A DNA stretch of 35,118 nt from Candidatus Sungiibacteriota bacterium (GTDB lineage: Bacteria > Patescibacteriota > Minisyncoccia > Sungbacterales > HO2-52-23): assembly GCA_016206285.1 (NCBI GenBank), contig JACQRW010000019.1, positions 1-35,118 on the forward strand, read 5' to 3'. Of the stretch, positions 1 to 35,118 are shown one piece after another. The notes under the pieces are model-generated. The model did no database searches. It was not told the DNA's origin and saw only the letters and a list, made by a program, of their open reading frames with translations. A program made the translations under genes and the position numbers. Numbering within the stretch: position 1 is the stretch's first letter; each line of letters begins with the position of its first letter.

Positions 1-26
1 AAACAATTTTTAATTTTTATTTCACT

Positions 27-1310
27 ATGAAATTTTTATTTGTTTCATTGGAGAGCTTGAGCGGAGATATTGCATGGCAGCTTGTCAAAGAAGGGCATGA
101 GGTGAAGTGTTACATCAAATCAAAAAACGATGCAGACGTCTATAACGGGTTTGTGGAGAAGGCGGAGAAATGGGAAGAATGGGTTGAGTGGAGCGATGTC
201 GTAATTTTTGATGATGTGGAATTCGGAGAGCATGCCGAAAAATTGCGCAAGAAAGGAAAGGCGGTGATCGGCGGGTCTGTCTATACGGATCGGCTGGAGA
301 TTGACCGCGAATTCGGGCAGGACGAACTGAAACGGCACGGGGTTACGGTGCTGCCGAATTGGAATTTTGCCAATTATGAGGAAGCGATCGCTTTTGTGCG
401 CGCCAATCCGTCGCGCTATGTCTTTAAACCCAGCGGCAATACGCCGTCAGGCGGCAAGGGACTGCTTTTCCTCGGCGAGGAGGAAGATGGCAAGGACTTG
501 ATCGAAATGCTGGATCAGAACAAGAATGTCTGGCAGAAAAAGGCGCCGGTATTTCAGCTGCAAAAATATGTGTCGGGTGTGGAGGTTGCGGTGGGCGCGT
601 TTTTCAACGGCACAGATTTTATTTTGCCGGTTAACGTGAATTTCGAGCAGAAGCGGGTGTTTCCCGGAGACATCGGGCCGTTTACCGGAGACATGGGTAC
701 GGTCATGTTTTGGAGCGAGTCGAATATGCTGTTTCGCTCTACGCTTGAGAAAATGAAACCGGCGCTGATTGAGTCCGGTTACAGAGGGTATATAGATATC
801 AATTGTATTGCGAACGGCAGAGGCATCTACCCGCTTGAATTTACGGCACGGTTCGGATACCCGACCATTCAGATACAATCCGAAGGCATTACGATGCCGA
901 TGGGCGAGTGGCTTGCGAAACTTGGACGGGGCGAATCGTTTGATCTGAAAACGAAAAAAGGCTTTCAGATCGGGGTGCGGCTTATGGTGCCCACGCTGTT
1001 TGCCAAAGCAAAAGATCATGAACTTGTCGAGATGTATCACGACTTGCCGATATTTTTCAGGAAGAAAGCCAATCTGGAAGGGGTGCATATTGAGGATGTA
1101 AAAAACGAAGACGGCGTGTGGCGGATCGCGGGCGAGTCCGGAGTGCTGATGGTGATTGCCGGATCGGGTGCTACAGTTGAAGAAGCGCGCAAACAGGTGT
1201 ATACTCGGATACAGAACATCATGGTGCAAAATATGTTTTACCGTACGGACATCGGGCTCAAATGGGCCGAAGACAGTGACAGATTGCACACGTGGGGATA
1301 CCTTTACTAA
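27..1310 (+). CDS. PurD-like ATP-grasp ligase
   Basis: A 427-residue protein resembling phosphoribosylamine-glycine ligase (PurD, GARS), which joins glycine to phosphoribosylamine in purine synthesis. The ATP-grasp core is visible: a lysine/glycine-rich loop (FKPSGNTPSGGKG, about 134-146), IGPFTGDMGT where PurD has GPNTGGMG, and LEFTARFGYPTIQ where PurD has EFNxRFGDPETQ. The C-terminal FYRTDIG also matches PurD (FCRKDIG). Differences matter: the N-terminal glycine-rich nucleotide loop of PurD is absent, and the Asn expected as a metal ligand next to Glu is Thr. No other purine gene lies nearby. It may be a diverged purD or a different carboxylate-amine ligase. The ATG at 27 has no Shine-Dalgarno, and the gene starts almost at the window edge, so its upstream partners are unseen. 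Confidence 0.7.
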   Translation: MKFLFVSLESLSGDIAWQLVKEGHEVKCYIKSKNDADVYNGFVEKAEKWEEWVEWSDVVIFDDVEFGEHAEKLRKKGKAVIGGSVYTDRLEIDREFGQDELKRHGVTVLPNWNFANYEEAIAFVRANPSRYVFKPSGNTPSGGKGLLFLGEEEDGKDLIEMLDQNKNVWQKKAPVFQLQKYVSGVEVAVGAFFNGTDFILPVNVNFEQKRVFPGDIGPFTGDMGTVMFWSESNMLFRSTLEKMKPALIESGYRGYIDINCIANGRGIYPLEFTARFGYPTIQIQSEGITMPMGEWLAKLGRGESFDLKTKKGFQIGVRLMVPTLFAKAKDHELVEMYHDLPIFFRKKANLEGVHIEDVKNEDGVWRIAGESGVLMVIAGSGATVEEARKQVYTRIQNIMVQNMFYRTDIGLKWAEDSDRLHTWGYLY

Positions 1311-1323
1311 CGATAAAACGAAA

Positions 1324-1379
1324 AACATAAAACGTAACACGAGATGTGATTTTTCTGCTCTTGTTCTACGTTCTATGTT
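1324..1379. repeat. Imperfect inverted repeat before hpf
   Basis: The left arm (1324-1344) and the reverse complement of the right arm (1359-1379) agree at 17 of 21 positions by hand count, with a 14-nt loop. Both arms consist of short degenerate units such as AACATAAAACGT. The element fills the gap between the PurD-like gene and hpf and ends 14 nt before the hpf start. It has no T-run, so it is not an ordinary terminator. Confidence 0.55.
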
Positions 1380-1393
1380 TTACGTGTTATGTT

Positions 1394-1810
1394 ATGCGAA
1401 CTACTATTCGACAAAAAGATTTGGAGATCACGCCGTCGCTGCAGGAGTATATCGAAAAGAAGGTGGTGCAGCCGGTGCAGAAGTTTCTCAAGCGCAACGC
1501 CGCAACCGATCTGCCGGTTTTGGATATTGAAGTGGGTCGCGTGACTAAGCACCATCACAAGGGCGACGTATTCCATGCATCCGCGACGTTAACATTGGGC
1601 AAGCGCGTGATCCGGGCGGATGCGACCGATGCCGATATACACGCTGCGTGCGACCGGATTGAACAAGAACTGAAACGGGAGATTGATACGTTTAAATCCA
1701 AAGCGTCTGCGGTGCGGAAGCGCGCGGCACGAGCCGTAAAACAGCAGGTGCGCTACAGCAAAGCCGCACAGATCAAGCAAAAAGGACGGGTGCGGGAGGA
1801 GGGGAGATAA
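1394..1810 (+). CDS. hpf: Ribosome hibernation promoting factor (HPF/YfiA)
   Basis: A 138-residue HPF/YfiA/RaiA-family protein that binds the 30S decoding region and silences ribosomes under stress. The fold is recognisable from the start: RTTIRQKDLEITPSLQEYIEKKV, then a VxDIEVGRVTKHHHKGDVFHA strand and a RADATDADIHAACDRIEQEL strand-helix that is typical of the family. After about residue 100 comes a basic, Lys/Arg-rich tail instead of the dimerisation domain of long HPF, so this is a short form with an extended tail. I chose ATG 1394 because the family begins here. The frame stays open back to 1346, but that would add a hydrophobic stretch encoded by the inverted repeat, which is implausible. 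No Shine-Dalgarno is seen. Confidence 0.88.
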   Translation: MRTTIRQKDLEITPSLQEYIEKKVVQPVQKFLKRNAATDLPVLDIEVGRVTKHHHKGDVFHASATLTLGKRVIRADATDADIHAACDRIEQELKREIDTFKSKASAVRKRAARAVKQQVRYSKAAQIKQKGRVREEGR

Positions 1811-1822
1811 TTTTATCGGATT

Positions 1823-2599
1823 ATGGATGAGAACGAAGGAGGAAAAAAATTTGAGGCGGCGGAATTAAGCGCCGAGGAAAAAATCGCCATGCTCACGGAG
1901 CAGCTGGCAGAGACGCGGCGTGCATTGGCAGGAGAAAAAATTAAACTGCAGGAGTTGCAACAAAAGTATGAGGCGATGGAGAAGGTAGCCATGCGGGATC
2001 CTCTTACCGGTTTATGGAATCGCCGCGGGGGCATGATAGAAATAGGACATATTTTGGGTGAACGCAGATCGGGTATCGAGGAAGAACGGCGACAAAAAAA
2101 GCGAGATATGGCCGTACTCGCGCTTGATATTGATCATTTCGGGGCATTCAATAATATGTATGGTCATGATGCCGGTGATGCGGTATTGCAGGAGGTAGCA
2201 CAAAGATTGGAAGGTAGCTTGCGTAAAGATGATCGGGTGATCCGCATGGGAGGAGAGGAGATCACTGTTGTATTGGTTGGAGTGGATGATGAGGGCGCTT
2301 ATAATTTTCTATTTAAGAAGTTTGGCAATGATAAGCGTGAGTTCCAGTCCGGCGATCATCCTCTGATTGTCTTTCCGGTTGAAGTGAAAGACAAAGATGG
2401 CAAGGAAATCACGGTTCAAGTCACCTTTAGTGGCGGGATTGCAAATTGGAAAGAAGGAGCTTCCTTTGAAGAAACACAAAAGATTGCCGATGAACTTCTC
2501 TACAAAGCCAAGGAAGGAGGAAGGAACCGTATTCTCAAGGCGGAACCGGAAGATGCATCAAAAACCGCATCTTTTTCTAAGCATAAAAATGCCGCCTGA
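1823..2599 (+). CDS. Diguanylate cyclase (GGDEF domain)
   Basis: A 258-residue soluble protein: a predicted coiled coil (about 15-55) followed by one GGDEF domain (about 58-240). The domain shows DPLTGLWNRRG at its start, the metal-binding LDIDHFGAFNNMYGHDAGD (101-119) and the active-site variant GGEEI (143-147) in place of GGEEF. RKDD at 134-137 lies five residues before it, which fits the RxxD inhibitory site that binds product c-di-GMP. It should therefore make c-di-GMP from two GTP and be feedback-inhibited. There is no sensor domain beyond the coiled coil and no transmembrane segment. No EAL or PilZ partner is visible in the window. The gene follows hpf by 12 nt and ends before a strong terminator at 2626, so hpf and this gene may share a transcript. 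Confidence 0.9.
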   Translation: MDENEGGKKFEAAELSAEEKIAMLTEQLAETRRALAGEKIKLQELQQKYEAMEKVAMRDPLTGLWNRRGGMIEIGHILGERRSGIEEERRQKKRDMAVLALDIDHFGAFNNMYGHDAGDAVLQEVAQRLEGSLRKDDRVIRMGGEEITVVLVGVDDEGAYNFLFKKFGNDKREFQSGDHPLIVFPVEVKDKDGKEITVQVTFSGGIANWKEGASFEETQKIADELLYKAKEGGRNRILKAEPEDASKTASFSKHKNAA

Positions 2600-2625
2600 A
2601 AACGAATAAAGCATATCTGTCTTAT

Positions 2626-2653
2626 TCCAGCCCCGCAATGGCTGGATTTTTTT
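2626..2653 (+). terminator. Rho-independent terminator after GGDEF gene
   Basis: Seven-bp stem TCCAGCC/GGCTGGA (2626-2632 and 2640-2646) with a 7-nt loop, followed by a run of seven T (2647-2653). It uses the same stem sequence as the terminator at 3649. Confidence 0.85.
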
Positions 2654-2714
2654 GTTGTCGTCTGTTATTCTCTAAAGAAGCAGAGATCTTTTTATCGCAA
2701 AAGAGGAGAACATC

Positions 2715-3617
2715 ATGGCGATGAAACCTTCGAAAGACGCTATTGAGCGCTATCAGGAAATATTCTTACACTATGCGCGACCGAATGAACCAGTGCTTCT
2801 GGTTACCAAACGCTACGAATTTCTTGGTTGTGGCGGTATGGGATATCGCCCGCAACCGAGAGATTATACATTGCAAACACAGATCCGTTTTGGTGTATTG
2901 GTGGCGCAAGAACCATTAAGTATTATTGATAACGGCAATCTCTCTGTTTTGGTGCAATTTCGTGTTGAGCGCGAGAGGTCGCAATGGGTTAAAATGGAAG
3001 GTCCTATAAGAATAGGAGGATGGGACACATTTGGCCGAGATCCCGATGTGCCGCTCTATTCTCGGGATGAGCACGATGCGTATCTTCAAAAGGAAAACGA
3101 AAAGCACGGGCTGCGGAAAACCGATTTTCCTCTTGAGGTTGTAGTTGGATCAGCGGCAATCCAGCAATATTGTTTAGAGCGCTATCACATAAGCGACTGT
3201 CTGGCAGCATTCCATCTTCTTGGGTTGTCGGAAGGGCTGACTTCGGAGTTCCGTACGCGCGATCTGGAAATACGGACCAAAATTCTTGAGGAATTAGAGT
3301 CTCTGCTTGCTCGAGAGACAAAGATTATGCTTGAGATAGAGCGCATTTTTGCAAGTACGCGGAGAGGAGTTTATCGAACATTGTCCGGCGTAACCGTCTG
3401 CGAATCCGAAGATGACGCGCGCATAATTTCCGCGGGCTCGCGTGATCTGCTGAAGAGGATTCAAGGAGAGATGCGAAACCTACTCCGCAGGGCACTGGAG
3501 TTGGGCATGGATCAAATGCCATGGGTTCGGACATTTCAGGATCGTCCGGGGTTGTCTTTGGATGTTCCTCAATACATACAAGCTCTTTACGAGCGGCTTG
3601 AAGCAGGCCGCAGCTGA
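2715..3617 (+). CDS. Unknown soluble protein, 300 aa
   Basis: I do not recognise this protein. It is 300 residues, hydrophilic, without signal peptide or membrane segment. The first half (to about 150) looks beta-rich. The second half (about 160-290) is helical with many Glu/Arg pairs, including a likely coiled coil around 175-215 (RTRDLEIRTKILEELESLL). The start is well supported: GAGGAG at 2703-2708 lies six nt before ATG 2715. The gene stands alone between two terminators that share the same stem (2626 and 3649), so it appears to be a single-gene transcription unit. It shares strong SD plus own terminator with the genes at 7548, 11717, 12929 and 24432. Confidence 0.85.
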   Translation: MAMKPSKDAIERYQEIFLHYARPNEPVLLVTKRYEFLGCGGMGYRPQPRDYTLQTQIRFGVLVAQEPLSIIDNGNLSVLVQFRVERERSQWVKMEGPIRIGGWDTFGRDPDVPLYSRDEHDAYLQKENEKHGLRKTDFPLEVVVGSAAIQQYCLERYHISDCLAAFHLLGLSEGLTSEFRTRDLEIRTKILEELESLLARETKIMLEIERIFASTRRGVYRTLSGVTVCESEDDARIISAGSRDLLKRIQGEMRNLLRRALELGMDQMPWVRTFQDRPGLSLDVPQYIQALYERLEAGRS

Positions 3618-3648
3618 TGTCGTCTTTTTAACTTCGTGTTTTTGAGTT

Positions 3649-3676
3649 TCCAGCCCCGTGACGGCTGGATTTTTTT
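3649..3676 (+). terminator. Rho-independent terminator after 2715 gene
   Basis: Stem TCCAGCC (3649-3655) and GGCTGGA (3663-3669), loop CCGTGAC, then seven T (3670-3676). The stem is identical to that at 2626; only the loop differs. Confidence 0.87.
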
Positions 3677-3702
3677 ATGATTTGAGGGTAGTATGATGCG
3701 GT

Positions 3703-6564
3703 ATGGCATTACTGGGAAAAATTTTTGGGGACGCAAATGCGCGGTATATCAAGACTTTGCAGCAGATGGTTGAGGGGATCAACGGCAAAGAGCAGGAGTT
3801 CCGCGCGATGAGCGATGAGGAACTTCGCGCTATGAGCGGCCGGTTCAAGCAACGGCTTGCTGCGGGCGAGACGCTGGATGATATACTTCCGGATGCATTT
3901 GCGGCAGTGCGTGAGGCGGCATGGCGGACAATCCGCAAGCGGCATTTTGACGTGCAATTGATCGGAGGCATGGCCTTGCACCAGGGGAAAATTGCCGAGA
4001 TGCGGACCGGCGAGGGAAAGACGCTGGTGGCGACCCTTCCTCTGTATGTAAACTCTCTTGCGGGAAAGGGGGCGCATTTGGTGACTCCGAACGATTATCT
4101 TTCAAAAGTGGGTGCGGGGTGGATGGGGCCGGTATATTACAGTTTGGGAGCGTCCGTGGGAGTAGTTACGCATGATTCGTCCGGCGTGTATGATCCCGAT
4201 TATACGGATCCGCAGCAGCATGCGGACGAACGGCTCCGGCATTTCAGGCCGGTAAGCAGGCATGAGGCGTATATGGCGGACATTACCTATGGCACCAACA
4301 ACGAATTCGGTTTCGATTATCTGCGCGATAATCTTGAATACTCGCCGCAGCAATTGCGCCAGCGCGGGCATTATTTTGCCATTGTGGACGAGGTTGACTC
4401 TATTTTGATCGACGAGGCCCGTACGCCGCTTATTATTTCCATGCCGGACCATGAGTCGGGAGAACTGTACGGAGTTTTTTCAAAGATTATTCCGCAGCTA
4501 AAATCCGAAGCGGATTACAATGTAGACGAAAAACTCCGCGCAGTGGCCATGACCGAAGAAGGGATAGACAAAGTGGAGAAAATTTTAAATATCGGGAATA
4601 TCTACGAAGAGCGCGGGGTGCGGTTTGTGCATCATCTGGAGCAGGCATTGCGCGCAGAAGCGCTCTATCAGCGCGATCGCGATTATGTGGTTGCCGACGG
4701 CGAGGTGATTATCGTTGATGAATTTACCGGACGGCTCATGCCGGGTCGCCGGTGGAGCGAGGGCCTGCATCAGGCGGTTGAGGCAAAAGAAGGGGTCACG
4801 GTGCAGCAGGAATCTCGCACGCTCGCAACTATTACGTTTCAGAATTATTTCCGCATGTACGAGAAATTAAGCGGCATGACCGGCACGGCTCAAACTTCGG
4901 CGGAGGAATTTCATAAGGTATATAATCTGGATGTCGTGACTGTGCCCACGCATCGTCCCATGGTGCGCCGCGATCTGCCTGATCTGGTATTTCGCACCGA
5001 GAAAGGAAAGTTTCAGGCACTGGCGCGGGAAGTAAAAGCGTTGCACGAAAAAGGACAGCCGGTGCTGATTGGCACGGTTTCAATTGAGAAGAATGAACGG
5101 CTCTCGAAAATGCTTTCCGTTGAAGGAGTGCCGCACGAATTGCTCAACGCCAAAAATCACGAGCGGGAGGCGTTGATCATCGCGCAAGCCGGACGCAAAG
5201 GCGCGGTTACGGTTGCGACCAACCTGGCGGGCCGCGGCGTTGATATTATTTTAGGCGGCTCTGCCGCCGCTGAAGCTTTGGCGGACAAGGAACAGGGCGG
5301 AAATGATGCCGCGGATGTGAATGAGTCGGAGGAAGTAAAGGCAGTTGGGGGGTTGCATGTGATCGGTACCGAGCGGCATGAGGCGCGGCGCATTGACAAC
5401 CAGCTTCGCGGACGCGCCGGGCGCCAGGGTGATCCGGGATCATCGCAGTTTTTCGTTTCGTTCGAAGATGATCTCATGCGCATCTTTGGTTCCGATAAAA
5501 TTAAACGGATGATGGAAGCATTCGGCATTGCCGAAGACGAGGCAATCGAAAATAAAATGGTGACGCGCGCAATCGAATCCGCACAGGCAAAAATCGAGGG
5601 CTTCCATTTTGATACGCGCAAGCACGTGCTTGAATTTGACGACGTATTGAATAAGCAGCGTGATGCGATTTACCGGATGCGCCGCTCTATTTTGTTTTCC
5701 GAACGTGAACACAAAGCGGATCCGGAAGTCCTGGATAATATTGACGAAACCCGTCTGGAAAATGAGGGAGAAGACATGCCGATTCCGCAAACACTGAAGT
5801 CGGAAATTCTTGAGATGATCAGAGAGGAGATCAGTCATGTAGTGGAGTATCACACTACGGGCGGAGATGAGGCAGAGTGGGATGTCAAAGAAGTTTTTGA
5901 AGTAGTAAAAAGCATTGTGCCGATCGCCGACAGTATCCATGATGAATTGGCGCAAATCGTTGTGCGAGATCAGGATGAAGACGAGAAGCGCAGCGCGATT
6001 ATTGTTGTGCTGGTAAATGCTGTTGAAGCGCTTTATGACGAGCGGGAGCAGAAGGTCGGAGTCGAGGGCATGGCAAATATTGAGCGTGCCGTCATGCTGC
6101 AATCCATTGACGCATTATGGATGGATCATCTTGACCAGATGGAACACTTGCGCGATTCCGTGCGTCTGCGTGCCTACGGCCAGCGCGATCCGCTGGTGGA
6201 ATATAAAAACGAAGGCAGCAGACTGTTCCGCGATCTTCAGATTGCGATCCGCTCCCAAATTGTCGGTACCATCTTTAAAGTAGGGGAAGGCGCTATGATC
6301 CGCGAAGAACCCGTAAATCTGTCCCGCGCGCAGTTCAGCGGCGGAGAAGAAGTACCCTCCGGCGCCGCGCTTGCGATTAGCGGCTCGCCGCGGATGCCGC
6401 AAGCCGTTCCCATGCCCGCAGTTTCGGCCCCGTCGCGCCAGTCAGCCGTTCAGCCCAAAGAGCCTGACCGCAACGCTCCGTGCCCATGCGGCTCGGGAAA
6501 GAAGTACAAGAAGTGCGGACTTGTGAATAGTGAGGAGCACAAGAAATTGATGACAAAGAAATAG
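3703..6564 (+). CDS. secA: Preprotein translocase ATPase SecA
   Basis: A 953-residue SecA, the motor that pushes preproteins through SecYEG. Visible in order: Walker A MRTGEGKT (100-107), the ITYGTNNEFGFDYLRDN block, Walker B VDEVDSILIDEAR (about 228-240), preprotein-binding and NBD2 segments ending in the GRAGRQGDPGSSQFF arginine-finger region, and the helical scaffold ending in MDHLDQMEHLRDSVRLRAYGQ. Compared with E. coli there is an insertion of about 30 residues before ITYGTNN (about 159-190). The C-terminal SEC-C tail has CPCGSGKKYKKC (927-938), but the fourth zinc ligand, normally His or Cys right after the third Cys, is Gly939. The ATG at 3703 has no good SD; a TATGAT box at 3692-3697 lies five nt upstream, so a leaderless message is possible. 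Confidence 0.98.
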   Translation: MALLGKIFGDANARYIKTLQQMVEGINGKEQEFRAMSDEELRAMSGRFKQRLAAGETLDDILPDAFAAVREAAWRTIRKRHFDVQLIGGMALHQGKIAEMRTGEGKTLVATLPLYVNSLAGKGAHLVTPNDYLSKVGAGWMGPVYYSLGASVGVVTHDSSGVYDPDYTDPQQHADERLRHFRPVSRHEAYMADITYGTNNEFGFDYLRDNLEYSPQQLRQRGHYFAIVDEVDSILIDEARTPLIISMPDHESGELYGVFSKIIPQLKSEADYNVDEKLRAVAMTEEGIDKVEKILNIGNIYEERGVRFVHHLEQALRAEALYQRDRDYVVADGEVIIVDEFTGRLMPGRRWSEGLHQAVEAKEGVTVQQESRTLATITFQNYFRMYEKLSGMTGTAQTSAEEFHKVYNLDVVTVPTHRPMVRRDLPDLVFRTEKGKFQALAREVKALHEKGQPVLIGTVSIEKNERLSKMLSVEGVPHELLNAKNHEREALIIAQAGRKGAVTVATNLAGRGVDIILGGSAAAEALADKEQGGNDAADVNESEEVKAVGGLHVIGTERHEARRIDNQLRGRAGRQGDPGSSQFFVSFEDDLMRIFGSDKIKRMMEAFGIAEDEAIENKMVTRAIESAQAKIEGFHFDTRKHVLEFDDVLNKQRDAIYRMRRSILFSEREHKADPEVLDNIDETRLENEGEDMPIPQTLKSEILEMIREEISHVVEYHTTGGDEAEWDVKEVFEVVKSIVPIADSIHDELAQIVVRDQDEDEKRSAIIVVLVNAVEALYDEREQKVGVEGMANIERAVMLQSIDALWMDHLDQMEHLRDSVRLRAYGQRDPLVEYKNEGSRLFRDLQIAIRSQIVGTIFKVGEGAMIREEPVNLSRAQFSGGEEVPSGAALAISGSPRMPQAVPMPAVSAPSRQSAVQPKEPDRNAPCPCGSGKKYKKCGLVNSEEHKKLMTKK

Positions 6565-6578
6565 TATATAACCAAAGT

Positions 6579-6974
6579 GTGAAAGATTTAGAAAAGAAAA
6601 TTTTAAAGCATTTACAAGAAAGGGGATGGGACCATCTCCGGCCATCTGATATCGCGAAATCAATAATGATTGAGGGCGCCGAGCTTTTGGAATTATTTCA
6701 ATGGGAAAATCGTGAATTGGAAGATATCAAAACGGATTTTGAAAAAATCGAAGGAATCAAGAAAGAGCTTGCTGATGTGTTGATTTATGCAATTGAAATG
6801 TCCGTACTGCTTGGACTTGATACAACTGACATAATCAATAAAAAACTTGATCATGCTGCAAAAAAGTATCCCGCCGAACTAATGAAAAAAAACGCTCAAA
6901 AAGGATCGGGGTCTGGAGCCGACTCCGAATACTGGAGAATTAAAAAAGAGTATCGTGCAAAAGAGAATAGTTAG
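6579..6974 (+). CDS. MazG-like NTP pyrophosphohydrolase
   Basis: A 131-residue all-alpha NTP pyrophosphohydrolase of the MazG/dCTPase (RS21-C6-like) superfamily. It would hydrolyse a non-canonical or surplus (d)NTP to the monophosphate and pyrophosphate. The metal-binding pattern is visible: an EGAELLELFQW helix (about 32-42) supplies the first acidic pair, ELADVLIYAIEM (about 63-74) supplies the ExxD pair, and a later KKLDHAAKKYPAE matches the family end. The start is GTG at 6579, 14 nt after the secA stop. The last 20 nt overlap the next gene. Both this gene and its partner look more AT-rich than secA. The substrate cannot be read from the sequence. Confidence 0.8.
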   Translation: MKDLEKKILKHLQERGWDHLRPSDIAKSIMIEGAELLELFQWENRELEDIKTDFEKIEGIKKELADVLIYAIEMSVLLGLDTTDIINKKLDHAAKKYPAELMKKNAQKGSGSGADSEYWRIKKEYRAKENS

Positions 6975-7449
6975 TTTTCCCCTTTCATATTGTACATCAA
7001 GAAGTGCCATTGAAATAGCAAATGCCCATGACCCAAGATTTCTCAAAAAAATGACCGTGGTATTGAGGGATGATGTTGCTTCGTGGCAGCTTACGAATAC
7101 GATCGGGCATATTGCGGCGTATCTGGGCAATAAAATGTCCGAGCCGTTTGATACCGGGAAATACTTTACATCAAAAGACGGGGTGGATTTTCCGCGAAAT
7201 TCGCAATTTCCTATTGTTGTACTCAAGGCAGACAGGAATCAATTACGAGATCTTGCCGGGAAATTAAAAAATTCCCACCTGTCGCGGATTATCTATGTTC
7301 AGGAAATGATAGACATGATAGACGACGAAGAACTGGCAGATGTCTTAAAAACAAAAACATTTGAAGATATGGACATATTGGGAATCGGCATCTTCGGAGC
7401 GAAGGAAGAGCTGAAAACACTCACGGGCGGATTCAAATTATGGAAATAA
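6955..7449 (+). CDS. DUF2000-like protein (PTH2-type fold)
   Basis: A 164-residue protein that resembles DUF2000, a family placed in the peptidyl-tRNA hydrolase 2 fold. The match is to a strand followed by a helix (VVLRDDVASWQLTNTIGHIAAYLG, about 35-58, where DUF2000 has a pattern like LPxGQAxNAxAHLAAxLG) and to the end (GIGIFGAKEELKTLTGGFKLW). Its biochemical function is not established. The GTG at 6955 overlaps the end of the MazG-like gene by 20 nt, which suggests coupled translation; an internal ATG at 7051 would give a shorter product starting just before the conserved strand. The two overlapping genes may form a small nucleotide or tRNA quality-control unit, which is inference only. Confidence 0.65.
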   Translation: MQKRIVSFPLSYCTSRSAIEIANAHDPRFLKKMTVVLRDDVASWQLTNTIGHIAAYLGNKMSEPFDTGKYFTSKDGVDFPRNSQFPIVVLKADRNQLRDLAGKLKNSHLSRIIYVQEMIDMIDDEELADVLKTKTFEDMDILGIGIFGAKEELKTLTGGFKLWK

Positions 7450-7459
7450 GGACTCATTT

Positions 7460-7476
7460 CAAGGAAAATATCCTTG
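7460..7476. promoter_or_regulatory. Palindrome overlapping the pyrB -35 box
   Basis: CAAGGA-AAATA-TCCTTG is a perfect 6-bp inverted repeat whose right arm covers the first bases of the TTGACA box at 7474-7479. It has no T-run. It could be an operator for the pyrB promoter or a weak hairpin ending the upstream transcript. Confidence 0.35.
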
Positions 7477-7502
7477 ACACTGGTTAAAGTCAGGAATAGT
7501 CT
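7474..7502 (+). promoter_or_regulatory. Sigma-70-type promoter of pyrB
   Basis: TTGACA (7474-7479), 17-nt spacer, TAGTCT (7497-7502). The predicted start near 7509 gives a leader of about 40 nt that carries the pyrB Shine-Dalgarno. Confidence 0.65.
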
Positions 7503-7532
7503 TGGCTTTAATATCGCAGCTTTTTGAAAATT

Positions 7533-7538
7533 GGGAGG
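7533..7538 (+). promoter_or_regulatory. Shine-Dalgarno of pyrB
   Basis: GGGAGG nine nt before ATG 7548. It decides between this ATG and the upstream in-frame TTG at 7524. Confidence 0.75.
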
Positions 7539-7547
7539 AAACGAGTT

Positions 7548-8486
7548 ATGAGGCATATTCTCACGAGTGAACAGTTTGACCGGCCGTTTCTCGAATGGCT
7601 TTTTCAACAAACTGACAGTTTGCGGACCGCGTTTGCAAAACAACAACTTGGCAGACCGCTTGACTGGAGCATGCTCTTTACGATTTTTTATGAGCCTTCG
7701 ACCCGGACGCGCATTTCATTTGAAGCGGGTGCAAGCCATCTTGGCATGCGGGTGGTTTCCACCGAAAATGCCCGCGAGTTCTCTTCCGGAGCCAAGGGAG
7801 AGACACTGGAAGACACCATACGCATTCTTTGCGGATACAAACCCAGTGTCATCGTGCTCCGGCATTTTGAAAACGGTGCTGCAGAACGCGCTGCCAAAGT
7901 AAGTACGGTTCCCATCATCAACGCAGGTGACGGTCCCGGCGAGCACCCCACGCAAGCATTGCTTGACTTGTATACCATTGCCAGAGAAAAAGGAAAGATT
8001 GACGGTCTCACAATCGTCATTGGCGGTGATCTTGCGCACGGAAGGACTGCACGTTCTCTTGCTAAATTGCTTGCCAAATTTGATGACGTTCAGATTATTT
8101 TTGTAGCTCCGCCGCGATTTCGAATCGGCCGCGACATTAAAGATTATCTGAAGCGCCACCACGCTCATTTCTCCGAAGAAATATATATGTTTCCAGCATT
8201 GGCCAAAGCCGACGTTATCTATTGGACCAGAATCCAAAGCGAACGAATGATGACATGGATGCCAAAATTTATGCGGCGTTGGATAGCGATGCTGATGCAA
8301 CAGCCATATATCATTGGCCGTACCGAGCTTGAAAGGATTCGTGAAGATGCCATTGTTCTGCATCCGCTTCCTCGCGTAGGCGAGATTACTACGGAAGTTG
8401 ACATTGACCTGCGGGCAGCTTATTTTCGTCAAGCGGAAAACGGCATGTACGTTCGCATGGTGCTTCTTGATTGGGTACTGCAGTAA
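7548..8486 (+). CDS. pyrB: Aspartate carbamoyltransferase, catalytic chain
   Basis: A 312-residue catalytic subunit that makes N-carbamoyl-aspartate from carbamoyl phosphate and aspartate, the committed step of pyrimidine synthesis. Signatures: the carbamoyl-phosphate loop STRTRISFE (51-59), GAKGETLEDT (81-90) with the loop lysine, HPTQALLDLYTI (133-144), GGDLAHGRTARS (159-170) and HPLPR near the C-terminus. No pyrI regulatory chain and no other pyr gene lies in the window, so either the pathway is scattered or only this step remains. The gene has its own promoter (7474), a good SD (7533) and a terminator (8490), so it is a stand-alone unit. An ornithine carbamoyltransferase is unlikely because HPTQ and GDLxHGRT are the aspartate-enzyme forms. 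Confidence 0.93.
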   Translation: MRHILTSEQFDRPFLEWLFQQTDSLRTAFAKQQLGRPLDWSMLFTIFYEPSTRTRISFEAGASHLGMRVVSTENAREFSSGAKGETLEDTIRILCGYKPSVIVLRHFENGAAERAAKVSTVPIINAGDGPGEHPTQALLDLYTIAREKGKIDGLTIVIGGDLAHGRTARSLAKLLAKFDDVQIIFVAPPRFRIGRDIKDYLKRHHAHFSEEIYMFPALAKADVIYWTRIQSERMMTWMPKFMRRWIAMLMQQPYIIGRTELERIREDAIVLHPLPRVGEITTEVDIDLRAAYFRQAENGMYVRMVLLDWVLQ

Positions 8487-8489
8487 ACG

Positions 8490-8519
8490 AAAGCCACCAC
8501 CTTCATGGTCGTGGCTTTT
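8490..8519 (+). terminator. Terminator after pyrB
   Basis: AAAGCCAC (8490-8497) pairs with GTGGCTTT (8511-8518). An inner ACC/GGT extends the stem beyond one C-C mismatch. The T-run is short (four T), so strength is uncertain. Confidence 0.65.
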
Positions 8520-8574
8520 AACTACACGAGTACGGTCTGCTTGTGGTATCCTGTTTGTATAGCGTTCACATTAT

Positions 8575-9558
8575 ATGGAAACTCCGGTAATACGGGTCAA
8601 AAATCTGAAGAAGTATTTTAGAGTCGCTCAAAAAGGCGAAGGGTTTGGCGCGGCTGTTGCGTCATTATTCAGGCGGGAATATCGGGAGGTCAAAGCCGTG
8701 GACGGGATTGATTTTGACATTCATGCCGGCGAGATGGTTGCTTTTCTGGGGCCCAACGGAGCTGGGAAGACGACTACGCTCAAAATGCTGTCGGGTATTT
8801 TGCAGCCGACTTCCGGAGAAGCGAGCGTACTTGGGTTTAATCCCCAAGAAAGGAATCCTGAATTTCAGCGGCAGATCTCTTTGGTAATGGGGCAGCGGAA
8901 CCAGCTGTGGTGGAATCTGCCCGCCACGGACACATTTCTGCTGAACAAAGACATATATAAAGTTCCCCTTGACCAGTACCGGTTAATACTTGATGAGCTT
9001 GTTGAACTCTTGGATTTACAGGATGTCCTTTCCAGTCCGGTTCGGAAACTTTCTTTGGGGCAGCGCATGAAGTGCGAGCTCGTAGCTTCATTGCTGCACC
9101 GGCCGAAAGTGGTGTTTCTCGATGAGCCGACTATCGGCCTTGATCTTGCGATGCAAAAAAAGATCAGAGCTTTCCTCAAGGAATACAACAAAAAATATAA
9201 TGCCACGATCATTCTCACGTCCCATTATATGGATGACGTAAAAGAAGTCTGCGACCGGGTGATTCTGATCAACCACGGCCGCAAGATATATGACGACCAG
9301 ATCAAGAAACTGATTTCCGAGTACGCGCATGAAAAATACTTGCAGGTTGATTTTGAGAATGAAGTTTCAAAAGAAGCTTTGGAGGGGATTGGCAAGGTGG
9401 TAGAGTTCGGCGGGCTGCAGGCGGTGATCGCGGTTCCACGGGCGGAGCACGCAAAAAAAGCGGCGGAACTTCTCACCCGGTTCGAAATTGATAACATTGA
9501 TATACAGGAAGTGGAGCTCGAAGATATTATTTTGAAATCATTTGCGGATCACGTATGA
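8575..9558 (+). CDS. ABC-2 exporter ATPase, system A (COG4586-like)
   Basis: A 327-residue ATP-binding subunit of an ABC-2 type exporter. Walker A GPNGAGKTT (59-67), Q-loop region around VMGQRNQLWW (104-113), signature LSLGQ (159-163), Walker B VVFLDEP (179-185) and H-loop His217. The long N-terminal part before Walker A (YFRVAQKGEGFGAAVASLFRREYREVKAVD), the QLWW segment and the roughly 100-residue C-terminal domain are typical of COG4586, which pairs with permeases of the COG4587/COG3694 type. Substrate unknown; close relatives have been linked to export of varied compounds, none specific enough to transfer here. Its stop overlaps the next start (ATGA). It is clearly a paralogue of the ATPase at 16078, with long shared blocks such as KxLSLGxRMKCELVA and ILTSHYMDDV. 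Confidence 0.9.
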   Translation: METPVIRVKNLKKYFRVAQKGEGFGAAVASLFRREYREVKAVDGIDFDIHAGEMVAFLGPNGAGKTTTLKMLSGILQPTSGEASVLGFNPQERNPEFQRQISLVMGQRNQLWWNLPATDTFLLNKDIYKVPLDQYRLILDELVELLDLQDVLSSPVRKLSLGQRMKCELVASLLHRPKVVFLDEPTIGLDLAMQKKIRAFLKEYNKKYNATIILTSHYMDDVKEVCDRVILINHGRKIYDDQIKKLISEYAHEKYLQVDFENEVSKEALEGIGKVVEFGGLQAVIAVPRAEHAKKAAELLTRFEIDNIDIQEVELEDIILKSFADHV

Positions 9559-10340
9559 AATACCTACGGACTTTTTTGCTTGCCCTGCAGGTTGAATTTT
9601 CGTCGCGGATAAACATATTCGGGTGGTTTTTGTGCAGTCTGATCCCGTCGCTGCTGCTCATTCTGGTCTGGTTTGCGATACTTGGCGAGCGTGAGAGCAT
9701 CAGTGGTTTTACCAAAGGGGACTTTGCGGTCTACTATCTTTTTATTACCATGGGCTGGTATATTGTCGGGGGTACGTTTGGTATCTCAACCGGCCGCAAG
9801 ATTAAAAACGGGATGATCAATACTACCTTGCTCAAGCCGTACAACGTGGTGCTTGGCCAGTGTCTTGAAGAACAGGCGTGGAAAGCAATTTCTTTCTTTC
9901 TCGCTCTGCCCATTATGGTGTTTATTGTTTTCTTATTGAGAGATAATATCTCTATCCATCTCTCTTTCGGGCATATATTGCTTTTGATCGTCTCTCTTAT
10001 CTTGGGCGGTATTAATTTTGCGCTGATCCAAGGGCTTGTCGGGATAAGCGCGTTCTGGATCACCGAGGTCTGGCCCGTGGATCATCTGCGCGTTATTCTT
10101 TTGTCTTTATTTGGCGGATTGTTGGTGCCTCTCGCGCTCATGCCTTCCGCAGTAAGAGCACTCTCTGATTTTCTTCCGTTCAAATATATGTTTTATGTGC
10201 CGGTAAGCATACTGCTTTCCAAAAATTCAAACCCGTATCTTGATGCGGGCATACAGCTTTTGTATATAGGAATTCTGTTCGGAATATATACATTAGTCTG
10301 GAGTCGGGGAATAAAAAAATACGAGGCAATAGGAATATGA
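9555..10340 (+). CDS. ABC-2 exporter permease P1, system A
   Basis: A 261-residue integral membrane protein with about six hydrophobic segments (roughly 22-45, 57-80, 106-128, 137-162, 172-200, 230-250). It belongs to the ABC2_membrane_6-like family that works with COG4586 ATPases. A conserved cytoplasmic stretch KIKNGMINTTLLKPYN (about 83-98) follows the second segment and matches RTGTFSNYLLKPYT in the permease at 14477; both also share LPFxYxFYVPVS near residue 210, so these two are the equivalent subunits of systems A and B. It starts inside the ATPase stop (ATGA overlap) and ends in the same way against the next permease, so all three should be translated together. Confidence 0.87.
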   Translation: MKYLRTFLLALQVEFSSRINIFGWFLCSLIPSLLLILVWFAILGERESISGFTKGDFAVYYLFITMGWYIVGGTFGISTGRKIKNGMINTTLLKPYNVVLGQCLEEQAWKAISFFLALPIMVFIVFLLRDNISIHLSFGHILLLIVSLILGGINFALIQGLVGISAFWITEVWPVDHLRVILLSLFGGLLVPLALMPSAVRALSDFLPFKYMFYVPVSILLSKNSNPYLDAGIQLLYIGILFGIYTLVWSRGIKKYEAIGI

Positions 10341-11134
10341 ATGACGCGATCATATATCTGAAAAGAACTTTTGTTCTTGCATTGAAAGAGAACATTGCAT
10401 ATCCGTCTTCTTTTTGGATGGTTGTAGTGACGATTCCGCTTTATGCCGTTGTGCAGATTGTATTTTTGGAAACGATCTACGGGCAGACGAGTAATTTCGC
10501 GGGGTATACGAAATATCAGGCATATATGCTGTTCGGAACATTCATGATGGTGCAGGCTATCGCCCACATACTTTTCCACGGCCGATTGATTATGCTGAAG
10601 GAATTGATACGGGGAGACGGCCAGGAATCGTTTGATCTCGCTTTGACCAAACCGATTGACGCGCAGGTATTTGCCACGCTCGGGCGGTTCAGTTTTGGCA
10701 GCATTGTACCGTTTTTTGTAACCGTTTTTATCGTGGTGTACGGCATGGCGCATCAATCGCAGGTGCTGAACCTCCTCAACCTGGCCGCATATGTTTTTGT
10801 CGTATTGTTCGGAGTGCTGATCAGCTATCTTGTCCTGCTCTTTTTCAGTACATTACTGTTTTGGTTTCCGGAACTGCAGATGGCGGATGCGTTGTGGGGG
10901 CATACGGTCGAGTTCGGGCAGTATCCCTCGCGTCTGTATCGGGGAATCGGCGGCGTTCTGTTGAACGTAGCCATACCAGTAACTCTGATGGCAAGCATTC
11001 CGGTGGAGTTTCTGCTGGGAAGAATCGCATTTCCCATGCTCATGATATATGCGGCAATAACCACGATATTGTTTTTGCTTACCCGTCTCTTTTGGCAGGT
11101 TGCGATCAAAAAGTATTCGGGTGCTGGATCATGA
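10337..11134 (+). CDS. ABC-2 exporter permease P2, system A
   Basis: A 265-residue membrane protein with about six hydrophobic segments. It is the second permease half of system A and is related to the protein at 15255 rather than to its neighbour at 9555. The shared cytoplasmic motif is IRGDGQESFDLALTKPID here and IKNGNVDIALLKPIN there, and both proteins end in a short Lys/Arg-YYS or KKYSG tail. The ATG overlaps the preceding stop by four nt, and its own stop overlaps the Nudix start at 11131 in the same ATGA arrangement. This places the Nudix gene in the same operon. Confidence 0.87.
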   Translation: MNDAIIYLKRTFVLALKENIAYPSSFWMVVVTIPLYAVVQIVFLETIYGQTSNFAGYTKYQAYMLFGTFMMVQAIAHILFHGRLIMLKELIRGDGQESFDLALTKPIDAQVFATLGRFSFGSIVPFFVTVFIVVYGMAHQSQVLNLLNLAAYVFVVLFGVLISYLVLLFFSTLLFWFPELQMADALWGHTVEFGQYPSRLYRGIGGVLLNVAIPVTLMASIPVEFLLGRIAFPMLMIYAAITTILFLLTRLFWQVAIKKYSGAGS

Positions 11135-11613
11135 ACATGAAGCACAGTATGGACAATGAACAGGCTAAGAAAATGGATTTGAAGCGCGGAGTCGATTTCA
11201 TCGGGGTGAATTGTATTTTCTTTTGTCATGACGGGGCGGGAAAGTTTTTGCTGCACAAGAGGAGCAAAAATTGTCGGGATGAAAAAGGAGTATGGGACTG
11301 CGGAGCTGGGGCGATGGAATTCGGGGAGTCGTTTGCGGATACCGTCAGCCGGGAGGTGGAGGAAGAATACGGCGTGAAGCCGATAAACATACGCTATGTC
11401 GGTTCTAAAAATGTCATTCGTGAGCACGAGGGAAAACAAACGCACTGGATTGGTAATTTGCATCTGGTCCAGATTGATCCGACACGGGTAATTATAGGCG
11501 AGCCGGACAAGATCGATGAAATCGGCTGGTTTCTATTGGATAATTTTCCGGAGCCGCTGCATTCGCAGTTGAAAAATGATATAGCGATGGTGAAAAAGTT
11601 TTTGGAGGCATGA
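11131..11613 (+). CDS. Nudix hydrolase, coupled to ABC system A
   Basis: A 160-residue Nudix protein with a textbook box G-x5-E-x7-REVEEEYGV (60-82); Glu75, Glu78 and Glu79 should hold the Mg2+. Nudix enzymes hydrolyse a nucleoside diphosphate linked to another group; the substrate is not readable here. The frame is open back to 10861, but ATG 11131 (ATGAACATGAAGC) overlaps the permease stop in the ATGA arrangement used by the two genes before it, so I take this start; a second ATG at 11137 is also possible. No terminator is obvious after it. Being coupled to an exporter operon is unusual for a housekeeping Nudix enzyme and hints at a nucleotide-activated intermediate related to the exported compound (inference). 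Confidence 0.87.
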   Translation: MNMKHSMDNEQAKKMDLKRGVDFIGVNCIFFCHDGAGKFLLHKRSKNCRDEKGVWDCGAGAMEFGESFADTVSREVEEEYGVKPINIRYVGSKNVIREHEGKQTHWIGNLHLVQIDPTRVIIGEPDKIDEIGWFLLDNFPEPLHSQLKNDIAMVKKFLEA

Positions 11614-11704
11614 TCTTTGGGGGGCGCTTGTTTTTCGGTTGCTGGGGCATTGGTTTTATGATATGAAAGTTTTAGAAGGTTGTCTGGTTGCTTTTAAGAC
11701 AGAC

Positions 11705-11710
11705 AGGAGG
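11705..11710 (+). promoter_or_regulatory. Shine-Dalgarno deciding the 11717 start
   Basis: AGGAGG six nt before ATG 11717. It favours this ATG over the upstream in-frame TTG 11639 and ATG 11663. A TATGAT box at 11657-11662 upstream could be the -10 element; I see no convincing -35. Confidence 0.7.
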
Positions 11711-11716
11711 CAAACC

Positions 11717-12163
11717 ATGTTTGTTTCTTGGACAACAAAAGAGCGCGCGGTGAAATGGTTTCCCTTGCTCGATGATGAGCAGATTAAGCATACGCTTGCG
11801 CTTATGGAAGGCCTTCTGCCTTTTCCGCGGGGCATAAAGGAATCCAAACGCCTTGTGTTGCTGGAACGCATAAACGCCATTGGTGTCTATCTCGATATGC
11901 CGCCTGATATTCTGGAAGATAGTGAACAAGCTCTTTTATTTTTGAAGACTCTTCGAAGCATGATGATCGAACAGCGAAGGCTGGCGAAATTGCAGCTGGG
12001 TATGTATGTGAACGTACACGGACGCATTGGTGTTGTCATACACCGCGATTTCCAGAGATTGTCGGTTGTTGTACTGTTTGGGAACTTTTGGCATGAATCC
12101 AAAAGTGTGAATATCGAAGATATCAAGCGGCTTCCGGGGAAATTTCAGAACAATTTTCCTTAA
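11717..12163 (+). CDS. Unknown small protein, 148 aa
   Basis: I do not recognise this protein. It is 148 residues with no signal peptide or membrane segment. The N-terminal two thirds look helical (KERAVKWFPLLDDEQIKHTLALME, then ESKRLVLLERINAIGVYL). The C-terminal third (about 105-140) reads like a small beta-barrel: LGMYVNVHGRIGVVIHRDFQRLSVVVLFGNFWHES has the strand-turn-strand rhythm of SH3-like or KOW-like domains, but I cannot assign one. The start is set by AGGAGG at 11705. A strong terminator follows at 12182. It sits between the two ABC systems but appears to be an independent unit, with the same layout as the unknown genes at 2715 and 12929. Confidence 0.8.
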   Translation: MFVSWTTKERAVKWFPLLDDEQIKHTLALMEGLLPFPRGIKESKRLVLLERINAIGVYLDMPPDILEDSEQALLFLKTLRSMMIEQRRLAKLQLGMYVNVHGRIGVVIHRDFQRLSVVVLFGNFWHESKSVNIEDIKRLPGKFQNNFP

Positions 12164-12181
12164 CGGCATAGTACAAATACG

Positions 12182-12220
12182 ACTTCGCCAAAATCGATCT
12201 GGCGAAGTTTTTGTTTTTTT
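12182..12220 (+). terminator. Strong terminator after 11717 gene
   Basis: Nine-bp perfect stem ACTTCGCCA (12182-12190) and TGGCGAAGT (12200-12208) with a 9-nt loop, followed by a T-rich tail to 12220. The following gene begins only 21 nt later. Confidence 0.93.
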
Positions 12221-12241
12221 GGTATGGTGACGGAGAAACGT

Positions 12242-12859
12242 ATGAACCTCAAAGATACATACAATAAAATAGCGGCAGATTGGAATCAGACGCATCAGAC
12301 CGATGACTGGTGGGTTGAGGGAACCGATCGGTTCGTTTCTTTCCTGAAATCCGGCGATCTGGTGCTTGATGTCGGATGCGGTCCCGGGACGAAATCGAAA
12401 TATCTGACCGGAAAAGGATTGCGGGTTTTCGGCATTGATCTTGCGGATAAATTTATCGAGATAGCCCGCCAAAAAGTTCCGGAAGCTGAATTTGCTGTTT
12501 TGGATATGCAGGATGCGGGCAAACTGGAAAAAGATTTTGACGGGATATTTGCGCAGGCGTCGCTGCTGCATATTGCCAAAAAAGATGCGATGGAAGTGTT
12601 GAGAAAACTTGTCGCCAAATTGAAGCCCGGAGGATATTTGTATGTGGCGGTGAAAGAAAAACGTCCTGGCGGGGCTGACGAGGAAATAAAGAAAGAGAAT
12701 GATTACGGATACGAGTACGAGCGTTTCTTCAGTTATTATGCGCTTGATGAACTCAAAGGTTATCTGCATGAGCTTGGCATGGAACTCTGCGATTCCGGCG
12801 CTAAACCATCCGGCCGTACGAACTGGATTCATGTAATCGGAAAAAAGCATCACACGTGA
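12242..12859 (+). CDS. SAM-dependent methyltransferase (class I)
   Basis: A 205-residue class I (Rossmann) methyltransferase of the Methyltransf_11/25 kind. Motif I is VLDVGCGPGT (41-50), followed by the acidic strand end GIDLADKFIEIA, the LDMQDAG segment and a post-core LKPGGYLYVAVKE strand. It begins with TYNKIAADWNQTH, typical of small-molecule methyltransferases such as the UbiE/COQ5-like group. The acceptor is unknown. I chose ATG 12242 because GGAGA lies just upstream (12232-12236); ATG 12224 is an alternative that adds six residues. It lies between the two ABC-2 systems and might modify the exported compound, or might be a general housekeeping enzyme; there is no evidence for either. 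Confidence 0.88.
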   Translation: MNLKDTYNKIAADWNQTHQTDDWWVEGTDRFVSFLKSGDLVLDVGCGPGTKSKYLTGKGLRVFGIDLADKFIEIARQKVPEAEFAVLDMQDAGKLEKDFDGIFAQASLLHIAKKDAMEVLRKLVAKLKPGGYLYVAVKEKRPGGADEEIKKENDYGYEYERFFSYYALDELKGYLHELGMELCDSGAKPSGRTNWIHVIGKKHHT

Positions 12860-12862
12860 CGG

Positions 12863-12891
12863 TTGACATGTATTCGCAGGTTGTGTAAATC
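12863..12891 (+). promoter_or_regulatory. Promoter of the 12929 gene
   Basis: TTGACA (12863-12868), 17-nt spacer, TAAATC (12886-12891). The predicted leader of about 30 nt carries a strong Shine-Dalgarno. Confidence 0.6.
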
Positions 12892-12914
12892 TGAATAAAG
12901 TCTTGTTGCTTCAC

Positions 12915-12923
12915 AAAGGAGGT
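12915..12923 (+). promoter_or_regulatory. Strong Shine-Dalgarno of 12929 gene
   Basis: AAAGGAGGT five nt before ATG 12929. It is the best match to the anti-SD in this window, in contrast to neighbours that have none. Confidence 0.85.
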
Positions 12924-12928
12924 TCATA

Positions 12929-13399
12929 ATGGGGGATGTTGATAAACTGCAGGCCTTGCTTGCCGCCGAAAGAATGGACCAGAACAGAATTTATGTTATT
13001 GCCCGTATGATAGGCATGTTGCGGTGGTATGGTGTTAAAATTTGGACTCGTGATGAAGATTGGCAGAGAATTGTCGCGGCGCTGGATGCCGCTCGCGCCG
13101 ACAGCGATGAACGGGTGTTGAATTTTTTGCCTCGCGGCTATGAAATTGCCCGCTGGCATATGATTATTGCAGCTGTCCGTCCGCATCAATACCATACTGT
13201 CGAAATAACCGAGGACGATCTTATCGCGATGAGCGATGCGTTTCTGCGATTGAAGGCCGAAAGAAACTTTCGTCAGCAGGCAAGTTTGCTTCAGACATGC
13301 GCATATATCGGCGCCGAGCCAATTCTGCCGGATTATTCTCTGGATGAGCTATGTCGTTTAGGAAAGGCGCTGCAGAATCTTCAGGCAGATGTTATCTGA
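12929..13399 (+). CDS. Unknown small protein, 156 aa
   Basis: I do not recognise this protein. It is 156 residues, soluble and apparently all-helical, with repeated Leu/Ala-rich helices (MGDVDKLQALLAAERM, IVAALDAARAD, LDELCRLGKALQNL) and several aromatic residues (RWYGVKIWTRDEDW). The helix-loop-helix rhythm would fit a helical-repeat or adaptor protein, but no motif settles it. It is a self-contained unit with promoter at 12863, very strong SD at 12915 and terminator at 13405. It lies between the methyltransferase and the hydroxyacid dehydrogenase within the region bounded by the two ABC systems. Confidence 0.82.
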   Translation: MGDVDKLQALLAAERMDQNRIYVIARMIGMLRWYGVKIWTRDEDWQRIVAALDAARADSDERVLNFLPRGYEIARWHMIIAAVRPHQYHTVEITEDDLIAMSDAFLRLKAERNFRQQASLLQTCAYIGAEPILPDYSLDELCRLGKALQNLQADVI

Positions 13400-13404
13400 T
13401 AAAG

Positions 13405-13430
13405 GATGCTGGAATTCCGGCATCTTTTTT
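13405..13430 (+). terminator. Terminator after 12929 gene
   Basis: GATGCTGG (13405-13412) pairs with CCGGCATC (13417-13424), including one T-G wobble, with loop AATT, then six T (13425-13430). Confidence 0.9.
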
Positions 13431-13432
13431 AC

Positions 13433-13461
13433 TTGCCCAAGGGCATATTCTTGAGTATGAT
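13433..13461 (+). promoter_or_regulatory. Promoter of hydroxyacid dehydrogenase
   Basis: TTGCCC (13433-13438), 17-nt spacer, TATGAT (13456-13461). ATG 13471 lies nine nt after the -10 box, so transcription should begin at or within about three nt of the start codon. No Shine-Dalgarno fits. Confidence 0.62.
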
Positions 13462-13470
13462 ACTGGTATT

Positions 13471-14469
13471 ATGAAAATACTTATTTGTGCGTATCAGAAA
13501 ACAATTACCAAGGCCGGGGCGCAAAAAGTGCAGGCGGGACTGCGCGCAGTTACCAAGGCGCATGTGAAGAAAATAAAAACGATTGATAAAGATATTGAAG
13601 TCATCGTAACTGCGGACGCTTCTGCTGCGGTGAAATACGCAGCTGATGCGGATATAATCGTCGGATACCCCCGGACTATTCCGCCGGTGTCGGGTGCCAA
13701 AAATCTCAAGTGGATCCATTCTTTTTCTGCGGGCATGGATCGGGTATTAACGCCCGAAGTCATCAAGTCGCCAATTCTTGTTTCAAATTCATCGGGCGTG
13801 CTTGCCATACCCATTGCCGAGCATGTGATGGGTTATATGCTCATCTTCAGCCGTGGATTCCTCCGTTCGCTTGAAAACCAGCGTAAGTGCCTTTGGAAGC
13901 GGGATGAGAGCCTGACGGAGCTGCATGGAAAAACCGTGCTGGTTGTCGGCATGGGTAGAATCGGAAGTGAAGTGGCACGGTTGAGCCGGGCATTTGGCTG
14001 TCATGTGATTGCGGTTACGAGAAGCGGCCGCGAGGACAGCGAATGGGCGCATGAAGTCAAGAAAGCGTCAGTACTGGAGCGGGTGCTTCCGAAAGCCGAT
14101 TTCGTGGTTTCGTGCCTGCCGTATACGCAAGAGACGCACCATCTATTTGACGCCAAAAAATTCGGATTGATGAAGCCATCGGCATATTTCATCAATATCG
14201 GCCGTGGGGCGCTGGTAAAGGAAAAAGATCTTATTGCCGCGCTCAAGAAAAAGAAAATTGCCGGAGCCGGTCTGGACGTAACCGAAGTTGAGCCATTGCC
14301 TGCGTCAAGCCCGCTCTGGAACATATCCAATGTCATCATCACCCCGCATCACTCCGGCGGGTCGGAACACTCCATGGATCGCGCCATTGACCGCTTCATA
14401 TTGAATCTCAAAGCATTTCTTGTCGGCGATCGCCTTCCGAATCTCGTGGACAAAAAGCTGGGGTATTAG
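13471..14469 (+). CDS. D-2-hydroxyacid dehydrogenase, NAD-binding
   Basis: A 332-residue member of the D-2-hydroxyacid dehydrogenase family, which interconverts a 2-keto acid and a D-2-hydroxy acid with NAD(P)H. The Rossmann loop is GMGRIG (160-165). The catalytic triad is visible as Arg245 in NIGRGALV, Glu274 in TEVEPLP, and His293 in TPHHSG. Substrate cannot be decided; the family includes phosphoglycerate, glyoxylate, lactate and formate enzymes, and the lack of an ACT domain argues against a full serA. The frame is open back to 13351, but that extension covers the terminator of the previous gene, and the family begins at ATG 13471. It is followed after seven nt by permease P1 of ABC system B, so the two are probably cotranscribed. 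Confidence 0.92.
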   Translation: MKILICAYQKTITKAGAQKVQAGLRAVTKAHVKKIKTIDKDIEVIVTADASAAVKYAADADIIVGYPRTIPPVSGAKNLKWIHSFSAGMDRVLTPEVIKSPILVSNSSGVLAIPIAEHVMGYMLIFSRGFLRSLENQRKCLWKRDESLTELHGKTVLVVGMGRIGSEVARLSRAFGCHVIAVTRSGREDSEWAHEVKKASVLERVLPKADFVVSCLPYTQETHHLFDAKKFGLMKPSAYFINIGRGALVKEKDLIAALKKKKIAGAGLDVTEVEPLPASSPLWNISNVIITPHHSGGSEHSMDRAIDRFILNLKAFLVGDRLPNLVDKKLGY

Positions 14470-14476
14470 GCGCGGT

Positions 14477-15274
14477 ATGAAAAAATACCTTTCGTTATTT
14501 GCAAGCCACTTTTCAATGGCGCTTGAGTATCGGTCAAATCTGATCGGCGTGTTTGTGTTGGAATTGGTCTCCATTTCGAGCATGATTATCTTATGGACTG
14601 CGGTGTATAAGACAGAGCAGGATGTTGCGGGGTATTCGCTGTATCAGGCGGTTGTATACTTCGTGCTTATTCCCCTGGCCGGATTTATTACGCAAGTGGA
14701 TATCTCTGAAAAGCTTTCAAAGGAAATTCGCACGGGAACCTTTTCAAATTATCTGCTCAAGCCATATACATTTTGGGTTGCGGCTTTCATGGAGGCGCTG
14801 GCGGCAAAAATCAACTTTCTTATGCTGGTTGCTCCGATTGCCGCTGCGGTGATGGTATTTCTCGCCATGAAAGGCTATCTGGCACTTACCTGGAGCGGGC
14901 TGTCTTCAGGGTTGCTCGTTGCCGTTTTTGCGTTTTTGCTGCATTTTATCTTGGATCTTCTGATCGCCTGCTGGGCATTTTGGACCGACAGTGTATGGGC
15001 GTTTAAGCATGTGAAGATCATTCTTTTTAGCGTGCTGGGCGGGGTGAGCTTCCCGCTTGATTTTCTTTCTGCGCGGCTTGCCGCTTTTGCGCATGTCCTG
15101 CCATTCCAATACTTTTACTATGTGCCTGTTTCGTATGTACTGGGCAAAAATACCGGCTCGGGGCGCATTCTCCTTGATTGTATGTATATGGTCTTATGGA
15201 TGGTCATTTTGATTATCGTGTGTATGTTGGCATGGAAAATGGGGCTTAAAAAATATGATGCATATGGCCGTTAA
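14477..15274 (+). CDS. ABC-2 exporter permease P1, system B
   Basis: A 265-residue membrane protein with about six hydrophobic segments, the counterpart of the permease at 9555. Shared features are the loop KEIRTGTFSNYLLKPYTFW after the second segment, and LPFQYFYYVPVSYVLGKN near residue 210. Both end in a short KKYDA or KKYEA tail. I chose ATG 14477, which follows the dehydrogenase stop by seven nt; the frame is open upstream to 14420 only by overlapping that gene. Its end overlaps the next permease start by about 20 nt, implying coupled translation. Confidence 0.86.
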   Translation: MKKYLSLFASHFSMALEYRSNLIGVFVLELVSISSMIILWTAVYKTEQDVAGYSLYQAVVYFVLIPLAGFITQVDISEKLSKEIRTGTFSNYLLKPYTFWVAAFMEALAAKINFLMLVAPIAAAVMVFLAMKGYLALTWSGLSSGLLVAVFAFLLHFILDLLIACWAFWTDSVWAFKHVKIILFSVLGGVSFPLDFLSARLAAFAHVLPFQYFYYVPVSYVLGKNTGSGRILLDCMYMVLWMVILIIVCMLAWKMGLKKYDAYGR

Positions 15275-16073
15275 GACGATCATTAAATATCTGAAAATTT
15301 ACCGGGTGGTGTGGAAATACAGCATCATCGAGAGGGCGACGTATCCTGCGGAGTTTTTGACCGGCTTGATCGTCGAATGCGGATATATCGGAATCTTTGT
15401 GTTGTTTTTTACGGTGCTGTTCGGACATATTACTGAGATCGCGGGGTGGAATTATTACGAGATGTTATTTTTAGCCGGGATAAATCTCATAAATGGAGGA
15501 CTCTATTGGAGCATGCTTTTCGCTTCCGGACTCATGCGCCTGCCCGAGGACATTAAAAATGGAAATGTGGATATAGCGCTTTTGAAACCGATCAACCCCT
15601 TGTTTACCCTGACGCTCTCAAAACCATATTTCACGTCTATTTTATCGGTGATTCCGGGCGTGTATATTATATATTATGCGCTGGCGCAACTTCACCGGAT
15701 GCCGTCTTTGTTGGATATTTTGTTTGGGTCCGTTCTCTTTTGTTGCGGCATGGTGATCGCCTATGCGATAGCCGTAATGCTTTCTTCACTCTCATTTTAT
15801 TTTCTCAATGCCTCGGCATTTCCCGAAATAGCCGCCCGCGGGATAGATTTTTATACGCGAAGTCCCCATAGCGTCTATACGGGCGCTTTGCGCATTGTTT
15901 TATTTTTTATCATCCCGGTTGTATTTATTTCAAGCATACCTTCGAGCACGGTGTTGCGCGGAGTGGAATTTCAATATCTTTTTTTGGGTATTGGTTTGGC
16001 GGCAGCATTTCTTTGTATGGCGATACTGGTATGGAACCGGATGATCAGGTATTATTCATCAGCGAGCAGCTAA
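15255..16073 (+). CDS. ABC-2 exporter permease P2, system B
   Basis: A 272-residue membrane protein with about six hydrophobic segments, related to the permease at 10337. The conserved loop LPEDIKNGNVDIALLKPIN sits at about 98-116. Three in-frame ATGs (15255, 15258, 15264) lie within the end of the preceding gene; I list the first, but any could be used. It ends four nt before the ATPase of system B. Together with 14477 and 16078 it forms a complete exporter of two permeases and one ATPase. Confidence 0.86.
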   Translation: MMHMAVKTIIKYLKIYRVVWKYSIIERATYPAEFLTGLIVECGYIGIFVLFFTVLFGHITEIAGWNYYEMLFLAGINLINGGLYWSMLFASGLMRLPEDIKNGNVDIALLKPINPLFTLTLSKPYFTSILSVIPGVYIIYYALAQLHRMPSLLDILFGSVLFCCGMVIAYAIAVMLSSLSFYFLNASAFPEIAARGIDFYTRSPHSVYTGALRIVLFFIIPVVFISSIPSSTVLRGVEFQYLFLGIGLAAAFLCMAILVWNRMIRYYSSASS

Positions 16074-16077
16074 CACT

Positions 16078-17055
16078 ATGGAACCCATCATTTCAGTACA
16101 AAACATAACCAAGCACTATCAGGTGCATCAGAAAGAAGAAGGGCTTCGGGGAAGCTTAAAGTCGCTCGTGAAAAGAAATTATAAGACCGTGAAAGCGGTT
16201 GATGATATTTCTTTTGCATTGCATGTCGGGGAGCTGGTCGGGTTTATAGGGCCAAACGGCGCAGGCAAGACCACGACACTCAAGATGCTTTCGGGACTGC
16301 TCTATCCCACCTCCGGGGAGATCAATGTTCTTGGATACCGGCCGTATGAGAAGAAAAGCGATTTTCTCAAACAGATCAGTTTTGTTATGGGTCAGAAAAA
16401 CCAGTTGTGGTGGGATATTCCAGCTATTGAGAGTTTTAATCTCAATAAAGAGATTTATGAAGTACCCGAAAAAAGATACCGCGAGGTGGTGGATGAACTG
16501 GTCGAGTTGCTTGACCTGAAGCACGTGCTTCATCAGCAGGTGCGGCGCTTGAGTTTGGGCGAGCGCATGAAGTGCGAATTGGTGGCAGCGCTCATATATA
16601 CGCCAAAGATATTGTTTCTTGATGAGCCGACTCTTGGTTTGGATGTGGTAGTACAAAAAAAGATCCGCGAGTTTATCAAAATGTACAATAAAAAATATGG
16701 CGCCACGGTGATTCTGACCTCGCACTACATGGACGATGTGGAGGAGATCTGCGACCGGATTATCATGATAGACCACGGCAAACTGATGTTTGACGGGCCG
16801 ATCAGTAAGCTCATCCAGACGTATGCGAATCATAAAACGCTTGTGGTAGTGTTCAAAAGTTTGGTGGAACGGAGCGATTTGGAGCGTCTGGGCGAGATAA
16901 AAGAATTCGAGTACCCGCGTGCCGTCATTCGCGTGCCGCGCGAAAAGACATCAAGCGTTGCCGCGGAGCTGCTCCAGAAATTCGACGTTGACGACCTCAA
17001 CATCAACGAACCGGAACTTGAGGATATTATTAGGATGTTGTTTACAAAATCGTGA
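16078..17055 (+). CDS. ABC-2 exporter ATPase, system B (COG4586-like)
   Basis: A 325-residue ATPase, paralogue of the one at 8575. Walker A GPNGAGKTT (58-66), QLWW segment (109-112), signature LSLGE (158-162), Walker B ILFLDEP (178-184), H-loop His216. It keeps the same long N-terminal part before Walker A and the same C-terminal domain. Here the ATPase comes last (P1-P2-ATPase), whereas in system A it comes first. The stop is followed by a set of competing hairpins (17056-17098) rather than a standard terminator. Confidence 0.9.
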   Translation: MEPIISVQNITKHYQVHQKEEGLRGSLKSLVKRNYKTVKAVDDISFALHVGELVGFIGPNGAGKTTTLKMLSGLLYPTSGEINVLGYRPYEKKSDFLKQISFVMGQKNQLWWDIPAIESFNLNKEIYEVPEKRYREVVDELVELLDLKHVLHQQVRRLSLGERMKCELVAALIYTPKILFLDEPTLGLDVVVQKKIREFIKMYNKKYGATVILTSHYMDDVEEICDRIIMIDHGKLMFDGPISKLIQTYANHKTLVVVFKSLVERSDLERLGEIKEFEYPRAVIRVPREKTSSVAAELLQKFDVDDLNINEPELEDIIRMLFTKS

Positions 17056-17098
17056 TCGGACTTTTTTAAGTCTGATTGAAGTGAGACTTCAATCAGAC
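17056..17098 (+). other. Competing hairpins between ABC ATPase and radC
   Basis: Hairpin 1: 17056-17063 pairs with 17068-17075 around a TTTT loop (8 bp including one G-T). Hairpin 2: 17070-17081 pairs with 17087-17098 around TGAGA (12 perfect bp). The two share 17070-17075 and cannot form together. Neither is followed by a T-run. Confidence 0.6.
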
Positions 17099-17116
17099 GG
17101 TTGTCTATACGGATTG

Positions 17117-17145
17117 TTTGATGTATGTCAATGATATGGTATAAT
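17117..17145 (+). promoter_or_regulatory. Extended -10 promoter upstream of radC
   Basis: TTTGAT (17117-17122), 17-nt spacer ending in TGG, then consensus TATAAT (17140-17145). Predicted start near 17152, giving a leader of about 45 nt with a small GCACT/AGTGC hairpin (17167-17183). A second TATGAT at 17186-17191, five nt before the radC ATG, could instead give a leaderless message. Confidence 0.7.
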
Positions 17146-17196
17146 TTACAATAAAGTTTTCCACAGGCACTCGCTGGCAGTGCTTTATGATTATAT

Positions 17197-17952
17197 ATGC
17201 CGCTTACCGCTTCACGACAAACATATAGTATTAAAGATATGGACATGGTGCTTGACGGCCATGATGCGGATTATATTTTCCGCGTGCGCGACGTGTCAAG
17301 AGAAATCGGACCGGCCGATAAGCTGATGCGCGGGGGTCCGGGCGGGCTTTCGGTGAGTGAGCTTCTTGCTCTGGTGCTTGACGGGGAAACGGGTGAAGAA
17401 GAGACTCTCGCTCTGTCGTCGCGAATTCTGAAAGAATACGGGGAACGAAGCATCGCGCACCAGACCAACCCGATGCTGCTGGTGCAGGAGCTTGGCATTC
17501 CGCTGGCCAGGGCATGCCAGATCGTGGCGTGTTTTGAACTGGGAAGAAGATTTTTCCAGACAAATGGCCGAGGGTCTGCGACTATACGCACGGCGCGGCA
17601 AGCATTTGAGTATTTGAAAGATATGCGTGATCTGCCCAAAGAACAGCTGCGCGGCATTTATGTAAACAGCCGCCATCGCGTGGTGCACGACGAGGTGATT
17701 TCTCTGGGAAGCATTGCCGCAAATATCGTGCATCCGCGCGAGGTGTTTCAGCCAGCATTTGAACACGGAGCCGTGGCGCTGCTGGTGGCGCATAACCACC
17801 CGTCGGGCGATCCGCAGCCAAGCGCCGAAGACATGCGCATTACGCGCCAGCTTGCGGAAGCCGGCAAAATACTCGGCATTGATTTTCTGGATCATCTGAT
17901 CGTGACTCCTCATAAATTTGTGAGCATCGTATCGTTGCTTGGTCTCAAATAA
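17197..17952 (+). CDS. radC: RadC-family JAB/MPN protein
   Basis: A 251-residue RadC (UPF0758) protein. The C-terminal JAMM/MPN domain carries HNHPSGDPQPSAED (199-212), supplying the metal-binding His199, His201 and Asp212, preceded by the typical VHPREVFQPAF. The N-terminal part (about 35-120) has the LMRGGPGGLSVSELLALVL and AxELGRR helices of the family. The first 25 residues are not conserved, and a shorter start is possible at Met15 or Met17. The historic link of RadC to DNA repair is disputed; related MPN proteins are metalloproteases. It lies upstream of a uracil-DNA glycosylase-like gene. Confidence 0.92.
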   Translation: MPLTASRQTYSIKDMDMVLDGHDADYIFRVRDVSREIGPADKLMRGGPGGLSVSELLALVLDGETGEEETLALSSRILKEYGERSIAHQTNPMLLVQELGIPLARACQIVACFELGRRFFQTNGRGSATIRTARQAFEYLKDMRDLPKEQLRGIYVNSRHRVVHDEVISLGSIAANIVHPREVFQPAFEHGAVALLVAHNHPSGDPQPSAEDMRITRQLAEAGKILGIDFLDHLIVTPHKFVSIVSLLGLK

Positions 17953-17986
17953 AAATCTAATTTGTCTTCGTTTTTTTGATACTCCG

Positions 17987-18343
17987 ATGTTCTTGAGAAT
18001 ATGGGAATATCATAGAAACGGGACATATGTTTTTATGCATATGCGCAAAGCAGAAGTGGTTGATGTCCGATATGATATTAAAACATCGGATTTCATCGTT
18101 TCCGATGACGGGAAAGGCATTCTATTCTCCGTGCCGTGGATTATCCGCGATGGTTCGGCCATACAGGCCGATAAAACGGATTTGATAAAATATTTTCATG
18201 AGCTGTGCGGAATTTTCGGCGAGCAGATCAAAGAATTCGAATTGCTCAAGCGTCAGGCAACCAAAGCCGAGCAAAAAAGACTGCAGACATTGCTTGCCTT
18301 GACGCTCGAGGCGCAAGCGCTGTTATACGAAGATGAGGAATAG
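17987..18343 (+). CDS. Unknown small protein, 118 aa
   Basis: I do not recognise this protein. It has a beta-rich first half (YVFMHMRKAEVVDVRYDIKTSDFIVSD) and a helical, charged second half (about 65-118) with a likely coiled coil ending in an acidic YEDEE tail. No signal peptide or membrane segment. The frame is open back to TTG 17939 inside radC. I prefer ATG 17987, although ATGs at 18035 and 18041 are also possible; no Shine-Dalgarno decides. It ends two nt before the UDG-like gene, so the two are probably translated together. Confidence 0.65.
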   Translation: MFLRIWEYHRNGTYVFMHMRKAEVVDVRYDIKTSDFIVSDDGKGILFSVPWIIRDGSAIQADKTDLIKYFHELCGIFGEQIKEFELLKRQATKAEQKRLQTLLALTLEAQALLYEDEE

Positions 18344-18345
18344 CG

Positions 18346-18957
18346 ATGAGTGATCAGCAAAACAACAGAACCGAATTATTGCGCCAGATTCGCGATGAGG
18401 TTTGGAATTTCAAAGAGTCGCCGCTCTATCTTGAGCGGATGCGGAACCGGGCCTATCCGGTGATCGGGGAGGGGAGCCATCATGCAAAAGTTATGTTTAT
18501 CGGAGAAGCGCCAGGCAGGACTGAGGCGGCAACCGGCCGGCCGTTCGCGGGTGCTGCCGGAAAGCTTTTGGATGAACTGCTCGCATCAGCCGGCATTTCG
18601 CGGCCGGACGTTTATATTACTAATGTAGTAAAAGACCGGCCTCCCATGAATCGCGACCCGTTGCCCGAAGAGATCGCGCTCTATGCGCCGTTTCTTGACC
18701 GGCAGATTGAAATTATCCAACCTAAAATTATCGTGCTGTTGGGCCGCCACTCGATGGTTGCCATTCTTGAAAAATTCGGACTCGATGCCATGATCGGCCC
18801 GATGAGCAGGCTGCACGGCATCATACTGAATGCGGAAACGTCCTACGGCGATATTACCATTCTACCTATGTACCATCCGGCAGCCGCACTCTATAACCCT
18901 GAACTCAAGTATGAGCTGCTGAAAGATTTCCAAAGTTTGAAAAGGCTGTTGGAATAA
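18346..18957 (+). CDS. Family-4-like uracil-DNA glycosylase lacking Fe-S cysteines
   Basis: A 203-residue protein of the uracil-DNA glycosylase superfamily, closest to family 4. Motif A reads GEAPGRTE (53-60) followed by TGRPFAGAAGKLLDELL, then VYITNVVKDRPPMNRDPLPEEI, and motif B is MYHPAAALYNP with His177. Family-4 enzymes carry four cysteines that hold a [4Fe-4S] cluster. Here the usual KCRPP is KDRPP (Asp97), the usual Cys after EIxL is Tyr113, and the N-terminal pair is missing. The protein contains no cysteine at all. It should remove uracil from DNA if the fold holds without the cluster. It follows the small 17987 gene by two nt. Confidence 0.87.
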   Translation: MSDQQNNRTELLRQIRDEVWNFKESPLYLERMRNRAYPVIGEGSHHAKVMFIGEAPGRTEAATGRPFAGAAGKLLDELLASAGISRPDVYITNVVKDRPPMNRDPLPEEIALYAPFLDRQIEIIQPKIIVLLGRHSMVAILEKFGLDAMIGPMSRLHGIILNAETSYGDITILPMYHPAAALYNPELKYELLKDFQSLKRLLE

Positions 18958-18965
18958 AGTATATT

Positions 18966-18971
18966 GGAGAG
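18966..18971 (+). promoter_or_regulatory. Shine-Dalgarno of FAD oxidase gene
   Basis: GGAGAG seven nt before ATG 18979; it supports this start over the in-frame TTG at 18964. Confidence 0.65.
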
Positions 18972-18978
18972 AGCTTTT

Positions 18979-20634
18979 ATGGATCTTGCCGAAGACATCA
19001 GAAAATTTTTCAAAGGGGAAGTGGATGACACTGCTGCCGTCTTGGATACCTATAGCCGCGATGCGAGCGTATTTTGCGTGCAGCCGCAATTAGTGGTGTT
19101 TCCTAAAGATGTTGAGGATATAAAAAAGCTTGTGGCATATGCGGGTGCGGCGGCTAAGCATGGTACACATATTTCGCTCACCGCGCGAGCCGGAGGATCG
19201 GATATGAGCGGAGGGCCGCTGACCGAATCTGTAGTGGTGGAGTTTACAAAGTATATTCATGACCTGAAAGAGATAAAAGACGATTACGCTGTGGTTGAAC
19301 CGGGCATGTATTACCGTGATTTTGAGAAAAAAACTCTTGAGGCCGGACTGATTATGCCAAGCTATCCGGCTTCGCGCGAGTTATGCACAGTCGGCGGCAT
19401 GGTTTCCAATAATTCAGGCGGGGAGAAAACGCTCTCGTACGGCAAGACCGAACGTTATGTTGAAGAATTGAACGTAGTGCTTAGCGACGGCAACGAATAT
19501 ATTTTTCACGCACTTTCGGAACAGGAACTTGCGGAGAAAAAGCAGCTTGGCACGTTTGAGGGCGAGGTGTACAGAAAAATGTCAGCCTTGATTGAAGAGA
19601 ACCGGGAGGTTATCACAGCCGCAAAGCCCCAGGTAACCAAAAACTCGTCCGGATACTTTTTGTGGAACGTATCTGACCCCGCTGTCGGAACTTTTGATCT
19701 GATCAAACTGATCGTGGGTTCACAGGGGACACTCGGATTTGTCACCAAGATAAAGTTCAAACTTGTCCGCCCAAAGCCCTTTTCACGCATGCTGGTTATT
19801 TTTCTGAAAGATCTTTCGCCGCTCGCGGATTTGACCAGACAGATGCTTGCATGCAAGCCGGAGAGTTTTGAGTCCTACGATGATAACACATTTCGCATAG
19901 CCATTCGGTTTTTTCCGGAAATTCTTGAGCGGATCAAGGGAAGTATCTTTCGGCTTGCATTGAGTTTGCTGCCGGAGGCGTGGATGGTGCTTCGCGGCGG
20001 CATCCCCAAGCTTGTGCTGCTTGCGGAGTTCACGGCAAATACCCGCGAGGAAGCTGATGCGCAAGCGCGCGCGGCCGAACAACAACTTAAAAAAACATAC
20101 CCGTCTCTGAAAATGCGCGTGACCCGGAGCGATGAGGAGGGCCAAGAATTCTGGCTGATCCGGCGCGAAAGCTTCAATCTGCTGCGCCATCACGTGCGCG
20201 GCTTGCGCACCGCGCCGTTTATAGATGACTTGTCCGTGCGTGCTGATCTGCTGCCGGAGTTTTTGCCGAAACTGTATGAAATCCTGGGACGCTATAAATT
20301 GCTGTATACCGTTGCAGGACATGTCGGTGATGGCAACTTTCACATCATCCCGCTGATGGATTTCAGCGACCCCAAGATTAAAGAGATTATTACAAACCTG
20401 TCAAAAGAAGTGTATAGCCTGGTCGCGCAGTACAAGGGTTCTATTACCGGCGAGCACAACGACGGCCTGATCCGTACGCCGTTTGTCAAAGAAGAATTCG
20501 GGGAAAAGGTCTATAATCTTTTCGAGCAAACCAAAAAAATATTTGATCCGGACGGCATCTTCAACCCCGGCAAAAAAGTCGGTGCCACGCTTGAATATGC
20601 CTTGGCGCATCTGGACACGGAGAAGAAAAGCTGA
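18979..20634 (+). CDS. FAD-linked oxidase (GlcD/D-lactate dehydrogenase type)
   Basis: A 551-residue flavoprotein of the GlcD/Dld/AlkylDHAPS group (PCMH-type FAD domain plus FAD-oxidase C domain). In order: the FAD domain with PQLVVFPKDVEDIKKLV (about 36-52), ARAGGSDMSGGPL (about 74-86) and VGGMVSNNSGGEKTLSYGKT; the C-terminal domain with GHVGDGNFHIIPL, where His and Asn are expected near substrate and metal, GEHNDGLIR in place of the usual GEHGDG, and FDPDGIFNPGK at the end. It would oxidise a 2-hydroxy acid such as D-lactate or glycolate. It has no Fe-S cysteines for a fused GlcF-like part. The G-to-N change in GEHGDG may alter specificity. The D-2-hydroxyacid dehydrogenase at 13471 could provide or use the same kind of substrate (inference). 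Confidence 0.88.
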   Translation: MDLAEDIRKFFKGEVDDTAAVLDTYSRDASVFCVQPQLVVFPKDVEDIKKLVAYAGAAAKHGTHISLTARAGGSDMSGGPLTESVVVEFTKYIHDLKEIKDDYAVVEPGMYYRDFEKKTLEAGLIMPSYPASRELCTVGGMVSNNSGGEKTLSYGKTERYVEELNVVLSDGNEYIFHALSEQELAEKKQLGTFEGEVYRKMSALIEENREVITAAKPQVTKNSSGYFLWNVSDPAVGTFDLIKLIVGSQGTLGFVTKIKFKLVRPKPFSRMLVIFLKDLSPLADLTRQMLACKPESFESYDDNTFRIAIRFFPEILERIKGSIFRLALSLLPEAWMVLRGGIPKLVLLAEFTANTREEADAQARAAEQQLKKTYPSLKMRVTRSDEEGQEFWLIRRESFNLLRHHVRGLRTAPFIDDLSVRADLLPEFLPKLYEILGRYKLLYTVAGHVGDGNFHIIPLMDFSDPKIKEIITNLSKEVYSLVAQYKGSITGEHNDGLIRTPFVKEEFGEKVYNLFEQTKKIFDPDGIFNPGKKVGATLEYALAHLDTEKKS

Positions 20635-20649
20635 AGGCAGTACCACGAT

Positions 20650-20697
20650 ATCATCTTAACAATTCCCTGACGATCGTCACAAGATTGTTAAGATGAT
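20650..20697. repeat. Nested palindrome after FAD oxidase gene
   Basis: A perfect 14-bp inverted repeat (20650-20663 with 20684-20697) encloses a 20-nt loop that itself holds a perfect 12-bp palindrome, TGACGATCGTCA (20668-20679). Only a short TTTA follows, so a standard terminator is doubtful. Confidence 0.75.
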
Positions 20698-20728
20698 TTA
20701 GGGAGAGGTTTCCTCTTGTCTGGTGTTG

Positions 20729-20737
20729 TGATATACT
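20729..20737 (+). promoter_or_regulatory. Extended -10 of Nudix gene 20744
   Basis: TGaTATACT with the -10 box at 20732-20737. ATG 20744 begins seven nt after the last base of the box, the position where transcription normally starts. No Shine-Dalgarno and no clear -35. Confidence 0.62.
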
Positions 20738-20743
20738 TTCTGT

Positions 20744-21241
20744 ATGCCTGAAGAAAAAAATCAGTATCTTCATGAAGTGGTTATCACTGCAATAATCTAT
20801 AAGGATGACCGGTATCTGATCACCCGACGGTCTCCTGGCAAGAAACGGTTTCCTGGCATGTGGACCGTGCCGGGAGGAAAACTGGAGACCGACGACTATA
20901 CTTCGTTTCCGAAAGAGACTAAGGATTACTGGTATAATGTTCTTGAGCGCACCTTGCGCCGCGAAGTGCGCGAGGAGGCGGGGATTGAGATCACTGATAT
21001 TGAATATGTGACGAGTCTTGCAACGATCCATGCCGACGGCAGCCCGTCGCTCGTGATCTCCTGCATGGCTGCGTATGCGTCCGGCGAAGTAAAACTTCAA
21101 CCTGAAGAGTGTGACGAGCATGCCTGGGTGACGCTGGAGGAAGCAAAACAACATCAGCTTATTGACGGCATCTATGACGAACTTTTGATCGCCTCGCAGC
21201 GGAGAAATGGGCTAAAAGGGGAGTGGAAACGGATGGAGTAG
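20744..21241 (+). CDS. Nudix hydrolase with interrupted Nudix box
   Basis: A 165-residue Nudix protein. It starts with the expected strand and RRSPGKKRFPGMWTVPGGKLE (29-48), and the catalytic helix is REVREEAGIEI (73-83) with Glu74, Glu77 and Glu78 for Mg2+. Between the conserved GG (44-45) and that helix there are about 14 extra residues (around 49-66) compared with the standard G-x5-E-x7-RE spacing. The first Glu of the box is therefore displaced. Nudix relatives with such insertions exist; the substrate is unknown, and nucleotide-pool cleaning is a reasonable guess. A likely leaderless mRNA starts at the ATG. No terminator was seen after it. Confidence 0.87.
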   Translation: MPEEKNQYLHEVVITAIIYKDDRYLITRRSPGKKRFPGMWTVPGGKLETDDYTSFPKETKDYWYNVLERTLRREVREEAGIEITDIEYVTSLATIHADGSPSLVISCMAAYASGEVKLQPEECDEHAWVTLEEAKQHQLIDGIYDELLIASQRRNGLKGEWKRME

Positions 21242-21247
21242 CGGGGC

Positions 21248-21276
21248 TTGCTTTTTTATTGGAAAGGGTGTATACT
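21248..21276 (+). promoter_or_regulatory. Promoter of the RRM gene
   Basis: TTGCTT (21248-21253), 17-nt spacer, TATACT (21271-21276). It predicts a leader of about 140 nt before ATG 21424, the longest in the window. Confidence 0.68.
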
Positions 21277-21326
21277 ATATTCAATGTAAGGTTCTCAACG
21301 GTTTTTCCCTAATCTATGGGGTTCCG

Positions 21327-21342
21327 TCCGCCTATCGGCGGA
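21327..21342. repeat. Palindromic element, copy 1 (RRM leader)
   Basis: TCCGCCTATCGGCGGA, a 6-bp stem with 4-nt loop, in the untranslated leader of the RRM gene. It matches the copies at 21800 and 25532 in both arms and differs only in the loop. Confidence 0.75.
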
Positions 21343-21423
21343 GAAGGGATGGCATAAGGGGTGAGAAAGCCATTAGTTGAAGAGAGGTCGTCTTACAAAG
21401 TAGTGTTTTTAAGCAACATCACA

Positions 21424-21768
21424 ATGGCAAAGAAATTATACGTCGGAGGTCTGTCTTACAGCACGACCGAAGACACTTTGAAGGATGCGTTTGCGCAGTC
21501 AGGGACTGTCGAGACCGCAACCATCATCATTGACCGCATGTCAGGCCGCTCAAAAGGATTCGGTTTTGTCGAAATGGCAACCGATGACGAGGCCCAGGCA
21601 GCGATCGAGATGTGGAACGGCAAAGAACTCGACGGCCGCACGCTTACCGTGAATGAAGCACGCCCGATGGAGGCACGCCCTCCTCGCCGTGACTTCAATG
21701 ACCGCGGTGGCAACAGCGGCGGAGGCCGTGGCGGTTTTGGCGGAGGACGCCGAGACAGCAACTGGTAA
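21424..21768 (+). CDS. Glycine-rich RRM RNA-binding protein
   Basis: A 114-residue single-RRM protein with a glycine/arginine-rich tail. RNP2 is LYVGGL (5-10) and RNP1 is KGFGFVEM (44-51). The tail (about 85-114) contains RGGNSGGGRGGFGGGRR, as in cyanobacterial Rbp and plant glycine-rich proteins. Such proteins bind single-stranded RNA and are often cold-induced. The start is ATG 21424, where the family begins; the frame is open to 21361, but this extension lies in the leader. No Shine-Dalgarno. A leader of about 140 nt with a palindromic element (21327) suggests regulation at the RNA level. A strong terminator follows at 21794. Confidence 0.92.
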   Translation: MAKKLYVGGLSYSTTEDTLKDAFAQSGTVETATIIIDRMSGRSKGFGFVEMATDDEAQAAIEMWNGKELDGRTLTVNEARPMEARPPRRDFNDRGGNSGGGRGGFGGGRRDSNW

Positions 21769-21793
21769 TCCTCTTGGATTTTCCGCAAAAATT

Positions 21794-21832
21794 CCCCGAT
21801 CCGCCAACTGGCGGAGTCGGGGTTTTTGTTTT
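21794..21832 (+). terminator. RRM gene terminator built on palindromic element, copy 2
   Basis: The outer stem CCCCGA/TCGGGG flanks TCCGCCAACTGGCGGA (21800-21815), followed by five T (21823-21827) and more T-rich sequence. The inner hairpin is the same 16-nt palindromic element found at 21327 and 25532. Confidence 0.88.
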
Positions 21833-21928
21833 GTTCAATATCTGTACAGCAGGTGTTGCAGTTACTATCATTTCTATACGATCGTAACAGACTAGTAGTA
21901 GAAGTTTTGGTATGACGTACTCATATTC

Positions 21929-21957
21929 TTTACATAATCCAAAATATATGCTACCAT
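21929..21957 (+). promoter_or_regulatory. Promoter of typA
   Basis: TTTACA (21929-21934), 17-nt spacer ending in TGC, TACCAT (21952-21957), so an extended -10 is also present. The predicted start near 21964 gives a leader of about 60 nt. Confidence 0.62.
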
Positions 21958-22025
21958 TCTGTGGTTGGCATGAGAGACAGGTTTTTCTGCTGGCTACCGG
22001 CAGATTTTTAATTTCTTCGCATTCT

Positions 22026-23852
22026 ATGAATATTCGCAATGTTGCCATTATCGCGCACGTAGATCACGGGAAAACCACGTTGGTGGATGCTTTGCTGCGC
22101 CAATCCGAGACGCATTTGAATAAGGAATCTGCCGGGCAGGATTTGATCATGGATTCGAACGAGCTTGAGCGGGAGCGCGGGATCACGATTTTTTCCAAAA
22201 ATGCGGCCATCCAATGGAAAGAAACTAAGATCAATATTATTGATACTCCCGGACACGCGGACTTTGGCGGCGAAGTCGAGCGGATTTTGACTATGGCGGA
22301 CGGATGCCTGCTCCTGGTGGATGCAAAAGAAGGGCCTATGCCTCAAACGCGGTTTGTGTTAAAAAAGGCGCTTGAGAAAAAATTAAAGGTGATTGTGGTG
22401 GTGAATAAAATAGACAAGCCGGATGCGCGGTGCGACGTGGTGGTGGATAAAACACTTGACCTTTTTATTGAGCTTGGCGCGGACGAGCATATGCTTGATT
22501 TTCCCGTAATTTATGCATCGGCAAAAAATGGCAAGGCTGGACTGACGGTCGACCTTGGGGCCATGGAAAATATCACGCCGATTTTTGATGCGATTGTAGA
22601 GCATATTCCGCAGCCCTCCGGCGACCCGGCAGCTTCCCTGCAGATGCTTGCAACTACGATCAGCGGAGATAATTTCAAGGGGCGCATTGCCGTGGGCAGG
22701 GTATACAACGGTGTGATCAGGCGCGGTCAGGATGTCATGCATATAAACCGTGCCGGGGAGATGAAAAAATACCGTCTGGTTTCGCTCATGACTTTTCTCG
22801 GACTTGAACGCATCGAGGCCGATGAGGTGGCTGCCGGGGACATTGCGGCAATTGCCGGCATCGCGGATATCCAGATCGGCGAGACCATTGCGGATGTGAA
22901 TACTCCTGTCGCATTGCCGTTGCTTGATATTGAAGAGCCGACCGTAAAGGTGACTTTCCTGGTCAACGACTCCCCGTTTGCCGGACAGGAGGGTGAGTAC
23001 TCGACTTCGCGCCAGATCCGCGAGCGGCTGTATCGCGAGCTTGAAACCGACACGGCGCTGCGGGTAGAGGATACGTCTCAGGAAGCGGGACAGACCGGGT
23101 GGGTGGTTTCCGGACGCGGTGAATTGCATCTGGCCATTTTTATCGAGCGGCTTCGGCGCGAAGGGTATGAGTTTCAGGTATCGCGGCCACAGGTGATTGA
23201 TCGTGAGATTGATAATGTCCGCATGACTCCTTTTGAACGGCTCATAATCGAGGTGCCGGATGAGCACTCGGGAGCCGTGATTCAGAAATTGGGAAGCAGA
23301 CACGGCGAGATGCAGGAGATGCGCACTGAAAACGGCATTACCTATATGGAATTTGTCGTTCCTACACGCGGGCTTTTTGGCTATCGAAATGAATTTCTCA
23401 CCGACACTCGCGGACTTGGTATTATGCACAGCACATTTTATCGCTATCAAAAAGATTCGGCTCCATGGCGCGAGCGCGAAAACGGTTCGCTCGTGGCGCA
23501 TCAGACCGGCGTGACTACGCTCTTTGGCCTGGTGGCGGCACAGGATCGCGGCCAGCTCTTTTTGGGTCCGGCCGTGCAGGTATATAAAGGCCAGGTGGTT
23601 GGGCAGCATTCGCGCAGCAATGATCTGTCGGTAAATGTATGCAAAGAAAAAGAACTTTCCAATATGCGCTCAAAGGGAGACGGCGCCACCGAGCACTTCA
23701 ACACTCCGCGCGTTATGGGTCTTGAAGACGCACTCGAATATATCGGCGACGACGAGCTTGTAGAGGTCACGCCAAAGAACATCCGCATCCGCAAAATGGT
23801 ACTGGATGAAAACGAAGAACGCCGCAAACGCGCACTGGGGTTGAAGAAGTAA
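22026..23852 (+). CDS. typA: Translational GTPase TypA/BipA
   Basis: A 608-residue ribosome-binding GTPase of the EF-G-like TypA/BipA family, involved in stress response and 50S assembly. G motifs: AHVDHGKT (10-17), RERGITI, DTPGHADFGGEVER, NKIDKPDA and a SAKNG G5. The C-terminal part has the family-specific RGLFGYRNEFLTDTRG and RSNDLSVNVCKEKELSNMRSKG segments. Length is standard. ATG 22026 is the family start; the frame is open upstream to 21912, but that would add 38 residues encoded by the promoter and leader. No SD is visible. It is followed by a large inverted repeat rather than a T-run terminator. Confidence 0.97.
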   Translation: MNIRNVAIIAHVDHGKTTLVDALLRQSETHLNKESAGQDLIMDSNELERERGITIFSKNAAIQWKETKINIIDTPGHADFGGEVERILTMADGCLLLVDAKEGPMPQTRFVLKKALEKKLKVIVVVNKIDKPDARCDVVVDKTLDLFIELGADEHMLDFPVIYASAKNGKAGLTVDLGAMENITPIFDAIVEHIPQPSGDPAASLQMLATTISGDNFKGRIAVGRVYNGVIRRGQDVMHINRAGEMKKYRLVSLMTFLGLERIEADEVAAGDIAAIAGIADIQIGETIADVNTPVALPLLDIEEPTVKVTFLVNDSPFAGQEGEYSTSRQIRERLYRELETDTALRVEDTSQEAGQTGWVVSGRGELHLAIFIERLRREGYEFQVSRPQVIDREIDNVRMTPFERLIIEVPDEHSGAVIQKLGSRHGEMQEMRTENGITYMEFVVPTRGLFGYRNEFLTDTRGLGIMHSTFYRYQKDSAPWRERENGSLVAHQTGVTTLFGLVAAQDRGQLFLGPAVQVYKGQVVGQHSRSNDLSVNVCKEKELSNMRSKGDGATEHFNTPRVMGLEDALEYIGDDELVEVTPKNIRIRKMVLDENEERRKRALGLKK

Positions 23853-23876
23853 AATTTTTATATCCTGCTCGTCTCC

Positions 23877-23956
23877 GCAAATCCGAGTAAAAAATTCTTC
23901 ATGGATGCCAAAGAAAAACGGGGTGCATCATTGCAGAATTTTTTACTCGGATTTGC
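23877..23956. repeat. Perfect 22-bp inverted repeat, 36-nt loop
   Basis: Positions 23877-23898 are the exact reverse complement of 23935-23956. The loop holds a further GATGC/GCATC pairing. Each arm contains a run of six A or T. The element fills most of the gap between typA and the 23982 gene, and its right arm ends 14 nt before the -10 box of that gene. Confidence 0.88.
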
Positions 23957-23966
23957 TGCGATAGTG

Positions 23967-23975
23967 TGATAGCAT
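23967..23975 (+). promoter_or_regulatory. Extended -10 of the 23982 gene
   Basis: TGaTAGCAT with the -10 box at 23970-23975. ATG 23982 begins seven nt after the box, as at 20744. Confidence 0.55.
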
Positions 23976-23981
23976 AGGCAT

Positions 23982-24335
23982 ATGCCTTTGTTAAAGAGTT
24001 CCCAAACGTACGTCTGGACGCATCACAGCCATGATAAGATGCGCTATTACCGTTTGAGCGAGGCGCGAGTGAAGCGGATCATCCGGCATCCGATGCGGAT
24101 TGAGGAGGGGATCGTGGATGGAGCCATTGCGTGCATGCAGCCCAAGGAAGGACCCACCTTCGCCAAGGCTACGGCGGGTAAAAAAAACTATTCCGAAATC
24201 TGGGTGATGTATGCGGTCAAGCAAAAACAGATCATCGTGATCACGGCATGGCGGTATCCGGGCAAATCGCCTGAGCGCGATCCGGTGCCGCAAAAAGTGT
24301 TGAGTGAGGTGAGAAATATTATCGCGGGGATTTGA
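23982..24335 (+). CDS. DUF4258-like small protein
   Basis: A 117-residue protein that resembles DUF4258, a family with a RelE/BrnT-like toxin fold but no settled function. The pattern is THHSHDKMRYYRLSEARVKRIIRHPMRIEEG followed by strands ending in IIVITAWRYPG. Residues about 57-67 (GPTFAKATAGK) are encoded by a palindromic repeat element (24152-24179) and lie in a loop between two strands, so they are probably a later insertion. No antitoxin-like partner is next to it, which argues against a classic toxin-antitoxin pair. No Shine-Dalgarno; a likely leaderless start. Confidence 0.7.
   Translation: MPLLKSSQTYVWTHHSHDKMRYYRLSEARVKRIIRHPMRIEEGIVDGAIACMQPKEGPTFAKATAGKKNYSEIWVMYAVKQKQIIVITAWRYPGKSPERDPVPQKVLSEVRNIIAGI
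24152..24179. repeat. Repeat element inserted in the 23982 gene
   Basis: An imperfect palindromic element starting ACCCACC and ending GGCGGGT, with internal CCTTCGCCAAGG and CGCC/GGCG pairings. It encodes PTFAKATAGK in frame. From memory, closely similar peptides recur in unrelated proteins of these genomes, which marks it as a dispersed repeat; a search would be needed to confirm. Confidence 0.6.
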
Positions 24336-24358
24336 TTATCTGTGAAGTGGACAGGGGC

Positions 24359-24387
24359 TTGATCCCGCACCGTATTCATGCTAAATT
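24359..24387 (+). promoter_or_regulatory. Promoter of the M23-like gene
   Basis: TTGATC (24359-24364), 17-nt spacer ending in TGC, TAAATT (24382-24387). Transcription should start near 24394, which rules out the upstream in-frame ATG 24378 as the translation start. Confidence 0.6.
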
Positions 24388-24420
24388 TTTTATATGCGAC
24401 AGTCCCCGACCTATTCAAAA

Positions 24421-24426
24421 GGGAGG
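24421..24426 (+). promoter_or_regulatory. Shine-Dalgarno deciding the 24432 start
   Basis: GGGAGG five nt before ATG 24432. Confidence 0.78.
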
Positions 24427-24431
24427 ATGTC

Positions 24432-24986
24432 ATGCCTGCTCTTTATTTATTCCCATTTGATGCAAATCAGCACTCCGTATCCATCATCCAAGGATTCAAT
24501 GGTCCCTACAGCCACTTTGATCACCAGCCACGATACGGCACACCGCTCGATTTGACCTATGCGCTTGATTTTGCACTGCCGTTGGGAACGGAAGTCCGTG
24601 CAGCTCGGGGTGGTCATATATCAGTGGCTTATACCTTGAGTCAGATCTTCTACAATGGAATGGACGCCTCCATAGGCAATGGGCTTTTCTTTGCAACGAA
24701 TTTTATTGTCATAGAACATAATGACAATACCTGCGGACTCTATTCGCATCTTGCCTACGGTTCAAGACAAGTTCATGAGGAGGAATTTGTAGACCAGGGT
24801 CAACTGCTCGCCTATACGGGGCAAAGCGGCTGGATAGGTCATATTCCGCATCTGCACTTTATGGTGTACACGAGATCTTCCCCGCAATATATTGATGGGC
24901 GCGTTCAGAGTGGAAGACGTATCACGATTCCGGTTCAGTTCAAAAACTACGACGGACCGCTTGAGCACCAAGAGATTTTCCCTTAA
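24432..24986 (+). CDS. M23/LytM-like metallopeptidase domain protein
   Basis: A 184-residue protein consisting almost only of an M23 (LytM) fold. Seen: YALDFALPLGTEVRAARGG (44-61) with Asp46, a metal ligand; IVIEHNDNTCGLYSHLAYG (92-110); and IPHLHF (138-143) with the HLH pair (140-142). In classical M23 enzymes a His stands four residues before the Asp; here that position is Thr42, so the first zinc ligand is missing or provided elsewhere, for example by His28 or His31. There is no signal peptide or membrane anchor, which is odd for a cell-wall hydrolase. The gene stands alone, with a promoter (24359), SD (24421) and terminator (25020). Confidence 0.83.
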   Translation: MPALYLFPFDANQHSVSIIQGFNGPYSHFDHQPRYGTPLDLTYALDFALPLGTEVRAARGGHISVAYTLSQIFYNGMDASIGNGLFFATNFIVIEHNDNTCGLYSHLAYGSRQVHEEEFVDQGQLLAYTGQSGWIGHIPHLHFMVYTRSSPQYIDGRVQSGRRITIPVQFKNYDGPLEHQEIFP

Positions 24987-25019
24987 CGCCTGTATTATGA
25001 TAGGCGAAGCGATCAATGG

Positions 25020-25054
25020 GTGCCGATCTGCAATGGTCGGTACTTTTCTTTTTT
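25020..25054 (+). terminator. Terminator after M23-like gene
   Basis: GTGCCGA (25020-25026) pairs with TCGGTAC (25037-25043), including one G-T, then an 11-nt T-rich tail. A weaker CGCCT/AGGCG hairpin lies just upstream (24987-25006). Confidence 0.75.
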
Positions 25055-25062
25055 GTTATACT
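25054..25062 (+). promoter_or_regulatory. Extended -10 of the DUF763 gene
   Basis: TGtTATACT with the -10 box at 25057-25062, eight nt before ATG 25071. The TG overlaps the end of the terminator tail. Confidence 0.58.
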
Positions 25063-25070
25063 TTCCCTAT

Positions 25071-26300
25071 ATGCATCGTGGGGTAGCTACATTTACGCTT
25101 GATACCGGGACCTGTCCGAAGTGGCTGTTTGAGCGGATGGTGAAGTTGGGACGGGAGATGGTGCGGGTGCTGGTGGAGGAGTACGGGCCGGATGAATTTA
25201 TCCGGCGGATTTCGGATCCGGTGTGGTTTCAGTCTTTAGGTACGGTGCTTGCTTTTGACTGGAACGCATCCGGGCTGACTACTATTTTAACTGCGGCGCT
25301 GAAAGAAGCAATCCGACATGAGGAGCGGAATCTCGGCATATTTATCTGCGGGGGCAAGGGCAAGACTTCGCGAAAAACTCCGGAGGAGATTGAACGGTGG
25401 GGGCAATGGCTTGGTTTGCCGGACGGGCAGACGCACAATCTTGCGTACAATTCGCGCATGGCCGCGAAAGTCGATTCTTCGCTTGTGCAGGACGGGTTTC
25501 AGCTGTACCATCACGCTTTCTTTTTTTCTCATCCGCCAACCGGCGGAGGCGCATGGGCTGTGGTACAGCAGGGGATGAATCAGAGTATGGGATCGGCGCG
25601 GCGGTATCACTGGTATTCGGAAAGCGCGGATGATATGGTATGCGAGCCGCATGCGGCGATCTCATCGCAATCGGTCGGCGATCGGGTGCTCAATTTGGTG
25701 AGCCGCACGAGCGGCGATACGCGCGAGCGCTCAACCGAACTGGTGGGTGCCGGATACCAGCCGTTGATGAAAGAAATTACCATTTTGCGCAAGCATGCTT
25801 CGCACCTGTCGAAGATGCTCGCGATCAAGGAGCAAGGAGGGGCTTGCCCCGAGCGCAGTCGAGGGGAGCAACTCACCCTGCTCAAACTTGAAGATACTGA
25901 ATTTTCCTATCATCCGGTTGTTGCCGAAGATTTTTCCCGGAGCGCATATCTTGAGAAAATTTTGGCGCGGGTAACGGAAGAGAAGCCGCAGTCGTACGAA
26001 AAACTGGTGGCCACGCAGGGCGTGGGTCCCAAGACCGTACGCGCACTTGCTTTAGTCGCAGAGATAGTCTATGGTGCAAAACCCTCGTATGAGGACCCTG
26101 CGCGCTACAGTTTTGCGCACGGCGGCAAAGACGCAACCCCGTATCCGGTTGACCGCAAGACCTACGATCAGACCATCAGTATGCTCCAGCATGCAGTGGC
26201 GCGGACGCATATCAGCCCCATAGAGAAAGAGAAAATAATAAGGCGCATTGCGCCAAAAAGTTCCCAAGATAATATGACAGATTTTTATACAGCATTGTAG
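25071..26300 (+). CDS. DUF763 protein with two repeat-derived insertions
   Basis: A 409-residue DUF763 protein, a family known mostly from archaea and thermophilic bacteria and without an established function. The match is strong from the first residues (HRGVATFTLDTGTCPKWLFERMVKL), through FDWNASGLTTILTAALKEAI and GGKGKTSRKTPEEIERWG, to YHHAFFF and AVVQQGMN. Near 325-345 an HhH-like segment (LVATQGVGPKTVRALALVAEI) suggests DNA binding. Two short stretches look foreign: SHPPTGGG (about 153-160) encoded by the palindrome at 25532, and GGACPERSRGEQ (about 256-267) encoded by the repeat at 25839. The start is ATG 25071; the frame is open to 25020, but the extension covers the preceding terminator. 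No SD. Confidence 0.87.
   Translation: MHRGVATFTLDTGTCPKWLFERMVKLGREMVRVLVEEYGPDEFIRRISDPVWFQSLGTVLAFDWNASGLTTILTAALKEAIRHEERNLGIFICGGKGKTSRKTPEEIERWGQWLGLPDGQTHNLAYNSRMAAKVDSSLVQDGFQLYHHAFFFSHPPTGGGAWAVVQQGMNQSMGSARRYHWYSESADDMVCEPHAAISSQSVGDRVLNLVSRTSGDTRERSTELVGAGYQPLMKEITILRKHASHLSKMLAIKEQGGACPERSRGEQLTLLKLEDTEFSYHPVVAEDFSRSAYLEKILARVTEEKPQSYEKLVATQGVGPKTVRALALVAEIVYGAKPSYEDPARYSFAHGGKDATPYPVDRKTYDQTISMLQHAVARTHISPIEKEKIIRRIAPKSSQDNMTDFYTAL
25532..25547. repeat. Palindromic element, copy 3 (inside DUF763 gene)
   Basis: TCCGCCAACCGGCGGA, same arms as the copies at 21327 and 21800, lying in frame in the DUF763 gene and encoding HPPTGGG with its flanks. Confidence 0.78.
25839..25866. repeat. 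Dispersed element inside DUF763 gene, + orientation
   Basis: GGGGCTTGCCCC hairpin (25839-25850) continuing into GAGC, GCA and GTCGAGGGG. It matches the reverse complement of 32704-32726 over nearly its whole length. Read here it encodes GACPERSRG. Confidence 0.72.
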
Positions 26301-26309
26301 GCGGGGGTC

Positions 26310-26338
26310 TTGCACAAAAATGTTTCATCTGTTAGTGT
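26310..26338 (+). promoter_or_regulatory. Promoter of secD
   Basis: TTGCAC (26310-26315), 17-nt spacer, TAGTGT (26333-26338), seven nt before ATG 26346, so the message is probably leaderless. The TTG of the -35 is also the apparent upstream start of the open frame, which argues against that start. Confidence 0.5.
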
Positions 26339-26345
26339 TTTTGAT

Positions 26346-27767
26346 ATGGCAGTTGCAAAAGCAGGTGTAAAAAAGCAAAGGGTTTCCGCTTCCACCGTGC
26401 GCTATATTGTGGCCGGGTTTTTTGTTGTAGGAGTTTTGCTTACTGTGTTTGATGCGCCGGGCTGGGCGGATAAGGCCATTGATAAAGTCGGACTTCGCAA
26501 AGTAATGCGCGGGCGGATTGAAAACTCCAGGATCAATGTGCCGTACCGTTTGGGGCTTGATATCCAGGGCGGCACTCATCTGGTCTACGGCGCGGACGTG
26601 AAAAATATCGCGTCAGGAGATCAGGCAAACTCGCTTGATGCGGTGCGGGACGTGATTGAGCGCAGAGTGAATCTGTTTGGCGTTTCGGAACCGCTGGTGC
26701 AGGTTGAGAAATCAGGAGGCGAATGGCGGCTTATCGTGGAGCTTGCCGGAGTCCGGGATATCAATACGGCGATTAAGGTAATCGGCGAAACTCCGTTTTT
26801 GGAATTCCGCGAAGAGCGGCCTGAGGCGGAACAAAAAGCCATTTTAGATGATATAAAAAATAAGGGGCCGCGGATGATCGAAGACCCGTACTTTTCACCA
26901 ACACAGTTGACCGGGCAATATCTCCAGCACGCAGCGGTTCAGTTTGACCAGACCACCGGACAGGCGACCGTGGGGCTGGAGTTTAACGATGAAGGATCGA
27001 AAATTTTTGCCGAGCTTACGAAAAAAAACAAGGGCAGGCGAATCGGAATTTATCTTGACGGTGCTCCCATTTCGGCCCCGGTGGTGAATGAAGAGATCAC
27101 CGGCGGCAAGGCGCAGATCACCGGAAACTTCACGCCCCAGGAAGCAAAAGAGTTGGTTGGCAGGATGAATGCGGGTGCGCTTCCGGTGCCGATTACATTG
27201 ATTTCGCAGCAGACCATCGGCGCGTCGCTGGGTGCCGAATCGCTTCAGAAAAGCTTGTACGCAGGCATGATCGGATTTCTGGTGCTGACACTTTTTATGA
27301 TCTTCTGGTACCGCCTGCCGGGCGTGCTTGCCGTATTGGCGCTTTTATTTTATGTGGTAATACTTTTGGCGCTCTTTAAACTGATTCCGGTTACGCTTAC
27401 TGTTGCGGGAATCGCCGGTATCGTGCTCTCAATTGGTATGGCTGTAGATGCAAACGTGCTTATTTTTGAGCGGCTCAAAGAAGAACTCCAAAACGGCAAA
27501 CGTCTTGAAGATGCGATTGAGGAAGGATTCGGGCGCGCATGGACATCGATCCGCGACTCTAATATTTCGAGCTTGCTGACCGCGCTGATCTTATACTGGC
27601 TGGGTACGAGCGTAGTCAAGGGATTTGCGTTGACGCTTGGCATCGGGATTCTTGTTTCGATGTTTTCTGCGATCAGTGTCACGCGCATGCTTTTGCGCGT
27701 AACGGTAAATCGGCATCTTGAAAAATATCGGGCTTTATTTTTAAGCGGATTTGGAAATAGAGTTTAA
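26346..27767 (+). CDS. secD: Protein export protein SecD
   Basis: A 473-residue SecD that, with SecF, uses the proton gradient to pull translocated proteins to the outside. One transmembrane segment at about 19-35, then the P1 periplasmic domain starting with RLGLDIQGGTHLVYG (68-82), and a C-terminal block of about five transmembrane segments with the family motif GMAVDANVLIFERLKEEL. It is shorter than E. coli SecD (615 residues) but typical of compact SecDs. I chose ATG 26346; the open frame back to TTG 26310 overlaps the promoter. secF follows after 34 nt. Confidence 0.96.
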   Translation: MAVAKAGVKKQRVSASTVRYIVAGFFVVGVLLTVFDAPGWADKAIDKVGLRKVMRGRIENSRINVPYRLGLDIQGGTHLVYGADVKNIASGDQANSLDAVRDVIERRVNLFGVSEPLVQVEKSGGEWRLIVELAGVRDINTAIKVIGETPFLEFREERPEAEQKAILDDIKNKGPRMIEDPYFSPTQLTGQYLQHAAVQFDQTTGQATVGLEFNDEGSKIFAELTKKNKGRRIGIYLDGAPISAPVVNEEITGGKAQITGNFTPQEAKELVGRMNAGALPVPITLISQQTIGASLGAESLQKSLYAGMIGFLVLTLFMIFWYRLPGVLAVLALLFYVVILLALFKLIPVTLTVAGIAGIVLSIGMAVDANVLIFERLKEELQNGKRLEDAIEEGFGRAWTSIRDSNISSLLTALILYWLGTSVVKGFALTLGIGILVSMFSAISVTRMLLRVTVNRHLEKYRALFLSGFGNRV

Positions 27768-27801
27768 CGAATTCTGATCTCTAATCTCTACTCGCTAGTT
27801 T

Positions 27802-28737
27802 ATGAACATTATCGGTCACAAATATATATATCTTGCAATTTCCGGGCTTCTGGTGCTCGGCGGCATTGCTGCTTTTATGATCTGGGGGCTGAAAGAGGGG
27901 ATTGATTTTACCGGAGGATCGCTTTTGGAAGTCGAATTTCAGGGATCGGGGATCTCACAACCAGATCCGTACAAAATTAAACAAACTTTGGACGGGCTTG
28001 ATCTGGGCACGGTTATTGTGCAATCTGCAGGAACCCCGACGTCCGCCGGGGGAAACGCAATACTGCTTCGTTTTAAGACCGTGGATGAAAGTATGCACCA
28101 GCAAATTCTGGCCCGCCTGAAATCTGCGGTACCGGATGCCGGTGCAGTTGTCGAGAAACGCTTTGACACAATCGGCCCCACAATCGGTGCGGAGCTTCGC
28201 CAGCGGTCCATGTTGGCGATTGTGCTTGCGATCATAGCAATCGTGCTGTACATTGCCTGGGCATTCCGGCGTGTTTCCAAGCCCCTTCCATCGTGGAAGT
28301 ACGGCATAGTTGCGATTGCGACGCTGGTACACGATCTGGTTATCCCGACCGGTCTCTTTGCAGTTTTAGGACATTTGTATGGGGTGGAAGTCGACTCTCT
28401 TTTTATTACTGCTCTTCTGACAATCATGGGTTTCTCGATCCATGATACCATCGTTGTTTTTGACCGGACGCGCGAAAATCTGCGTAAGACAAAAGACGGT
28501 GACTCGTACGAATCAATCGTGAACCGGAGCGTCAACGAAACCCTTGCCAGGTCAATCAACACTTCACTGACAGTACTGCTTGTGCTGGGGGCGATATTCT
28601 TCTTTGGCGGCGCCACGGTCCACTACTTCTCCCTTGCCTTGGCCGTGGGGATCATTTTCGGGACGTATTCATCCATCTTTGTGGCAAGTCCTTTACTGGT
28701 CATCTGGAATAATCTGTCCCGCCCGAAGTCGGGCTAA
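27802..28737 (+). CDS. secF: Protein export protein SecF
   Basis: A 311-residue SecF, partner of SecD. The first transmembrane segment is at about 8-29, followed by GIDFTGGSLLEVEF (33-46). Five more segments follow, including the family motif TIMGFSIHDTIVVFDRTREN. It lies 34 nt after secD; the gap is made of short degenerate repeats (CTAATCTCTACTCGCTAG-like) and lacks a Shine-Dalgarno, yet cotranscription with secD is likely. The last codons form a GCCCGA/TCGGGC hairpin (28721-28734) without a T-run. Confidence 0.95.
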   Translation: MNIIGHKYIYLAISGLLVLGGIAAFMIWGLKEGIDFTGGSLLEVEFQGSGISQPDPYKIKQTLDGLDLGTVIVQSAGTPTSAGGNAILLRFKTVDESMHQQILARLKSAVPDAGAVVEKRFDTIGPTIGAELRQRSMLAIVLAIIAIVLYIAWAFRRVSKPLPSWKYGIVAIATLVHDLVIPTGLFAVLGHLYGVEVDSLFITALLTIMGFSIHDTIVVFDRTRENLRKTKDGDSYESIVNRSVNETLARSINTSLTVLLVLGAIFFFGGATVHYFSLALAVGIIFGTYSSIFVASPLLVIWNNLSRPKSG

Positions 28738-28756
28738 GTGCAATGAATCCAGATAT

Positions 28757-28785
28757 TTGACAAGAAAAAAGCAGTATGTTATTAT
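28757..28785 (+). promoter_or_regulatory. Near-consensus promoter of the 28806 regulator
   Basis: TTGACA (28757-28762), 17-nt spacer, TATTAT (28780-28785). It is the best sigma-70-type promoter in the window. Predicted leader about 14 nt, without a Shine-Dalgarno. Confidence 0.82.
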
Positions 28786-28805
28786 TGGAATAATAGATCT
28801 GGTAC

Positions 28806-29849
28806 ATGGCTCAAATTCAACTTCCTTTTTCGCCGCGCGAGGCGAGTAAAACAATTCTCAAAAAACTGGCAAGCCGCCGCATGCAAGATGTGATTAAGCG
28901 GCGTTTTGGTCTTGCAGGCGGCAAGGTTGCTACGCTTGAATCCATCGGCAGAGAGTATAAAATTACACGCGAGCGCGTACGCCAGATTGAAGCTGATGCG
29001 CTCAAACTGCTGCGCAAAGAAGAAAATCTTGCTGAGCTCCAGCCTCTTTTTGGAGTGCTTGAAGCGCGTTTGGCGAGCTTTGGCAATGTTGCGGCCCACC
29101 ACCGGTTTTTGGCAGAGTGTGCCGATAAAGCGCACCATCGTGATCTGGTGCTGCTCCTTACGCTGAACAAAATTTTCCAGAAGATTCCGGAGACTGATGT
29201 TCACCACGAACGATGGTCGCTTGACCGCTCAGTTGCGGCAGATGTCGAGAAAGTGCTTGCCGGAGTTTCTGCCGATCTTGGGAAAAGCGGAGTTACGGTT
29301 CCGGAGAAAAAACTGTATGAAATTGCGGCAAAAAATGCCGCAGATGTGATGGGGCATGAACCGGAGCAGCGTGTACTCGAAGCCTATCTTGCCACTTCCA
29401 AGATGATCCAGAAAAATCCCTATGGCGAGTACGGCCTTGTTTCCTGGCCTACGGTCAGCCCTACCGGAGTGAAAGACAAGGCATATGCCGCGCTCATGAA
29501 GTCAAACCAACCATTGCATTTTCGGCAGGTTGCGTCGGCCATAGACGCAGCAGGATGGAGCAAGCGCAAGGCTCATCCGCAAACCGTGCATAATGAGCTG
29601 ATCAAAGATAAGCGCTTTGTGCTGGTGGGCAGGGGTTTGTATGGTCTTGCTTCATGGGGATTTGAACCCGGAGCAGTGCGCGAAGTGCTGGTATCGGTGT
29701 TCAAGGCCGCCAAAAAACCGCTTTCCAAAGACCAGGCAGTCAAACTCGTGCTTGAAAAGCGGGCCGTAAAGCCGCAAACCATTCTTTTGAATCTCCAAAA
29801 CAAATCTCTTTTCCGCAAAACGGAAAACGAGGAGTATACGCTTGTATAG
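28806..29849 (+). CDS. Regulator: sigma-70 region-4 HTH plus HARE-HTH domain
   Basis: A 347-residue, apparently soluble DNA-binding protein. Residues 44-71 (LESIGREYKITRERVRQIEADALKLL) are a clear sigma-70 region 4.2 helix-turn-helix, the part that reads the -35 box. There is no region 2, so it cannot be a complete sigma factor. Residues about 222-288 (KAYAALMKSNQPLHFRQVASAI then FVLVGRGLYGLASWG) match the HARE-HTH domain found in RNA polymerase delta and in DNA-modification proteins. A second winged-helix-like repeat seems to follow (291-345: KPLSKDQAVKLVLEKRAVKPQTILLNLQ). It probably binds promoters or RNA polymerase. The gene has the strongest promoter in the window and its own terminator candidate. 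Confidence 0.82.
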   Translation: MAQIQLPFSPREASKTILKKLASRRMQDVIKRRFGLAGGKVATLESIGREYKITRERVRQIEADALKLLRKEENLAELQPLFGVLEARLASFGNVAAHHRFLAECADKAHHRDLVLLLTLNKIFQKIPETDVHHERWSLDRSVAADVEKVLAGVSADLGKSGVTVPEKKLYEIAAKNAADVMGHEPEQRVLEAYLATSKMIQKNPYGEYGLVSWPTVSPTGVKDKAYAALMKSNQPLHFRQVASAIDAAGWSKRKAHPQTVHNELIKDKRFVLVGRGLYGLASWGFEPGAVREVLVSVFKAAKKPLSKDQAVKLVLEKRAVKPQTILLNLQNKSLFRKTENEEYTLV

Positions 29850-29875
29850 AAAGGGCAATACGAGTTACAATAACA

Positions 29876-29926
29876 CTGTGCCGGAGCGAATTTGCCAACG
29901 CCTCGCACAGTTGTTTTTTATTTTAA
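29876..29926 (+). terminator. Probable terminator after 28806 regulator
   Basis: CTGTGC (29876-29881) pairs with GCACAG (29905-29910), with imperfect inner pairing, followed by TTGTTTTTTATTTT. Confidence 0.65.
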
Positions 29927-29934
29927 ATTTTTAT

Positions 29935-31284
29935 ATGCCTTTTGATAATTCCGCAACTTCCCAGATTCTCGAAGGTATCGCGGCATTCCGGTCCTGGATC
30001 ATCAGCATCTGGTGGCTTTGGGTGTTCCCGATCCTATTTCTTTTGGCGCGGTCTTTGTGGCTTGCCTATATTCGCGAGTGGTACCGGAGGCATCTGGTGT
30101 GGTCCATGTATGAACTGAAAATCCCGCGGGAAATTCTTCGCTCGCCCCGCGCCATGGAGCAGGTGCTTGCCTCCATCTATGCACTTGTCAATTCTCCGGG
30201 CAACATCAAAGAAACGTGGTGGGACGGGGAAGTAACGAAGTGGTCCTCTTTGGAGCTGGTTAGCTTTGGCGGCGAGATCCGATTTTTTATGCGTGCGACA
30301 AAAGACAATTGGACCATGGTACAGACAGCGCTCTACTCCCAGTATCCGGATCTTGAACTGGTTGAGATTCCGGAATCCGAGGACTATATCCACCGCATGC
30401 CGCCGACCGCCGAAGAGGTGCTGAAAATCCCGCGCCGTCTTTTCGGCAGCGAGCAAATTCTTTCCCGGCCCGACGTATATCCGATCCGTACGTATGTTGA
30501 TTTCGAGGAATCCGAAGAGGATTTCCGGCTTGACCCGTTCGCGACCCTGTTGGAAGTACTTGGCAAGTGCGGCCCCAAAGAGGAACTATGGATGCAGATA
30601 TTGATCAGGCCGGTGCTTGGCGATTGGTGGAAAAATAAAGGAGAGGCGGAAATTGAGAAACTCAAAGAAAGAAATACGCAAAAGATCGTGAGCCAGGAAT
30701 ACGGCGAGACTTCGATGACGCGCCTCTATCCCGGGTTCGGTGATGCCGAACTCATCAAGGCGATTGACAAAAACATCGCCAAGCCTGCTTTTGAGACCGT
30801 GATTCGCTATCTGTATATGACCGCACCCGAAGCATATAATTCAAATTTCGCCCGCCGCGGCGTTGCATCAGCGCTCAATCAGCACGCTTCAAAAGCATTC
30901 AATGAGTTTTACTATAACAAGGGCTCGGCCACGCGCGTGGAATACCACTTCGGGATAATTCCGCCCTTCTTTCCCAAGCGCCGGTATCTGGCGCGGCAGC
31001 GAAAAATTTATCGGCATTACCGCGAGCGTTACATCTATCCGCAGTCATTTGCGGAAAACATTTTGGAGCTCAAAGGATTTCATTTTGGCATTTGGGGTTG
31101 GAAAACTTCGCACATGGTGCTCAATACCGAAGCGCTTGCCACGATCTACCATCTGCCGACCAAACCGGTCATGTCCGCACAGCTTATCCGCAAGGTGGAG
31201 GCCCGGAAGATCGGCCCGCCCATGGGTCTTGCCATATTCGGCGAGGAAGACGAACGCGCCGATTTGCCGGGTATTGGAAAATAA
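29935..31284 (+). CDS. Membrane-anchored partner of HerA/TraG-like ATPase
   Basis: A 449-residue protein with one N-terminal hydrophobic helix (about 20-45) followed by a basic stretch (REWYRRHLVW) and a large cytoplasmic part. The segment WTMVQTALYSQYPDLELVEI (about 126-145) resembles the N-terminal region of VirB4/TraC-like conjugation proteins. No Walker motifs are present, so it is not an ATPase. It is a family of unknown function that I associate with Patescibacteria genomes. The ATPase gene follows 42 nt later; together they could form a membrane-anchored DNA or protein pump. ATG 29935 gives a sensible N-terminus; the open frame back to 29842 crosses the preceding terminator. Confidence 0.75.
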   Translation: MPFDNSATSQILEGIAAFRSWIISIWWLWVFPILFLLARSLWLAYIREWYRRHLVWSMYELKIPREILRSPRAMEQVLASIYALVNSPGNIKETWWDGEVTKWSSLELVSFGGEIRFFMRATKDNWTMVQTALYSQYPDLELVEIPESEDYIHRMPPTAEEVLKIPRRLFGSEQILSRPDVYPIRTYVDFEESEEDFRLDPFATLLEVLGKCGPKEELWMQILIRPVLGDWWKNKGEAEIEKLKERNTQKIVSQEYGETSMTRLYPGFGDAELIKAIDKNIAKPAFETVIRYLYMTAPEAYNSNFARRGVASALNQHASKAFNEFYYNKGSATRVEYHFGIIPPFFPKRRYLARQRKIYRHYRERYIYPQSFAENILELKGFHFGIWGWKTSHMVLNTEALATIYHLPTKPVMSAQLIRKVEARKIGPPMGLAIFGEEDERADLPGIGK

Positions 31285-31304
31285 TCACTTGCAAGGAGGT
31301 CTTT

Positions 31305-31313
31305 TGCTATAAA
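31305..31313 (+). promoter_or_regulatory. Extended -10 before the ATPase gene
   Basis: TGcTATAAA with the -10 box at 31308-31313, 13 nt before ATG 31327. The AAGGAGG at 31293-31299 lies upstream of the predicted transcript start and 27 nt from the ATG, so it cannot serve as its Shine-Dalgarno. Confidence 0.5.
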
Positions 31314-31326
31314 ATTATTTATCTGT

Positions 31327-32790
31327 ATGGCCAAAGAAGGAAAAATTCATCTTTCAAAATATGCGCCGCCCCCGTCGGATCTGCCGATATACCAGCAGAT
31401 TGATCCGAAAGATGTTTCATTTATCGGACGCACCAATTATGAGGCGCCGATGGAATCTAAAAAATATATTTTCGGGATCAAGCGCAAAGACCGCCGCCGG
31501 CACGTGTATATTGTCGGCAAATCCGGCGTGGGCAAGTCAAAGCTGCTGGAGCTTTTTGTACGCCAGGATATCGTATACAATTACGGACTTTGTTTTATTG
31601 ATCCGCACGGCGATGTAATAGAGGAGATTTTAAAATTTATTCCGGAGGAACGGATTGATGATGTGGTACTGATTGATCCGTCTGATGCCGAATACCCGAT
31701 CTCGTTCAATCCGTTACAAAAGGTTCCGGTGGAGCTGAAGCATCAGATGGCGCAGGGGCTGATCGAGGTCATGGAAAAGCAATTCGGCGCCAATTGGACG
31801 CCGCGGCTTGAGCATGTATTCCGATTTACGGTGCTGGCTTTGCTTGATTACCCGGAAGCTACGCTGCGCGGCATGATCTCGATGCTGACGGACCGGCCGT
31901 ACCGCCAGCGCGTGATCGAATATATCACCGACGATATGGTGCGGAGGTTTTTTGCGGTCGAGTTTGCCGACTGGTCGGAGAAATTCGATACGGATGCCAT
32001 CGTGCCGCTTGTCAACAAGTTGGGGCAGTTTCTTTCCATGCCCATGCTTCGCAATATTTTTGCGCAAAAAGAGAACAAGCTCGATTTGGAGGAGCTTATC
32101 AATACAAAAAAGATTGTGCTTATCAATCTTTCCAAAGGAAAGATTGGGGAAGAAAACTCAAGCTTTTTTGGTTCGATGTTTATCACTAAAATTAAGCAGG
32201 CCGGCATGGCGCGTGCCGAAATGCCGGAAGAAGATCGAAGCGACTTTTATCTCTATGTTGATGAGTTTCAGAATCTCGTGACAGATTCGTTTGTCAACTT
32301 GTTCTCCGAGGCAAGAAAATACGGATTGAATATCGTGGTGGCTCACCAGTATACGGCGCAACTACCCCCCTCTCTGCTTGCAACCGTGCTCGGAAATGTT
32401 GCAAATTTGATATCGTTCCGTGTTGGAGGCGATGATGCCCAACGGCTTGAAACCGAATATACGCCGGTTTTCAAGGCAAAAGATATGATCAACCTTGGCA
32501 TGCAGGAGTTTTATATCAAAGAGACGATTGACGGCGAGACCTATGATCCGTTTTCGGCGCAGACTTTGAAAATTTTCCCGCCCACGCATCCGCCGTATAA
32601 GAACCGGATTGTCGAGCAATCGCGCAAAAAATATGCCATGCATCGGGATGATGTGGCGCGTATGCTGAAAGAGGAGGAAGAGTCGGTCCTGTTTCGAAAG
32701 AATCCCTCGACCAGCTCGGGACAAGCGGCTTCCGCAATAGAGACTCAGCAGCAACCGCAACAAGAATCCCATCCCGAACCGCTGATTTAG
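31327..32790 (+). CDS. HerA/TraG-like DNA-translocating ATPase
   Basis: A 487-residue FtsK/HerA-superfamily ATPase of the VirD4/TraG type without its own membrane segments. Walker A GKSGVGKS (64-71), IDPHGD (91-96) as in TraG/TraD relatives, Walker B FYLYVDEFQN (307-316), and VVAHQYTAQL (337-346) with the sensor Gln. Relatives pump DNA or couple substrates to a type IV channel. Its partner at 29935 carries the membrane anchor that VirD4 proteins usually have themselves. The low-complexity C-terminal tail contains STSSGQA (about 461-467), encoded by a dispersed repeat (32704-32726), then a Gln-rich end. No relaxase, pilin or VirB-like genes are in the window, so a full conjugation system is not shown. 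Confidence 0.85.
   Translation: MAKEGKIHLSKYAPPPSDLPIYQQIDPKDVSFIGRTNYEAPMESKKYIFGIKRKDRRRHVYIVGKSGVGKSKLLELFVRQDIVYNYGLCFIDPHGDVIEEILKFIPEERIDDVVLIDPSDAEYPISFNPLQKVPVELKHQMAQGLIEVMEKQFGANWTPRLEHVFRFTVLALLDYPEATLRGMISMLTDRPYRQRVIEYITDDMVRRFFAVEFADWSEKFDTDAIVPLVNKLGQFLSMPMLRNIFAQKENKLDLEELINTKKIVLINLSKGKIGEENSSFFGSMFITKIKQAGMARAEMPEEDRSDFYLYVDEFQNLVTDSFVNLFSEARKYGLNIVVAHQYTAQLPPSLLATVLGNVANLISFRVGGDDAQRLETEYTPVFKAKDMINLGMQEFYIKETIDGETYDPFSAQTLKIFPPTHPPYKNRIVEQSRKKYAMHRDDVARMLKEEEESVLFRKNPSTSSGQAASAIETQQQPQQESHPEPLI
32704..32726. repeat. Dispersed element inside ATPase gene, - orientation
   Basis: CCCTCGACCAGCTCGGGAC and the following AAGC are the near-exact reverse complement of the element at 25839-25866 (common core GCTTGYCCCGAGC ... 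GTCGAGGG). Read in this direction it encodes PSTSSGQA. Confidence 0.72.
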
Positions 32791-32818
32791 TTGCATAATT
32801 TTTCTGGATCGGTATTAT
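32791..32818 (+). promoter_or_regulatory. Promoter of zinc-ribbon protein gene
   Basis: TTGCAT (32791-32796), 16-nt spacer, TATTAT (32813-32818). Predicted leader about 64 nt. Confidence 0.5.
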
Positions 32819-32888
32819 AACAACAAGCAAGGGAAAGGCGATTTTTTATTTTCTCCTAACCCGGCAGTCGCATCTCTCTCTATATTTC

Positions 32889-34646
32889 ATGCAATCGGAG
32901 AACAAAATTTGTCAAAACTGCAAAAAAGAATTCCTCATTGAGCCGGAGGATTTTTCGTTTTACGAGAAGGTGAAGGTTCCACCGCCGACCTGGTGTCCGG
33001 ACTGTCGGATGATCCGACGGTTTTTGTTCAAAAATGACCGGTCACTATTTCGGCATAAAGACGAGGCATCGGGGAAAGAGATTTTCTCCAGTTTTCCTGC
33101 GCAGGCGGCAGTTAAAGTGTATGACCGCGAATACTGGTGGTCTGACAAATGGGATGCAATGGCATACGGCCGCGATTATGATTTTTCCCGTCCGTTTTTT
33201 GAACAATTTCGAGAATTGCTTTATACGGTTCCGCTATTTTCGAAAAGCGTACTTGGTAACATAAATTCCGACTATTGCGATAACGCCGGGTTTTTAAAAA
33301 ATTGCTATCTCTGTTTTGATCTTAATTATTCGGAGAATTGCGCATATGCGGTAAAAGGCACTTCACTAAAGGATTCGTTTGATACCTATGAAGTGGCCAA
33401 AAGCGAGTTTTGCTATGAGAGTGTCATACTGGAAGAAAGCTATCGCGTATTTTTCTCGATAGATTGCGAGCGGTGCACCGATGTATGGTTTTCAAAAGAT
33501 CTGACCAGCTGCAACAACTGTTTTGGTTGTGTGAATTTGCGTAATAAATCCTACTATATTTTTAACAAGTCATACTCAAAAGAAGAATATTTTGAAGAAT
33601 TAAAAAAATTGAATGCCGGGTCATATCGTTCGATGCGGGATATACTTCAAAAGGCACATGAACTTTGGATACAGTTTCCCGTCAAGTATTTCCATGGATA
33701 TCATAACGTGAATGTAAATGGGCAATTGCTCTATAACGACAAGAATGTGCATCAGTCCTATTCCGTACAGGATGCCGAAAATGTAAAATATTCCCAAATG
33801 CTGCTTCCAAAGACCAGCGAGGCGTACGATTACTCAACCTTTGGAGTGAACGCTTCGCTGGTGTACGAGTGTCTTACCTCCGGATTCAACAGTTCCGGAC
33901 TCCGATTTTGTTGGGAGTGTTGGGATGGATGCCGTGATCTGGAATACTCTACCTATTGTAATACATCCTCAAATCTGTTCGGCTGTGTAAGTTTGCGCAA
34001 AAAAGAATATTGCATCTTTAATAAGCAGTATTCAAAAGAGGACTATTTTGCTCTGCGCGAAAAGATCATCCAACATATGAATGATATGCCGTACACCGAT
34101 GCACAAGGAAGAGTGTACCGCTACGGCGAGTTTTTTCCGCCGGAATTTTCTCCGTTCGCATACAATGAAACGCTCACGCATGACTTTTTCCCATTGTCCA
34201 AAGAAGATGCCGAAGTCCAAGGATATGTATGGCGCGAGCCGGAAGTGCGGGAATTTCAGACAACTATAAAAGCAGAGGATTTGCCCGATCACGTCGATGA
34301 CGCGACTGACGATATTCTCAAAGAAGTGATCGGGTGTGCTGTATGTAACAAAGCTTATCGTTTTATCCCCATGGAGCTTGCGTTTTACCGGAGCATGGGG
34401 ATCCCGCTGCCGCGTGCTTGCCCAAACTGCAGATTTCTTGAGCGGTTCAAACTTATCAATCCGCCCAAATTCTGGAGGCGCGCGTGCCAGTGCAATGGCG
34501 CCGCGGATGAACGGAATATCTACCAAAATGCCGCCACGCACCCGCACGGCGCAGGCAAATGTCCGAATGAGTTTGAAACCAGCTACTCTCCGGAAAAACC
34601 AGAAATCGTTTACTGCGAGAGCTGTTACCAGAATGAAGTGTTGTGA
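32889..34646 (+). CDS. Cys-rich protein with duplicated zinc ribbons
   Basis: A 585-residue protein of unknown function and unusual build. N-terminal zinc ribbon C8-C11/C36-C39; a second, homologous ribbon near the end, C483-C486/C511-C514 (both fit CxxCxKx(E/A)(F/Y)...(P)xx(W/A)CPxCR); and a third set of cysteines in the tail (Cys533, Cys535, Cys558, Cys576, Cys579). Between them (about 130-390) lies a Cys, Asn, Ser and Tyr-rich region with a regular short period, which could be a right-handed beta-helix. It contains a long internal repeat: FGCVNLRNKSYYIFNKSYSK (212-231) and FGCVSLRKKEYCIFNKQYSK (364-383). No signal peptide. I recall similar proteins being common in Patescibacteria, often under unrelated database names. 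RNA or DNA binding is plausible but unproven. Confidence 0.82.
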   Translation: MQSENKICQNCKKEFLIEPEDFSFYEKVKVPPPTWCPDCRMIRRFLFKNDRSLFRHKDEASGKEIFSSFPAQAAVKVYDREYWWSDKWDAMAYGRDYDFSRPFFEQFRELLYTVPLFSKSVLGNINSDYCDNAGFLKNCYLCFDLNYSENCAYAVKGTSLKDSFDTYEVAKSEFCYESVILEESYRVFFSIDCERCTDVWFSKDLTSCNNCFGCVNLRNKSYYIFNKSYSKEEYFEELKKLNAGSYRSMRDILQKAHELWIQFPVKYFHGYHNVNVNGQLLYNDKNVHQSYSVQDAENVKYSQMLLPKTSEAYDYSTFGVNASLVYECLTSGFNSSGLRFCWECWDGCRDLEYSTYCNTSSNLFGCVSLRKKEYCIFNKQYSKEDYFALREKIIQHMNDMPYTDAQGRVYRYGEFFPPEFSPFAYNETLTHDFFPLSKEDAEVQGYVWREPEVREFQTTIKAEDLPDHVDDATDDILKEVIGCAVCNKAYRFIPMELAFYRSMGIPLPRACPNCRFLERFKLINPPKFWRRACQCNGAADERNIYQNAATHPHGAGKCPNEFETSYSPEKPEIVYCESCYQNEVL

Positions 34647-35059
34647 TGTCAAAAATAAAAAGAGTAATGGTATTCGGGGTGTTTGACCGGCTGCATCCGG
34701 GGCATTTGGATTTTCTCCGGCAGGCAGCGGAGCATGGAGATGAGTTGATCGCTGTGGTGGCACGGGATCGGATGGTTGCAGAGTTGAAAAATAAAATACC
34801 TCTCCATTCGGAGCAAGAGCGTCTTGCCGCGGTTGGTAAAGTTCTGGAAGTGACGCTGGCGGTTTTAGGCGATGAAGTGCAGGGAAGTTATAATGTAATC
34901 GCTGAGCATAAACCGGATGTGATTTGCGTAGGGTATGACCAGCACGGGCTTACGAAAGATTTGGAAGAAAAGATGGTGTTGAGATCTATTTCTCAGTTCA
35001 TTGTTGTGCGGCTTGAATCGCATTATCCGGAAAAGTTTCATACTTCCCACTTAGCGTAA
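34646..35059 (+). CDS. Cytidylyltransferase-like nucleotidyltransferase
   Basis: A 137-residue nucleotidyltransferase of the HxGH class (TagD/RibL-like). The signature is GVFDRLHPGHLDFLRQA (about 11-27) with the HPGH nucleotide-binding motif; VICVGYDQHG follows near residue 93, as in FAD synthetase (RibL) and glycerol-3-phosphate cytidylyltransferase. It would transfer CMP or AMP to a phosphorylated substrate. The length and the GYDQ motif fit archaeal-type FAD synthase slightly better, but I cannot decide. The ATG at 34646 overlaps the preceding stop (TGATG), so translation is probably coupled to the zinc-ribbon gene. Confidence 0.82.
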   Translation: MSKIKRVMVFGVFDRLHPGHLDFLRQAAEHGDELIAVVARDRMVAELKNKIPLHSEQERLAAVGKVLEVTLAVLGDEVQGSYNVIAEHKPDVICVGYDQHGLTKDLEEKMVLRSISQFIVVRLESHYPEKFHTSHLA

Positions 35060-35110
35060 AAAATTTTCTTAATTGCGGGTATCGTGTTCGTTTTTTGTTT
35101 TGTAAAAATA

Positions 35111-35118
35111 TGGTATAA
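35111..35118 (+). promoter_or_regulatory. Possible extended -10 at window end
   Basis: TGgTATAA at the last eight bases, cut by the window edge. It would serve a gene beyond the window. The 51 bases before it (35060-35110) are AT-rich and show nothing else. Confidence 0.35.

Follow-up and report, generated by a model that had tools for sequence, protein, structure and literature searches.

Effector arrays whose members share a domain that binds the type IV coupling protein (T4CP) are known in Bartonella and Xanthomonas. The Bep effectors of Bartonella, which carry the BID domain, are encoded as a paralogous array near the VirD4 locus of a VirB/VirD4 type IV secretion system (T4SS). The X-Tfe antibacterial effectors of Xanthomonas are diverse proteins with one coupling-protein handle, the VirD4-interacting domain XVIPCD, and act between bacteria. 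T4CPs connect substrates with the type IV secretion channel, and Patescibacteria encode thousands of VirD4-type coupling proteins, mostly distant from virB4, for which no role has been settled (PMC12102498). In one cultured member of the phylum the T4SS is essential; what it moves is unknown, and protein export has been suggested (PMC10633639). Here we analyzed a gene family, named F, that is tied to one group of these coupling proteins. No description of the family was found in the open-access literature searched, and we could not find an earlier description of the architecture of its protein.

The window was a stretch of 35,118 nucleotides from a Candidatus Sungiibacteriota bacterium (JACQRW010000019.1), and all features given below lie on its + strand. 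The F gene (32889..34646) has an ATG start and encodes 585 residues, predicted to comprise zinc module A, two β-solenoids, a linker and zinc module B. A sequence-only reading of this gene had proposed that the first 40 residues and residues of about 483-515 follow the same Cys pattern, and that residues 212-231 recur at 364-383. The CxxC motif at residues 8/11 and its partner at 36/39 indeed have the same spacing as those at 483/486 and 511/514, and residues 8-62 aligned without gaps to residues 483-537 with a BLOSUM62 score of 99. The second repeat sits within a longer match, residues 196-241 to 348-393, which was the best ungapped self-alignment (score 124). The maximum score in 200 shuffles of the protein was 57, so both repeats were well above shuffled sequence and longer than had been stated, and the proposed internally duplicated architecture stands. 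That reading missed three things described below: that F forms a family of ten copies, that it has a partner ATPase, and that the middle Cys residues are structural and do not bind metal.

Zinc ribbon A (residues 7-43, with C8, C11, C36 and C39; 32907..33017) is zf_Tbcl-like. Its PF13451 score of 16.7 bits was below the Pfam cut-off of 24, and membership by score was not met; the CxxC...CxxC pattern of zf_Tbcl was met, with the four ligands complete in 137 of 140 homologues. It is followed by a degenerate second zinc-finger-like segment (residues 45-99; 33021..33185), which resembles by eye the stand-alone zinc proteins of loci L073, L081 and L084. The column of residue 58 holds Cys in 111/140 homologues and Asp in the window protein. 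Zinc ribbon B (residues 481-520, with C483, C486, C511 and C514; 34329..34448), recognized from the self-alignment, has all four Cys in 112 of the 140 homologues, and those without them still keep the surrounding motif. A third zinc-type site, zf_Tbcl_2/LIM-like, lies at the C-terminus (residues 529-585; 34473..34643) and is formed by C533, C535, C558, C576 and C579, of which at least four are present in 134/140 homologues. This site matched LIM profiles (E=0.004), and zf_Tbcl_2 (PF23477) was matched in homologues. Among 69 homologues searched with Pfam, zf_Tbcl was found in 15 and zf_Tbcl_2 in 14. Occupancy of these end sites by zinc is inferred. A paralogue type in which both ribbons lack most Cys occurs in two genomes, on contig C21 of the same genome as the window (L010, 551-2296) and at L014 (13558-15303), and is possibly a specialized subtype. 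In the L061 copies, the loop of ribbon A is lengthened (FYDKVSPVYNNKKYQVPPPTLC) and Cys residues of ribbon B are replaced by His or Glu.

The middle region was assigned to β-solenoid 1 (about residues 121-235; 33249..33593), made of 12-residue coils, and β-solenoid 2 (about residues 264-380; 33678..34028), a duplicate of the first according to the repeat of score 124. A helical linker follows (residues 381-478; 34029..34322), predicted by AlphaFold2 and conserved, with low column entropy over residues 376-435. The short regular period that had been read in the middle was recovered in the conserved small and hydrophobic positions. For residues 121-228 these have a period of 3, reached by none of 2000 permutations, and a period of 12 (p=0.025); for residues 276-380 the period of 12 was also found (p=0.012). 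Residues 121-228 can be written as 12-residue units such as LKNCYLCFDLNY, SENCAYAVKGTS, LKDSFDTYEVAK and SEFCYESVILEE, with a core position at each third residue. Periods of 5 and 6 had no power in the repeat, and membership of the pentapeptide or hexapeptide solenoids was not met.

The AlphaFold2 model of F, built on an alignment of 144 sequences, had a mean pLDDT of 91.3 and a pTM of 0.91, with ends resembling zinc ribbons and a middle of repeated beta structure; it was weakest in the first solenoid (pLDDT 65-72 over residues 151-210). A 307-residue stand-alone relative of the F middle (L074) was modelled with a pLDDT of 82.1 and strands at 12-residue spacing. In Foldseek searches, hexapeptide-type solenoids of the PDB ranked first for the window protein with TM-scores of at most 0.19, and β-solenoids were mostly near the top for L074 without real superposition (TM <0.2). 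Only the zinc ribbons matched viral models well (rmsd 0.6-0.7 over about 40 residues). The suggestion of a β-helix capped by zinc ribbons is thus supported by the model and the 12-residue repeat, and neither outcome that would have refuted it, a known enzyme fold for the middle or a model without repeat symmetry, was obtained. We conclude that the middle consists of two β-solenoids of 12-residue coils, as a model-based prediction of class with no known fold matched. Like the earlier reading, the searches did not place F in a described functional family; neither profiles nor solved structures accounted for the protein as a whole. A match to Med15_N (PF09606; 23.9 against a cut-off of 24.1) covered only 31 residues of repeat and helix and was treated as chance, and NCBIfam and PDB sequence matches of the single protein were at chance level.

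Directly upstream of F is a gene (31327..32790) for a VirD4/TrwB/HerA-like ATPase with the Walker A motif GKSGVGKS, named V-A. It scored above the cut-off for PF10412 (30.2 bits, cut-off 20.5) and PF01935 (26.3 bits) and just under it for PF12696 (21.6 bits, cut-off 22), and the TrwB_AAD_bind test for a VirD4-type T4CP was therefore met. The preceding gene (29842..31284, start codon uncertain) encodes a membrane-type protein of 480 residues, named N, which profile searches and gene order identify as a separate N-terminal half of the T4CP; in other lineages N is fused to the ATPase. A second T4CP near F, named V-B, carries a zf_Tbcl_2 finger in 10/10 cases plus L040, followed by a variable, partly Pro-rich tail. 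A protein with Sigma-70 region 4 and HARE-HTH is encoded at 28806-29849 of the window, adjoining SecD/SecF-like genes. Sigma/HARE, N and T4CP follow each other in this order in further Paceibacteria, whether or not F is present. Three genomes without F (G007, G020 and G026) keep the locus order N, V-A and V-B, some of them also with the SecD-SecF-sigma/HARE and EF-P genes, which looks like a loss of F from the locus. No further conserved partner genes were identified, as only N recurs and the HTH, DnaJ and DnaK genes represent local synteny.

The link between F and the T4CP was strong. Among 286 genomes sampled across the phylum, F was present in 21, V-A in 22 and both in 20 (Fisher p=1.7e-27), V-A thus being present in 20 of the 21 genomes with F and in 2 of the 265 others. 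The V-A subfamily threshold (E <= 1e-135) was fixed alongside the phylum-wide F search, before either result was seen; V-B genes fall barely under it (3.3e-135), and at 1e-140 the overlap was still 18/19. In 55 relatives, V-A was found in 10/12 genomes with F versus 3/43 others. These genomes are related and the p-values were not corrected for phylogeny, though the shared set spans about ten families. G010 and G049 are exceptions with F and without V-A. Within the relatives, 16 of 28 T4CP genes had an F gene no more than 5 kb away, against an expectation of 1.24. They involved three T4CP types, and some share one locus, leaving about eleven independent loci. In the T4CP phylogeny, an F-associated clade (support 0.97) unites Paceibacteria, the fused forms and Microgenomates; its F-less members are only four genes, nested among F-linked ones. 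Co-occurrence and adjacency meet the genetic-link test for a T4SS effector, that is, a T4CP substrate.

Split forms of F, with one gene for the zinc module and an adjacent one for the solenoid, were detected in Microgenomates (L073-L075), G109 and G159 (L081 and L084). The order at L084 is T4CP, a 318-aa solenoid and a 115-aa zinc protein, and the T4CP is convergent at L073-L075. The split zinc proteins scored above the zf_Tbcl cut-off (30.1, 36.6 and 32.5 bits), with a weak zf_Tbcl_2 match in 2/3. The existence of both split and joined forms argues, by gene fusion, for a joint function of the parts.

The genome of the window (754 kb, 24 contigs) encodes ten F copies. Nine of them form one array on contig C21 (13.0-30.6 kb), on a single strand and often overlapping end to start. 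The array is broken by an opposite-strand gene (L010 5911-6744; C21 25911-26744) whose product starts like a secreted protein. Nearly all F relatives in public genomes belong to Patescibacteria. Copy number ranges from 1 to about 20 per genome, the highest count coming from a single stretch of one contig (L018/L019, where one gene is listed twice); some copies are fragments or interrupted. A contig labelled Burkholderiales (JAMPXW010000002.1; L049, L051 and L053) contains F arrays, V-A and V-B that cluster with Patescibacteria copies, and is probably mis-binned. A viral origin of F was rejected, as 2.9 million viral contigs gave one match, consisting of the last 123 bases of L079 and cut by the contig end. 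Searching 50,697 phage records with tblastn gave no support to a match to phrog_15341 (E=0.006).

Only 16 of 126 F copies had their nearest tree neighbour in the same genome; the copies are old and distinct. Recent tandem duplication was rejected as the source of the arrays, because the nearest relative is usually in another genome. Between orthologues of two related genomes, DNA identity was 0.91-0.99 in the middle and 0.70-0.88 at the ends in three of the five pairs examined; the fourth was nearly even throughout and the fifth had diverged in the first solenoid. The nearest relative by DNA was in the same genome for 63 of 149 copies at codons 1-45, for 61/149 at codons 541-585 and for 9/149 at codons 136-180. 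This U shape is not explained by conservation alone, since the equally conserved codons 361-405 gave 21/149. At protein level the effect was weaker (26 and 39 at the ends versus 14), and part of the DNA-level pattern may come from shared codon usage. The ends are thus homogenized within a genome, an outcome expected both from gene conversion and from a common fit of the ends to a single partner. Positive selection was rejected, with dN/dS of about 0.05-0.2 among orthologues.

Common ends, copy-specific middles and one co-inherited ATPase suggest a handle-and-specificity design. We tentatively favour the reading that F is a repertoire of proteins that serve the co-inherited T4CP as substrates or as adaptors for substrates, and give it a little short of even weight. 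By analogy, it is preferred because T4CPs connect substrates to the channel and because of the Bartonella and Xanthomonas arrays. The zinc ends would be a shared handle recognized by the ATPase, or by a receptor common to all copies, an inference without binding data, and each solenoid is inferred to bind its own copy-specific target. The repertoire would then comprise protein substrates of the type IV route, or adaptors bringing other cargo to the T4CP, with the host microbial cell of the organism as the probable, inferred recipient. No signal peptide or transmembrane helix was detected in F, which is consistent with a putative one-step route from the cytoplasm. F and the V-B T4CP share the zf_Tbcl_2 module. 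A VirB4-type ATPase (PF19044) occurs in 19 of 20 genomes with F, which is weak evidence given that VirB4 is common in Patescibacteria anyway (PMC12102498). Against this reading, the F-associated T4CPs are not beside virB4, two genomes have F and no V-A, and the strong purifying selection seen among orthologues would be unusual for arms-race effectors. Moreover, one T4CP of Ca. S. epibionticum is non-essential while other T4SS genes are essential (PMC12102498), so T4CPs here may have other roles.

F might instead stay in the cell as the specificity subunits of a HerA/VirD4-like DNA pump, its zinc ends binding DNA or the ATPase and its solenoids choosing targets in DNA uptake, export or chromosome handling. 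T4CPs are DNA pumps, HerA-type domain matches occur in this one, treble-clef fingers often bind nucleic acid and zinc module A carries a net positive charge (median +8 per 100 aa). This remains unlikely, as the solenoids are near neutral, the linker is acidic and no conserved nuclease or relaxase lies beside the F and T4CP genes. DNA mimicry by the solenoid was likewise rejected on its near-neutral charge. A large hetero-oligomeric scaffold or filament, with the F copies as subunits joined by their zinc ends and the T4CP as assembly motor, would fit the old, distinct copies, the joint expression suggested by same-strand, often overlapping genes and the common use of solenoids as structural rods; a copy number between 1 and about 20 is odd for a fixed assembly, and we consider this improbable. 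Marginally less credit is given to anti-phage or anti-plasmid defence by a HerA-like ATPase with a repertoire of recognition proteins. F is patchily distributed, with tandem copies and fragments, and PADLOC gave a mad8 match (E=4e-13) and HerA matches for V-A. These weak matches are probably at the level of the ATPase superfamily, however; PADLOC gave no match for N, for the separate solenoid and zinc proteins or, at E up to 0.01, for F, and housekeeping genes (SecDF, sigma/HARE, EF-P) make up the syntenic surroundings of the locus, which is not a defence island. The 30 Cys among 585 residues could also indicate a metal store or redox protein, which we regard as very improbable. Only the end sites are conserved, and the middle Cys occupy solenoid core positions, where they interchange with Ser, Thr, Val, Ile or Leu among the 140 homologues, indicating core residues and not metal ligands.

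The substrate or adaptor reading therefore remains our preference, and the results suggest a previously undescribed protein set handled by one type IV secretion motor in a tiny, parasitic-type bacterium. With slightly greater reserve, we propose a new Patescibacteria-specific system of zinc-capped solenoids with gene-converted ends and diversified middles, which the T4CP would deliver into host microbes or use to choose cargo. F is a concrete and abundant candidate for a T4CP client, being large, recognizable, co-inherited with one T4CP clade and testable by binding.

Compared with known systems, F resembles the Bartonella Beps in forming a paralogous array near a VirD4-type gene and in having a putative shared handling part and other parts that vary. 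However, Pfam hmmscan up to E=10 found neither BID nor XVIPCD in F, it ends in zinc modules, the VirB genes are located in other parts of the genome and translocation is only inferred. With the Xanthomonas X-Tfe proteins it would share the principle of one coupling-protein handle, but F has one architecture throughout and no recognized toxin domain. The VirB2 pilin arrays of Patescibacteria T4SSs (PMC12102498), from the same phylum, likewise consist of tandem paralogues that have diverged and are associated with a type IV system; they are unrelated small pilins near virB4, whereas F is large, cytosolic and zinc-capped. The small zf_Tbcl (PF13451) and zf_Tbcl_2 (PF23477) zinc proteins are related in their modules, both of which are recognizable in F homologues and occur in that order in the split zinc gene, while F adds two solenoids and has a zinc module at each end. 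Pentapeptide-repeat and other β-solenoid proteins include the top structural matches, but F differs in its 12-residue coils, a period of 3 instead of 5 and TM-scores <0.2, and adds a solenoid architecture without a close solved relative.
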